A stretch of 49,423 nt of DNA. Source: a virus. Shown here piece by piece: positions 1 to 49,423 of this stretch; within the stretch, counting starts at the first letter, position 1, and the number at the start of each line of letters is the position of its first letter. The position numbers and the translations under genes were made by a program. The stretch is from the IMG/VR virus record IMGVR_UViG_3300009104_000031, positions 1 through 49,423 of that record. One strand, 5' to 3'. The notes under the pieces were generated by a model. That model was not told the DNA's origin. It was given only the letters and a program-made list of their open reading frames with translations, and ran no database searches.

Positions 1-1664
1 TTTGTAAACCTATCAAACAATATATCTCCTTTATGGGATATAATAAAGATATTTTCTTTTGTTAAATCTTTTAATATCTTAAAGAAATCATCTGTACCTT
101 GACCATCTAAACTTGAATCAAATATCTCATCTAATACTAGTAGATTGGTGTTGGTACTATTTTTCATTTTTGCAATTGCTCTCCAAGTAAATAACAATGC
201 AAGGTCTATTCTCATCTTTTCTCCTTCACTAAAGTTATTATAATCAAAAGTATCTCTATGTCTGCTTTTAACCGTTTCTTTAAACTCTTCATCTAAATGG
301 AATGATACGAAAAAATCCATTGATTGTAAATACTGGTTAATTAAAGTATTCATAATAGGTATATACTTTTTAATAATCTTTGATTTAGCACCTTTATCAT
401 TTAATATTTCTCTTATAATATCTACATATTTCTTTTCTTCAACAACTTGTTCTAAATTTGTTTCAGCTATCTTTATTTCTTTTCTCATTTCTTCAAGGTC
501 TGATTCAATTGATTGACTATCATTTTTATATTGTTCTAGGTCTGTAATCTCTTCGTGTATCTGGTCACTATGTTGTTTAATACCTTCTAGTGATGTTTCT
601 ATCTTGGATATTTCAATATTTAAATCTCTAATCTTTTGTGATACAGCATTATATTCATTGACTTGCGTTTCTGTTTTAACTATCTCACTTAATAAATCTT
701 TCAGTCCAGTATCCAATGTGTTAATTTTGTGCCCGATTTGTGCCATCTTCTCCGTCTTAAATTCTTTATCAATATCCTGTGTACAAGTAGGACAAGTTTC
801 ATTTTCTTGGAGAAATTCCAATGTTCTTTTATTGTTTAATAAGTTTGTCTCTATCTTCGCTTCTAGTTTTGCCAATTTATTTACCTTTGAATCAACCTTG
901 TCTCTATCTTTTATACAATCCTGTGCTTTAATTATCTCTTCATTGTGTTCTTTGATTTTCTTATGGTAATTTACACTAGCTGCGTTGTTTTTTTCTATCA
1001 TTTCTTGTTTACGTGTCTGGTCACCAATATTACGCTGTTGGAGAGACTTTAGATGTTTTGCTTCTGTTTCGTACTTAGCCTTTATCATTTCGCATTGGTG
1101 GCGCACCTCGGTAACTTTTTTTTGTAAATCACTTTGTTGCGACCTTAAAATTAAGTCCATCAGCCCAAAAACTCTTATATCTAAAATTTCTTCCACTACT
1201 TCTCTTCTGTATCTTGGTTTCATCTTCATAAATGGCTCATAAGAAGAAGAGCCTAAAATAACCACCTGTATAAATGACCTGTAATTACATTTCATTATAT
1301 TCTTTTCTAGGTATTTTTGATAATCTATGGTTGAAGCGTGTTGATTAAGTAATTCACCATTTTGGTAAATTTCAAATTTGTTTGGTTTAATTCCTCTTAT
1401 AATCTTATAGCTCTTTGTACCAACATCAAACTCTATTTCTATTTCAGAATCACCATTGTTGATGGTGTTTACCATTTGTTCTTTCTTTATCATTCTGAAA
1501 GGTCTATTAAACAATCCATAACATAAAGCATCCAATAAGGTAGACTTACCACTACCATTGGCACCTATAATTAATGTAGTATTAGATTTTCTTAAATCTA
1601 TTTCTATTGGAGTATTACCTGTAGATAAAAAATTCTTCCATCTTATCTTCTTAAATGTTATCAC
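1..1664 (-). CDS. 46: gp46-like recombination endonuclease, SbcC/Rad50-type ATPase subunit (3' end outside window)
   Basis: About 554 codons are visible; T4 gp46 is about 560 aa, so only a short C-terminus is missing. It starts at GTG 1664, directly after the TAA of the upstream gene, with AGGA a few bases before it. Walker A GANGSGKST lies at residues 34-42. A long coiled coil follows, with a central CPTC zinc hook read around bases 755-766. Near the window edge come the ABC signature FSEGEKMR and Walker B LLVLDEIFDSS. With gp47 it forms the Mre11/Rad50-like complex that resects DNA ends for recombination-dependent replication. T4 has 46 and 47 adjacent; here an oxygenase gene lies between them. 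The frame was read by hand because it runs off the window. Confidence 0.93.
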   Translation of the reverse strand, partial: MITFKKIRWKNFLSTGNTPIEIDLRKSNTTLIIGANGSGKSTLLDALCYGLFNRPFRMIKKEQMVNTINNGDSEIEIEFDVGTKSYKIIRGIKPNKFEIYQNGELLNQHASTIDYQKYLEKNIMKCNYRSFIQVVILGSSSYEPFMKMKPRYRREVVEEILDIRVFGLMDLILRSQQSDLQKKVTEVRHQCEMIKAKYETEAKHLKSLQQRNIGDQTRKQEMIEKNNAASVNYHKKIKEHNEEIIKAQDCIKDRDKVDSKVNKLAKLEAKIETNLLNNKRTLEFLQENETCPTCTQDIDKEFKTEKMAQIGHKINTLDTGLKDLLSEIVKTETQVNEYNAVSQKIRDLNIEISKIETSLEGIKQHSDQIHEEITDLEQYKNDSQSIESDLEEMRKEIKIAETNLEQVVEEKKYVDIIREILNDKGAKSKIIKKYIPIMNTLINQYLQSMDFFVSFHLDEEFKETVKSRHRDTFDYNNFSEGEKMRIDLALLFTWRAIAKMKNSTNTNLLVLDEIFDSSLDGQGTDDFFKILKDLTKENIFIISHKGDILFDRFT

Positions 1665-2351
1665 TTACCATCCTTTAAAACTAACTTCACCTAATAATTC
1701 TATATTGCCTGATACGGACACCCTTGTACCTGGACTTTTAAATGGTGGTACCGAGTGTCTTAATTTTCCAGGAAAAATAAACATCATACCTTTTTCTGGC
1801 ATAAAATGATGTTCAGTTCTAACTAATTTCTGCCACTCTCCATAATAAAATGCAATAGCACCTGGACCTGTACCAACTCCTTTATATTTTTTCTCTTCAT
1901 CTAACATATCTTCTGGTATATCCAAATATAATACAAATGAAAAATCAGCACCGTGTGTATGTGGTGGATTAAACTCACCTGCTTTCATAAAGTTTACCCA
2001 TAAACTCATTATATTAATGCCTGTTATTTTTTTATAACCGTGGTTACCATCTGGTTCCACCATTCTTTCAAATGTTTCAAAATAAGGATTAAAATATGGT
2101 TTAAAGTTTTTTATAAACCAATCTATATCTGGTTTTTCAAATGAATTTTCTACCTTTATATGACCTGCCAAGTTTTCGCTATTATCTATATGTGTTTTTT
2201 TAGCTCTTCTTAATAGTTCATCACAAAGTTTATGGTCTACCATTGTCTTTGCTAATATAGGACCAAAAGGAAAATATCTATGTATGATTTGACCTTCTTT
2301 TTGTTCTTCCTCTTTACCTGTAATTGCTGAGCCTGGATTTAATTCTGCCAT
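1665..2351 (-). CDS. 2OG-Fe(II) oxygenase family protein
   Basis: The 228-aa protein has a double-stranded beta-helix signature. H131-T-H133 supplies the proximal iron ligands, H199 in a RHSV segment the distal ligand, and R210 sits where the 2-oxoglutarate carboxylate is normally bound. The HTH-G-A-D run resembles the TIGR02466-like oxygenases common in marine T4-like phages, in which His can replace the acidic ligand. The gene is inserted between gp47 (its start overlaps the gp47 stop by one base) and gp46 (the GTG follows its stop), so translation is probably coupled. The substrate is unknown; a protein or nucleic-acid side chain or a small metabolite are all possible. Confidence 0.75.
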   Translation of the reverse strand: MAELNPGSAITGKEEEQKEGQIIHRYFPFGPILAKTMVDHKLCDELLRRAKKTHIDNSENLAGHIKVENSFEKPDIDWFIKNFKPYFNPYFETFERMVEPDGNHGYKKITGINIMSLWVNFMKAGEFNPPHTHGADFSFVLYLDIPEDMLDEEKKYKGVGTGPGAIAFYYGEWQKLVRTEHHFMPEKGMMFIFPGKLRHSVPPFKSPGTRVSVSGNIELLGEVSFKGW

Positions 2352-3403
2352 TATGTTTCACTCGCCTCATTATAAATTTCACTAACAAATTTTTTCAGTT
2401 TTGGTTTATCTAAATCTGTATTAATTTGGTCAATGTAGTTTTGTAAAAATGTCATAGTATCCTCACCTTGATCTAATATATTTTCTTTAACCGTTTCTGT
2501 AATATCTGTACCACCATCTTCAATAATATTAACTTCGTGTACATTTATTTCATTTTGTAATCTATCAATCATTCTATCAAACATATCTTGGTCTGTACGG
2601 TTGGTTACAAACACTTTAACAAAACAATCTGTATAACTTGTTAAATCTTTTTCATTATAATTTTCTTTTGTATCATCATAATTAATCTTTCTAAAAATTC
2701 TAAATGGATTTGCTACTCGTTCTAGTTCTCTTGTTGATGTATCAAAAATATGAAACCCTTTAGGACAATGGTAATCTGACCACATTATTTCATATTGAGT
2801 ACCTAGATAATAGATATGACCATCACTTGATTTTTTATGAAAGTGTCCTGATATAACCTTTTCAAATCTTTTAAATATTTCTTTTTCAAAACCTTGTTCA
2901 TTAACGTGTCCTCTATGCATTTCAAAACCTTTAACTTCTATATGGCCCATAAGAATCTCAGCAGTAGAATTATCTATCTGGTAATAAGAATCTTCCTCAT
3001 TGTCATCACAAATCCAAGGTACAAATAATATATCAAGACCATCAAAATTAACTTGTTGAGTCCTAGTATAAATTTTTGCGTTTTTGTTAATACTTAAATT
3101 GTTCATAGCATTTACTTCATTGGTATTCTTATAATATGTGTCGTGATTACCAATAATAATATGTGTATCAATACCTAGTTCTTCTAGTTTGTTCCAAAAT
3201 ACTTTTTTAAAATTGTGTGCTGTATTATGATTAATAAACTTTCTTCTATCTACCACATCACCTAAATGTATAAGTGTTTTAATGTTGTGTTCTATTAAAT
3301 ATGGAAAAAATACTTCATCATAAAATTTGTTTTGATATTTAACAAATGCTGGATTATCATTCCTACACCCAAAGTGAGTGTCATTAAGTAGTGCTATTCT
3401 CAT
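2351..3403 (-). CDS. 47: gp47-like recombination endonuclease, Mre11/SbcD-type nuclease subunit
   Basis: A calcineurin-like phosphoesterase of 350 aa (T4 gp47 is 339). The metal-binding motifs are in the expected order: D8-T-H10, GDVVDRR (48-54), GNHD (85-88) and a GHFH motif near residue 187. It is the nuclease partner of gp46 in end resection for recombination-dependent replication. The stop overlaps the start of the following oxygenase, and the start overlaps the stop of the preceding oxygenase, so it sits in one continuous minus-strand transcription unit. Identity is strongly supported by motif order, length and nearby gp46. Confidence 0.94.
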   Translation of the reverse strand: MRIALLNDTHFGCRNDNPAFVKYQNKFYDEVFFPYLIEHNIKTLIHLGDVVDRRKFINHNTAHNFKKVFWNKLEELGIDTHIIIGNHDTYYKNTNEVNAMNNLSINKNAKIYTRTQQVNFDGLDILFVPWICDDNEEDSYYQIDNSTAEILMGHIEVKGFEMHRGHVNEQGFEKEIFKRFEKVISGHFHKKSSDGHIYYLGTQYEIMWSDYHCPKGFHIFDTSTRELERVANPFRIFRKINYDDTKENYNEKDLTSYTDCFVKVFVTNRTDQDMFDRMIDRLQNEINVHEVNIIEDGGTDITETVKENILDQGEDTMTFLQNYIDQINTDLDKPKLKKFVSEIYNEASET

Positions 3404-4059
3404 TTAGGTACCTCTGGTACATTTATAATTGACATCTTACCACCATCTAAAGGCACATAATAAAAATGTGTTATGGAAAATCTTCCTAATTGTTGACCTT
3501 TATCCTCTTCTTTCATATGTACCGTATCAACACTATGAGTTGCAAAGGATGGAAAGAATACAACACGATTATTTTTACACTCAATCGTATCTCCTATATC
3601 TTCTAAATGTAAATCTCCACCTGTAAATTTTTTTGGTTCTTTATATAAAAATACTATCTTCGTATAAACAGAAAAGTCCCAATGTCCTTTATAAAAATCT
3701 CCATCTTCATAGTAGTTTAATAGTACGGTACTAAAATTTAAATTTCTCATATATCTAAAATGTATATCTTTTGTTAGATAAAGTTCTTTTGGGTCTGCTA
3801 CTCTAAATAATTTTTTAGAACACCAATGATAATCAATTGGTTCGTCTGTTATAAAACGACCTGTATTTTTACCTACAACTCCAGTATCATCAATTGCTCT
3901 TGATGTTTCTTCTGGACTTAATAAGTTTCTTCCTAATCTTCTTATGTCAGGCCAGATATGACTTAATTCTGGTGGTGTAAAGTAGTTGTCTATAACAAAA
4001 TAAGAAAACTCTTTTTTATAAAATTTTATATCCATATCATTAATACTATCATTATGCAT
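3400..4059 (-). CDS. 2OG-Fe(II) oxygenase, prolyl-4-hydroxylase-like
   Basis: The fold is that of the P4H/2OG dioxygenase superfamily. From the ATG at 4059 (219 aa) the iron triad is H126-x-D128 and H175, with R193 placed to bind 2-oxoglutarate. The frame stays open to a TTG at 4077, but neither start, nor an ATG at 4035, has a clear Shine-Dalgarno sequence. The upstream part overlaps a 31-codon membrane miniprotein in another frame. The 3' end overlaps the gp47 start by four bases. It is one of five 2OG oxygenase-like genes in this window. The substrate cannot be read from the sequence. Confidence 0.75.
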   Translation of the reverse strand: MHNDSINDMDIKFYKKEFSYFVIDNYFTPPELSHIWPDIRRLGRNLLSPEETSRAIDDTGVVGKNTGRFITDEPIDYHWCSKKLFRVADPKELYLTKDIHFRYMRNLNFSTVLLNYYEDGDFYKGHWDFSVYTKIVFLYKEPKKFTGGDLHLEDIGDTIECKNNRVVFFPSFATHSVDTVHMKEEDKGQQLGRFSITHFYYVPLDGGKMSIINVPEVPK

Positions 4060-4121
4060 AGTAAGGCTATTAACCAAGGCAGGCTATCCATAAACAATTC
4101 TTTAATCCAAATCCACCACAT
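4026..4121 (-). CDS. possible 31-aa single-span membrane miniprotein
   Basis: A short frame encodes MWWIWIKELF, then a nearly uninterrupted hydrophobic stretch (about residues 14-31) rich in Leu, Ile and Met. It begins two bases after the stop of the upstream oxygenase gene and overlaps the 5' end of the next one, fitting the compact packing of the operon. No clear Shine-Dalgarno sequence precedes it. Tiny hydrophobic proteins are common in phages (holin or lysis regulators, host-membrane effectors), but nothing here fixes a function. It could be a chance frame. Confidence 0.4.
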   Translation of the reverse strand: MWWIWIKELFMDSLPWLIALLCIMIVLMIWI

Positions 4122-4122
4122 A

Positions 4123-4719
4123 TTAAAAATAATTTATTTGTATGTTTAATCTTTGTTGTTTGTCTGAACAACTTGTACTACAATGTTTTAATCCAGGATC
4201 AAACATTACAGCTCTGTTTGCAACACTTTCAATTTTTTGTGTTCCTAATTTTGTATAACCATCATTGGAGTTTAAGTGATATAAACAACCTCTATGTGGC
4301 CAAGGATAATCATTATGTATAGCGTGTTCTTCTACACCTCTTCCTGGTTGAGACCCTACATTAATAAACATATTTACCTTAACTCTAATTAATGCTCTTG
4401 GTTGTATCTTATCTAACAATGGATAACATACTTTAAAAAATGTTTGGTCTATATGCATTGAAGATTGATTATATAAAAGATTACCCAATAACATAAAAGG
4501 TGGGTCTGATGGTTTTTGATCTGCTGTAACCACAGGATTAAAATACCAAGGAAATATTTTTGACCCAATAACTTCTTGCATTTCCTTATGATGGTGTGGT
4601 TCAAGAAAGTCATCTATAATAACCACCTCACCTGTTTTTATTTCTATATGTTTGTCTAATCTTTCGTCTCTATGCCAAGGTTCTTTACCTTGCATTTGTT
4701 CTTTGGTAACATCAACCAT
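4123..4719 (-). CDS. 2OG-Fe(II) oxygenase family protein
   Basis: The 198-aa protein has the complete 2OG oxygenase triad: H135-N-D137 (in HNDYPW), H179 (in LKHCSTSC) and R190, on an N-terminal VVIIDDFLEP strand typical of the family. The start overlaps the end of gp55, so the two are likely translationally coupled. Proteins of this shape recur in marine T4-like phages; their substrates are unknown. It lies between the late sigma factor and the gp46/47 nuclease genes. Confidence 0.75.
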   Translation of the reverse strand: MVDVTKEQMQGKEPWHRDERLDKHIEIKTGEVVIIDDFLEPHHHKEMQEVIGSKIFPWYFNPVVTADQKPSDPPFMLLGNLLYNQSSMHIDQTFFKVCYPLLDKIQPRALIRVKVNMFINVGSQPGRGVEEHAIHNDYPWPHRGCLYHLNSNDGYTKLGTQKIESVANRAVMFDPGLKHCSTSCSDKQQRLNIQINYF

Positions 4720-5278
4720 TCTTTAATCCCATAAAGTAGTCTAGTTTACCAGTTCGTTGTCTTCGTTTTTTCGGTTTCGGTTTTGTTCTATCTTTCTTTT
4801 CTGGTTCATCTACTACTATATTCTTTTGTAAAAATTCAGTAAATTGATTCTTAAATTCTCTATCATCACCTGGTTGTAATGTCATATCATCATAATTAGC
4901 TGATGATATTAATTTATGTTTAATTGTTGTTTGTTTTTTTTCTTTTTGAATTCGTCTCACAAAAGCATAATATATAATTTGTGTAAAATAAGCAAATGGA
5001 TTATTTGATTTTTCTGAATTAAAATTGTCCAAATATTGTAAACAATTCTCTATACCATCACTTATCATATCGTCTCTAAATGTATAATTAATAAAGTTAG
5101 GTCTATAAGATAAGTGGTTTGCAATCTTTAGAAAACACTCACCAATATAATCGGTTACTGGTGGTTTCTCCAATTTCTTTCTTTTTGCTGATCTACAAGA
5201 TTTTTTATACTCGATCATTGCCAATAAAAATTCTTTGTTATTAACGTAATGTTCGGGTTTTTTGTTTGATTTAGTCAT
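4712..5278 (-). CDS. 55: gp55-like sigma factor for late transcription
   Basis: The 188-aa protein matches the T4 gp55 layout: an N-terminal YVNNKEFL segment and the conserved core NPFAYFTQIIYYAFVRRI (near residues 91-108), the diverged sigma region 2 that recognises the TATAAATA late box. The C-terminus carries LDYF (179-182), matching the hydrophobic/acidic tail with which T4 gp55 contacts the gp45 sliding clamp. It replaces host sigma70 on RNA polymerase late in infection, which fits the many TATAAATA boxes in this window. A sigma70-type promoter lies immediately upstream, placing the transcription start at about the ATG. The 3' end overlaps the next gene. Confidence 0.95.
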   Translation of the reverse strand: MTKSNKKPEHYVNNKEFLLAMIEYKKSCRSAKRKKLEKPPVTDYIGECFLKIANHLSYRPNFINYTFRDDMISDGIENCLQYLDNFNSEKSNNPFAYFTQIIYYAFVRRIQKEKKQTTIKHKLISSANYDDMTLQPGDDREFKNQFTEFLQKNIVVDEPEKKDRTKPKPKKRRQRTGKLDYFMGLKNG

Positions 5279-5284
5279 AATAAT

Positions 5285-5313
5285 ATAATACTCTATTTTG
5301 TCTTAAAAGTCAA
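5285..5313 (-). promoter_or_regulatory. sigma70-type (early) promoter for gp55
   Basis: TTGACT (5308-5313) and TATTAT (5285-5290) are separated by 17 bp on the minus strand. The predicted start, 7 bases past the -10 box, falls at 5278, the A of the gp55 ATG, so the mRNA would be leaderless. The -35 and its flank, TTGACTTTTAA, recur identically at the tctC promoter on the plus strand. Confidence 0.65.
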
Positions 5314-5324
5314 TGCTTGGAGAC

Positions 5325-5352
5325 TTGACAAATAAATCTCCTCGTATATAAT
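5325..5352 (+). promoter_or_regulatory. perfect sigma70-type promoter facing into the uvsW operon antisense
   Basis: TTGACA (5325-5330), a 16-bp spacer and TATAAT (5347-5352) lie on the plus strand, both hexamers matching consensus exactly. No plus-strand gene follows, so a transcript would run antisense into the 157-aa gene and uvsW. Its -35 box is 11 bp from that of the minus-strand gp55 promoter, making a back-to-back pair. Activity is inferred from sequence only. Confidence 0.5.
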
Positions 5353-5353
5353 A

Positions 5354-5369
5354 GGGGTGTTCCCCCTTT
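5354..5369 (-). terminator. weak hairpin after the uvsW operon
   Basis: On the minus strand, GGGG-GAACA-CCCC can fold just after the stop of the 157-aa gene. It is followed by TATTATATA rather than a run of T, so it is at best a weak terminator and may act only as a 3'-end stabiliser. Confidence 0.25.
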
Positions 5370-5377
5370 AGAGAAAC

Positions 5378-5851
5378 CTAATGGAGAGTCCTTTTACCTG
5401 GGGCGATAGGCATATCAAATTCTTCTTCAAATATCTCATTTAATCTGGCAGATTCTTCGTCTGTCAGTCTTCTTCGTTCATCTTTCTTTTTTGATGGAAT
5501 GTCTAATTTATTATAATCAACAACCAATTTTTTATATGAGCTTAACATATCAGGCGTGGCGTTTGTTATAGTCATTATCTTATCTTTTGGAATTGTAACC
5601 ACGTGGTCGTTAGAATAACCTGTCCATTTAATTAAGGCTATATAATCTTTAACCCCCATAGGCGTTAATTGGGGAACATATCTTATCTGTAATGGTTTAA
5701 CTATTCTTAATAAACTATTAGCTTCAGGCAATTGGTTTTTACCTATAGGCAAATCACACACAATATCATCACCATTAATTAGTTTGATTATTTTAGTTTG
5801 TACCTCAATTTTGACTTTAGTTTGAGGTTGTGGTTTTTGTTCCTGTTCCAT
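5378..5851 (-). CDS. conserved hypothetical protein, possibly Sm/LSm-like
   Basis: The 157-aa protein is not firmly recognised. Its N-terminus is Gln/Lys/Pro rich, and residues about 15-105 look like alternating beta strands. The IIKLINGDDIVCDL segment resembles the first strand pair of Sm-like folds, and there is a second strand group around VVTIPKDKIMTI. The C-terminal third is charged and helical. The position, overlapping the UvsW 3' end by 35 bases, suggests a role in nucleic-acid metabolism, but that is inference. A near-consensus late box GATAAATA lies at 5900-5907 upstream. The overlap and codon pattern support a real gene. Confidence 0.7.
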   Translation of the reverse strand: MEQEQKPQPQTKVKIEVQTKIIKLINGDDIVCDLPIGKNQLPEANSLLRIVKPLQIRYVPQLTPMGVKDYIALIKWTGYSNDHVVTIPKDKIMTITNATPDMLSSYKKLVVDYNKLDIPSKKKDERRRLTDEESARLNEIFEEEFDMPIAPGKRTLH

Positions 5852-7325
5852 TTAATTCTACCTTATGTATTTCATAATTAAACTCTTCACCATTGTATAT
5901 ATTTATCCTTTCACGAAAATGTTGTAACGTATAATTCTCCTTTTCGTTATATGTTAAATCATCTGCTATATCATATAACGTAGCGGTGGATCGGTTGTCC
6001 TTCAACCGTAATCCTCTACCTATACTTTGTAGATTTCTTATACGAGATTTACTAGGGCTACTAAAAATAATATTGTGTAAATTACGGATATTAATACCAG
6101 TAGAGAACGTCCCATAAGAAGCGATAATAATGGCGTTATCAGACTTTTCTGTAATAGACCTAATACGTTCCCTCTCATCAGCTTCAACTCCTCCATAGAC
6201 ATAAAAAATTTTCTTTCCTTCGGCTTTCTCTTCTATCATTTGCTTAAGTATGGCACCGTGTTTCTCAACATACTGAAACAAGCAAAGAGTGTTTCCATTT
6301 AATTGTGTTGCTAAATTTCGGACAAATTTATTACGTGGTTCATTTGAAACCAAATAATCCATTTCTTCCTGATAGGATTTATCCTTCAAGAAATGTCTAG
6401 CATTAGGTGGGTGTTGTAAGACTAAACAAAATATTTTTAAGTCTGCTAAATGTTTATCCTCTTGTAGTTTAGTTGTAGTGGTAACCTTTTCAACGGCACC
6501 AAAAAGACCTTCTAATACTAATTTATGCGTCTTTGTACCATCTAAAGTACCTGTCATACCAATTCTATATTTACAATCTTCTAGCTTAGTTAGTATCTTT
6601 GTTAATGATACTGCTTTAAATAAGTGTGCTTCGTCACCAACAACCATACCAAATTGTTTAAACCATTTTTTTGGCATATTATAAACAGACTGCCAAGTAG
6701 ATATAACAACTCTTTTATCTGTATCTTTACCCATACCACCATAAATTCTATGTACATTAGCTAATGGATTCCAACCATAATCTTTAAAGTCTTTAAATAA
6801 TTGTTCTACTAGTGATGTGGTTGGTACTATAATTAATACTTTATTGTTAACCTTTTCTCTTATTCTCAATAGATTAAATCTCACCAATAGATATGTAATG
6901 ATTGATTTACCACTTGCTGTTGGAGATAATAATAGGCACCGACTTTTCTTTAATGACCAGACAAAGGCTTCTTTTTGATAGTCTCTTATTTCTAAAGGTA
7001 TGTTTAATGCGTCTATAAAACCATCAATCTTTTTTAAATCTAATTCTGTATCTTTAATCTTTGTGGCATCCACCACTTCCACTTTATTATCTTTACACCA
7101 TTGTAATATATAAGGGTAGAGACCAGCATATATTTGACCATTTGCATATGAAAATAATCTGATTTTTCCGTCCCATACTCGGTTACGGAATTGTGGCATA
7201 AACTTAAATCCTGGTACCTCAAACGTAAAAAATTCTCCAAGCTCTCTTCTAATATCAGCTTCAGCTTCTATTGTAAGATAAACTTCGTTCTTTTTATTAA
7301 TGATAAGGTATCGGACAGGGGTCAT
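5817..7325 (-). CDS. uvsW: UvsW-like ATP-dependent DNA/RNA helicase
   Basis: A superfamily 2 helicase of 502 aa, about the size of T4 UvsW. After an N-terminal recognition domain (about 1-100) comes Walker A in SPTASGKS (134-141), then DEAH (231-234), TGT (258-260) and motif VI in IGRGLRLKDN. T4 UvsW unwinds R-loops and branched DNA, stopping origin-dependent replication late and promoting recombination-dependent replication and fork rescue. The first base of its start codon is the last base of the uvsY stop, and its end overlaps the 157-aa gene. A strong predicted plus-strand promoter at 5325 could produce antisense RNA across it. Confidence 0.94.
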   Translation of the reverse strand: MTPVRYLIINKKNEVYLTIEAEADIRRELGEFFTFEVPGFKFMPQFRNRVWDGKIRLFSYANGQIYAGLYPYILQWCKDNKVEVVDATKIKDTELDLKKIDGFIDALNIPLEIRDYQKEAFVWSLKKSRCLLLSPTASGKSIITYLLVRFNLLRIREKVNNKVLIIVPTTSLVEQLFKDFKDYGWNPLANVHRIYGGMGKDTDKRVVISTWQSVYNMPKKWFKQFGMVVGDEAHLFKAVSLTKILTKLEDCKYRIGMTGTLDGTKTHKLVLEGLFGAVEKVTTTTKLQEDKHLADLKIFCLVLQHPPNARHFLKDKSYQEEMDYLVSNEPRNKFVRNLATQLNGNTLCLFQYVEKHGAILKQMIEEKAEGKKIFYVYGGVEADERERIRSITEKSDNAIIIASYGTFSTGINIRNLHNIIFSSPSKSRIRNLQSIGRGLRLKDNRSTATLYDIADDLTYNEKENYTLQHFRERINIYNGEEFNYEIHKVELNGTGTKTTTSN

Positions 7326-7753
7326 TAGACAGCACCAGAAGTAAATTTACGCCAATCAATTGCGTTCTTAATTGTGAACGTTCTGTTGGTAATTTGCCTC
7401 AAGGTTCTATCCAAAAATTCTACTACTGCTTCAAGGTATTTGACTTTAGAAATTGCTCTTATTAAGTCATCATCAGCTTCAAGATATTTGTCTATATCAG
7501 TTTTTAAAATTTTTAAATCAAATGGCTGTTCAGCGTAAACCTTTGGGTCTGCTTTACCAGTATAATACTCCCATTTAATACGTTTCAATACTCTATAATC
7601 ACTATCAGCTTTCGTTAATAGTAATTTAAATTTAGTTAGTTCTTTTAAATATTTGTTGTGTAATTGTGGTGTTTTAAGTGATTCTAAATCCAATTCAGTA
7701 TCATTGATTTTTAAATCCTTATCAGCCAATTCTTGTAATTCTTCTAGTGTCAT
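7325..7753 (-). CDS. uvsY: UvsY-like recombination mediator
   Basis: The 142-aa protein (T4 UvsY is 137) matches T4 in pattern: an N-terminal LEELQEL helix, a central YYTGKADP segment corresponding to YYSGRGDG, and a C-terminal FTIKNAIDWRKF tail matching FAIKHIQDMRAF. UvsY loads UvsX recombinase onto gp32-coated single-stranded DNA. It is followed directly by uvsW. A sigma70-like promoter at 7763-7791 places transcription start about three bases before the ATG; GGAG also lies just upstream and could act as a ribosome site if transcription starts earlier. Confidence 0.92.
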   Translation of the reverse strand: MTLEELQELADKDLKINDTELDLESLKTPQLHNKYLKELTKFKLLLTKADSDYRVLKRIKWEYYTGKADPKVYAEQPFDLKILKTDIDKYLEADDDLIRAISKVKYLEAVVEFLDRTLRQITNRTFTIKNAIDWRKFTSGAV

Positions 7754-7762
7754 AATATCTCC

Positions 7763-7791
7763 ATAATAACATAAAATGCTTTAAATGTAAA
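7763..7791 (-). promoter_or_regulatory. sigma70-type promoter for uvsY-uvsW
   Basis: TTTACA (7786-7791), a 17-bp spacer and TATTAT (7763-7768) on the minus strand lie 9 bases before the uvsY ATG. The expected start is near 7756, giving an extremely short leader. The layout (-10 box, nine bases, ATG) matches that of the promoter at 47717-47744. Confidence 0.55.
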
Positions 7792-7796
7792 GCTTT

Positions 7797-8423
7797 TTAC
7801 GAGGTAGTTGTAGTAGTCTTTGAAGCGCCAGTTTCAGCAAATTCGTATAGTTTATATCCAAACACAACGTCGCAAGTAAGATAATCTACATCCGCTGCCT
7901 GTTGGTTATAACTCAAAGAGCTTAATGAAATAGGAAATATATCACTAAATCTAACCTCTACTATAGAGTTATTTTTAGCAGATAATACTGATAAAGTAGC
8001 ATCCGAATATATAGCACCAACATTTGGTGGTGGAGCAGTAACCTTACCAGCGTCTCCAACATAATCTCTTGTCTTTGATGTAGGAAATCTATCTTGTCCA
8101 CCTCTTAATAATGTACCAAATTGATTATGGTCTTGAGGAAATCCTAAACCTACCATCCAACCGTGCAACTCTCTAAAGTTTTCAAGGTATTCATCACACA
8201 AAAATGTCATTGTAAGGTTTGAGTATGTTAGCTTATCACCTGGTACTGGTATATTTTTTAAAGGTGTTGGTTGTGATGTTTCACCTAATTCGATACCAGG
8301 TATTGTAGCTGCTGTACAAAAATATTCAACTTTAGGTAATTTGATTATACTAAACTTGAATTGCGTTGGACTTGCATAGTCCAATTTTGTAGGTTGTCTT
8401 GATAATGTGTTTATTGTGGTCAT
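7797..8423 (-). CDS. tail tube/baseplate tube-initiator-like protein (gp19/gp54 fold)
   Basis: About 208 aa from the ATG at 8423; the frame extends to a TTG at 8441, but the late promoter lies between the two. The pattern FKFSIIKLPKV, ATIPGIELG, IPVPGDKLTYSNLTMTF and DEYLENFRELHGWM parallels the gp19 tube protein of this window (YKVVMPFPG, AQIPAMTVS, AGDRTFEDWTITV). It therefore shares the tail-tube fold and could be the tube initiator or another baseplate-tube protein. It is transcribed from a TATAAATA box whose predicted start falls on the ATG itself. It sits alone between uvsY and the gp23 terminator. The fold call is good; the exact role is uncertain. Confidence 0.7.
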   Translation of the reverse strand: MTTINTLSRQPTKLDYASPTQFKFSIIKLPKVEYFCTAATIPGIELGETSQPTPLKNIPVPGDKLTYSNLTMTFLCDEYLENFRELHGWMVGLGFPQDHNQFGTLLRGGQDRFPTSKTRDYVGDAGKVTAPPPNVGAIYSDATLSVLSAKNNSIVEVRFSDIFPISLSSLSYNQQAADVDYLTCDVVFGYKLYEFAETGASKTTTTTS

Positions 8424-8428
8424 ATGGA

Positions 8429-8436
8429 TATTTATA
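8429..8436 (-). promoter_or_regulatory. T4-type late promoter before the tube-like gene
   Basis: An exact TATAAATA box on the minus strand. With T4 spacing (+1 six bases past the box) transcription starts at 8423, the first base of the ATG, so the mRNA would be leaderless. Confidence 0.75.
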
Positions 8437-8450
8437 AGCAAAAAAGGCTA

Positions 8451-8480
8451 AAAAAAAGGGGACCCGAAAGCCCCCTTTTT
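8451..8480 (-). terminator. rho-independent terminator after the major capsid gene
   Basis: On the minus strand GGGGGC-TTTCGG-GTCCCC forms a six-pair hairpin (one G-T pair) followed by seven T. The other side carries five A, so it could work in both directions. It lies 29 bases past the gp23 stop and separates the capsid operon from the tube-like gene. Confidence 0.85.
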
Positions 8481-8509
8481 AATTTTATTATATAAGCCTG
8501 TATAACAGA

Positions 8510-9841
8510 TTACATAAGATTAGCAACTTGTACTTTTCTGTAGTATCTGTTTGCGTTAGCCGAACCTGAACCGTTAATTACAGCTGCGTCACCAGTACCT
8601 GCTTCAGCAAAAGGATTTGCTTGTAAGCCGTATCTAGTTTTAAAGCCGATTTTCGGTTGGAAAGTGTCTTGACCAACAGCTCTAACCATTTGTAATGGTA
8701 CATATGGGCAGTAGAATATACCAGCGTCATATGGTGATGTACCTTTGTATCCTACAACGAAATACTGCTTAGCAGCATTGTTCGCTGAATATGGATCAAT
8801 GTACACTTTATATTTACCATTAAGAACACCTGCAAAAGTATTGCCTGTGTCATCAACAGATAGATTGTTGTTAAGTGCTGGAGCGTAATCTAACACACCT
8901 GCCATTTGAAGTGCCGAAGCAACGTCAGATGAACAGATAATTATATTACCTCTTCCTCTTCTTGTTCTTTGAGCGATTACATTAGCTTCACGTTCAACTT
9001 GGAACATTAAACCTTTGAATCTTTCAACAGACCATCTACCGTTAGAGTCAGTATCTAAATCAAAGATACCTGCAGTTGTAGTATTAACACCTGCTCCTTT
9101 TTCGGAGTTAATGTAAATAGTTCTAACTACTTCTCTATTGATCTCAGCAAGTATTTCACTTGATAAGATGTTAGCTAGTTCTGTTTCAGCGTCTAAACCG
9201 TGGATTGCTTTTAAATCTTGAGCAAGTTCCATAGTATATTCCGCTTTAAGAGCTCTTGACTTGGCAGTCACCGTAGATTTCTCTATTGAGAAAGCCATTT
9301 CAGCAAAAGCATTACCACTTGCGTCTCCCAATGCTTCAGCAGCAGCTGTAGTCATTGCAGTACCAGCAGTATATGTTCCTGGTGAGCTATCATTAAGAAC
9401 GCTTGGATTTGTTCCAGCGTGTGCTGTAGATGAATAACCATCAACAGATGAACCAGCAGCATTTCTACCAGAGAAATCAGTATCAGCTTCATCAAATAAA
9501 GCTTCTGTTCCTGCTTGTGTAGCGTATCTGCTTCTCATTGCAAATATCAAGCCAGTTGGACCTGTCATAGGTTGAACACCAGCAATATCATAAGCAATTA
9601 AATTAGGCATAGCTCTTCTAACCAATGAGATTAGAATTGGGTCCCAATTTGCAATACTAGCGCCAGTAGCGTTAGTAGGTGCAGCTTCTGATAAAAAGGC
9701 GTTGTCTTCCTTTGCAGCTCTTTCCTGGTTTTCTAGGATAGTTGCGGTAACGGCACGTTTGTAAGTATCTTCAATCTTTGGAAGATCTGGATGCTCCAAA
9801 ACAGGCTGCCATTTTTTTTCGTAAGTTTCTGATAAAAACAT
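8510..9841 (-). CDS. 23: major capsid protein gp23
   Basis: The 443-aa protein is shorter than T4 gp23 (521), as in marine T4-like phages. Recognisable pieces are the N-terminal prohead-type region ending before NWDPILISLVRRAMPNLIAYDIAGVQPM, then GPTGLIFAMRSRY, and a C-terminal IGFKTRYG segment. It has an HK97-type capsid fold. The first about 60 residues are probably removed by the gp21 protease during maturation, as in T4. It is preceded by gp22 and gp21 and followed by a strong terminator. No exact TATAAATA box lies in the 24-base gap upstream, so expression likely reads through from the gp22 promoter. GGGAG serves as ribosome site. Confidence 0.97.
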   Translation of the reverse strand: MFLSETYEKKWQPVLEHPDLPKIEDTYKRAVTATILENQERAAKEDNAFLSEAAPTNATGASIANWDPILISLVRRAMPNLIAYDIAGVQPMTGPTGLIFAMRSRYATQAGTEALFDEADTDFSGRNAAGSSVDGYSSTAHAGTNPSVLNDSSPGTYTAGTAMTTAAAEALGDASGNAFAEMAFSIEKSTVTAKSRALKAEYTMELAQDLKAIHGLDAETELANILSSEILAEINREVVRTIYINSEKGAGVNTTTAGIFDLDTDSNGRWSVERFKGLMFQVEREANVIAQRTRRGRGNIIICSSDVASALQMAGVLDYAPALNNNLSVDDTGNTFAGVLNGKYKVYIDPYSANNAAKQYFVVGYKGTSPYDAGIFYCPYVPLQMVRAVGQDTFQPKIGFKTRYGLQANPFAEAGTGDAAVINGSGSANANRYYRKVQVANLM

Positions 9842-9865
9842 TTTTATCTCTCCCTCTTTATTATA

Positions 9866-11161
9866 TTATTTAACACCAATTTTGATGTCTTTTGTTTTAC
9901 TAATAGCGGCCGTATAAGCAGCCATTGCATTAGACAGATCGGGGTTAACCTCACCGTCAGTTGCCGCTACATTATCTAGTTCACCTGCTTCTTTCTTTTG
10001 TCCGAAGTAAGACTCTTTTACCGTCTTAACTTTCTTTCTAAAGTCTTCAGCATTTGTGTATTCAATTTCTTCTGAAAGTTTGTTAAACTTTTCTTTGGCT
10101 GTGTCAGCTAAATCAGCAGACTCTTCTTTACGAATTTTATCTGCCATTAAACCACCACTTTCTTTATTAAGTTCAACATTCTTGTCAATTTCTTCATTGA
10201 GTTTTTTCTCTAACTCTTCAATCTTATTGCTTTGGTCTTCAAGTACATCATATTTTTCGTCTGGCACATCTATGTAATGTTCTTCAAATAATTTTTTGAG
10301 ACCATTAATAAAGTCCTCAGCGATTTCGCCCTTGATACCTCTTTCAATAGCAATCTTGTTTTCTTTCATCCATTCCTCAACAACATAGTTAAGATATGAA
10401 TCTACTTTTTCAACAAGACCGTTTTTGATTTCGTTAGTGTCTGACTCAAGTTTTTCTTTATATTCTGCTTCCATTTCTTCTGCCATTGCTTTTACTTTTG
10501 ATGTATAAGCAGCTTCGAAAACGGTAACAGCTTTATCCTTAAATTCCTCGGATAAAGAATCCTCTCCTGAAAGCAAAGCGTCCACGTGTTCTTTCGCTTC
10601 TTTTTTCATAGCGTCTTTAAGTTTATCGTGGTTAGATTTTTCTACTTCTTTTGCAGTAGCGTCCTCTTTTTTAGTCTCAGCCTTCTCGTCTTTTTTATCT
10701 CCATCTTTTTTATCAATGAATTTTTTTAGACCAGCAGGCATTTCGCCTTCGGAAATTTCTTTATCGCCATCTACTTCGGCACTCTCAACCGTTTTGCTTT
10801 GACCAGGATGGCTCACTTTGGTAACTTTTCCGTCTGTATCGGATTTACCACTAGCGTCGCCAGCAATAGCCTTAGCATTCGTTTGATCTTGTGCTTGCTT
10901 AGATTTTTTAGTAGCGTCAGGATTATCCTGTCCAACTGGTTTTACAACCGCTGGGCCTAAATCTTCTGCGTCATTTTTCAGATGAGTTGGCTCAGATGGA
11001 ACAGCATTCTTTTTAGGAGCACTAGCTTGAGGATTAACGGCGTTTGCTTCTTTAACTGCAGGCGCTTTTACAGGCTCTGCAACTTTTTTAGCAACGTCGG
11101 TTTTCTTCTCGCCTTCTTGCTCTTTCTTGACTTCTACTCTTTTATCGTCTGTATCGGCCAT
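9866..11161 (-). CDS. 22: prohead scaffold core protein gp22
   Basis: A very charged 431-aa protein (Lys/Glu-rich), low-complexity over residues 1-180 and then strongly helical and coiled-coil to about 370. The position directly before gp23 and after gp21 identifies it as the main scaffold core protein, degraded by the gp21 protease during head maturation. It is much longer than T4 gp22 (about 269 aa) because of the acidic/Lys/Ala-rich N-terminal half. A late promoter box lies at 11218-11225, about 56 bases upstream. Assignment rests on context and composition rather than on a catalytic motif. Confidence 0.88.
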   Translation of the reverse strand: MADTDDKRVEVKKEQEGEKKTDVAKKVAEPVKAPAVKEANAVNPQASAPKKNAVPSEPTHLKNDAEDLGPAVVKPVGQDNPDATKKSKQAQDQTNAKAIAGDASGKSDTDGKVTKVSHPGQSKTVESAEVDGDKEISEGEMPAGLKKFIDKKDGDKKDEKAETKKEDATAKEVEKSNHDKLKDAMKKEAKEHVDALLSGEDSLSEEFKDKAVTVFEAAYTSKVKAMAEEMEAEYKEKLESDTNEIKNGLVEKVDSYLNYVVEEWMKENKIAIERGIKGEIAEDFINGLKKLFEEHYIDVPDEKYDVLEDQSNKIEELEKKLNEEIDKNVELNKESGGLMADKIRKEESADLADTAKEKFNKLSEEIEYTNAEDFRKKVKTVKESYFGQKKEAGELDNVAATDGEVNPDLSNAMAAYTAAISKTKDIKIGVK

Positions 11162-11217
11162 TGAGAATTCTCCCTCTTTGTTTGTTAAAATAAATTTATT
11201 TTACTTTCGTTAATAGA

Positions 11218-11225
11218 TATTTATA
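11218..11225 (-). promoter_or_regulatory. T4-type late promoter for gp22-gp23
   Basis: An exact TATAAATA on the minus strand, between the gp21 stop (11229) and the gp22 start (11161). Predicted leader is about 50 bases. Confidence 0.8.
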
Positions 11226-11228
11226 AAA

Positions 11229-11873
11229 TTATAGATTTTGAAGCAACTTTTTGAACGCCATTGCTTTAGTTTCAGCAAGTCTTGTTCTATGTTCTTTCTC
11301 TAAAACTCTCTTCCATCCATCAACGCTTTGTTCACGTAATGCACCATTGTCCCATACCCACTCTTTTCCTTCCATAATACCTTCTACGAAAGCGTCTGGA
11401 GCAGATGGATCGGCAACAATGTCAGCAGCGGTTGCTAAATAAAAATCAGATTTCACATAGTTTGCGCCACCTTTATTTTCTAAAGTACCCATACCTCTTG
11501 AAGATACGCCCAATTGAGCGCCTTCGTCAATAAGACCTTTAACAATCTTACCATATGGGGTGTTCATTACTTTAGCTTCACCAATAAAATTCTTACCATC
11601 TGGATATAATTTTTTAACCATATGTGATACTCTTTCGAGGTTCACAACTGGTCCGTCAGGATGTCCTAACTCTCCAAATGCACGATTCTTATTAATAAAT
11701 TCTCTATTGTATCTTGAAACTTCTCTTTCCAAAATGTCTTTTGGATAAACTCTACCATTACGGTTCTTAATATCTGATTGTAAGAATATACCTTTAATCT
11801 TATATTCTTTTTGACCGTTCTTTTGTTCTACTAAGCATTGTGCGTTAGTTATCTCTTCTGATATAAGTTTCAT
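11229..11873 (-). CDS. 21: prohead core protease gp21
   Basis: The 214-aa protein is near-identical in length to T4 gp21 (212). It belongs to the herpesvirus-assemblin-like/U9 serine protease fold: catalytic His in GELGHP (H71) and Ser in GVSSRG (S124), with a preceding NGRVYP segment typical of the family. It digests the scaffold and trims capsid proteins inside the prohead. It is transcribed from an exact late promoter 20 bases upstream (11893-11900). It lies between a small unknown virion-type gene and gp22. Confidence 0.95.
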   Translation of the reverse strand: MKLISEEITNAQCLVEQKNGQKEYKIKGIFLQSDIKNRNGRVYPKDILEREVSRYNREFINKNRAFGELGHPDGPVVNLERVSHMVKKLYPDGKNFIGEAKVMNTPYGKIVKGLIDEGAQLGVSSRGMGTLENKGGANYVKSDFYLATAADIVADPSAPDAFVEGIMEGKEWVWDNGALREQSVDGWKRVLEKEHRTRLAETKAMAFKKLLQNL

Positions 11874-11892
11874 TTGTCTCTCTCTTCTTTAC

Positions 11893-11900
11893 TATTTATA
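11893..11900 (-). promoter_or_regulatory. T4-type late promoter for gp21
   Basis: An exact TATAAATA on the minus strand in the gap between the 130-aa gene and gp21; the predicted leader is about 14 bases. Confidence 0.8.
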
Positions 11901-11907
11901 AGATTTA

Positions 11908-12300
11908 TTATCTAAATTCAACAATTATTGCGTAATTGTCACCAACTGCAAAGTTTTTAGTAGAAAACAACACATCTCCCGTAGGTGTTGTAGCGTTGTT
12001 AGGGATTGAATTACCGTCAGTCCTAAAATCCATAACTCCATTTCCACTTAAAAACAATGCTGTCGAGTTTGTAGCGCCTGCCCAAACTATCTCTACACCA
12101 CTTTTATTATTAGCGGTGTTAATTGAATAGTAAACTCTTGCTATAGTTCTATTACCATCTTCGGTCATAAAAGTTGTGCCTGAAGCGTCAACTTTAGATA
12201 CCAAAGTTTCACCTGTACCGTCTGAAAAGTTTGTAAACTTAGCTACATACTTTACTCCAGATGTATCTGTAATTACCTGTGAGGTTACTGCGTCTGCCAT
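11908..12300 (-). CDS. hypothetical virion-type protein
   Basis: The 130-aa protein is beta-rich, with many Thr, Ser, Asn and Gly residues and no signal peptide or catalytic motif. The profile (MADAVTSQVI, then repeated beta strands such as ARVYYSI and VEIVWAG) resembles small head-decoration or other virion proteins that accompany gp20-gp23 in marine T4-like phages. The start overlaps the stop of the upstream membrane protein (TAATG). The function is not known; a structural role is inferred from position and composition. Confidence 0.65.
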   Translation of the reverse strand: MADAVTSQVITDTSGVKYVAKFTNFSDGTGETLVSKVDASGTTFMTEDGNRTIARVYYSINTANNKSGVEIVWAGATNSTALFLSGNGVMDFRTDGNSIPNNATTPTGDVLFSTKNFAVGDNYAIIVEFR

Positions 12301-12800
12301 TATTCTTCCTTCTTATGCTTTCCTAAAATTTCAACAATCTCCCAACTGCCGTCATTATAATGATGTACGTGAGCATCCACCAAATCACACATAAAAGCTA
12401 AACTCTCACCATCTATCTTATAAGTGATACCGTTTATTTCCACACTATCCATTTCCTGTGATTTATTTCTCCACTTTTTCTCAACCTCTCTTTTAGTCTT
12501 TAAGCAATCGCTCATACTATTTGCACCTTTATGGTCAATCAATGTACCATCAGCAAATACACAAACGGCAAAAACTACTTCCGATTTATGCTCTTCCTGA
12601 GCTGCTTGTTCTTCTTCGGTTAGATTACAACTATTAGTATGATTGTCTTCTCCACAACCATTGCAATTAGCTTCTGCTCTTTGTGAGTATAATAAAATAC
12701 CAAATACAAATGCAATTAAAAATATACCTGATAAAATACCAGCTAACCATTTAGTATCGCCGTTTCTAAATCCGATTTTTTCTATAAGTTCTTTAAACAT
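12300..12800 (-). CDS. hypothetical single-span membrane protein with Cys-rich periplasmic-type domain
   Basis: The 166-aa protein has one transmembrane helix at about residues 19-40 (WLAGILSGIFLIAFVFGILLY), then a segment with CNGCGED and NSCNL. The C-terminal domain contains SDCLKTKREVEKKW, closely resembling MDCLKDKRAIEKL in the 100-aa protein on the other side of the binding-protein gene. The two are likely related. A type II membrane orientation would place the cysteines outside the cytoplasm. It lies 7 bases from the amino-acid binding lipoprotein gene. No function is known. Confidence 0.6.
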   Translation of the reverse strand: MFKELIEKIGFRNGDTKWLAGILSGIFLIAFVFGILLYSQRAEANCNGCGEDNHTNSCNLTEEEQAAQEEHKSEVVFAVCVFADGTLIDHKGANSMSDCLKTKREVEKKWRNKSQEMDSVEINGITYKIDGESLAFMCDLVDAHVHHYNDGSWEIVEILGKHKKEE

Positions 12801-12807
12801 ATTTGTC

Positions 12808-13842
12808 CTATCTTATTGGCGGAACATACATTACGCCACCGTTCTTCCAAAGATTATTTAAACCTCTTTCTAAAGCAAGTGGTGTTTGTGGTCCCACATT
12901 TCTTTCAAACGATTCTCCATAGTTACCAACTTGTTTAATAATATTGTATCCGAATTTCATACCAACTCCTAACATAGGACCGATATAACCTTCTTCACCC
13001 AAAATTCTTAAAACTTCTTTATTCTTACTATCTAACATACTATCTACATTGTACATTGTGATACCTGCCTCTTCAGCATTTATCATAATGAAATGTGTCC
13101 ATCTTATTATATCTTCCCACTCCTGGTCACCTTGTCTTACAAGTGGACCTAATGGTTCTTTAGATATAATTTCTGGCAATACCATCCATTTACTAGGGTC
13201 TTCGGCACCAGCTCTTGCTGAAGCTAAACCTGAAGCGTCTGTAGTAAACACATCACAATCGCCAGCAAATAGTTTTGCTTTTGCGTCTTTATTACCTTCA
13301 ACATAAATTGGTTTATATTGCATATTATTTTCTGCAAAGTAATCATTTAAGTTTAATTCACTTGTGGTTTCTTTTGTAATACATACAAACGCACCATCTA
13401 ATTCTTTTGCACTCTTAATATCCAATTCGGTTGGTATTAAAAATCCTTGACCGTCATAGTAATTAACACCTGCAAATTCGAACATCAAGTTAACATCACG
13501 ACTAATTGTCCAAGTAGTATTTCTTGCAAGTACATCAATTTCTTTTGACGCTAATGTTGGAAATCTTTGAGCTGCATTTAAACCTACAAACTCAACTTTA
13601 CTAGAGTCTCCAAATACACCAGCTGCAACTGCTTTACAGAAGTCAACATCTAAACCACTCCAATTTCCTGCGTCATCTTGAGCAGAAAATCCAGGTAGAC
13701 CTGCATTAACTCCACAGATTAAATAACCTCTTTCTTGTACGGTTTTTAAGAGACCGACTTCTTGTTCTATTTTAATACTCTTTGTTGTATTACAACCTAC
13801 TAAAAATAAAGCAACGAATAAACTCATTAATATTTTTTTCAT
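12808..13842 (-). CDS. amino-acid ABC transporter substrate-binding lipoprotein (AapJ/YhdW-like)
   Basis: The 344-aa protein begins with a lipoprotein signal peptide, lipobox LVGC with Cys17 as the lipidated residue. The mature part is a bacterial extracellular solute-binding protein family 3 protein. GLPGFSAQDDAGNWSGLDVDF, the LNAAQRFPTL stretch and the RNTTWTISRD stretch are hallmarks of the general L-amino-acid binding protein AapJ. Its partner permeases and ATPase are not in the window, so it would have to work with host AapQMP-type machinery, or do something else. It lies inside the head-morphogenesis operon between gp21 and gp20, which is unusual for an auxiliary metabolic gene. Host origin is likely. 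Confidence 0.88.
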   Translation of the reverse strand: MKKILMSLFVALFLVGCNTTKSIKIEQEVGLLKTVQERGYLICGVNAGLPGFSAQDDAGNWSGLDVDFCKAVAAGVFGDSSKVEFVGLNAAQRFPTLASKEIDVLARNTTWTISRDVNLMFEFAGVNYYDGQGFLIPTELDIKSAKELDGAFVCITKETTSELNLNDYFAENNMQYKPIYVEGNKDAKAKLFAGDCDVFTTDASGLASARAGAEDPSKWMVLPEIISKEPLGPLVRQGDQEWEDIIRWTHFIMINAEEAGITMYNVDSMLDSKNKEVLRILGEEGYIGPMLGVGMKFGYNIIKQVGNYGESFERNVGPQTPLALERGLNNLWKNGGVMYVPPIR

Positions 13843-13846
13843 ATAA

Positions 13847-14149
13847 TTAATCCTGTGTTAACACTTCTGTTTGTTTTTTCTTTTTCTTTTCAGTAAGCGA
13901 CTTCGCTGTACCACCTAATTTTAAACTACCTGATTGGTCAGGCATTTTATTTTTAATACTAATAATGTTACCATCAGCGTCTATTTCTGCCATAGACGGA
14001 CCACAAATAACTCTACGGCCGTCTTTTAATTTCTCTATTGCTCGTTTATCTTTCAAGCAATCCATTAATCCATCATACTTGATAAACTCGCTAGAAGTAT
14101 TGGTCACAACAAACATTGTGATAATGGTAACTAAAGTAGTTGCGTCCAT
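13847..14149 (-). CDS. small hypothetical membrane-associated protein, DCLKxKR family
   Basis: The 100-aa protein has a hydrophobic N-terminus (MDATTLVTIITMFVVTN), possibly a signal or weak anchor, followed by MDCLKDKRAIEKLKDGRRVICGPSMAEI and a Lys-rich tail. The DCLKxKR-I/V-EK element is shared with the 166-aa protein at 12300-12800. The pair flanks the amino-acid binding protein gene, and all three are packed within a few bases of each other. Function unknown. Confidence 0.6.
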   Translation of the reverse strand: MDATTLVTIITMFVVTNTSSEFIKYDGLMDCLKDKRAIEKLKDGRRVICGPSMAEIDADGNIISIKNKMPDQSGSLKLGGTAKSLTEKKKKKQTEVLTQD

Positions 14150-14152
14150 ATC

Positions 14153-14602
14153 TTATTCTCCTGTTTTATATCCGTTCTTGGCTTCTCTAATTTTGTCCTT
14201 TAATTCCTCAATATCGGCTAAAGCCTTATCCATATCTTTTTGCAATCTTTCAATGTTAACTGCATTGTTCATCATATTCTGTAAATCTTTTTGAATTGCT
14301 TCCACTTGGCCACTCAAAAACTCAATTAGCATAAATTGCTCAGAATCCGCTGGCAAGGAACCCATATCCCCTCTTGGCCATTTGATTCTAAATTCGTTGT
14401 TCTTTTCTATATCTACTCCAAGCGCTTCTTCTGCTTGTTCTAAATCTTTTGTAAGTAATGTTGTATTAGTTTCCAATTTATTTAACCGCTCAATTACCCC
14501 GAAATATGCCCACACTCCGACAGCCACAGCCGAAATTATGGCAAGCAGGTTTTTCATTGGCATACTTACTGCCGATTCACTTGATATATCCAATCGTTTC
14601 AT
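14153..14602 (-). CDS. hypothetical membrane-anchored coiled-coil protein
   Basis: The 149-aa protein has one transmembrane segment at about residues 18-36 (NLLAIISAVAVGVWAYFGV), then two helical heptad-rich regions (about 37-65 and 88-142) separated by a WPRGDMGSLP linker. The arrangement suggests an anchored oligomer. It lies three bases from the DCLKxKR protein, in the small-gene cluster between gp21 and gp20. No recognisable family; the role may be in the cell envelope rather than the virion. Confidence 0.6.
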   Translation of the reverse strand: MKRLDISSESAVSMPMKNLLAIISAVAVGVWAYFGVIERLNKLETNTTLLTKDLEQAEEALGVDIEKNNEFRIKWPRGDMGSLPADSEQFMLIEFLSGQVEAIQKDLQNMMNNAVNIERLQKDMDKALADIEELKDKIREAKNGYKTGE

Positions 14603-14621
14603 AAAGCCTTCTTATTAATTT

Positions 14622-14870
14622 TTAACTTCTTGGTGATCCTACAGCGCTAGCATTGCTTGTACCACAAGTAATTTTATCGGAAGGTGCCTTCTCAATAATT
14701 ACCGTGTCACCATTTTCCAAATAAAATTGACCTAGTTGAGTATCGTCTGTATCTAACACAGCACCAGTCACGTCGGCTGTTGCTGTTATTCTTACAAACT
14801 GAGCAGACCCAATTGTATTAGCACTTGGATTTGCAACTACATCACCTTTTACTATAAATGTTTGTGCCAT
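14622..14870 (-). CDS. small hypothetical virion-type protein
   Basis: An 82-aa beta-rich protein (MAQTFIVKGDVV start; FYLENGDTVIIEKAPSDKI core) with no signal or catalytic motif. Short beta-sandwich proteins of this kind are often decoration or head-associated proteins in marine T4-like phages. It is spaced 19 bases from the coiled-coil gene. Only the size, composition and position support the structural guess. Confidence 0.5.
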   Translation of the reverse strand: MAQTFIVKGDVVANPSANTIGSAQFVRITATADVTGAVLDTDDTQLGQFYLENGDTVIIEKAPSDKITCGTSNASAVGSPRS

Positions 14871-14879
14871 CTTTTTCTC

Positions 14880-15191
14880 CTAATTTCCTATTCTCTTTTC
14901 GATTACTTTATCTAATCGACCTTTAATGTTAAACAAACTTAAATTTTCGTCAAGTTCTTCATCAAGATATTCCCATATAGCATATTCATCACAATCAAAA
15001 GCCTTAGCAGCTTTCTTTACTGCTTCCTCAAAGTCTTTAACAACCGAACCAAGTCTAATTGATTCGTCTCTATATTCAAAGTCTTCAAATATATCCCTTA
15101 CGGCAGCTTTATATTTTGGTGAAAGATTACTATAAGCATTAGAATCAAAAAGATTCTTTCTTTCAAATATATTACTGACCTTCAGGTTCAT
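14880..15191 (-). CDS. hypothetical acidic helical protein
   Basis: About 103 aa from the ATG at 15191; the frame opens earlier to a TTG at 15218, but that would overlap the upstream gene by 47 bases. The protein is acidic and helical, with YDFEEAV-type helices and a WEYLDEELDEN segment. T4 encodes prohead-core proteins gp67 and gp68 at the equivalent place between gp20 and gp21, so a head-core role is possible. There is no sequence recognition to confirm it. The ATG overlaps the 3' end of the preceding gene. Confidence 0.5.
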   Translation of the reverse strand: MNLKVSNIFERKNLFDSNAYSNLSPKYKAAVRDIFEDFEYRDESIRLGSVVKDFEEAVKKAAKAFDCDEYAIWEYLDEELDENLSLFNIKGRLDKVIEKRIGN

Positions 15192-15507
15192 TTGCAGCTT
15201 CTGGTTGTGGTGCTTCAACTGGTTCCGCTGGTGCCTCTTGAGCAGGCGGAGTTGGAGCTTCCAAATTCATTTCTGCGCCAGTAGTATCTACTACTTTATA
15301 TGGATTAGGGTCTGGATCTGCAACAGCTGGTTTCTCATCACTTATTGGCAAAGCCTCTCCTGTAAACATATTAGCAGCTAGATTCTGTCTTGCTGTATCT
15401 AATTGATCTCCTACTTTATCTCTCAAAGCATTTTTAAATGCTTCTCCAGCGTCGGCGTTATCGCCTGATTGTAGTTTATCAATAAAGTTTTTTACATTGT
15501 CTGACAT
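15172..15507 (-). CDS. prohead core-like protein (gp67/gp68 position)
   Basis: The 111-aa protein has an N-terminal helix pair, FIDKLQSGDNADAGEAFKNAL then RDKVGDQLDTARQNLA, ending in NMF. This matches a motif seen in prohead-core and scaffold proteins of marine T4-like phages. A Pro/Ala/Glu-rich disordered tail follows. The position right after gp20 is where T4 has 67 and 68. A near-consensus late box GATAAATA (about 15512-15519) lies just upstream and overlaps the end of gp20. A capsid-core role is likely; the exact T4 counterpart is uncertain. Confidence 0.6.
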   Translation of the reverse strand: MSDNVKNFIDKLQSGDNADAGEAFKNALRDKVGDQLDTARQNLAANMFTGEALPISDEKPAVADPDPNPYKVVDTTGAEMNLEAPTPPAQEAPAEPVEAPQPEAANEPEGQ

Positions 15508-15515
15508 AATAGTAT

Positions 15516-17066
15516 TTATCTCCTATTCTTATTTTTACTTTCACCAAAGCTTGATGAAGCGTCTGGTGTTTGAGACTGGTCTTCAGGACTTGAAATTACT
15601 CCCTTATCAATCTCTTTCTTAATTTGACGGTCAATGTCTTCCATTTCTCTTTCGTTTTGTTTAAGAACGTGCTTTCTTAAATACTCAACGGAATAGAATT
15701 TACCTATATAATCTCTCATTTCATTTGCTAGAGTAAGTCTTTCTCTCATCATTTCTGATTGTTTCAACTCAGCAAAGTAACCGTCTTGTAAGAAATCATA
15801 ATTAAGATGTGGTACTATCATTAACCAATCATCTTCATTGCATACAGCTTTAAGTACCAATTGTGTATGTAGTAAATCGTTAAATAATTCAGTAAATTTC
15901 TTTCTTAATCTTTGAACAAATTTAGTAAATTTAACTTCGTCTCTTGATATTTCAGCAGTTCGTCCTAAATTAAAACCACTAGAAGCTTCTAATCTACTTA
16001 CTGGTACATTTAAACTTCTATAAAGTTTTCTTTGGAAGTAATCTAAATCTCCTATTTCTCCTAGATTTTGACCACCTGGTAAAGTTTCAATATTTGTTCC
16101 TCTACCACCTTCTCTACTTGGTAACCAAAAGTCTTCAAGCATAGACATATAATTTCTATCGTCTCTAATCTCTCCTGTACTTGCGTCATAGACAAGTTTA
16201 TTTCTATATCTTGCCATAACATCACGGAGATATTGCTCTGCTTTTACCTTCGGTAAATTACCAACATCAATTTTAAAAATTCTTCTTTCAGGTGCTCTTG
16301 CTATTCTGTATATAACAACAGCGTCCTCAATCATACGTAACTGATTGACAGGCTTAATTGCCTTATGTAAATATGATAAGACTATATTTTTATTTTGGTC
16401 TACAAGTCCTGATGGACAAAATGCAATAGCATCCGTTGCTATTTTTAGACCGCCTGTAGTTTGATTAACAACACCTTTTTCATTGAATATAAAATACTCT
16501 TCAAACTCATCTATAACACTTAATCCAAATGGTGTTGGACCGTCTGGTCTTTTCTTTCTGACTTCACGAATCTTTTTAATTTTTCGTGGGTCAATATATC
16601 TTAATTCTGTTATACCTTTGATAGGTGAATCTCTATCAATTATTTTATGATAATATATTCTACCATCAACATACCAACGTCTGTATATATCGTGTCCTTT
16701 GGTATGAAAATTCATAAGACGGAGAATTTCTTTAAATTCATCCTCTATCTTACGTCTTACTTCACTTCCAAATGGGATATTATCCAGATTTAATCTTACT
16801 GGATCTTTTAGCTCGTTTGCTACGATAGATTCATTGATGATATCCTCAATCGCCATATCACACTCGGGGTGTAGGGCAATTTCTCTATATCTTCGTATTA
16901 GTTCCTGCTCACTTTTGGCAGTACCTTCCATATCAAGGTACTGGCCAAAATAACCACCAGCGGAGATAACTTGTGTGCCATCATCCGCTTGTGGTACCGT
17001 GAAGCTTTGTTTTGGATCTGCTGTCGGTTTTAACCGTTCTATCTTAAACCCAAATAATTCAGCCAT
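15516..17066 (-). CDS. 20: portal vertex protein gp20
   Basis: The 516-aa protein is nearly the size of T4 gp20 (524). Recognisable conserved stretches are the N-terminal YREIALHPECDMAIEDIINE, the YRRWYVDGRIYYHKIID core, RAPERRIFKIDVGNLP, and the NRDEVKFTKFVQRLRKKF-type helix near residue 395. It forms the dodecameric portal through which DNA enters and leaves and on which the prohead assembles. A late promoter lies 29 bases upstream. The widely used marine gp20 marker region is intact. Confidence 0.97.
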   Translation of the reverse strand: MAELFGFKIERLKPTADPKQSFTVPQADDGTQVISAGGYFGQYLDMEGTAKSEQELIRRYREIALHPECDMAIEDIINESIVANELKDPVRLNLDNIPFGSEVRRKIEDEFKEILRLMNFHTKGHDIYRRWYVDGRIYYHKIIDRDSPIKGITELRYIDPRKIKKIREVRKKRPDGPTPFGLSVIDEFEEYFIFNEKGVVNQTTGGLKIATDAIAFCPSGLVDQNKNIVLSYLHKAIKPVNQLRMIEDAVVIYRIARAPERRIFKIDVGNLPKVKAEQYLRDVMARYRNKLVYDASTGEIRDDRNYMSMLEDFWLPSREGGRGTNIETLPGGQNLGEIGDLDYFQRKLYRSLNVPVSRLEASSGFNLGRTAEISRDEVKFTKFVQRLRKKFTELFNDLLHTQLVLKAVCNEDDWLMIVPHLNYDFLQDGYFAELKQSEMMRERLTLANEMRDYIGKFYSVEYLRKHVLKQNEREMEDIDRQIKKEIDKGVISSPEDQSQTPDASSSFGESKNKNRR

Positions 17067-17094
17067 AATTTAGTTCTCCTTTAAATTCTCCTAA

Positions 17095-17102
17095 TATTTA
17101 TA
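17095..17102 (-). promoter_or_regulatory. T4-type late promoter for gp20
   Basis: An exact TATAAATA on the minus strand in the 43-base gap between gp19 and gp20. Predicted leader is about 22 bases. Confidence 0.8.
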
Positions 17103-17109
17103 GAAGATA

Positions 17110-17637
17110 TTAAGTAGTTGTATTCGATTCAAAGAATTGGTATCCTAGAGTTACCGTGAATGTCTCAATCTCATCTGCCTGAGCATATGATAATTCAGTC
17201 ACCCCTATTACCGTAGGAAACACTCCTCTTAAAGTATAAGATTTAATCGTTGCACCGTTTCTATCTAAATGATCAACAAAAGCGTCAACTTGATAATCAG
17301 CAGGATTTGTTAATCCTTCGTTATCAGTCATATTGTTCATACCATTGTTCCATCTTTCAAACGCATTACGCAATTTGAAATTGGTATCATTTAGTACCGT
17401 TATTGTCCAATCTTCGAACGTTCTGTCACCAGCTAAAAATATGTTTCTGCCTCTAAAAGGTACTGCTACCTTTGATACCGTCATTGCAGGTATTTGAGCA
17501 GCTGAACATAAAAATGCCAGTTCTTCTATTTCTCCACCAACTTGTGCAAAACCAGGAAAAGGCATTACTACCTTATACTGATTCGGTCTAGCGCCACCGC
17601 CAGCAAGTTTAGCTTTGAAGTCATTAATGTTTGCCAT
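17110..17637 (-). CDS. 19: tail tube protein gp19
   Basis: The 175-aa protein (T4 gp19 is 163) has the tube fold pattern: PNQYKVVMPFPG, SAAQIPAMTVSKV, FAGDRTFEDWTITVLND and an aromatic C-terminal GYQFFES. It polymerises into the inner tube of the contractile tail. It lies between gp18 and gp20, as expected in T4-like phages. GGAG lies just before the ATG. It is expressed from the gp18 late promoter, with no exact late box of its own. Confidence 0.95.
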   Translation of the reverse strand: MANINDFKAKLAGGGARPNQYKVVMPFPGFAQVGGEIEELAFLCSAAQIPAMTVSKVAVPFRGRNIFLAGDRTFEDWTITVLNDTNFKLRNAFERWNNGMNNMTDNEGLTNPADYQVDAFVDHLDRNGATIKSYTLRGVFPTVIGVTELSYAQADEIETFTVTLGYQFFESNTTT

Positions 17638-17658
17638 TGTTATTCTCCTTTTCTATCC

Positions 17659-19563
17659 TTACCCAGCGATTTCCTCAAACGATACGCCAGTTCTTGTCGC
17701 AACGAATGATAACGTTATGAAGTTAATGCTTCTAGCAGGTTTAACATAAATCTCTGCTTTGAATTCATTTCTATCTATAACGTCGCCTGTGTTGTTAGTT
17801 TCATCACACACTACTAAAAAGTCTGTGATACCTCGTCTGCCTTGTACTTCTCTTAAAAACGGTTCTACTATATTTCTAAAGTTAGCTCTTGTAAATTCAT
17901 CATTGAATTCAAAGAGTTGGAATTTAGAAGCAGTTGAAATCGCCTTTTCTAAAGTAATAAACAAACGTCTTACATTTATTCTATCAAATGCACTCGGTGC
18001 TGAAAGTCCAGTTTTGTCTCCGAACAATACCGTGCCTTGACCTGGGAAGGTCGCAACAGGATTTACTCTTGCTCTGTACAAATCGTCTCTTTCAGTTTTA
18101 GTTGGATTATATGCCAATTTAATAGCGCCTCTAATTTGACCTCTATTCAGACCAGCTGGTGAATACCAACTATCTGCAATCAAATCAGTTCTCGCTGCCA
18201 AACCTGCAATATCTCCGTTCAAAGGTACGAATCTATTGACATCAGCATATCTATCGTACATATATTTGTATCCTGAATCGAATACTATGTAAGATGATGA
18301 TGAGATTCCGTCAAAAAATCCTTTTACGTTTGAAGTTTGAGTCACACTTGAAGCTATGTTTACTACGTCTGATCTTTCAGGTGAAGCAAATACTACACAA
18401 TCTTTTCTATTCTCAGCTATTGTGATAAGATTATCTATATGTGTAGCGTCGCCTGAACCTGCAATTATAAGTCCTACGTCAGTTGTGTCTGCATCCTGGA
18501 ATTTTTCATAAGCAGTTTTCTTTTGACCAACCGTAACCGCCGAACCATTAGCACCATTTGATAATGATGTTAATGTTGGTGTTGTTACGTCTGTAAAAGT
18601 TAAACTAGCTACCGCTGATCCCCAGTTTGTACCTGAAGAGTTGTGGTCCATCCAGTAAATATGACTTGATTTATTGTAAATCACATCTGGATAGTAATTA
18701 GTATCTCCTTGAGGATTTTTTGCGTCTGAAGCTTTTGATACTGAATCATAAACTTCTAAAACTTCCCCTGGAGTACCTGAAATATCTCCATCTTCGTCAA
18801 TGACTACTATATGCATTTCGTCATTAACACCGCTTCTTGCTGAAGCATATGGTGATGTTCCTGGAGCGCCTGACACTTGATCATAATATCTCCAACGTCT
18901 TCGTACATTTCCACCGTTAGTAGGAACGGAGTGTAAACCACCTGTTCCTGTCTCTTTACGGACAAATGTAATGTCGTTGGTACTTTTACTGGTTACTCGG
19001 TATTCATACCCTCCAGTTTCAGCAAAGTTTATAATATCTCCAACATTAATGTTAGTTCCGCTAGTTACCGTTACCGTAGTATCGCCAACTGCCATACCTG
19101 CGTCATTGATTGTTGTTACCGCTGTTTGTTCGTATGCTGTACTTGAAGGACATATAGACACCAATAAACTATTACCCCAAGCGCCTGCTGTTCTAGCAGC
19201 CCACTCGCCTACAGAACCTTGTCCTGTGGAGTAATTGTTGGAATAATCAGTAGTATTCTTAATAACAAACGTACTGCCTGAAGCAGTAGCATTCGATATT
19301 GAAGTGTTTTGAGCTCGTACAACTCTTAAAGCATTAGAATATTGTAGGAAGTTTGCAGCCGAAAACCAATCTTCAAAATTTGAAGTGTTTGGTTTACCGA
19401 ACAAACTAACTAATTCATTTTCACTTGAAACTGATACAACTTCATCTAAAGGACCTTGAGCAAATTCTCCTGCAAAAGCACCTGTAGCTGTTGAAACAGC
19501 TGGGATTATTCTTGTTAAATCCCTTTCTTGTACGAGAACACCTGGTGATACTTGAAATGCCAT
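17659..19563 (-). CDS. 18: contractile tail sheath protein gp18
   Basis: The 634-aa protein (T4 gp18 is 659) starts with the typical FQVSPGVLVQERDLTR arm. It includes a long variable Thr/Ser/Asn-rich central domain (about residues 100-350) and ends with the conserved inner domain: NPVATFPGQGTVLFGDKT, then SAFDRINVRRLFITLEKAI and a FVATRTGVSFEEI tail. It forms the contractile sheath. A TATAAATA box lies 92 bases upstream with a possible 24-codon leader frame between. AGGAG precedes the ATG. Confidence 0.97.
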   Translation of the reverse strand: MAFQVSPGVLVQERDLTRIIPAVSTATGAFAGEFAQGPLDEVVSVSSENELVSLFGKPNTSNFEDWFSAANFLQYSNALRVVRAQNTSISNATASGSTFVIKNTTDYSNNYSTGQGSVGEWAARTAGAWGNSLLVSICPSSTAYEQTAVTTINDAGMAVGDTTVTVTSGTNINVGDIINFAETGGYEYRVTSKSTNDITFVRKETGTGGLHSVPTNGGNVRRRWRYYDQVSGAPGTSPYASARSGVNDEMHIVVIDEDGDISGTPGEVLEVYDSVSKASDAKNPQGDTNYYPDVIYNKSSHIYWMDHNSSGTNWGSAVASLTFTDVTTPTLTSLSNGANGSAVTVGQKKTAYEKFQDADTTDVGLIIAGSGDATHIDNLITIAENRKDCVVFASPERSDVVNIASSVTQTSNVKGFFDGISSSSYIVFDSGYKYMYDRYADVNRFVPLNGDIAGLAARTDLIADSWYSPAGLNRGQIRGAIKLAYNPTKTERDDLYRARVNPVATFPGQGTVLFGDKTGLSAPSAFDRINVRRLFITLEKAISTASKFQLFEFNDEFTRANFRNIVEPFLREVQGRRGITDFLVVCDETNNTGDVIDRNEFKAEIYVKPARSINFITLSFVATRTGVSFEEIAG

Positions 19564-19573
19564 TTTTGTTCTC

Positions 19574-19648
19574 CTAATTAATTAATTTTAATGTTAACAT
19601 TTTCTCAAAAATCGTATTATTCATACGCCCATAATCAAATTCTTTCAT
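19574..19648 (-). CDS. possible 24-aa leader peptide upstream of gp18
   Basis: A short frame (MKEFDYGRMNNTIFEKMLTL...) begins at 19648, seven bases after the late box at 19655-19662, so at the predicted transcription start. It ends 10 bases before the gp18 ATG, just ahead of the AGGAG ribosome site. It could be a leaderless upstream ORF or a chance frame. The only support is the exact placement. Confidence 0.25.
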   Translation of the reverse strand: MKEFDYGRMNNTIFEKMLTLKLIN

Positions 19649-19654
19649 TGCTTA

Positions 19655-19662
19655 TATTTATA
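19655..19662 (-). promoter_or_regulatory. T4-type late promoter for gp18-gp19
   Basis: An exact TATAAATA on the minus strand in the 110-base gap between gp17 and gp18. The leader to gp18 is about 86 bases and contains a short in-gap frame. Confidence 0.8.
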
Positions 19663-19673
19663 AAATACTTAAA

Positions 19674-21314
19674 TTACAACCCTTTTCTAACAACTGGATG
19701 CCAAACGGTACCATATTCATCTACTTGACTTTTAGGATCTGGCTCATTTACTCCGTCATCTACAAAACCAAAAGGTGCCATATCTTGCTCAATTAAATTC
19801 TTCTGCTCTTCATATAGCTGAGCTCTGACATTTAAGTCCGTCATTTCTTTAAAGAATTGTTGATTAGATAACCAACCAAATAGTATTAAACAAGTCATCA
19901 AGTCATCATTACAACCTTCTTCAGCCATCCAGGAATTACCCTTTCTAGCAAAAGTGGACATTTCTTCTATGATATTAAAAGAATTGATGATTAATTTGCG
20001 ACTTTCTATAATGTCTTTGATATTAGAACAACCAATTTTCTTTACTTGTTTAGTCATACGGACACCTAATGATGTACCTCTTTGACTAAATCCAATACCT
20101 AATATTTGGCCTGCTCTTCCTCTTTGAGTTGTCATTAATATATTATCATATTCAATTTCATAATGTAATGTTTCCGAAATTTGTTGACCAAGGTCGTTAG
20201 TCTCTACAAGTAAGTGTGCTTTATTATATGCCTTGGCAGTTTGTTCAATAATGTTAGGAAAAACAAATGGTTTAATTTCATTGTTTTTATATTGTGCAAC
20301 TACTTTATATGGGACTTTTGTAATATCTATTATTAAAAATGCTGAATAATCTTTTACTACACCTCTAGCAACATCAACCGTACAAACATATTGGTGACCT
20401 TTAATAGGTTTTTCAAACATTTGTAAACCTGATTGATTTTGTAATGGTGTCATATATGGAGTTGACTTAATAATACTAGGTGAAATTAAAGTATCTACAG
20501 AACCTAAAAACTCACACTCAAACTCCGATTGGAATTGTTCAGCTGATGTATTTCTTATTGTTTGTTCTTTCCATTTTTCGTCTCTACCTGGTACCTCACT
20601 CCAATGTACTTCAATAGGTACATAATCATTTTGTTTATTTTCAGCGTCCGTCCATAACTTATAATACATATTCATTCCGTGAGGAGTAGAAACTATAATC
20701 ATCTTTGTACTTGAACCAGATGATATGGTAGGATAAACTGAACTAAAAAATTGTTCGGCAATATTAGCAGGTACGAAAGCAAACTCGTCAAGGAATATTA
20801 TGTTATATGAACCACCTCGAATAGCACTTGATGATGTTGCAGCTGCTATGATGGTCGATTTGTTTTCCAATTCTATACTACCTTTATTCCAATTAAATAC
20901 TCCTTGTTGTAACCATTTTGGTAAATTTTCATATGCTAATTGTAATCTACCTAAAATATCTCTAGCAGTAGATGATTTGTTGGCAAGAATAGCTATATTA
21001 GAATTAGGATTAAATAATGCATAATGCAATAGATAAGAAATAATAGTAACCGATTTACCTGATTGTCTAGGCAATTTGCATATGGTGAATCTATTATTAT
21101 GAATTGTACCTATAATATCTTTTTGGAAATTATACATTTTAAAAGGTATAAGTCCTTCATCAAGGGAAACTATCTTACAATAAGTTTCAATAAAATATGA
21201 TGGATTCTTTTCACACTTTTGGTATTCTAAAATTTGTTCTTTAGTAAATTCCTGTGGTGTGTTAACCTTTTTTAAATTAGGATTACCTAGATATGCTGAA
21301 TTCTCTTCACGCAT
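19674..21314 (-). CDS. 17: terminase large subunit gp17
   Basis: The 546-aa protein (T4 gp17 is 610) has an N-terminal packaging ATPase with Walker A LPRQSGKS (81-88) and Walker B NIIFLDE (171-177), then a motif III STPHG-type stretch (209-213). The C-terminal RNase H-like nuclease begins at TVDVARG with D314. It cuts concatemeric DNA and pumps it into the prohead through gp20. The start overlaps the end of the preceding ParB-like frame by 8 bases. Confidence 0.97.
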   Translation of the reverse strand: MREENSAYLGNPNLKKVNTPQEFTKEQILEYQKCEKNPSYFIETYCKIVSLDEGLIPFKMYNFQKDIIGTIHNNRFTICKLPRQSGKSVTIISYLLHYALFNPNSNIAILANKSSTARDILGRLQLAYENLPKWLQQGVFNWNKGSIELENKSTIIAAATSSSAIRGGSYNIIFLDEFAFVPANIAEQFFSSVYPTISSGSSTKMIIVSTPHGMNMYYKLWTDAENKQNDYVPIEVHWSEVPGRDEKWKEQTIRNTSAEQFQSEFECEFLGSVDTLISPSIIKSTPYMTPLQNQSGLQMFEKPIKGHQYVCTVDVARGVVKDYSAFLIIDITKVPYKVVAQYKNNEIKPFVFPNIIEQTAKAYNKAHLLVETNDLGQQISETLHYEIEYDNILMTTQRGRAGQILGIGFSQRGTSLGVRMTKQVKKIGCSNIKDIIESRKLIINSFNIIEEMSTFARKGNSWMAEEGCNDDLMTCLILFGWLSNQQFFKEMTDLNVRAQLYEEQKNLIEQDMAPFGFVDDGVNEPDPKSQVDEYGTVWHPVVRKGL

Positions 21315-21594
21315 TTAAAACTATCCCCTCTATGTGTGTATAACCTAATGAAATAGCAGCCTGTATTCTTTGACTACCTTTCCATACACTATATTTCTTT
21401 TCAACGTATTCTGCACCGTTAGCACCTTTTCTAGGTGTTTCATTAATATGATGTTGATTAACTTGTATTGGTTCCACCATATGAGCGCCTTTCATTATTT
21501 CAGACAAAGCGGTCATTGTCTTGATGTAAGTTAAATCCTTAATTGCTAGGACTTGTTTCTTTGGGTGGTTGCTTGACGCCTTTAGTATTTTCAT
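21307..21594 (-). CDS. small ParB/sulfiredoxin-like domain protein between gp16 and gp17
   Basis: The 95-aa protein has a C-terminal half with EPIQVNQHHI, then YSVWKGSQRIQAAISLGYTHIEGIVLN. This follows the ParB/Srx-like pattern in which a strand, a GxxR helix and a C-terminal valine-rich strand form a nucleotide-binding core. The start at 21594 overlaps the end of gp16 by 56 bases and has AAGGA upstream; a later ATG at 21513 is also possible. T4 has no gene here. It might bind DNA or nucleotide in packaging, but that is inference. Confidence 0.65.
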   Translation of the reverse strand: MKILKASSNHPKKQVLAIKDLTYIKTMTALSEIMKGAHMVEPIQVNQHHINETPRKGANGAEYVEKKYSVWKGSQRIQAAISLGYTHIEGIVLNA

Positions 21595-22012
21595 TTTTTC
21601 CTTTCAACATCTTTTGTAATTCAGCAGTAGAACCTACGAACAATGCATTTTTAATTGTTGCTGTTGTCTTGTTCGGCAATTCTTTTAGGTCTTTTAATTT
21701 CTTTTGTAAGTCTTGTAGTTTATCTACCGTTTGTCCAACTTGACCTATTAATTGTCCTGCTACTTCATAAGCTCTAGGGTGTTGACCTTCTTTTGCAATA
21801 TCTAAAATACCTTGTATTGCTTCTTGTCCTTTTTCAATTAAGTTATAGTAATTTTCTCTACTATAATCATAATCTGTATCAACATCTTCTCCCTTACCAT
21901 TACCTCTTGGTACAGGTGGTTCAAATTTTTTCTCTACTACTTCCTGTTTTGGTTCGCCAGTAGGAATATCTAAACCTAAAATTTCATTTACACTTTTCTC
22001 TAATTTACTCAT
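21539..22012 (-). CDS. 16: terminase small subunit gp16
   Basis: The 157-aa protein (T4 gp16 is 164) has the T4 layout: a disordered N-terminus, then DYDYSRENYYNLIEKGQEAIQ and an IAKEGQHPRAYEVAGQLIGQV helix matching the T4 NADSPRHMEVFATLMGQM segment, followed by a LQDLQKKLKDLKE helix. It forms a ring that binds viral DNA and stimulates gp17. It sits between gp15 and gp17 as in T4. Its end overlaps the ParB-like frame. Confidence 0.93.
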   Translation of the reverse strand: MSKLEKSVNEILGLDIPTGEPKQEVVEKKFEPPVPRGNGKGEDVDTDYDYSRENYYNLIEKGQEAIQGILDIAKEGQHPRAYEVAGQLIGQVGQTVDKLQDLQKKLKDLKELPNKTTATIKNALFVGSTAELQKMLKGKNENTKGVKQPPKETSPSN

Positions 22013-22014
22013 AA

Positions 22015-22824
22015 TTATTCATCCGTATCCGTTGAAGGATTATATTTTTTTGTGTCATCATAAAAATTTATTGTAGTTGTAAATCCAAAATCATCATCAG
22101 CATCCGCTGTTGTTGGATTTGGTATAACAATAATTCTAGATTCTCTAGCACTTGTTACGTCGGTATCACTATGCATATCAGCTTGTGTTTCTTTAATAAC
22201 GCCAGCTTTGGACATAGGTCCGTATAAGTAAGTTTTTGCCGTAAACCCTAAAGTATATATAACAGCTCTTCTAGTAGTAAAATCACCAGAATAACTATCT
22301 TCATAAGATATATTATTTAAAACTATTGGTACGTCTCTTTTAATATCTAAATCAGGTATCATATTAATTTTTACCGTATAATCTGGTTGAAAGAACGGTA
22401 ATATTTGTTCAACTATCTGTAAACCATTTTCAGCAGTTGCTGTAAAACAAAATAAGTTATAACTTATATTATATGGAACAGGTGTATAATTATAATCTAA
22501 AATTTTTCCACTTGTATCCGTTTTAGTATGTACTTTCTTAAATTTTTCTACTCTTGTTAATTTTCTAGTAGGGTCATATGCCAAACCTGAAATTTCAAAT
22601 CCCAATCTTGGTAAAGTTATTGCAAATTCTCTACTCTCTAAATCAGGTTGTTGTTCTAATCTAACTAAAAACTTTTCTTTAGGCGCATATGCTAAAGGTA
22701 CTTTAACTCTTTTGGTAACAGCACCTGTAGAAGAAGTATTTTGTACTATAATATTATTAAAGATTTGACCAAATGCAATAGTCAATCTTCTTAATCCTTC
22801 GTTATAAAAATATTTACCAAACAT
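22015..22824 (-). CDS. 15: tail sheath terminator/completion protein gp15
   Basis: The 269-aa protein (T4 gp15 is 272) starts MFGKYFYNEGLRRLT, matching the T4 MFGYFYNSSFRRYAT start. It also shares the VPLAYAPKEKFLVRL and LPRLGFEISGL stretches. It caps the tail tube and sheath and joins the tail to the head neck. It lies between gp14 and gp16, two bases from gp16. Confidence 0.94.
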   Translation of the reverse strand: MFGKYFYNEGLRRLTIAFGQIFNNIIVQNTSSTGAVTKRVKVPLAYAPKEKFLVRLEQQPDLESREFAITLPRLGFEISGLAYDPTRKLTRVEKFKKVHTKTDTSGKILDYNYTPVPYNISYNLFCFTATAENGLQIVEQILPFFQPDYTVKINMIPDLDIKRDVPIVLNNISYEDSYSGDFTTRRAVIYTLGFTAKTYLYGPMSKAGVIKETQADMHSDTDVTSARESRIIVIPNPTTADADDDFGFTTTINFYDDTKKYNPSTDTDE

Positions 22825-22827
22825 ATA

Positions 22828-23652
22828 TTATCCTGTAAAGTCTACCTCTCCAAATGGGTTTCTTTCTGTAAAGTCCAATATATCATCCGATACTGAAGCA
22901 GTATCAAAGCCTGCTGCTGTATCTAAATCTATATTATCTGCATATGTAGATTGAGTTTGTATTACGGTCTTCACAAAGTCCTCGCTTATAAGGAAACAAG
23001 GTTGACCTGTGTCTGTATCGTGATAATCTTCTAATTGAATTGAACCTCTACCAGTAGCCGCTTCAGTACCAGTTTCTAATTGGAATTGGTAACGCAATTG
23101 GTCTAAAGAGTATTTGTCTTCAGCTGCGTCTATCTCTTCCTGACCAGTATCTATTTGTTCAGAAGAGTATTCAAATCTAGTTACCCTCAATTTATAAACT
23201 GGTAAATTACCTAATTGGAAGAAAGGCTCTTGGTCTTCTACAAACTGAATTTCAAAAAATGAATTCATCAAAGGCATAAAGATAATATCACCTTCGTTTG
23301 GACGACCTTCGGTAATTAATGTATGGCGACTATCAACTTGGTCTTGCCATCTTCTTTTTGAAATGACAAAAGTTGTATCGTCTCTTAATTCTAAACCAAA
23401 CTTATTAATTAATTCTTGTTGACCAGCAAATCCTTCAGTAGTTTCAAAATACATTTCAACCAAATATGAATCATCAAATCTGGAAGATGTATCTTCTCCT
23501 AATACTAGGTCTCTATTGACTAGTTTTCTTGGCAGGTAATATACGTCGTGACCATATATTTTTAAACCTTCAATTATAAGGTCTTCGTATAGTCTCTTTT
23601 CGGCAGTATTACCAATGCCATTTCCTGATTGGAAGTAGTGGTTAACTGGCAT
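22828..23652 (-). CDS. 14: neck protein gp14
   Basis: The 274-aa protein (T4 gp14 is 256) begins MPVNHYFQSGNGIGN, a well-known gp14 start. It contains YGHDVYYLPRK and SKRRWQD segments conserved among T4-like phages. With gp13 it forms the neck that closes the filled head and connects the tail. It is 3 bases from gp15 and 4 from gp13. Confidence 0.94.
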   Translation of the reverse strand: MPVNHYFQSGNGIGNTAEKRLYEDLIIEGLKIYGHDVYYLPRKLVNRDLVLGEDTSSRFDDSYLVEMYFETTEGFAGQQELINKFGLELRDDTTFVISKRRWQDQVDSRHTLITEGRPNEGDIIFMPLMNSFFEIQFVEDQEPFFQLGNLPVYKLRVTRFEYSSEQIDTGQEEIDAAEDKYSLDQLRYQFQLETGTEAATGRGSIQLEDYHDTDTGQPCFLISEDFVKTVIQTQSTYADNIDLDTAAGFDTASVSDDILDFTERNPFGEVDFTG

Positions 23653-23656
23653 TGCA

Positions 23657-24466
23657 TTATCCTATCATCATTGCTGGATTTAATTCGTATGATGACCTTA
23701 ATTCTGATTCTAATTTGTCTTGTTCTTGTAAAGCTTGTGTATAAATTTCCTCACCTTTTAAGGTAACTCCACCTATCATAGCTACTCCAGCGAATTTACT
23801 TAAATTTGTCCCCCATTGTTTTTTAAATAGAGTAGTTGTATATCTCTTTAACCAAAGGTCATTATAAACATCTGTATAAGTGTTCGGGTCTAATTTTCTA
23901 TATGCTTCGATAACTAGATATTCTCCAACGGCTAAATCATTTTTCCAATCCATATCAACCCACAATTTGTTATCGTGCATATTAAATCTGTATGGTTTTT
24001 CACCTACTAGTACGTGGTCAAGGAAATCCAAATGCCTTAAAACTACATCATAGTTAATAATAGATGTTGATGAAAAATCATATAGGTCGTTTAATCTTAA
24101 TTGGTATCTAACATCAAATAGATTTAAATTTCCTTTATTAGAAAATGGAAAAATATTAATGACAGACATAACCGTTTCAGGTACAATTATATAATTGTTA
24201 CCTTCTTTCCAGTTGGTCACCGTACTATCTTTACCAGTAACCGCTTCTGTACTATCAGCTGTTGCTCTATCTTTATCTGCTTGAGTTAATTGATATTTTA
24301 AATATGTTCTTTTAATACCATCATAGTGATATTGAGACCAATATTGTAATGCTTCGTCCAATCTATCTTCTAGTTGGTCGTCATCAGCATTTATCTCTAT
24401 AACTGGCTTGCCTAAAGACCTCAAGGCATATTGTTTTAAATTTTCTCTGCTTGCTGGTTCTGCCAT
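23657..24466 (-). CDS. 13: neck protein gp13
   Basis: The 269-aa protein (T4 gp13 is 309) starts with ENLKQYALRSLGKPVIEIN and DDQLEDRLDEALQYW, the conserved N-terminus of gp13. An aromatic/acidic middle (KPYRFNMHDNKLWVDMDWKN) and a C-terminal helix with WGTNLSKFAG follow. It is a head-completion neck protein. A late promoter 26 bases upstream separates it from the bilin-reductase gene and makes it the first structural gene of the neck-to-capsid operon. Confidence 0.94.
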   Translation of the reverse strand: MAEPASRENLKQYALRSLGKPVIEINADDDQLEDRLDEALQYWSQYHYDGIKRTYLKYQLTQADKDRATADSTEAVTGKDSTVTNWKEGNNYIIVPETVMSVINIFPFSNKGNLNLFDVRYQLRLNDLYDFSSTSIINYDVVLRHLDFLDHVLVGEKPYRFNMHDNKLWVDMDWKNDLAVGEYLVIEAYRKLDPNTYTDVYNDLWLKRYTTTLFKKQWGTNLSKFAGVAMIGGVTLKGEEIYTQALQEQDKLESELRSSYELNPAMMIG

Positions 24467-24491
24467 AATTGTTTCCTAACTTAACTCCCTA

Positions 24492-24499
24492 TATTTATA
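24492..24499 (-). promoter_or_regulatory. T4-type late promoter for gp13 onward
   Basis: An exact TATAAATA on the minus strand in the 37-base gap between the bilin-reductase stop and gp13. Predicted leader is about 20 bases. It marks the boundary between accessory cassette and core. Confidence 0.8.
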
Positions 24500-24503
24500 A
24501 GAA

Positions 24504-25193
24504 TTAAGCAGTTATCTGTATTTTTGGGAACAGATTATCCGTACAGAATAATTTAACATCTGGTTCTGGTAATCCTAGCGATAACATTACTCTAGGAGTA
24601 TGTGGATTTTGTTGTTGGTGCTCACAATAATAGTTTTGAGCCTCTATAACATCTTCCTCTTTTGACCTTCCAGCGTATTTTCCTATTTTTTCCAAGTATT
24701 GTACTAGATTATATGTAGCTAGACCACATACTTTATTCAATTCTTTTTCAGTATTAATGTTACCAGCTGCTATCATACCTTTACTGAATATCTTTTTAGC
24801 CCAATCTGGCAATTCTCTAGGTTTAGTTGGTCTATACCATTCTGTTTCGTTAACAAACCACTCCGTTAATTCGTGGTCTTTCTTTAATAGTGGACTGAAA
24901 TCGTGGAAAGCACCTGTGATTTTATTCTTACCAGCAATAACATCAAAACCATAAATTGGTCCGTCATTATTAAGATTTGGAAATAGACAAATATGGGCCA
25001 TCCAAAGGCCCTTTTGTTTTCTTGCGTCCACTATATCAACGTGGGCTCTTCTACACTCTTTAGTTTTCCAAGTCCTATTAGTCCAAGTATCATTATTAAA
25101 TCTCTCCATACCTGGTTCCGAATATTCGGTACCATACATATTCAAGATTTTTACTATCTCATCTGTAGTTTTTATTAATTTCTCCCAAATCAT
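24504..25193 (-). CDS. pcyX: ferredoxin-dependent bilin reductase, PcyX-like
   Basis: The 229-aa protein has the FDBR core: GLWMAHICLFPN then GPIYGFDVIAG and GAFHDFSPL. His67 and Asp84 have exactly the 17-residue spacing of the PcyA catalytic pair His88/Asp105. The PcyA Glu76 position appears to be occupied by Asp53 or is lost, which suits a reductase other than a true PcyA. Phage PcyX enzymes reduce biliverdin in four electrons to phycoerythrobilin, using ferredoxin. The start overlaps the heme oxygenase stop (ATGA), so the two act in order: heme to biliverdin to bilin. PcyX is favoured over PcyA/PebS because the host does not look cyanobacterial. Confidence 0.85.
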   Translation of the reverse strand: MIWEKLIKTTDEIVKILNMYGTEYSEPGMERFNNDTWTNRTWKTKECRRAHVDIVDARKQKGLWMAHICLFPNLNNDGPIYGFDVIAGKNKITGAFHDFSPLLKKDHELTEWFVNETEWYRPTKPRELPDWAKKIFSKGMIAAGNINTEKELNKVCGLATYNLVQYLEKIGKYAGRSKEEDVIEAQNYYCEHQQQNPHTPRVMLSLGLPEPDVKLFCTDNLFPKIQITA

Positions 25194-25762
25194 TCCATCA
25201 ACTCTCTAAATAATTGTGTTGCGTAATCAAAACATAATAGCGCTTCATTTACTATATTCATTTGATAAGCATTGTAATAATTATTTATCTGTTCACGAAT
25301 CACTCTTTTACATTCATTTGGATTTTTAAACTTAAACATCATACCAGGTCCAGGTACCTTTTTTCTAAGCATTTGACCACCAGATAAATCACCTAAATGT
25401 CTAACATAAATGTGAGCCATTAGTTTTTCGGGGTCATCTTTAATCTTCTCCATATGCTCTATATACCTTATTGTAGATGGACAAGTATATGGTTTTTCTT
25501 CTCTTTTCCATAATGATTTAAAATCTCTATCAATCCATTCCGCTCTTTCAATACCAGGCATCCATTTAAACAAGCCATTCGCCCTAGCATTTACCTCTAA
25601 AGGCGAATAACATTGTAAATTATTATAAAGAAAAGTAGCGTATAAATCTGGATCGATTTTACCTGACAACATTTCTTTTACAAAGGCTTGACGTTCAGCG
25701 TCTCTATGATGTTTCATAGTTGCTTCTACCAAGCCTTTGACCGTTTTATTTACTTCAACCAC
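25190..25762 (-). CDS. ho1: heme oxygenase (HO-1 type)
   Basis: The 190-aa protein has the heme-oxygenase N-terminal helix with proximal His in HRDAE (H19) and the distal GDLSGGQ glycine motif (124-130), preceded by HIYVRHL. It opens heme to biliverdin, iron and CO with reduced ferredoxin. Biliverdin is the substrate of the bilin reductase encoded immediately downstream. The start overlaps the 3' end of the DUF454 gene by 13 bases, so translation is likely coupled. Confidence 0.95.
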   Translation of the reverse strand: MVEVNKTVKGLVEATMKHHRDAERQAFVKEMLSGKIDPDLYATFLYNNLQCYSPLEVNARANGLFKWMPGIERAEWIDRDFKSLWKREEKPYTCPSTIRYIEHMEKIKDDPEKLMAHIYVRHLGDLSGGQMLRKKVPGPGMMFKFKNPNECKRVIREQINNYYNAYQMNIVNEALLCFDYATQLFRELME

Positions 25763-26181
25763 GCTACTCTTTTCCCTTCATTAATTCTTTGGTCGTGAAT
25801 TTCTTTAGTTGCTGGATATCTCCAAGCCCAAATTGCCACTAACGCCATACTACCACCACTCCATAAAATTGCATTAAGATTATGTGTGCTGTGCCATAGA
25901 ACAGCAACCGTACTTGCCATTACTATGACCATTGACCATTTAGCATAATTTGGAAAAACTCTATACTTCATCCAACCAGTTAAGAAAGGACCAAAGTATT
26001 TGTGATTGTATAACCACTTATGCATTTTTTCTGAACTCTTAGCAAAACAATAAGCCGCAAATACTAAAAAAATACTAAATGGAATCCCTGGAGTAACCAC
26101 ACCTATGTACGCCATACCTAAACTCAACATACCAAGAGTGTACCACATCCATTTTGGAAATCTACTCTTTTTTAATTCCAT
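25750..26181 (-). CDS. DUF454 (YbaN-like) inner membrane protein
   Basis: From the ATG at 26181 (143 aa); GGAGG stands 9 bases upstream, so this start is preferred to a longer one at 26220. The family pattern is clear: GVVTPGIPFSIFLVFAAYCFAKSS, then KWLYNHKYFGPFLTGW and an IVMASTVAVLW helix. About four hydrophobic segments. The function of DUF454 is unknown. Its placement next to heme oxygenase in a bilin cassette suggests a role connected to heme, iron or the product, but this is inference. Confidence 0.8.
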   Translation of the reverse strand: MELKKSRFPKWMWYTLGMLSLGMAYIGVVTPGIPFSIFLVFAAYCFAKSSEKMHKWLYNHKYFGPFLTGWMKYRVFPNYAKWSMVIVMASTVAVLWHSTHNLNAILWSGGSMALVAIWAWRYPATKEIHDQRINEGKRVAWLK

Positions 26182-27197
26182 AACATTACCCCTCCTATCA
26201 GGATAACCATTGAACACCAAGTTATTAATGTAGTTAAGTAATATTTTAATGGTGTCTTAAAATAACCTTTACCTATCGCCAAGCATTTGTGCATTGGTGA
26301 TAATATATAACCACAAAAATCAACAGCAAAAAACCAAGGTAAGTAAGCAAGTCCATAGACACTTACTAACAATACGGTTATGGCTGCGAACCGTGAGGAA
26401 CTTCCTAATATGAAAGAACCTATAAAACTCATTAAACTAATTAACCAAAATCCTGTAGGTGATGTTATATCTAATCCTGAATTATATAATGTTTCGTGTA
26501 TGAGAGGAGAATAAGCTGTAGCGTAATTTGCCATTACAATAATACCAGCAATAAAACCTAAAAGTTTCCAATCTATATAACTTAATATTTTCTTATAATC
26601 AAAAGTACCTGTTACCGACATATAATATAATGTTAGTAATCCAAATACCCATAAGAAATGGATACCTGCCATAACACCAGCAATACCTAATACATAAGGC
26701 ACCACATATCTGGTTATTCTGCTTATCTTAATTTCTTTTTTAATTCCGTCTAATTCTATTCCATCTTCTTTTACAAAGAAAATTAAATAACCTAAAATAA
26801 AAGCAACCGAAACTGCAAGTAAAGGCCAAATAATTCCAAACCAAGCACCATAAGTTAAACCAAAAGCTGCCATAGGTAATATGACCGTCTTCTCTAATGG
26901 TGACCAAAAATAATAATGATGTGTACTTAAATAATCTATAACACCTAGTTTATGCCGTTCTTTTCCTCTAGGCGCCATACTATCTAATAGGCCTGCTGTT
27001 AAGGTGACTCGTCCTTTAATAGGTAAACAACCTGTTAAAGCACTTACTGAAGCTATTAATGCTTTTTTGGATTTTAATATTTTATGAAAATATCCATAAA
27101 AGTCTCCAAATAATTTATGTTCTTTTACTATACCAGCAATTATCATTATAAACGCCAATAAGAAAAGATAAACTTGTCCTTGTATAATTAAATTCAT
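26172..27197 (-). CDS. multi-span permease, DUF401-like
   Basis: The 341-aa integral membrane protein has roughly nine or ten hydrophobic segments. Segments SALTGCLPIKGRVTLTAG, then YYFWSPLEKTVILPM and a C-terminal SPMHKCLAIGKGYFKTPL resemble DUF401 proteins (pattern P-x-x-G early, SPMHxCL late), a poorly known transporter-like group. The start overlaps the stop of the oxygenase upstream and the end overlaps DUF454. The substrate is unknown; one might guess an organic acid, or the product of the neighbouring enzymes. Confidence 0.6.
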   Translation of the reverse strand: MNLIIQGQVYLFLLAFIMIIAGIVKEHKLFGDFYGYFHKILKSKKALIASVSALTGCLPIKGRVTLTAGLLDSMAPRGKERHKLGVIDYLSTHHYYFWSPLEKTVILPMAAFGLTYGAWFGIIWPLLAVSVAFILGYLIFFVKEDGIELDGIKKEIKISRITRYVVPYVLGIAGVMAGIHFLWVFGLLTLYYMSVTGTFDYKKILSYIDWKLLGFIAGIIVMANYATAYSPLIHETLYNSGLDITSPTGFWLISLMSFIGSFILGSSSRFAAITVLLVSVYGLAYLPWFFAVDFCGYILSPMHKCLAIGKGYFKTPLKYYLTTLITWCSMVILIGGVMLWN

Positions 27198-27805
27198 ATG
27201 ACCAACTTTGTTAAATCTGCTTCGGTTCCAATGTCTCCTTTAAAAAATGTATTAAAAGACATTGATACCCTAGGTGTATCAATTTCTGTTGTAGAAACTT
27301 CGTGTAATAATGTAGATGGAAATAAAATCAATCTACCTATTTCAAACTTAATAGCAACCTTTTGAGAATTGTAAGTATTACCTTCTTTGAATGCTGTTAA
27401 GTTTCCAAATACGGTATTAGTATCTCTATAAAATATTGTAGGTTGTCCTTCACCTTGATTGGAAGTACCGTGTACATATAATATAGCACTAATCAAACTA
27501 TTTGGATGGTAATGTGTATGATGTTTGGTAAATTTTCTGTTTATATTAAACCAAGATTGTGTAATATATACTTGGCACTTGTCATCTACACCTAACTCAT
27601 TACAAAATCTGTATAAATGTTTTTTACACCATATTTTTAATTTGGAAAATTGATGTTTGTTTAACATCTTCTTATTAGTAGTTGTGAAATTACCACCGTT
27701 ATTGGGGTGCATATCAATATCATCTAATACTTTTCTTTCCTCTACCGAAAAATCATATAAATCATCTGACTTATATATTGGTGTTGCAAATACATTTTCA
27801 ATCAT
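27194..27805 (-). CDS. 2OG-Fe(II) oxygenase, TIGR02466-like
   Basis: The 203-aa protein has TQSWFNINRKFTKHHTHYHPNS (82-103), characteristic of TIGR02466-type putative oxygenases, with the proximal iron ligands in HTHYH (96-100), H168 as distal ligand and R179 for 2-oxoglutarate. The start overlaps the stop of the 205-aa gene and the end overlaps the DUF401 permease. It is part of the eight-gene accessory operon; the substrate is unknown. Confidence 0.8.
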   Translation of the reverse strand: MIENVFATPIYKSDDLYDFSVEERKVLDDIDMHPNNGGNFTTTNKKMLNKHQFSKLKIWCKKHLYRFCNELGVDDKCQVYITQSWFNINRKFTKHHTHYHPNSLISAILYVHGTSNQGEGQPTIFYRDTNTVFGNLTAFKEGNTYNSQKVAIKFEIGRLILFPSTLLHEVSTTEIDTPRVSMSFNTFFKGDIGTEADLTKLVI

Positions 27806-28422
27806 TATTTTTCCTCATCTTGACAAATCATTTCATAACTCTTTTCAGTAAGAGGTACAAGTTGACCTAATGGTGTTCCCGATTTAACGGTATGTTCACC
27901 TTCTAATATATGCCAATCTAATTGTATATTTATCTCTTTGCTTAACGTAGGGTCCAGGATTCCCATAACATTTGAAAACTCAAAGTGGTCTGGATATGTT
28001 ATAGGCAAAAATATAAATTTTAAACCTTTTGGTGCTACAACGTTCCAAGGTGTATGTATCTTAATAATACTCTTTAATGTATTTGGACTCCTTGGTATTA
28101 AACTCATAATATCATTTGTATGTGTATCTATTAAATTTCTAGGACCTATTGTCTCTTTGTTTACTTCCCATTTAAAACCAGGATTATCAGGCATTGTTTT
28201 AATTGTAAAATCAAACCAAGCACGGACAATGTAACCAGTTTTCATTAACTCAAACATTCCTGGACATCTATATGGATGGTCAAAATCTGTAAATAACTCT
28301 TTTACTCTTAAATAATCTTCCTTTGCTTTTTTAGTCCATTCTCTTCCTATTTCTTTTGCCTCTACTATAGGCATTAAATTAGATAGACCTTTTAATTTAG
28401 ATACAAACTTAATTCTTTCCAT
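27805..28422 (-). CDS. hypothetical protein, accessory cassette
   Basis: About 205 aa from the ATG at 28422 (an in-frame GTG lies at 28431). It has a mixed fold: CPGMFELMKTGYIVRAWFDF, then IIKIHTPWNVVAPKGLKFIF and a C-terminal EINIQLDWHILEGEHTVKSGTPLGQLVPL. The last part looks like a beta-sandwich with a DUF6065-like flavour (low confidence). It overlaps the halogenase end and the oxygenase start, so it belongs to the same translation-coupled unit. Possibly a companion or cupin-like protein for the halogenase; no active site can be assigned. Confidence 0.7.
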   Translation of the reverse strand: MERIKFVSKLKGLSNLMPIVEAKEIGREWTKKAKEDYLRVKELFTDFDHPYRCPGMFELMKTGYIVRAWFDFTIKTMPDNPGFKWEVNKETIGPRNLIDTHTNDIMSLIPRSPNTLKSIIKIHTPWNVVAPKGLKFIFLPITYPDHFEFSNVMGILDPTLSKEINIQLDWHILEGEHTVKSGTPLGQLVPLTEKSYEMICQDEEK

Positions 28423-29902
28423 ATGATTCACTTAAATATTCATAATGATTTTTAAAAAATAATTTTGCTTGTTCTACTCTATTATATTGATTAGCAATAA
28501 AATATTTGGCATACTTCTCTATTTCATCTGGTAATTTTTTAGAATTAAAACCTCCACCTGCGTGTAGCATTGAAAACCATTGTGTTAAGTTAAACATTGA
28601 GGAACTTCTATAGAAAAAAGCAGTCTTATTAATTTGAATATCATTTATTAATTGTTGAGAAGGTTGTGGTAATTGTCTTTTAGATTGATTTCTAATTTCT
28701 TGCCAAAACGGTGTATCATCTTTTGTACTATAATAATAATGAGAAAATATAAATGCAAGTATCTCATCATTAATTTCATTAAAGTAACCATTAATCATTT
28801 CTTTTGATTGCCAATTATTGTTATTTAATAACTCTACAACTGCTCTAACAATACTAGTAGTCCAAGTAAGATTATTTGCTTCTAAAGGTTCTATAAAACC
28901 TGCAGCTAAACCTACAGCACATACATTTTTTAAAGCTATATGTTTATGTGTACCTGCTTTAATATCAATATGTAATGCTGTAGATTTATCTTCACCAATG
29001 CTGTCTCTCAATTCTTTTTCTGCCTGCTCTGGTGTTATATGTTTACTAGAATAACAATAACCGTTTCCTATTCTTTCATAGGTTGGTATTTGCCATCTCC
29101 AACCAGCGTTCATTGTAATTGCTTTTGTATATGGGTGGCATTCTTCTTTAGGATTTGTATATGATTTTGGCATTGCAACTGCCTTATCACATAATAAAAT
29201 ATCTTTATATGGTATATGTGGTTCTTTTAACGCACCTTCTAAAAGCATACTTTTAAAACCAGAACAATCAATATATAAATCTGCTTTATAAAAATTACCT
29301 TCCTCATCTATTAGTGCTTTTATTCCATTCTCATCTACTTTGTAATCTGTTATTTTTGTTTCAACTAATTTAAATCTATTTGTTGTACTTCTATAATTTA
29401 CACAATGTTTAGCTAATACATCAACTATTTTTAAAGCATTGAAATGTACAGCACCATAACTTCGGTCTGCAATATTAAAATTAGTATCTAACCCATACCA
29501 TTTTGGACTTATATTCTTTTTTGCCATTTGATAAGAAGGTTGAAATCTTGTCCACTCTTCATTACTTTTGGAACCAAAATAATCTGTAATAAGTAAGTGT
29601 TGACTAACTAAAGAATTTTCTGGTGGTTCATTATCAACAAAGTATTTGTTTTTAGTCCAACCATCTAACTCAACACCATATTTAAAAGTAGCATCCGTTG
29701 CCGACATCCAATCAACTGGATGTAATCCACAATCATATAAAAATTGTGCTGTTGCTGGTTGTGTGCCTTCTCCAACTCCGATAGGACCTTGGCGTTTATC
29801 TTCTATTAAAGTAATATTAGTATCTGGCATTAAATTTTTCAACATATAGGCAGCCGTCAGCCAGCCACTCGAACCACCTCCAAGAATTATTATATTTTTC
29901 AT
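28409..29902 (-). CDS. flavin-dependent tryptophan-halogenase-like enzyme
   Basis: About 497 aa from the ATG at 29902, which shares one base with the preceding TAA. The FAD-binding GGGSSGW (8-14) is followed by GVGEGTQPAT (42-51), and Lys74 in DATFKYG corresponds to the catalytic lysine that forms the chloramine in PrnA-type halogenases. GWRWQIP (267-273) is the family WxWxIP motif, and IEPLEANNLTW matches the substrate-side PLE motif. The enzyme uses FADH2, O2 and halide to chlorinate or brominate an aromatic substrate. The frame extends upstream to 29965, but the overlap makes that start unlikely. The substrate is unknown; a free or peptide-bound Trp, or a bilin, are possible. Confidence 0.9.
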   Translation of the reverse strand: MKNIIILGGGSSGWLTAAYMLKNLMPDTNITLIEDKRQGPIGVGEGTQPATAQFLYDCGLHPVDWMSATDATFKYGVELDGWTKNKYFVDNEPPENSLVSQHLLITDYFGSKSNEEWTRFQPSYQMAKKNISPKWYGLDTNFNIADRSYGAVHFNALKIVDVLAKHCVNYRSTTNRFKLVETKITDYKVDENGIKALIDEEGNFYKADLYIDCSGFKSMLLEGALKEPHIPYKDILLCDKAVAMPKSYTNPKEECHPYTKAITMNAGWRWQIPTYERIGNGYCYSSKHITPEQAEKELRDSIGEDKSTALHIDIKAGTHKHIALKNVCAVGLAAGFIEPLEANNLTWTTSIVRAVVELLNNNNWQSKEMINGYFNEINDEILAFIFSHYYYSTKDDTPFWQEIRNQSKRQLPQPSQQLINDIQINKTAFFYRSSSMFNLTQWFSMLHAGGGFNSKKLPDEIEKYAKYFIANQYNRVEQAKLFFKNHYEYLSESYGKN

Positions 29903-31599
29903 TATTGACCTATCCCAAACATTTTCCGATTTTTTTCTAATACAAAGATACCTAACCCATTCCAATAATCAGTTGAATCTTCTATTTTTCCAGTTATCTC
30001 TTCTTTATATAAAACTTTATATCCCATTTTCTTAATACTTTCTAGTGTTGGCACTCTAACATTATCCCAATTCCAATCATCTACTATAAAAACAAATTGG
30101 TTATCCATTGCCGAATCCCATTTAGGTAATATATCATTATGAATACTATGGTCACCATCATAAAATAATATATTAGATTTCCAAGGTAATTGTTTTAAAT
30201 CAAACCCTAGAAAATCTCCTTGATAAATTTTAACCTCACTTTTACCAATATACTTTCTTAAATTCTTTACAAATATTTCCCTATCGTTTCCAACCTCTGC
30301 TTTTATATTCACTTCTGGCCTAGCAGGTGCTGTGTTCTTACCTTGCCAATTATCTACTGCAATTGCATAAATGGTATTATTATATAGTGCCGAACTAAAG
30401 ATAGCTCCTTGAAAAACACCTAACTCCAAATATCTTGCTTCAGGCAATTCGCATAATTTGTTAACAAAATGTTTAACTTTTTCAGCTGTAAGACCTGGTA
30501 ATGCTTTTACATCATTATTAATCTTTGATATTTTTGCTTTAGAGCTTGACAATGCTTTCTTAACGGCGTCTGCTAAATTGACTTTTGTATTCGCTTCCAC
30601 TATTCTATCACATACATTACAATCCCAACAATTAAACTTACAATTTCGTATTGTTTCTCTCCAAACATTAATTCTTTTACCTGGAAATTTATTATCTTTT
30701 ACATACTCCTCAAACTCTTCAAAGAGTATTGGATTATTTTGTTCGTACCTTTCAATGATACGCATTGTTTCAAATAGTCTAGGAACATTTTCCCTACCGT
30801 GCATTTTAACAACATCAATGTAAGTAAGTAATCTATCCCATTCTGCCTTCCAAGGTGGAAAGTTTGCAACTCTCCACATATATGCTGGGTCATTTTCTTC
30901 CCACATAGGGCAAGAGAAATAACTTATTTCTTGTCCAAAATAAGTAGGGTCGGTCATTCGTGACCGTGTATTATTATATAAAAAATGTTCGTCTTGTACA
31001 GGACAATTACCCCAACAACCTTCGTTGGCAAGTAAACTATACTTAACATCTACATTAAATTTCTTTTTACAATATACTCTTACATCTTGCATCCTTTTTA
31101 ATGTATCTTCGTCTCTCATTAAATCTCTATCAAAGTTTATGTAATGAAAGCCTGCCTCTACTGCCTTAACAACCTCGTTAGGTCGTTGTACATTTCTTAA
31201 AATGGTATTCTTAACTAATACATCTGGATATGCTTTTTGAAATTTACCTGTTAACATCCATAGAGTATGGGGTATGGTAACTATTTTAACTCCTTTGTCA
31301 TAGAGTTTCTTGTAATTTTTGATGAGTAAATCAAGGTTCCCCATTGTAGGGGGAACTTCGATATTATTAAATGTAGCGGATAAAGGGATACCTGTTTCTT
31401 TAGGTATTATAAGGGCATTATCTAATAGTAAATCAAATTGTGAATCTTTATAAACATCACCCATTGCGTCCTGTGAGAACGGTGGAATCCTAGATGTAAA
31501 ATATACATCATAGATTAAATGTTTATGCTTTTTTAGGAAATTTAAGAAGTAATCAAATTGATCGGGACTTAATTTCGGATTTAATGGTACACTAAACAT
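29902..31599 (-). CDS. U32-peptidase-like Fe-S protein fused to a class I methyltransferase domain
   Basis: The 565-aa protein has two parts. Residues 1-335 resemble U32 peptidase/UbiU-type proteins: ANEGCWGNCP (191-200) with Cys195 and Cys199, Cys230, and a NCKFNCWDCNVC cluster (319-330) that could bind iron-sulfur. Residues about 385-555 form a SAM-dependent methyltransferase: YLELGVFQGAI glycine loop (390-400), acidic AVDNW and an FYDGDHS motif (479-485). It is the first gene of the eight-gene cassette, after a terminator and a weak promoter. UbiU/V relatives carry out O2-independent hydroxylation, and the fusion may modify a carboxylate or peptide. The function is not known. Confidence 0.75.
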   Translation of the reverse strand: MFSVPLNPKLSPDQFDYFLNFLKKHKHLIYDVYFTSRIPPFSQDAMGDVYKDSQFDLLLDNALIIPKETGIPLSATFNNIEVPPTMGNLDLLIKNYKKLYDKGVKIVTIPHTLWMLTGKFQKAYPDVLVKNTILRNVQRPNEVVKAVEAGFHYINFDRDLMRDEDTLKRMQDVRVYCKKKFNVDVKYSLLANEGCWGNCPVQDEHFLYNNTRSRMTDPTYFGQEISYFSCPMWEENDPAYMWRVANFPPWKAEWDRLLTYIDVVKMHGRENVPRLFETMRIIERYEQNNPILFEEFEEYVKDNKFPGKRINVWRETIRNCKFNCWDCNVCDRIVEANTKVNLADAVKKALSSSKAKISKINNDVKALPGLTAEKVKHFVNKLCELPEARYLELGVFQGAIFSSALYNNTIYAIAVDNWQGKNTAPARPEVNIKAEVGNDREIFVKNLRKYIGKSEVKIYQGDFLGFDLKQLPWKSNILFYDGDHSIHNDILPKWDSAMDNQFVFIVDDWNWDNVRVPTLESIKKMGYKVLYKEEITGKIEDSTDYWNGLGIFVLEKNRKMFGIGQ

Positions 31600-31608
31600 A
31601 ATAAACTC

Positions 31609-31637
31609 ATAGTAAAAACTCCCTTTCGGGCAAACAA
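31609..31637 (-). promoter_or_regulatory. weak sigma70-like promoter before the accessory cassette
   Basis: TTGTTT (31632-31637), 17 bp, and TACTAT (31609-31614), with nine bases to the ATG at 31599. The -35 box is poor and the spacer holds the hairpin described at 31613-31640. It would again give a leader of about three bases. Confidence 0.3.
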
Positions 31638-31640
31638 AAA
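31613..31640 (-). terminator. rho-independent terminator after the 261-aa structural gene
   Basis: On the minus strand, CCC-GAAA-GGG (31621-31630) preceded by TTTTTTGTTTG and followed by AGTTTTT. The stem is short but has a GAAA tetraloop and T-tract. It lies between the fibre/structural genes and the accessory operon. Confidence 0.5.
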
Positions 31641-31645
31641 ATTAA

Positions 31646-32431
31646 TTAGAAATTAACTTTAGTAGTAGCAGGAGATGAAGCAACACCTTCAGCAACTCTT
31701 TGCTCTTCTCTTAATGAAACGCCTAATTCTGTATGTCTAAATGTATGTAATTGTTGAATTGTAGTACAAGCGTCCACAGAATCTTCTAATTTTTGTTGTT
31801 TCGCCAATTCAGTAGCGCAAGCAAGATTAAATGCAGCTACTTTAGTATCAATTTTACCAACAAGAGCAGCAACCGTAATACCTCTTTCAGTTGCAATCTT
31901 TGTTAATACTGGAATATCAGCAGCGTCAATACTATTGTTTGCATTCCAAGCAGCAGCTTCGGACTTTTGTGCTTCCCAAGTTGCTTTCTCTAATGCTGAA
32001 GCAGTAGAACCTACTAAAATTCTCCATCTTTGATTAAATCTATCTTTAATCATTTTTTTGAATATAACTTTTTGAATAGCAACACTAACTGATTTTGCGT
32101 CAGCGTCTAATGTTACCACCGTTTTAGCAGCTTCACCTGAATCCACTAATTGTGGAAAAGCGTCTGCTACATTGGTACCTGATCTAATTGAAATTGTTTC
32201 TGATTGTAAAGTTGCACCATCATATGTCATTTTAGGGTCTGCATAGATGATACCTCTTGCTGTTGTTGTATCAACTACTTCACCGTCCATATGGTCCAAC
32301 ATTACTCTAATGTCTTGTTGTTCGTCTTCTATTACGCTGATTGTATAACCACAATACTCACCGAATGGAGCGCACCAACCTGGTCTTGATTCTAATGAAG
32401 AAGTCCTATGTAGTACATATTGCTTTGCCAT
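31646..32431 (-). CDS. putative virion structural protein, DUF4376-like C-terminal part
   Basis: The 261-aa protein has a polar beta-rich first half (MAKQYVLHRTSSLESRPG, then GWCAPFGEYCGYTISVIED) and a helical C-terminal half around residues 135-245 with a RFNQRW...LRVGST-type segment and LxxKIDTKVAAFNLA helices. The C-terminal half has a DUF4376-like profile found in tail or fibre-associated proteins. A possible late promoter at 32512-32519 lies inside the upstream gene. The role is inferred from position in the fibre block. Confidence 0.6.
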   Translation of the reverse strand: MAKQYVLHRTSSLESRPGWCAPFGEYCGYTISVIEDEQQDIRVMLDHMDGEVVDTTTARGIIYADPKMTYDGATLQSETISIRSGTNVADAFPQLVDSGEAAKTVVTLDADAKSVSVAIQKVIFKKMIKDRFNQRWRILVGSTASALEKATWEAQKSEAAAWNANNSIDAADIPVLTKIATERGITVAALVGKIDTKVAAFNLACATELAKQQKLEDSVDACTTIQQLHTFRHTELGVSLREEQRVAEGVASSPATTKVNF

Positions 32432-32434
32432 AAA

Positions 32435-33322
32435 TTATTGTCCTTTAATTTCTTCGCTGGGTTGATGACTATATTTAATTTCTTTAGTCTCACCCTTTTC
32501 GTTATATTTATTATTTATAAGAGCGTTAGCGTTTTCAACCTGATTATTTAATAAAATATTCTCTGGTTTAACACTTTCAGGTATGCCTAATTGCTCTAGT
32601 CTTTCTTGGTCTTTCTTACCTGTATAACCAATTCTTAAATCGTTCCATTTCTTTTCTGCTACGATCTGCATTTGGTTATTCATTTTTGTACAATATTCAG
32701 TAGCTATTGATAACACCTCATCTTGTTGAGGTGGTTCTAACATTGCAATGGAATCAAGGTTACCTGAACCGATTCGGCCGTATGCCATAATTTCCATAGC
32801 AGATTGTTTAGCCATTCTTATAGTCCAATATTCTTTTTCTTGCTCTTCTTCCTTCTCTTTATTACCAAATACTTCAAGCAAAGGAGTACCATCTTTTAAC
32901 TGATTCAATTTAGGGTCAGCAAGGAACTCTTTTATTAATTCCATTACACTATTCTTTTCTGCAATAGCATTTTCTTCATTTTTCTGGAACTTCCGTAAGT
33001 CTTTCTTAACATTCAAAATATCCATTTCAATATATTCTTTTTCATACTTATCGTCTGTAGCAGATAATCTAGCTTGTTCTTGGGCTAATTCTATTTCTTT
33101 TCTTTTTCGTTCCCATTCACAATGTAACCAAGCGTCTTGTCTTGTTTGTAATTCTCTAAACCATTGTTTAAGCATTTGGTATGGCGTTATCATAGAACGA
33201 CCAATAAAATGCTTTATCTTAAATTTAGGATTGGCACCGCTAACCTTTTCCTCAGCGAATTCTATAATTTCATCATCTGTAAGTGGTTTGGTTAATGCGC
33301 CGTTAGCTTTCTTTTCATCCAT
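32435..33322 (-). CDS. hypothetical coiled-coil structural protein
   Basis: The 295-aa protein is Lys/Glu-rich and strongly helical. Residues about 55-150 form a long charged coiled coil (RKRKEIELAQEQARL...KKDLRKFQKNEENA), and a PYQMLKQWFRELQ segment and a C-terminal helix add to it. No signal peptide. It lies three bases before the 261-aa structural gene and after the 472-aa protein. Probably a tail or fibre-assembly component; no family recognised. Confidence 0.6.
   Translation of the reverse strand: MDEKKANGALTKPLTDDEIIEFAEEKVSGANPKFKIKHFIGRSMITPYQMLKQWFRELQTRQDAWLHCEWERKRKEIELAQEQARLSATDDKYEKEYIEMDILNVKKDLRKFQKNEENAIAEKNSVMELIKEFLADPKLNQLKDGTPLLEVFGNKEKEEEQEKEYWTIRMAKQSAMEIMAYGRIGSGNLDSIAMLEPPQQDEVLSIATEYCTKMNNQMQIVAEKKWNDLRIGYTGKKDQERLEQLGIPESVKPENILLNNQVENANALINNKYNEKGETKEIKYSHQPSEEIKGQ
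32512..32519 (-). promoter_or_regulatory. exact late-promoter box inside the coiled-coil gene
   Basis: TATAAATA on the minus strand, about 80 bases upstream of the 261-aa gene and inside the 3' end of the upstream gene. It could drive the 261-aa gene separately; inside a coding region, it could also be chance in AT-rich DNA. Confidence 0.45.
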
Positions 33323-33356
33323 AATATTGTCTCCTTCAATTATATATATAAACTTT

Positions 33357-34775
33357 TTAAGTACGCCAGCCGCAATGTCCTGAAGATTGTCCTGCTTGAG
33401 CAGTAGGTGCTAAACCTGATGGATCAGCTGTTCCAGTATTACTTGCATAATACCATTTGTGTGAACCATTATTTTGTAATCCGTTATATTCACCTAACAT
33501 ATATTGCCAATCTTGTCCCATAGAGAAGTTTTCCTCTCCGTTGTTTTGTCTTGGACGACCAACATTACCTGCGTTAGTATCGTTTGTTAAATTCCATTGT
33601 CTGTAAGTGTAACCACCTGAATATTCTCCTTCATTACCACCGTAACCAAGTCTATGTTTTGAAGGAATTCCTTTTTGTTGTCCGTGTTGACCCCATTGAG
33701 TTGAACTAGCAGCTGTATCATTACTATAATTCATTTTTCTACCACCACCATTATCCCAAGCGTAACCATAATCTTTATCAGAAAATGCTGAACATTGAGT
33801 TGTTAATGCACTTAAACCTAAATTACCTTGTCTGCATTCAGTTGTCATATTAAACTTATCAACGTTAGCTGAACCTGGACCACCACCAAATATATAAAGC
33901 ACTTCGTGTTCTTTAAATACCGTACCTAAATCCATTCTTGAATTGTACATATCAAAAGCGGAATTGTGAGACTTACTTGTCTCATTGTACATATGAAATG
34001 CTGACATTCTACTTGAAGATGTTGAGTGAGCATTATCTGTAGGTGTTGAGAATAAGAAATAAGTTGTTGCATTATTTCCACCAGAAGTATATGAACCTGG
34101 ATAATCCAGATTATCTCCTAAATTTGCTGATTGATCGTTATGATGATATGTTCTATGTACTGATTTCCAAGGAGAACCTGATTTATAACCTGCAAAGGTA
34201 TAGCATACATTAATAATTTGTCTATATCTCCACAATGCACCTGAAGAAGTTAAATCTTTAAAACCTTGAGTATTTAAATAATTTCCCCAACCATTTGCTG
34301 TAACCGTTGAGTGGTACATATCCACCATATCGTTCATAGTATGCTTGTATAATTTTGGCGGCCAAGAAGCTTGACCTACTCTTGTTGAACCACCTATACA
34401 ATACATATTTTGGAAATTGGCACTAGCCATATTTTGTTGAGTTGGTGTTGAGCCGTGTTGACCTCCACCGTGTGCTTCACCTACTGAACCGCCACCTCCT
34501 ATTTCAGAAGTGTCATTACCTGTTCCAGTATATGCATTGGTACCAGAAAAATATCCTCTAAACTTATCTCTATAAGTATCTGATTCGTGTTGTGCTAATG
34601 TTCTAATACCAAATTCTGGACCACCAAGATTAGTATTACCAAAATTACTATTTGCTGTTCTAATTGTTTGGTCTTTGGATACGGCAGAACGTACAAATCC
34701 ACCTCTAAACCCAATGATTGAGTTATTTGATCTTCTTGATTCGTTACGTCCGTGAATTGGTCCTGGTAAACTCAT
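33357..34775 (-). CDS. putative tail-fibre or virion structural protein, Gly/Asn/Ser-rich
   Basis: The 472-aa protein is rich in Gly, Asn, Ser, Tyr and Trp, with recurrent short aromatic-glycine motifs (GYAWDNGGGRK, GGYTYRQWNL, HKWYYASN). It reads like a surface-exposed beta-rich adhesin, and no enzymatic motif is evident. It lies between the 1300-aa fibre region and the helical protein. A receptor-binding or fibre-tip role is likely but unproved. It has no exact late box and would be read through from upstream. Confidence 0.65.
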   Translation of the reverse strand: MSLPGPIHGRNESRRSNNSIIGFRGGFVRSAVSKDQTIRTANSNFGNTNLGGPEFGIRTLAQHESDTYRDKFRGYFSGTNAYTGTGNDTSEIGGGGSVGEAHGGGQHGSTPTQQNMASANFQNMYCIGGSTRVGQASWPPKLYKHTMNDMVDMYHSTVTANGWGNYLNTQGFKDLTSSGALWRYRQIINVCYTFAGYKSGSPWKSVHRTYHHNDQSANLGDNLDYPGSYTSGGNNATTYFLFSTPTDNAHSTSSSRMSAFHMYNETSKSHNSAFDMYNSRMDLGTVFKEHEVLYIFGGGPGSANVDKFNMTTECRQGNLGLSALTTQCSAFSDKDYGYAWDNGGGRKMNYSNDTAASSTQWGQHGQQKGIPSKHRLGYGGNEGEYSGGYTYRQWNLTNDTNAGNVGRPRQNNGEENFSMGQDWQYMLGEYNGLQNNGSHKWYYASNTGTADPSGLAPTAQAGQSSGHCGWRT

Positions 34776-34830
34776 TACTTCTCCTGTACTTGAAATTTAG
34801 TATTTAGCTTATATTCTATATATAAAACTA

Positions 34831-35190
34831 TTAACTTAATTCCTCGTAAGAAACAACTAATTCTAGTCTTGAAGCTGTAGAAGCACCCGCTCTTATTGAG
34901 TCTCCTTCTTCAAGATAGATAGATGAATTCTTATCAGAAATAACCAAAGTAGTGTTACCTGGTACGTTAATAGTAGAAGCTAAATTCCAGTCAGTAGAAC
35001 CATCATAATAACTGCAAGTTACCGTAGTATCAGTACCAGCTATGTTTGAACATATGATACAATTTACTTTATAAACTTTATTTGAACTACCAGCATTACT
35101 TAAAATAGCTGTTGTAGTAGTTGTTCCTAAAGCTGCACCTACAGATTTACCTGTGATCGTTGCGACGTTTACTATATTTGGAGCTGCCAT
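34831..35190 (-). CDS. small beta-sandwich virion protein
   Basis: The 119-aa protein has a profile of alternating strands: MAAPNIVNVATITGKSVG, a YKVNCIICSNIAG strand, an LASTINVPGNTTLVISDKNSSIYLEEGDSIRAGA stretch and a SRLELVVSYEELS end. The same layout (strand pair, acidic GDxxR turn, V-E-S C-terminus) occurs in the 115-aa gene at 39582-39929, so the two are probably paralogues. It sits next to the large fibre gene and may be a fibre-attached or baseplate protein. A near-consensus late box GATAAATA lies about 25 bases upstream. Confidence 0.6.
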   Translation of the reverse strand: MAAPNIVNVATITGKSVGAALGTTTTTAILSNAGSSNKVYKVNCIICSNIAGTDTTVTCSYYDGSTDWNLASTINVPGNTTLVISDKNSSIYLEEGDSIRAGASTASRLELVVSYEELS

Positions 35191-35223
35191 ATTTTTTCCT
35201 TTTTAATCCTTTTATTATTTATC

Positions 35224-38200
35224 CTACCCGAAAACAATAGCGGCTGCTATCGCTTTACCCATTGAAATTCCACCTAGACCTGAAGCGAAATTAGCTCTTG
35301 TCATTTTTCTAACTGCTGTAGCTGAGGCGTCATATATTAAAAGTGTATCAGCGTCATTAACCGTTGCTTCTGCTGTACGACCAGATATTGGATCTGAATT
35401 AGTATCAACATAACTCTTAACTGCTTGTTCAGTTGGTACGGCAACATCACTATTACCAGCAAGTGTTCCGTCTGTACTAAACTCGTTAATCATTGCACCA
35501 ATTTGAGCACCAATAGAACCTAGTTGTAATTCAGTTAGTCCAGAAAGGTTAAATGCGTCTGCATTCAATGTAGCAGTACCTGTAGCCTGGTCAACTCTAA
35601 ATTGAGGACCTACTCTAAAGTTACCTGCTTGGTCAGTAGAAGTGAAATAACATCTACCTCCACTTAACTCGGTTGTCTCTTTTGATTGGTCAGCAGGTTG
35701 AGTCACCCCTACACTATTTGGATAATTTGTATCTGCATATGAACCTGTTCCTATGTGTAAGAAATCGTGACCTGTTAATCTAATATTAGAGAAATCACTT
35801 CTTACATTAACACTTACATTATTTGCAACTGGTGTAGTTGTTAATGTTATTTCTGAACCAATTTTAACCGTTGCTCTTTGGTTACTTGTATCTTCGTCTG
35901 TAACCGCTACAACAGCATAGTTTTTACCACCGTTTCCTACTGGAACTACTCCTAAACCATTTGATGATACATCATTGAAAATTGTAATTAAATCGGTAAC
36001 TCTTGTAGTTGAACCGTTTTCACCATCTGAAGCTGTATATGATTGAGTTGTAACCACAGGAGATTGACCTGTAGTCCAAGCTGAGTTAACTAATATTTTG
36101 GTATTAATTATATCTTTAACTTTATTAAATACTGCAACTGCATATGTTCTTTCTGTAGCGTCTGCCAATTGTGATACAGCACCTACCCAATATTTACGAG
36201 CATACTCTTTTGTTAAATCTGCATTATCATTTGCCAAATCGGCAACTAAAGCGTCAACGGTATAACCTACGTCTCTTTCACATTTAATATGTCTTTCAGA
36301 AGTGTGAGCACCTGGATATGTGGTATCAAACCACGACATTGCTTCATCTTTAATAAATTCTTTGTTAGCAGAAATCAATGCTGAAGCGTTAGGCATTGCA
36401 CCGTAATTAAATTCTATATTTGAACCAACTGAAATTTTACCTGCTGTTCCTAATGTTCCATCAGAAGAGTCTACTCTTATTAAATAACCTGTTTGACCTG
36501 AAATTGCATTTGTTGGTATAAATGTTCCAGCACTTGAATATGCACTAAAACCTGAAGTATCAACACTTGTACCACCAACGGTACTTGCTAATTCAAAAGT
36601 ATTTGTTGCAACACTTTTAACAAAGTATTTGTTCCCATTTAATTGAGTCATACCTGCAACATCTTTAATCGTCACCTCATTACCATTTGATAATCCGTGA
36701 GAAGCTGATGTTACCACACCTGGGTTTGCTTGAGTCACCCCTGTTATTGTTTTGGCAGTTGTAAATTCTCCGCCAGTTGTATTAAGTGTAAATGTATAAG
36801 CTGTTGAACTTGAATCTAATCCGTTAACAACCTCACCTCTACTAAAAAGTCCTGTAATTGAATCTATTTGTAATTTTCTAGTTGATGTAACCGAACCTAC
36901 TACCGTTGCTGTTGCACCTGAAGTAGCACCTGTTAGAGTATCACCGACTGCAACAGCGGTTACTCCTGAAAGTGTTGCAGCTTGGAATACTAATTCTTTT
37001 CCTCTTGCAACTATGGTTACTGGCGTTTCATCTGGATCTGTTCCTTGAGCATAAGCACCATATTCTCCGTAAGCATTACAACAATTACAACATCTTAATG
37101 TTGCACCTGAATCAGCTTCATAACCTTTATCACAATAATATGTAAATACTGATACTAACTCAGCACGAGCACCGTTTAATGCGTGAACTCCTTTACCGTC
37201 TGAATTGACCTGTGTAAAGTCATTTGCAAGCATTGATTTATAACCACTTGCTTGAGCGTCACCATCAATATATAAACCTGTAGTACCTGTATTAACAGAA
37301 GTACAATTTTGAATATATGGTGATGTAGTTGTAATTGCACCACTTGGATCTAAAGCAAAAACTTTAGCGCCGTTGTACATTCCTGTGAAAGTCATTTGTC
37401 GAACATTAACATTGTTGTTAACCAAAAACATTGTTGTTGTGTTATTAGCTTCTAGTGTTGCAACGTCGCAAGTTAATGCTGGAGCGCCACCGCCACCTAA
37501 TACTGAATCGGCAATTGTAATTGTATCGTTTACTGCATAGTTAGCACCACCAAAAGTTGGTGTTACCGTTATTGTAGATGAACCGTCAATTACTACGGTT
37601 ACTTTTAAACCTGAACCAGAACCACTTGATGTTGTTGCAACATTTGTATATGTTCCTGGTGTTCTTGAAGCATTGTTAGCACCTATTGTGTCAACCGTTT
37701 TTACTTCTGTTGAAGTTGCGTCTGAAGGCTCTACTCTTGCACCTCTTAATGAGTCACCTTGCATTGCTGTACCAGCTTTTAAGATAATTGGGAATTGCTC
37801 TTCATATGTTCCTTGATGAACTTCTATAATATCACCCATTGCTACCGTATCAACCGTAAATGTTAAATTTGCTGTTGAATTTCCTATATTTGCTAAAGCA
37901 ATTGTTCCTGTATTTCCTTCTGTCCAACCATCACCATTGTTAACTATTGTAACCGTTGGAGTAGATGAACCGTCTGTAGTTACGTCAGCAGTTGTACCTG
38001 AAGATGAACCACCTGTTACCGCTACTCCTCTATATGTACCTGGAGTACCACCCGTACCACCTGCTATTGAAGTAATTTGACCAATACCGCTTGTTGAACA
38101 AGTATCAGCTGCGTGTTTAATTGTTGCAAAAGGTAATTCTAAAGTACCTGGATTTGTATCTGAACCATTTACTGAAACGTGATATTTGTTTCCAACTTCT

Positions 38201-39126
38201 TCTTTTGCATATAATAATCCTGTACCATCTTTATCTACTATTAATTTTTGTCCTGCACGACCAATTGATAATGCTTCACCTGAAACAGAACCTCTAACAA
38301 TTATATCACCTTGCGTTGCTAATACACCTGCAGGATCACCTTGCGTGTATAATTCCCAATTGTCTCCTAAACCTGTTGGTAAAACACCAGCGACTACATC
38401 TTGTTTTGCTCTGTAAGTTGAATTTTGATAAATTACCGTTTCGCCTGGTTTGTAAGTTGAACCAGCAGCCCAAGTACCTTGTAAAGAAACTCCTTGAACT
38501 AATAAATCTGCATAAGAAGTATTTGAAGGTAATTGTCCAGCAGAAGTATCTACTTTCATTACATAGGTATTTCCACCGTATATAACTACGTGTCCTATTT
38601 TGTAAGCAGTACCACTTGACCAAGTACCTTGAGCACTATAACCAGTTGTTAAAACTTCCCAATAAGAAGTGTTGTTATATGGTGTTTGACCTGTTGCTGC
38701 TTGAATATTTACATATGAATAACCACCATAGGTAACTATATCACCAATTTGGTATGCTGTTCCAGAGGCATATGAATCCTCAAATTCTACACCGCCGACA
38801 TATGTTGTAAATTTTGTTGTATCTAATACTGCTGAACTTGATGTATGAGCAGTTGTACAAATAAAAACACTTGCACCGTGTTTAACTAAATCGTTTACTT
38901 TATAGGCAGTTGAATTAGCGTGAGCACCTTTCCAATCGGTACCGCCTACCATTTCCTCCCATTTAGTAGCTGCTAAATCTGTAGCAAAAGTTCCTGATGT
39001 GTGATTTGTTTTACAAACATACGCTGAACCACCGTGTTTAACAACATCATCAACAACGTAAGTTGTTGTTGTAGCCCAATCGCCTTTCCATACAAATTTA
39101 ATTCTACCTAATACAAAATCTGCCAT
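35224..39126 (-). CDS. large tail fibre with five N-terminal carbohydrate-binding-like repeats
   Basis: The 1300-aa protein begins with five repeats of about 50 residues (about 9-60, 61-110, 111-163, 164-213, 214-268). Each has the form W/Y-x-A/S-G-T-x-Y-x-x-G/D-D-x-V-x-H/Y-G-x-x-Y, resembling CBM5/12 chitin-binding modules. A long Thr/Ser/Gly/Asn-rich beta-helix-like region follows, including HQGTYEEQFPIILK and RGARVEPSD that recall pectate-lyase-type repeats, then a more mixed C-terminus ending in MGKAIAAAIVFG. It is the main candidate receptor-binding fibre. Its C-terminal IVFG end is shared with the 139-aa fibre gene upstream. Confidence 0.85.
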   Translation of the reverse strand: MADFVLGRIKFVWKGDWATTTTYVVDDVVKHGGSAYVCKTNHTSGTFATDLAATKWEEMVGGTDWKGAHANSTAYKVNDLVKHGASVFICTTAHTSSSAVLDTTKFTTYVGGVEFEDSYASGTAYQIGDIVTYGGYSYVNIQAATGQTPYNNTSYWEVLTTGYSAQGTWSSGTAYKIGHVVIYGGNTYVMKVDTSAGQLPSNTSYADLLVQGVSLQGTWAAGSTYKPGETVIYQNSTYRAKQDVVAGVLPTGLGDNWELYTQGDPAGVLATQGDIIVRGSVSGEALSIGRAGQKLIVDKDGTGLLYAKEEVGNKYHVSVNGSDTNPGTLELPFATIKHAADTCSTSGIGQITSIAGGTGGTPGTYRGVAVTGGSSSGTTADVTTDGSSTPTVTIVNNGDGWTEGNTGTIALANIGNSTANLTFTVDTVAMGDIIEVHQGTYEEQFPIILKAGTAMQGDSLRGARVEPSDATSTEVKTVDTIGANNASRTPGTYTNVATTSSGSGSGLKVTVVIDGSSTITVTPTFGGANYAVNDTITIADSVLGGGGAPALTCDVATLEANNTTTMFLVNNNVNVRQMTFTGMYNGAKVFALDPSGAITTTSPYIQNCTSVNTGTTGLYIDGDAQASGYKSMLANDFTQVNSDGKGVHALNGARAELVSVFTYYCDKGYEADSGATLRCCNCCNAYGEYGAYAQGTDPDETPVTIVARGKELVFQAATLSGVTAVAVGDTLTGATSGATATVVGSVTSTRKLQIDSITGLFSRGEVVNGLDSSSTAYTFTLNTTGGEFTTAKTITGVTQANPGVVTSASHGLSNGNEVTIKDVAGMTQLNGNKYFVKSVATNTFELASTVGGTSVDTSGFSAYSSAGTFIPTNAISGQTGYLIRVDSSDGTLGTAGKISVGSNIEFNYGAMPNASALISANKEFIKDEAMSWFDTTYPGAHTSERHIKCERDVGYTVDALVADLANDNADLTKEYARKYWVGAVSQLADATERTYAVAVFNKVKDIINTKILVNSAWTTGQSPVVTTQSYTASDGENGSTTRVTDLITIFNDVSSNGLGVVPVGNGGKNYAVVAVTDEDTSNQRATVKIGSEITLTTTPVANNVSVNVRSDFSNIRLTGHDFLHIGTGSYADTNYPNSVGVTQPADQSKETTELSGGRCYFTSTDQAGNFRVGPQFRVDQATGTATLNADAFNLSGLTELQLGSIGAQIGAMINEFSTDGTLAGNSDVAVPTEQAVKSYVDTNSDPISGRTAEATVNDADTLLIYDASATAVRKMTRANFASGLGGISMGKAIAAAIVFG

Positions 39127-39136
39127 TTGTTATCCT

Positions 39137-39520
39137 TTATCCGTTTGACTTCCAATTTCTTGTTGCACCATCTTGCTGACTTGCATAACTATAATCACCA
39201 AAATATTTTGCAACCAAATATCCATCTGCATTTAAATAATAAGTCAGTTTAATATCATCTACACGAACTTGCTGATAAAGTTGTCCTGATACGGTACCTT
39301 TAGCAGCGTCATTATTTGTCCCAGCAACTAATCCAGATAAACCACTTATAGGAATACCTGAACCATCTGATAGGTTGACCGTTGCGTTTTCAGTTAAGAA
39401 AACCCTGCTATATGTTAAAAGTCCATCAGCGTCCACTTTTAATCCGTGAAATGCTGAACTCGCTACCGTTAAGTTATTTTGTAGTGAAGTAGCAGCGGAT
39501 GATGTTGCAACATAAGCCAT
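39137..39520 (-). CDS. small virion structural protein
   Basis: The 127-aa protein is beta-rich: MAYVATSSAATSLQNN, VDADGLLTYSRVFL and KLTYYLNADGYLVAKYFGDYSY. No signal peptide or motif. It is preceded by three tandem exact late boxes, the densest late-promoter array in the window, so it may head an abundantly expressed fibre operon. It lies between the fibre genes and may be a fibre-adaptor or collar protein; function unknown. Confidence 0.6.
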   Translation of the reverse strand: MAYVATSSAATSLQNNLTVASSAFHGLKVDADGLLTYSRVFLTENATVNLSDGSGIPISGLSGLVAGTNNDAAKGTVSGQLYQQVRVDDIKLTYYLNADGYLVAKYFGDYSYASQQDGATRNWKSNG

Positions 39521-39545
39521 TTAGTCTATAACCTTTTAATTCTAT

Positions 39546-39573
39546 TATTTATACTATTTATATTATATTTATA
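39546..39573 (-). promoter_or_regulatory. triple tandem T4-type late promoter
   Basis: Three exact TATAAATA boxes on the minus strand at 39546-39553, 39555-39562 and 39566-39573 (9 and 11 bases apart, gaps of one and three bases). They lie between the 115-aa and 127-aa genes; predicted leaders are about 20, 29 and 40 bases. This is the only array of adjacent late boxes in the window. Confidence 0.75.
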
Positions 39574-39581
39574 AGTTTTCA

Positions 39582-39929
39582 TTAACTAACTTCCAAAATA
39601 CTTGCAAACGCCTCAACATCTGGTAGAGACGAATCAATATTATACTCAGCAACCACTCTCAAAACATCACTTGCTTCTAAATTTATTGGTTTATCTAAAA
39701 CTAGAGTATTCTCAAAGTCAACTGAAGCTGATTTAATAATGTATTTAAATGTACTACCACCATCTATTGTAGCCATAACATCTACATTTGCTTGGTTGGT
39801 ATTAGATTTATTTGAAATATATAAAGCGTGTATTACGGCAGTTGAACCACCTGGACAAGTATATAAATTACCAGCTGATGAATTTACTACACCAACCGTC
39901 ATTCCTGCGTTTTTAAATGCTGAAGCCAT
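39582..39929 (-). CDS. small beta-sandwich virion protein
   Basis: The 115-aa protein: MASAFKNAGMTVGVV, VIHALYISNKSN, VDVMATIDGG, LVLDKPINLEASDVLRVVAEY. The profile parallels the 119-aa protein at 34831-35190, suggesting a repeated fibre or decoration module. Its start overlaps the end of the 139-aa gene by one base, so it is co-translated. No enzymatic signature; a virion role is inferred from context. Confidence 0.6.
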   Translation of the reverse strand: MASAFKNAGMTVGVVNSSAGNLYTCPGGSTAVIHALYISNKSNTNQANVDVMATIDGGSTFKYIIKSASVDFENTLVLDKPINLEASDVLRVVAEYNIDSSLPDVEAFASILEVS

Positions 39930-40348
39930 TAACTACCAAACACAATGCCATAGGCTAATGCGTCTCCTTCTCCAGCAATTGTATCTCCAGACGGCGTTAA
40001 AAAATTACCAGTAGTTATTATCGTTCCTGTTACGTTTGGTATAGTTACCGTTGCGTCCTGTGATGGATTAGTTGCTGTTAGATATGTTTCAAAAGCGTCG
40101 GATGTTCCTTCAAATATAATATCTGAATTGTTTAATTTAATATCGTAAGTTGTTTCTGCGCCTGAAGCAGTAACCTGTTGTAAGTTAATTGCAGCTGCAC
40201 CACCAACTTCTACAATATTATTAGAATTATCTCTACCATAAAATTTCTTATCGGCAAAGTTAACTGCTATCTCACCTTCTACCAAATCCGAGGTAGTTGG
40301 TATATCTGTCGCTGTAAACGATCTTTTTGGTTTAATAATTGTTGGCAT
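39929..40348 (-). CDS. short tail-fibre-like protein
   Basis: The 139-aa protein starts MPTIIKPKRSFTATDIPTT and SDLVEGEIAVNFADKKFYG, the typical N-terminal tail-attachment module of phage fibre proteins (Pro-Lys/Arg-Ser-Thr start, then an E-G-E-x-A-x-N box). It is much shorter than the 572-aa fibre that begins similarly. The C-terminus ALAYGIVFGS resembles the AIAAAIVFG end of the 1300-aa fibre. A reduced fibre or adaptor is likely. Confidence 0.65.
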   Translation of the reverse strand: MPTIIKPKRSFTATDIPTTSDLVEGEIAVNFADKKFYGRDNSNNIVEVGGAAAINLQQVTASGAETTYDIKLNNSDIIFEGTSDAFETYLTATNPSQDATVTIPNVTGTIITTGNFLTPSGDTIAGEGDALAYGIVFGS

Positions 40349-40356
40349 AATCTAAT

Positions 40357-40512
40357 TTATCCTGATAATGATGTTTTTCTTCTCTTTGGATATTTTTTTT
40401 TCTTTTTACTTTTTTTCTTTTTTTTAGGTTTTGTAGCTAAATTTTCATAACCACCAGTTAACCAGTTTGTAATTCTTTTTAAATCGCTTTCCATTTTTTG
40501 TAAAAAAGTCAT
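40357..40512 (-). CDS. 51-aa lysine-rich microprotein
   Basis: A 51-codon frame (MTFLQKMESDLKRI, TNWLTGGYENLA, then a 16-residue tail with about 12 Lys and a PKRR motif) lies between two fibre genes. Its ATG overlaps the stop of the upstream fibre as TAATG, the same arrangement as real genes nearby, and the stop falls 8 bases before the next gene. The basic tail suggests binding to DNA, RNA or membrane; function unknown. The precise overlap supports a real gene. Confidence 0.65.
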   Translation of the reverse strand: MTFLQKMESDLKRITNWLTGGYENLATKPKKKKKSKKKKKYPKRRKTSLSG

Positions 40513-42230
40513 TAGTAAGTACCTCCATCAATAGTGGTAACGGTTACATCACCTGAAGCAACCGTGAAATTATCAGAGCTGAAAGAAGCTACACCAATAT
40601 TTGATGTACTTGCTAATTCGCCTGAAATGGTAAGAGCTGCGCCACCTGAACTTATAGCAGTATTAATTCCTGCACCTGCCAAAAATTCAAAAGTACCACC
40701 CACTCTCACTAAACCTGCTGTAGAAGTTTCGTCTGTTAAAGTAATTCCTTCTGCTAATTTATCACTAGCAATAGAACCTGCCAACATAGCATTTGTAATA
40801 CCAGCTGCTTTAACTCTTAATTGGTCAGAAGAAACTTCTATTGAAGAGTCATCTGGATTAGCATCCATTTGGTTACCAGTTTTTGTTAAACCAGCACCTG
40901 CAGTAATTTGACCTGCACCAGAAAATTGTGCTACATCTAAATCGGTTGTTCCAAATGTTGGAGAACCTGTATGAGTAAACACATAACCATTGTTAGCGTT
41001 AGCAGAACCTTCTTCTACGAATACGAAAGCACCACCTGTTAATTCGGCAGGTTGGTCTTCTGGAGTTGCTCTTGTTAAAACAAAAGCAGTTGAACCATCA
41101 CCAACCGTGGTAACTTTGTAAATACCATTATGTGAAGCGTCTGTTTGGTCTTTAACTAAAATTCTATCATTAACACTTGGAGTTGTTCCATCAAGTGTTA
41201 AAGCACCGTTTGATGTTGCTGTTAAAGTTGCACCAACACCACTTGTACCGTTATTATAGTTTGCAGCCAAATTAGCAGTTGTTCCTAATCTACAAGAAGG
41301 TTTAGTATCTAAACCTTGAGCGACTTGGTCAACATAAGCTTTGTTTGCAAGTGAAACATCCGAAAATCCTGCTCTATCTTCATAACCAGATGGAACTTGA
41401 ATTGTTCCTGTTCCGTGTGGTGTTAAAGTAATATGTTTATTAGAAGCAGTTGTAGAAATATCTTGACCATTAATTGTTAGGTCATCAATTACTATTGATG
41501 TTATTCCTGCAATATCAGTTGTAGCTGCACCTAAAGTTAATGTAGATGAACCTAATGTAGTTGTTGGATTTGCAAGATTAGCATTTGTAATTCCAGCAGA
41601 ACCAGATAAGTTAGCGTTTGTTAAATCTGGTGCTGTAATTGTTAATTCGTTTGCTGTTAGAGCAGTTGTTAAACCTGCACCACCAGTAAATGTAAATGTT
41701 TCGTTTGTTTGGTAATCTTCTGTTACGTTTGCGTCATCTTCAAAAGTTAAAACTTGGTCAACGGTTGCGAAATCTAAATTTCCTGAACCATCTGTTTTTA
41801 AAAATTGTCCTGTTGCACCATCACCGTCTGGTAATGTAAATGTAGTTGTTGAAGTTACCGAATTTGGTGCTTTTAAAGCAATGAAATTAGAACCGTTAGA
41901 TGTTCCTTCATTTAATTTTAAAGTACCACCTGTTCCTGTAGCATTACCAATTATCCATTGGTCTACTGCTAAATTTGAATCTGTTATTACTCCTGATGAA
42001 GCTGTTACCGTACCGTGTACGTGATCCAGCATTGTGGAAAAATATTCACCGCCTATTACCGTGACGTCTAAAGCGTCACCATTACTATCTACGCCACCAG
42101 TACCTATATAAAATCTATCACCACCGTTTGCCTGTGTACCTGTACCATATGTATAAGCTGCTTCACCTAATTTTAATGTTGCTGGTGCTGTTGCTGTTGA
42201 CGATCTTTTTAATTGAATTATTGTTGCCAT
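40512..42230 (-). CDS. tail fibre protein
   Basis: The 572-aa protein starts MATIIQLKRSSTATAPATLKLGEAA, a typical phage fibre N-terminal module. A long Thr/Ser/Ala/Gly/Asn-rich beta-repeat shaft follows, with LTADGxGTLKLN- and QVAQGLDTKP-type segments, and the C-terminal domain holds SFSSDNFTVASGDVTVTTIDGGTY. No glycosidase motif is obvious. Its stop overlaps the ATG of the 51-aa microprotein. It is a candidate receptor-binding fibre. Confidence 0.75.
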   Translation of the reverse strand: MATIIQLKRSSTATAPATLKLGEAAYTYGTGTQANGGDRFYIGTGGVDSNGDALDVTVIGGEYFSTMLDHVHGTVTASSGVITDSNLAVDQWIIGNATGTGGTLKLNEGTSNGSNFIALKAPNSVTSTTTFTLPDGDGATGQFLKTDGSGNLDFATVDQVLTFEDDANVTEDYQTNETFTFTGGAGLTTALTANELTITAPDLTNANLSGSAGITNANLANPTTTLGSSTLTLGAATTDIAGITSIVIDDLTINGQDISTTASNKHITLTPHGTGTIQVPSGYEDRAGFSDVSLANKAYVDQVAQGLDTKPSCRLGTTANLAANYNNGTSGVGATLTATSNGALTLDGTTPSVNDRILVKDQTDASHNGIYKVTTVGDGSTAFVLTRATPEDQPAELTGGAFVFVEEGSANANNGYVFTHTGSPTFGTTDLDVAQFSGAGQITAGAGLTKTGNQMDANPDDSSIEVSSDQLRVKAAGITNAMLAGSIASDKLAEGITLTDETSTAGLVRVGGTFEFLAGAGINTAISSGGAALTISGELASTSNIGVASFSSDNFTVASGDVTVTTIDGGTY

Positions 42231-42237
42231 ATTCTAC

Positions 42238-42483
42238 CTAAAAACTTCCGCCGTTAAAAGTTAATGTTCCTGTTGTGGTTACTATTTCCGTTCTTGCAAC
42301 CCATTTGGAATCACTTGAACGGTATTGTAATAATGCACCATCATTTTGATTAGTTGTATCAACATCACCCAATAGTTTTAATTGTAGAGAAGCATTATCA
42401 GCTGCTTTACCTGAAGGCAAAGTAACCGAAACCTGTTTCGGTCCAGTTGAACTTGGTCTAATTTTTGCAGTTACGTCAGCCAT
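42238..42483 (-). CDS. small virion protein
   Basis: The 81-aa beta-rich protein (MADVTAKIRPSSTGPKQV, LQLKLLGDVDTTNQNDGALLQYRSSDSKWVART) looks like a fibre-associated beta-strand module. It is 7 bases from the 572-aa fibre and has an exact late box upstream. No family recognised. Confidence 0.55.
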   Translation of the reverse strand: MADVTAKIRPSSTGPKQVSVTLPSGKAADNASLQLKLLGDVDTTNQNDGALLQYRSSDSKWVARTEIVTTTGTLTFNGGSF

Positions 42484-42501
42484 TGATCTCTCTCTTTACT
42501 A

Positions 42502-42509
42502 TATTTATA
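42502..42509 (-). promoter_or_regulatory. T4-type late promoter for the 81-aa gene and fibre
   Basis: An exact TATAAATA on the minus strand in the 43-base gap before the 81-aa gene; predicted leader about 13 bases. Confidence 0.75.
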
Positions 42510-42526
42510 ACAAAAGAGACTTGAAA

Positions 42527-42865
42527 TTATGTGGTGACTTGAGGAGTTACCGTAATAATGCCTTCAATAACTCTAGTAACCTCTCCTGTGCTAGATGTTA
42601 TTTCAAGGTCATATACATAACGGCCATCGGAAAGAGCTGTAGTTTGTGCTGGAGTTAACGATAACGTTACTACCCCCGTTAAAGGGTCAGCAGCTATCGT
42701 TGTAGATATGGTAGTCCTAGTCTTTGTTGATTCATAACCTTTAGCCATCTTTGCGACAGCTGTAAATCCTGTAAGATTAAATGCATTAGCATTTAAGTCC
42801 TTTACGGTTACGTCAGATGAAAAGCTTGCGCCTTGGTCTATATACAAATTTGCTCTAGCAGCCAT
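42527..42865 (-). CDS. putative baseplate/fibre beta-sandwich protein (BppU-like)
   Basis: The 112-aa protein has an Ig-like profile: ANLYIDQGASFSSDVTVKD, LTGFTAVAKMAKGY, VVTLSLTPAQTTALSDGRYVYDLEI and a VTRVIEGIITVTP end. The LTPAxTxALxxGRYxYDLEI block is typical of BppU/DUF2479-type N-terminal modules of baseplate and fibre proteins. It lies between the 73-aa and 81-aa genes. A fibre or baseplate role is likely. Confidence 0.6.
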   Translation of the reverse strand: MAARANLYIDQGASFSSDVTVKDLNANAFNLTGFTAVAKMAKGYESTKTRTTISTTIAADPLTGVVTLSLTPAQTTALSDGRYVYDLEITSSTGEVTRVIEGIITVTPQVTT

Positions 42866-42869
42866 TTAA

Positions 42870-43091
42870 TTACTTCGTCTCTTCTGGTTTGGTCGTTTTA
42901 ATACCTTCTAAAATCTTTTTATCGTAATAGTCAGTCAAAACCTGGATTTTCTCCAATTCCATTTCAATTCTAGTACGATTATTAATAATTTCTTGTCTCG
43001 CTACTATCCACCTTTTTACAGGTTCAGATAATTTCGCTTGGTCATATGATTTTCCATCAATTTTTATGATGTTCATTTCACTTTCTGCCAT
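42870..43091 (-). CDS. small hypothetical protein, DUF6447-like
   Basis: The 73-aa protein: NIIKIDGKSYDQAKLSEPVKRWIVARQEI then a charged helix with QVLTDYYDKKILEGI. This follows the small IDGKxYDxxxL... then helical pattern of DUF6447, a group found in marine phages and bacteria. An exact late box lies 35 bases upstream, and GGAG precedes the ATG. Function unknown. Confidence 0.5.
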   Translation of the reverse strand: MAESEMNIIKIDGKSYDQAKLSEPVKRWIVARQEIINNRTRIEMELEKIQVLTDYYDKKILEGIKTTKPEETK

Positions 43092-43125
43092 TGTTTCTCC
43101 TTAATTTAATCAATTATTCTATTAC

Positions 43126-43133
43126 TATTTATA
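43126..43133 (-). promoter_or_regulatory. T4-type late promoter for the 73-aa gene and baseplate/fibre genes
   Basis: An exact TATAAATA on the minus strand in the divergent intergenic region; predicted leader about 29 bases. Confidence 0.75.
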
Positions 43134-43144
43134 CGACACCAAGG

Positions 43145-43172
43145 TTGACTTTTAAAGGAAAATTGATATAAT
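43145..43172 (+). promoter_or_regulatory. sigma70-type (early) promoter for tctC
   Basis: TTGACT (43145-43150), 16-bp spacer and a perfect TATAAT (43167-43172) on the plus strand. The -35 and its flank (TTGACTTTTAA) are the same as at the gp55 promoter. Start near 43179, leader about 45 bases with an AAGGA ribosome site. Confidence 0.65.
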
Positions 43173-43181
43173 AGGAACTAT

Positions 43182-43189
43182 TATAAATA
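43182..43189 (+). promoter_or_regulatory. T4-type late promoter for tctC
   Basis: An exact TATAAATA on the plus strand, ten bases after the -10 box of the sigma70-type promoter. It is the only plus-strand late box seen in the window, and would extend expression of this gene into the late phase. Leader about 29 bases. Confidence 0.65.
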
Positions 43190-43223
43190 AATTTAGATAT
43201 AATTAAATTGAAGGAATAAAAAA

Positions 43224-43988
43224 ATGAAAAAATATATAATTTCCCTAGTGATGTTGTTATGGTCCCATACAGCATTCGCTGGTCAAACAAATATCATAAA
43301 TGCAGGAAGTGACTCTGGAGCATTCCATCAAGTCCTAACTATGATTGGGAATAAAGTGGACCACAAATTTGTACAAGCAGGCAATCCAATAATTGCAAGT
43401 AAACATTTTGAAAAATCAAATGTCTTAACTATGTGGAGTACAGAATGGCCTGGTGACGAATCAATGCCGTCTGTAGTAATGGACAAAAACACAATCGTTG
43501 CTGTTCAAGCATATGAAACAATACTTTGTAGCCGCAAATACAATTCAATAGAAGAAATGTCTGGCCAAACGGTTAAGATAGCAACTTGGGGTGACTCACC
43601 TGTTATTAAAAAATTTCTTGATGGTTTAGGTATTGATTTTGTAATCGTACCTTACGGTGGAAGTGGTGATACCGTTAGAGGTTATCTAGGTAAAGACGCT
43701 GATACTATCTTTACAATTCAAACTAAACAATCTAAAGTGGAGGCAGACGGAAATTGTTTTGCTTTTAGTGCTAATGGTGATTTAGATTTTGCGTTTGTTG
43801 ATGTATTATTAGCTGTTAATGCTGAAAATGGTGCTGTTGAAGAATTTAGAAATATAGTATTAGAATTATCAAATACTGAAGCGTGGCAAACTGCCTTTGA
43901 AGGTACAGCTACATATGTTTTAAATGATGATAATAAAGATTCACTTATTAATAAAGTGAACGCTGCTATAGAATTAAATAGTAATTAA
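43224..43988 (+). CDS. tctC: TctC/Bug-type periplasmic substrate-binding protein
   Basis: The 254-aa protein has a signal peptide (about residues 1-19, ending AFAG) and a mature part with VIVPYGGSGDTVRGYLGKDAD, matching the TctC family VPYxG...LxGxxD motif. It is shorter than usual (about 320). It would bind a carboxylate in the periplasm and pass it to a TctA/TctB membrane complex. A TctA gene lies at 45801-47069 on the other strand; no TctB is seen. It is the only plus-strand gene in the window, has both early and late promoters, and its stop overlaps the ATP-grasp stop in TTAA. Ligand unknown. Confidence 0.82.
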   Translation: MKKYIISLVMLLWSHTAFAGQTNIINAGSDSGAFHQVLTMIGNKVDHKFVQAGNPIIASKHFEKSNVLTMWSTEWPGDESMPSVVMDKNTIVAVQAYETILCSRKYNSIEEMSGQTVKIATWGDSPVIKKFLDGLGIDFVIVPYGGSGDTVRGYLGKDADTIFTIQTKQSKVEADGNCFAFSANGDLDFAFVDVLLAVNAENGAVEEFRNIVLELSNTEAWQTAFEGTATYVLNDDNKDSLINKVNAAIELNSN

Positions 43989-45157
43989 AAATATTCAATA
44001 CATTCCTGAAATTGTTTGTTAACGGTCTGATATGTTTTTTTCATATCAGATTCGTTAGCACCAGTTATAATAAAAGCTGTTCTAGCTTTTGCTGATACTA
44101 TATGAACATAATCTGGAATTTCCATTTCAGGTTTTAACTTATGATTGGTTGCCACCAAATATTCTTTTAAATGAGATAAATCTTTTATATTTTTTATTTT
44201 GCCTGGTTTTAAATCAGACATAACCCAATATATTTGTTTATTATAAGATATAGGTTTACTTTCTAAAATTTTTGAAACTATTGTATTGCCGTGTACATCA
44301 TCCATTTGTTGTAAACCTTGACCAATTCTTGGATTGCAATCTATCATTTTCATATCATTATCCCATTTATAAAAATCAGGTCCAGAAAAAAACATATTTT
44401 TTAAATGTAAAGTAGTTACCAATCTTTCAAAAAAATTATTAGATTTATTTCGTACATCTTCTGGTACATCTTTCTCATTAATACTCATCCATTCAATTGG
44501 TTTAGTTTCATATCTATATTTGTCAATTCTACCATACGCAATTTTACCTCTAAACCATAATACATTTCTTAAACTACCTTTTTCATTTACATAATAATAT
44601 GGACCCCAAATGTAAGCTTCAGCTGGAAGTTGATCTTGAACCATATAATGATTAATACGATTATTAAATTTTGAATCTTTCCAACCTTTTACATTATTAG
44701 TAAAAAATTCAGTAGTACCAATTGAAAGTAAAAACTCTTTCTTATTTTTAAAAGAAACATAATTTAAGCCTTCAGCTTTTCCACCTGAACCAATAATAGG
44801 TTTTATTATAAAAGGACTTTCTTTATATCTATCTAAATCTCCTGGATTTGTAGGTATGATACTATAGGGTATTAAGTCTTGAAGACCTATAACACTACAA
44901 AAATCATCCATCTTTTTTTTATCAGATAAAACTTCAGCTGCTCTTTCTGATAGATTATTTAATCCCCATTTTTTCTCTAACTTAGCTTGTATTGGTAATA
45001 AACTTTCTGCAACCGTAAAAATTCTATCATAAGGTCCTTCAATTTTATCAAAGTCTTTGGTAACTACATCTACTTCCTGATTAATATTTTTCAATGCCCT
45101 TTCAAGGCATTCATATTTGTTCCAACCTCTTTTATATCCTATAATTAAATTACGCAT
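43985..45157 (-). CDS. ATP-grasp ligase-like enzyme
   Basis: The 390-aa protein has the ATP-grasp layout: LSDKKKMDDF helix, FIIKPIIGSGGKAEG nucleotide loop (116-130), MVQDQLPAE strand and a metal-binding DCNPRIGQG segment near residues 272-280. These enzymes join a carboxylate to an amine or similar nucleophile with ATP. Its N-terminus overlaps the FkbM gene by 13 bases. The 3' end is convergent with tctC: the two stop codons share bases. Natural product- or amino-acid-ligase-like; substrate unknown. Confidence 0.8.
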   Translation of the reverse strand: MRNLIIGYKRGWNKYECLERALKNINQEVDVVTKDFDKIEGPYDRIFTVAESLLPIQAKLEKKWGLNNLSERAAEVLSDKKKMDDFCSVIGLQDLIPYSIIPTNPGDLDRYKESPFIIKPIIGSGGKAEGLNYVSFKNKKEFLLSIGTTEFFTNNVKGWKDSKFNNRINHYMVQDQLPAEAYIWGPYYYVNEKGSLRNVLWFRGKIAYGRIDKYRYETKPIEWMSINEKDVPEDVRNKSNNFFERLVTTLHLKNMFFSGPDFYKWDNDMKMIDCNPRIGQGLQQMDDVHGNTIVSKILESKPISYNKQIYWVMSDLKPGKIKNIKDLSHLKEYLVATNHKLKPEMEIPDYVHIVSAKARTAFIITGANESDMKKTYQTVNKQFQECIEYF

Positions 45158-45804
45158 TTAAATAGATAATGGTCATTACCAAAATCCTCCTTTTGTCTAT
45201 AACCTAATTCAGTTAAAAAAATATAAGCATCCTTATTTGATATTTCTATATAAATTGATGGCATATATTTTCTTATTGTATTCTCAGCACCTGTTAATGC
45301 TTCTAATTCGTGACCTTCTACATCCATTTTAATAAAATCCACATTATGAAAATTATAACTATCTATTGTCTTGGTCTCAACAATAACATCTTCTGGTTTT
45401 TGTAAAATCTTTTCTTTTGTAAGTCTTTTAAATTCATAATCCATATCTTCAGCATTATAATGTAAAGTGGACATACCTGTAAAATAATTTATATACTTCA
45501 TAGTTGCTGTACCTATCTTATCAGAAATTGCCACCTTATTTAAAACAACATTATCATTTTTTACATTTCTTATCCAACATTCAATATGTTGAGGTATTGG
45601 TTCAAATGATACCACGTCTGAAAATTCGGATGCAAGTCTTTTAGACCAAATGCCTACGTGAGCACCAATATCTAACGCTGTATTTCTTTTATAAATTTGT
45701 TTCATTGTGGATAAAAAAGGATTTAATTCATAACCCTTACCCCAACGCCAACCACATTGGTCTTCTTCTGGTATAAAACAATGTTTATCGTCTGTTAATT
45801 TCAT
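45145..45804 (-). CDS. FkbM-family SAM methyltransferase
   Basis: The 219-aa protein has the glycine loop TALDIGAHVGIWSKRLA (42-58), VVSFEPIPQHIECWIRNV and a KMDVEGHELEAL motif near residues 158-170 that marks FkbM methyltransferases. It transfers a methyl group, typically to an oxygen on a sugar or similar small molecule. Start overlaps the TctA stop and the end overlaps the ATP-grasp gene. Likely part of a small-molecule or glycan modification set with the adjacent enzymes. Confidence 0.85.
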   Translation of the reverse strand: MKLTDDKHCFIPEEDQCGWRWGKGYELNPFLSTMKQIYKRNTALDIGAHVGIWSKRLASEFSDVVSFEPIPQHIECWIRNVKNDNVVLNKVAISDKIGTATMKYINYFTGMSTLHYNAEDMDYEFKRLTKEKILQKPEDVIVETKTIDSYNFHNVDFIKMDVEGHELEALTGAENTIRKYMPSIYIEISNKDAYIFLTELGYRQKEDFGNDHYLFKCVI

Positions 45805-47069
45805 CCGTATATTACCATTACTCTCATTAAGTTATCCCAAAACAAATCTGTTAAGAAAAATCCATATAGTATTGGAAAAGTATCTACTCTCTTTAAATAA
45901 TAACCTATTATACTTAATACAATTAATGTTATTAATAACCACTCACTTACTGGATATATGTAAATACTCATTATAGAAATGAATAATACAATACCATACA
46001 CCAATGTATTTTTATATTTCTTATATAGATGTGCTAATTGACCTAATAAATTAAAACAACTCCAAGATAATATCAAACAAATTATTAAAACAATTGGTAT
46101 GTAATAAAGTATATTAGTAAAATGGGACATTGTTTCCACACCAAAAGTGAAACCTTTGGTTACAATTAGATAATAAACTAATACCTCACTACCCACAATA
46201 GGTATGCCAAGTACAATTAAAGGTAATAAGGAACTTAACGCACCACTATTATTTGCTGATTCGGCAGCCGCTATTTTCTTAATATCAGTTTTAACCAAGT
46301 TAGCACTTAAATAACTCCCTAAAATATTGGTTACTCCTGGAATAAGACCACACCAAAATCCAACAAAACTTCCTACACTTGTTGCTGGTAATGTACTAGG
46401 CGCATAACCAAATTTCTTAATCTCCTTTTGTCTACCAATTTTAACATCTTTAAATTTCATTAATTCAGGCACAATATACAACCCTATCATTACAGCACTA
46501 AAAGGAATACCTAAAGTTAAGTAATCAATACCAAATGTTCCCCAAGTTTCGTATGATGTGTTATCAAATCCTATCTTCGCTAATATTCCACCAAATATAA
46601 AAAGGGGTATTGTCTTCCATATCTTTTGTTTTGATAGAAGAGTTAATAATACAATTGCTACGCATATAATACCAAGTTGTAAGGTACTATTATAGAATTG
46701 AAATATACTATAGATACTTGGAAGAAATAATAAGAATAGACCTATTGCAAAGATAGACCCTATTGTACTTGAAATAGCGTTGCTGCTTACAGCAAGATGT
46801 CCTTTTCCTTTTAAGAATAAGTTATGTCCGTGCCTAGCAGTAGATACTGCTGAAGCGTCACCAGGTATTCCATATAAAATACCTGTTACCGAATTAGTAT
46901 AATTCGTTGTAATAAGAAGTGAAATATAAAAGAGTAATATATTAAAAGGGTCTAAAGCAAATAGTAAAGGATATAATGTTGCAATTGCCAAAAATGGTCC
47001 TGCACCAGGTATAACTCCAAAAAGAACTCCTGATAATATTCCAAATAAACACCATAACAAAGAAAGCAT
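45801..47069 (-). CDS. tctA: TctA-type large permease of a tripartite tricarboxylate transporter
   Basis: The 422-aa membrane protein is shorter than usual (about 500). GVIPGAGPFLAIATLYPLLF near the N-terminus and the second glycine motif GLIPGVTNILGSYLSANLVK are TctA signatures, as is the NSVTGILYGIPGDASAV stretch. About ten to twelve hydrophobic segments. It would move a carboxylate together with a binding protein such as the TctC-like protein at 43224-43988. No TctB partner gene is present. The start overlaps the stop of the upstream oxygenase and the end overlaps FkbM. Confidence 0.85.
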   Translation of the reverse strand: MLSLLWCLFGILSGVLFGVIPGAGPFLAIATLYPLLFALDPFNILLFYISLLITTNYTNSVTGILYGIPGDASAVSTARHGHNLFLKGKGHLAVSSNAISSTIGSIFAIGLFLLFLPSIYSIFQFYNSTLQLGIICVAIVLLTLLSKQKIWKTIPLFIFGGILAKIGFDNTSYETWGTFGIDYLTLGIPFSAVMIGLYIVPELMKFKDVKIGRQKEIKKFGYAPSTLPATSVGSFVGFWCGLIPGVTNILGSYLSANLVKTDIKKIAAAESANNSGALSSLLPLIVLGIPIVGSEVLVYYLIVTKGFTFGVETMSHFTNILYYIPIVLIICLILSWSCFNLLGQLAHLYKKYKNTLVYGIVLFISIMSIYIYPVSEWLLITLIVLSIIGYYLKRVDTFPILYGFFLTDLFWDNLMRVMVIYG

Positions 47070-47707
47070 TATTTTACTTTCCCATAATCCAACATATGTA
47101 AAAATAAATCTTTATCAAACTTTAAACAAATAACTAATAACATTATTCCATCTTTCATTGAGAAAACACTATGTCTTTTATTACCATTAAAATACCAAAG
47201 AGAACCACTATTACCTTTGATAAGTTTATCATCATATATCCATTTAAAGTGATATTCATTTGCATTGACAAATCCTACCAATCTAATTTCTTCATATTCA
47301 AAGTTATGTTTATTAACATCAAAATGATCTGGAAAGAAACTACCTCTATCCATACGTAGAAAATGGCACCGACCTAACCATCTAGCCCAAGGTTCTAAAA
47401 TTTTTTGTAATTCTTTGCTTTCTTTATAGACAGGAGTTGGAACAATTATATCGTGGTTATGTATTTCTTGTCCAGTTTGGATTTCCCAATCTCTTAAACT
47501 TGTTAAATCAGGAACACCGTGGAGTCCACCATCAATACTGGTTACACTTAAACCCCAACGATTATTAGGTTTTTTTGGATTATATCTTTTCCAATCACCA
47601 TCAAATGGTTTAATTTCTTCTAATAGTTTCTTTGAATTGAAACCTGGAAATTCTATCCAATCGGACATTGTATATAATCTGGCTAGCGCCTTTTCATCAT
47701 TATTCAT
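47069..47707 (-). CDS. 2OG-Fe(II) oxygenase, aspartyl/asparaginyl hydroxylase-like
   Basis: The 212-aa protein carries DRGSFFPDHFD with H128-x-D130 as proximal iron ligands, H179 in KRHSVFSM as distal ligand, and an LLVICLKFD end. The pattern HFxRMDxGSFFPDHxD is typical of aspartyl-beta-hydroxylase-like phage oxygenases. A sigma70-type promoter lies in the 16-base gap upstream and starts about three bases from the ATG. It leads the TctA-FkbM-ATP-grasp unit. Substrate unknown. Confidence 0.75.
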   Translation of the reverse strand: MNNDEKALARLYTMSDWIEFPGFNSKKLLEEIKPFDGDWKRYNPKKPNNRWGLSVTSIDGGLHGVPDLTSLRDWEIQTGQEIHNHDIIVPTPVYKESKELQKILEPWARWLGRCHFLRMDRGSFFPDHFDVNKHNFEYEEIRLVGFVNANEYHFKWIYDDKLIKGNSGSLWYFNGNKRHSVFSMKDGIMLLVICLKFDKDLFLHMLDYGKVK

Positions 47708-47716
47708 AACTATCCT

Positions 47717-47744
47717 ATTATAACTAAATTCTAGTGAAAGTCAA
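47717..47744 (-). promoter_or_regulatory. sigma70-type promoter for the oxygenase-tctA-FkbM-ATP-grasp unit
   Basis: TTGACT (47739-47744), 16-bp spacer and TATAAT (47717-47722) on the minus strand. The -10 is nine bases before the ATG, so the leader is only about three bases; AGGA lies in the same space. It overlaps the stop codon of the 98-aa gene. Confidence 0.65.
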
Positions 47745-48020
47745 GTCTTCGTCTTCTTCAATCAAATTTTTACTTATTGATTTGTGATACTCATTAAAAA
47801 CTTCTTCATCAATCCAAATTTTAGTATGAATTACAGATTTTCCATCTTCATCTAATACTGAAAACTTATCTAATAAATTATCACCTTCCAATCTTCTTCT
47901 TTCTTCAGGTTTATCATTTGTAGTTGTAGTATCGTGAGCACCAAAAAATTCTTCCACACTTTCAAAGACCTTATCTGGATATCTTTTTGATGTAACCTTA
48001 TATTTTACCGTAAATGCCAT
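47724..48020 (-). CDS. small hypothetical acidic protein
   Basis: The 98-aa protein is acidic: VKYKVTSKRYPDKVFESVEEFF, then DGKSVIHTKIWIDEEVFNEYH and EEDEDLTF at the end. It has no signal peptide or known motif. It lies between the glycosyltransferase and the oxygenase; a near-consensus box CATAAATA just upstream (about 48037-48044) might be a weak late promoter. Function unknown. Confidence 0.6.
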   Translation of the reverse strand: MAFTVKYKVTSKRYPDKVFESVEEFFGAHDTTTTNDKPEERRRLEGDNLLDKFSVLDEDGKSVIHTKIWIDEEVFNEYHKSISKNLIEEDEDLTFTRI

Positions 48021-48029
48021 TTTTTTCTC

Positions 48030-48731
48030 CTATGTATATTTATGATAGTCCTCCCATAGATGTGGTTTATTCTGTGATTGTGTAAAATGTACAAGTTTTA
48101 TATCTTTATGGAATTGACCTCCAAGATAAACATACATATTGCCTGAAGCTGCTTTATATTTCTTAGCCATCTTCATTTGCCATTTTTCTATATCTTTACC
48201 TACACCTAAAACTTCTTCATCAGCACACCATCTGGTAACCCAACTATTAGGTATTAAAACTAATTCTAATTTCTCTCTCACACTATCTTCCACAAAATGT
48301 TGTTCACCATTTACAGGACCTGTTGTTAAACCAATTTTAATATAATGAGATTGCCAATGTTCTATATTTGACATAAATTTATCAAAAATATATTTACAAT
48401 CTTTTGGATAATATTTAAAAAAACCACCATTGATTTTATGTTCAGGTGTTTGTTCTCTCCACCAACCTGGTATAGCTACAAATTGTCCTCTCTTAATAGG
48501 AAATTCAAATACTTTTTTGTAATCATTGACTAACAACATATCTATGTCCATAACACAAATAGGTTCGTCTATATCTAATTGCATACCCCACATTTTATTC
48601 CATTGTAAGGCAATTCTTTTATCGTAAGGTTCTCTTATCCAAATAAATTCGCATTCAGGTAATTTTTTCTCTAGGTAAGTTTCATATTCAGGACCATATT
48701 TGTCGCCAATCCTGACACATAATATTTTCAT
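48030..48731 (-). CDS. GT-A-type glycosyltransferase-like protein
   Basis: The 233-aa protein has a compact alpha/beta fold with CVMDIDMLLVN, giving a D62-x-D64 metal-binding motif as in GT-A glycosyltransferases. The downstream INGGFFKYYP and HKDIKLVHFTQSQNKPHLW segments resemble the acceptor-side and C-terminal motifs of GT8-like enzymes. It could transfer a sugar to glycan, protein or a small molecule. It lies between the nitroreductase and the small acidic gene. Family-level call only. Confidence 0.7.
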   Translation of the reverse strand: MKILCVRIGDKYGPEYETYLEKKLPECEFIWIREPYDKRIALQWNKMWGMQLDIDEPICVMDIDMLLVNDYKKVFEFPIKRGQFVAIPGWWREQTPEHKINGGFFKYYPKDCKYIFDKFMSNIEHWQSHYIKIGLTTGPVNGEQHFVEDSVREKLELVLIPNSWVTRWCADEEVLGVGKDIEKWQMKMAKKYKAASGNMYVYLGGQFHKDIKLVHFTQSQNKPHLWEDYHKYT

Positions 48732-48734
48732 AAT

Positions 48735-49423
48735 TTATTCCCACTCAACATACTCTTCCAATTTACTTTCAGGCAATCTATATCCTTGTCCATAATTTTG
48801 GTCTTCAAAACCTAAACCTAACATAAAGGCTATCTTTTTAGAATCTCCATATTTTATAGGTTCTAATATTTTATTAGGATTTGATTTATCATAAAAAAAA
48901 CATTTACAAAATGAAGCGTTAATACCTTTATTGTTTGCTAGCCAAGCCATACCAATGCCGTGCATAGCAGCTGATATATACCAATTTAAAGTCTCATCTT
49001 CTAATTTTGTATAGCCAAAAGTAGAAGAAGGATATGCTTGTTGTTTTTGTTTTTCAGTTGGTCGTCTTAATCGTTGTGTATAAACTAGCAAATAAGGTGC
49101 TCTAACTTGTTCATTGAATAAAAGTCCACCAAAAGTTTTACCTTTTAAACCTCTATTGACACCCTTTAATTGTCTTTCTCTCCATTCATCATAAAGACTT
49201 TTTAAAAGTTTAAAATTACCTTCGTGTTTACCTTTTGGTCTCCATTGATTCATTCCGTACTTATTCCATTCACCTGCTTCTTTTCTACCAGCTACGGTAT
49301 GTAAAACCAATTTTTTCTTTTCTTCAAAATACTCGGGACCATAAATTTTAATATTATGTTCTGGTATATTATTTTTGTAAGGAACTAATTTATGAGCGTC
49401 ATATAATAATTCTTCAATAGTTT
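48735..49423 (-). CDS. nitroreductase-family protein (5' end outside window)
   Basis: At least 229 codons are open from the window edge; an in-frame TTG at 49310 is unlikely to be the start because the frame continues to the edge. The visible N-terminal part reads TIEELLYDAHKLVPYKNNIPEH, matching the nitroreductase pattern (helix, then P-x-x-x-N). A GIGMAWL helix and a GLGFEDQNYGQG end fit the FMN-dependent fold. Such enzymes reduce flavins, quinones or nitro groups; a halogenase nearby needs reduced flavin, so a link is conceivable but speculative. Ends 3 bases before the glycosyltransferase. Confidence 0.65.
   Translation of the reverse strand, partial: TIEELLYDAHKLVPYKNNIPEHNIKIYGPEYFEEKKKLVLHTVAGRKEAGEWNKYGMNQWRPKGKHEGNFKLLKSLYDEWRERQLKGVNRGLKGKTFGGLLFNEQVRAPYLLVYTQRLRRPTEKQKQQAYPSSTFGYTKLEDETLNWYISAAMHGIGMAWLANNKGINASFCKCFFYDKSNPNKILEPIKYGDSKKIAFMLGLGFEDQNYGQGYRLPESKLEEYVEWE

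Follow-up and report, generated by a model that had tools for sequence, protein, structure and literature searches.

A TctC-like binding protein, a TctA permease, an ATP-grasp-like gene and the oxygenase gene upstream of TctA form a conserved cassette in the virus from which the analysed DNA derives (a fragment of 49,423 nucleotides, i.e. 49.4 kb, called the window in the following) and in its relatives. We consider it probable that this cassette, which seems to be mobile, encodes a phage-borne importer in a reduced two-part form, which works without a phage TctB and feeds a carboxylate to the neighbouring enzymes.

A first-pass annotation had placed a TctC-like gene on the plus strand and a TctA-like gene on the minus strand, with an FkbM and an ATP-grasp gene between them; all four are open reading frames in the window. 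The TctC-like protein (254 aa) is encoded at 43224..43988 on the plus strand, downstream of a predicted sigma-70 type promoter (43145..43172, plus strand). On the minus strand lie the genes for an ATP-grasp-like ligase (43985..45157, 390 aa), which is convergent with TctC and shares a 4-nt overlap of gene ends with it, for an FkbM-type methyltransferase (45145..45804; PF05050, 3e-20) and for TctA (45801..47069, 422 aa). Directly upstream of TctA, with an overlap of 1 nt, is the gene for an Asp/Asn beta-hydroxylase-like 2-oxoglutarate/Fe(II) oxygenase (47069..47707, minus strand, 212 aa). TctA and the ATP-grasp-like gene occur beside TctC in 22/22 viral loci with enough flank, and an orthologous oxygenase is present in 20 of the 22 assessable loci. 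The two exceptions (L059 and L060) are close relatives; in the one examined, a 177-kb phage, another PF05118 protein (4.3e-5, over the cut-off) takes the place of the oxygenase. FkbM is an optional member of the cassette. It is limited to the window, L002 and L064-L068, and the content of its slot varies, being empty or filled by other genes in the other relatives.

Judged from its sequence, the phage TctA is an intact and family-typical permease. In the match to PF01970 (6.5e-65) it scores 219.8 bits (cut-off 28.9), covering profile positions 1-415 of 423, and hhalign aligned it with cellular TctA at 100% probability over residues 1-422. The duplicated TctA motif G-x3-G-x3-G-x2-P-G-x-G (PMC5812351) is present in TM1 and TM7, where the second copy ends in Thr instead of Gly; G10/G14/G18/P21/G22 and G233/G237/G241/P244/G245 are invariant in 29 aligned phage TctA sequences. 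The 28 relatives in this alignment are 66-92% identical, and the median dN/dS is 0.19. At 422 aa the protein is shorter than cellular TctA (~490-510 aa), as had been noticed before; about 17 residues are missing at the N-terminus, 42 at the C-terminus and 20 in loop sequence, and the whole permease core is kept. A structural model of TctA alone, which had been proposed as a check, was too weak to be of use (AlphaFold, pLDDT 67), and Foldseek returned no significant structural match for it. The best row of the fold comparison pointed to an OPT transporter (plant Fe-phytosiderophore); this candidate was discarded, as helical models can be expected to reach its Z of 10.5. TRAP, INDY and ArsB rows appeared only at Z ~4-7, values which exclude nothing.

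The product of 43224-43988 appears to be a secreted binding protein of the TctC/Bug family; this assignment holds at the level of the fold and is supported by the cellular TctC profile. The protein carries an N-terminal signal peptide (MKKYIISLVMLLWSHTAFAG). Searches of Pfam, PHROG, NCBIfam and PDB sequences with the single sequence gave no match that names it, the phage family being too diverged for the curated models; hence, we turned to fold and profile comparison. TctC/Bug proteins take all of the top 11 places among solved structures compared by fold (Z 15.1-11.9 over 225-232 residues), the matches including TphC, TBP, TctC, Bug27, MatC and BugD, and the next family, SsuA, follows at Z 11.6; the model used here has a pLDDT of 76 and its second lobe is weak. 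An HMM of cellular TctC matches the phage protein at 4e-4. The hhalign comparison gave E 4.6e-7 (probability 87%) with the VPYxGxG block aligned; the profile-level homology is modest. The earlier label of this protein as TctC-like is thus upheld, and so is the remark on its reduced length, cellular homologs having ~300-330 aa. The phage family comprises 25 members, which are 55-80% identical and have a median dN/dS of 0.27; it also has invariant residues of its own, e.g. WSxEW.

The identities of the two enzymes are assigned with moderate confidence. The ATP-grasp-like protein has a weak match to PF02655 (0.068, below the cut-off) and none in a further domain search. Its family has the invariant residues K119, G123-S124-G125, Q174, D261 and D273-x-N275-x-R277, which resemble ATP-grasp motifs. 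The oxygenase is 33% identical to Mosig_00081, which is annotated Asp_Arg_Hydrox; a metal triad (H128-x-D130 and H179) is invariant in the family, and PF05118 is matched weakly by 4/22 members (best E 0.012). Iron-citrate or a siderophore, which the OPT row and the hydroxylase had brought up as a substrate, was dropped as unsupported.

The computed promoter of TctC consists of TTGACT, a spacer of 16 nt and TATAAT, with TG before the -10 element (11 of 12). Most relatives have TTGACA/T-16/17-TATAAT or TATATT upstream of TctC at about -60 to -80; no such promoter excess was detected upstream of the oxygenase gene. A T4-type late promoter motif was not enriched over shuffles in the AT-rich window. 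TctC and TctA are mostly on opposite strands, and in one lineage they share a strand. The opposite orientation is largely explained by the fact that TctC has its own predicted sigma-70 promoter in most lineages, and it looks like a regulatory arrangement.

The phylogeny with host TTT genes, also suggested before, places the phage TctA proteins in a separate clade with 100/100 support and a very long branch. Their best identity to a cellular TctA is ~28%. Within the proteobacterial sampling, tree and identity rule out a recent capture from a host, and the phage TctA is, on this phylogenetic evidence, a deep viral clade and does not derive from copying a host gene. A scan of a genome collection for a cellular parent resulted in just two loci from a Rhodobacteraceae MAG; both carry the whole cassette and therefore look like binned phage contigs. 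The cassette occurs in distantly related T4-like phages. The capsid protein of G004/G005 is only 38% identical to that of the window, while TctA (67%), oxygenase (75%), FkbM (78%) and TctC (61%) are far more alike, which supports a transfer of the cassette as a unit. Across ~22 lineages the genes are under purifying selection and have no internal stops, and the four genes have correlated distances (rho 0.75-0.88). The carriers are T4-like ocean viruses that probably infect SAR11-type bacteria; the closest cultured relatives infect SAR11. The closest cultured phages, Mosig, HTVC008M and Melnitz, were considered as cassette carriers and have no TctA/TctC. In a phage collection the only hits were TctA proteins from enteric and faecal records, with 23-27% identity.

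None of the viral records examined encodes TctA, TctB and TctC together, as expected of a complete tripartite transporter. The window is a fragment, so that the absence of TctB there means little alone, and larger relatives were checked. The Pfam profile did not find TctB in 15 viral records, including any place beside the TctA/TctC pair; the same search detects TctB beside TctA in SAR11-order genomes (E down to 1e-17), where cellular TctA almost always has TctB as its partner. With an HMM of cellular TctB sequences, most of them from SAR11, the best E among all ORFs of a 177-kb and a 158-kb record was 0.39. The absence of a recognisable TctB, as reported initially, extends to these relatives. 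These data bear on the idea that the transporter has a third component nonetheless, TctB being replaced by a small phage membrane protein that is encoded away from the cassette and is strongly diverged or non-homologous. Conservation of TctB is low, and a published survey had no success with similarity searches for it (PMC5812351); furthermore, the large viral records are linear and come without a completeness estimate. However, none of the ORFs of at least 80 aa in the 177-kb and 158-kb records resembles a 4-helix TctB, and the mapped cassettes showed no gene for a small membrane protein. Small multi-helix ORFs that came up as candidates were rejected, being antisense to longer genes or encoding a MotA/ExbB protein or a cation-efflux protein. 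We regard such a replacement as very unlikely.

The two alternatives proposed at the outset remain the right ones: a TctB borrowed from the host or a reduced two-component form. That proposal missed that the ATP-grasp-like gene and the upstream oxygenase belong to the cassette, as well as the TctC promoter and the deep viral clade of TctA. Borrowing, by which phage TctA and TctC would be completed by host TctB, fits with hosts of the SAR11 type, known for the nearest cultured relatives: TTT-bearing genomes of this order have TctB adjoining TctA (54/147 sampled). But ~63% of the sampled genomes have neither TctA nor TctB, so that borrowing could occur in part of the probable host group only; the divergence of phage TctA makes its fit to a host TctB doubtful, and phages with such different capsids probably do not all grow on TctB-bearing hosts. 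Altogether we judge a borrowed subunit to be unlikely. Even less credit is given to the view that the proteins no longer import nutrients and have been repurposed, e.g. for blocking superinfecting phages at the membrane or, in the case of TctC, as a scavenger or decoy binding protein. The position of the window's copy in a hypervariable island beside tail-fibre genes and the private invariants of TctC would suit such a role; the strong constraint on the full core and both glycine/proline repeats of TctA, the presence of TctC with TctA in all assessable loci and the co-conservation of the two enzymes speak against it.

In the preferred reading, a reduced two-part importer that most likely does not involve a phage TctB, TctC would be exported to the periplasm and bind a small carboxylate. 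The ligand would then pass to TctA, located in the inner membrane, which would use an ion gradient to bring it into the infected cell. The separate host-type promoter would allow early production of the binding protein in excess over the permease. The imported carboxylate may be used by the ATP-grasp-like ligase and the oxygenase as a substrate for ligation and hydroxylation, as fuel or as a co-substrate. Transport, its direction and energy source, the substrate, its metabolic use and the host are what we infer here. A narrower version, in which the importer never used TctB, evolved in and was exchanged among T4-like marine phages and supplies one carboxylate for a phage-specific product made by the linked ligase and hydroxylase, is less likely than not. 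In the preferred reading, a lineage of marine phages keeps both the substrate-capturing and the membrane component of an importer that is probably of high affinity, together with its own promoter arrangement and two linked enzymes. The cassette hints that importing a specific carboxylate pays off in infected cells, probably of the SAR11 type, and a natural binding-protein-dependent TctA that is devoid of TctB would make the role of TctB testable.

The classical systems TctCBA of Salmonella and BctCBA of Bordetella (TC 2.A.80) share with the phage set the TctA family and a TctC/Bug binding protein with a signal peptide. The phage set differs in that it lacks TctB, has a TctA shorter by ~80 aa and a TctC shorter by ~50 aa, and is linked to ATP-grasp-like and oxygenase genes; in place of a tctCBA operon it mostly has TctC and TctA on different strands and a separate predicted promoter. 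TTT operons of the SAR11 order, the probable host group, contain the same permease and binding-protein families, whereas those that were read have the order tctC-tctB-tctA and a TctA of 488-495 aa. A TctA without TctB has a precedent in most archaea, which encode a stand-alone TctA (arCOG04469; PMC5898192; PMC5812351); these also lack TctC, while the phages keep a TctC-type binding protein. Viral TctA or tricarboxylate-transport genes have already been reported. One study noted tctA on viral contigs of SUP05 single cells, whose viral genes also include a 2OG-Fe(II) oxygenase (PMC4164917); in another, a marine myovirus carries tricarboxylate-transport genes in an island that also has norB/nirK (PMC8115048). 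In the relevant passages of these papers they figure as a domain hit or a brief mention, and neither TctC nor the lack of TctB nor a cassette of four genes is described there. Bug/TTT binding proteins of uncultured Caudovirales (BFVD entries) have the same TctC/Bug fold; they are longer (~280-320 aa) and show 11-16% sequence identity. In Pelagibacter phage Mosig, a hypervariable biosynthetic island (Mosig_00072 to 00093) occupies the same genome position, directly after the same tail-fibre genes, and contains Asp_Arg_Hydrox genes, but it has neither TctA nor TctC and its biosynthetic set is a different one.

The window, a virus record of 49.4 kb, encodes head and tail proteins of the T4 type (portal, major capsid, scaffold, sheath and terminase). 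Compared by capsid and terminase, the cultured phages closest to it are Pelagibacter phage Mosig EXVC030M (capsid 86%, terminase 77%), Methylophilales phage Melnitz and Pelagibacter phage HTVC008M; the host is therefore likely to be of the SAR11 type. The four genes named in the first-pass annotation are genuine open reading frames: a TctC-like gene (43224-43988, plus strand) and, on the minus strand, genes for an ATP-grasp-like protein (43985-45157), FkbM (45145-45804; PF05050, 3e-20) and TctA (45801-47069). An oxygenase gene (47069-47707) lies on the same minus strand; there, neighbouring cassette genes share 1 to 13 nt, as in a translationally coupled operon.

The TctA assignment is unambiguous (PF01970, 6.5e-65, profile positions 1-415 of 423). 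Cellular TctA proteins in the sampled genomes are 487-526 aa long almost without exception, and the phage protein is indeed shorter, as had been noted. It aligns with the cellular core along the full length, without about 17 N-terminal, 42 C-terminal and 20 loop residues, and it retains both the TM1 and the TM7 glycine/proline repeats described for TctA (PMC5812351). The permease is shorter but not broken, and no internal stops occur in the cassette genes across about 22 lineages. The single in-frame TGA in TctA of one larger relative (G002) is an occasional broken copy or a sequence error. Median dN/dS values, calculated only from pairs with pS < 0.6 since synonymous sites are partly saturated, were 0.19 for TctA, 0.27 for TctC, 0.46 for the ATP-grasp-like gene and 0.17 for the oxygenase.

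Single-sequence and PDB-sequence searches gave no TctC label for the plus-strand gene. We built a structure model from an alignment of 25 viral sequences (mean pLDDT 76). Its best solved structures were all TctC/Bug proteins, namely TphC (Z 15.1), TBP (15.0), Polaromonas TctC (14.4) and Bug27 (14.2), followed by MatC, BugD and others down to Z 11.9; the next family was SsuA at Z 11.6. Foldseek matched the model to Bug27 at 5.4e-9. A cellular TctC profile found the phage gene at 4e-4, and hhalign paired the phage and cellular families at E 4.6e-7; the VPYxGxG...LGxxxDxxF block lines up between them. Because these results agree and the N-terminus resembles a typical signal peptide, the earlier label of a TctC-like binding protein is right, albeit with moderate strength at the sequence level.

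The reported absence of TctB held when the search was extended beyond the window. All 15 viral records searched with Pfam, among them records of 177, 158 and 235 kb, contain TctA, but none gave a TctB match. A TctB HMM built from cellular, mostly SAR11, sequences likewise matched no ORF of 80 aa or longer in the window or in the 177- and 158-kb records (best E 0.39). Small multi-helix ORFs of these two large records were rejected as TctB; they are antisense to longer genes, or encode MotA/ExbB or a cation-efflux protein. We located 147 SAR11-order genomes with a SAR11 16S probe sequence; TctA occurred in 55, TctB in 54, and 92 had no TctA. Where these genomes have TctB, it adjoins TctA, whereas the phage cassette has no recognised TctB; the phage form thus differs from that of its probable host in exactly this subunit. 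ORFs of about 650-668 aa in G374, G388, G422, G445, G307, G332 and G398, all of the SAR11 order, have a weak TctB match in frame with TctA and are apparently TctA-TctB fusions.

From established family knowledge, TctC would bind a periplasmic carboxylate, which TctA would then carry inward by means of an ion gradient. Judging by the ATP-grasp-like and oxygenase genes, the imported acid may be consumed by ligation or hydroxylation, or used as a co-substrate. A precedent for transport without TctB is the stand-alone archaeal TctA, which resembles the phage cassette in this respect and was proposed to function alone (PMC5898192). The small subunit of TRAP transporters, however, was found essential (PMC5812351), and by this analogy a borrowed or hidden helper in place of a phage TctB is possible.

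We also constructed the phylogeny with host TTT genes that the first-pass annotation had proposed. In a tree of 85 TctA sequences the phage proteins group together (100/100) at the end of a very long branch, and none of the proteobacterial and SAR11 TctA sampled falls among them. Composition bias and a cell sampling of Alphaproteobacteria and other Proteobacteria limit how closely the tree can place their origin. No cellular TctA seen was more than about 28% identical to the phage protein.

Pattern-based scans of viral contigs yielded at least 29 TctA and at least 61 TctC loci, which are lower bounds. Flanks of 3.6 kb or more on each side were available for 22 TctC loci; all 22 have TctA and the ATP-grasp-like gene, and 20 have the oxygenase. 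The remaining two (L059 and L060) are close relatives of one another; in the one examined, a non-orthologous protein above the PF05118 Asp/Asn-hydroxylase cut-off fills the oxygenase slot. Oxygenase, TctA and ATP-grasp-like genes are consecutive, with TctC convergent at the end. FkbM is optional: the window, L002 and L064-L068 carry it; elsewhere its slot is empty or holds other genes. The evolutionary distances of the four cassette genes correlate (rho 0.75-0.88).

The opposite orientation of TctC and TctA recurs at 40 of 45 loci; in the other five (L064-L068, one lineage) the two are collinear. A promoter is predicted 5' of the window TctC (43145-43172, TTGACT-16-TATAAT with TG preceding the -10). 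The same type occurs at about -60 to -80 of TctC in most relatives, often as TTGACA-17-TATATT or TATAAT. Upstream of TctC the best match scored on average 10.1 of 12, versus 8.6 in shuffles; upstream of the oxygenase the values were 8.35 and 8.36. No TctC promoter was found in L064, which represents the collinear lineage. The rule is not universal, since the opposite-strand lineages L052, L071, L073 and L083 have no clear TctC promoter either. Directly before the oxygenase start, the window has an 11-of-12 sigma-70-like match (47717-47744, minus strand, TTGACT-16-TATAAT) that is not common to relatives.

Downstream of the window TctC, the genes correspond one after another to Mosig_00071 to 00066. 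At the equivalent point Mosig itself has another biosynthetic island, whose first gene is an Asp_Arg_Hydrox gene; judged by this gene order, the cassette is therefore located in a hypervariable island adjoining the tail-fibre genes. Its surroundings differ in other phages. In the viral records G004/G005 the capsid protein is only 38% identical to that of the window, yet oxygenase, FkbM, TctA and TctC are 75%, 78%, 67% and 61% identical. The simplest reading of these identities is that the cassette was transferred as a unit; unequal rates of change could contribute.

Parts of this system have been seen before. A report on SUP05 viruses lists tctA as a domain hit on a viral contig together with a 2OG-Fe(II) oxygenase (PMC4164917), another mentions tricarboxylate transport genes in a marine myovirus island (PMC8115048), and Bug/TTT-type proteins are already annotated in uncultured phages. 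In the open-licence literature searched, we found no TctB-less TctA and TctC cassette with these conserved partners.

Cassette neighbours in other phages include a heme oxygenase (L070:8458-9000; PF01126, 3e-17), a membrane protein of several helices that matches nothing in Pfam (L070:6207-7172) and an SbmA/BacA-like transporter (L064:13304-14338; PF05992, 5e-118). The island adjoining the cassette in the 177-kb phage (L012:1249-9519) encodes a putative epimerase, glycosyltransferases and radical-SAM enzymes, and resembles the Mosig island. Two contigs of the bacterial MAG Rhodobacteraceae bacterium Water_Bin34 (L100, L101) are probably binned phage contigs, because both carry the complete phage cassette. 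Remote from the cassette, the window encodes a 341-aa protein (26172-27197, minus strand) for which about six helices are predicted and Pfam gave no match; it is possibly another phage membrane protein or transporter. For a weak model of the window TctA (45801-47069), the top structural match was the plant Fe-phytosiderophore transporter YS1 of the OPT family (Z 10.5, 260 residues), which ranked over TRAP and INDY structures; TctA and OPT possibly have a common fold.
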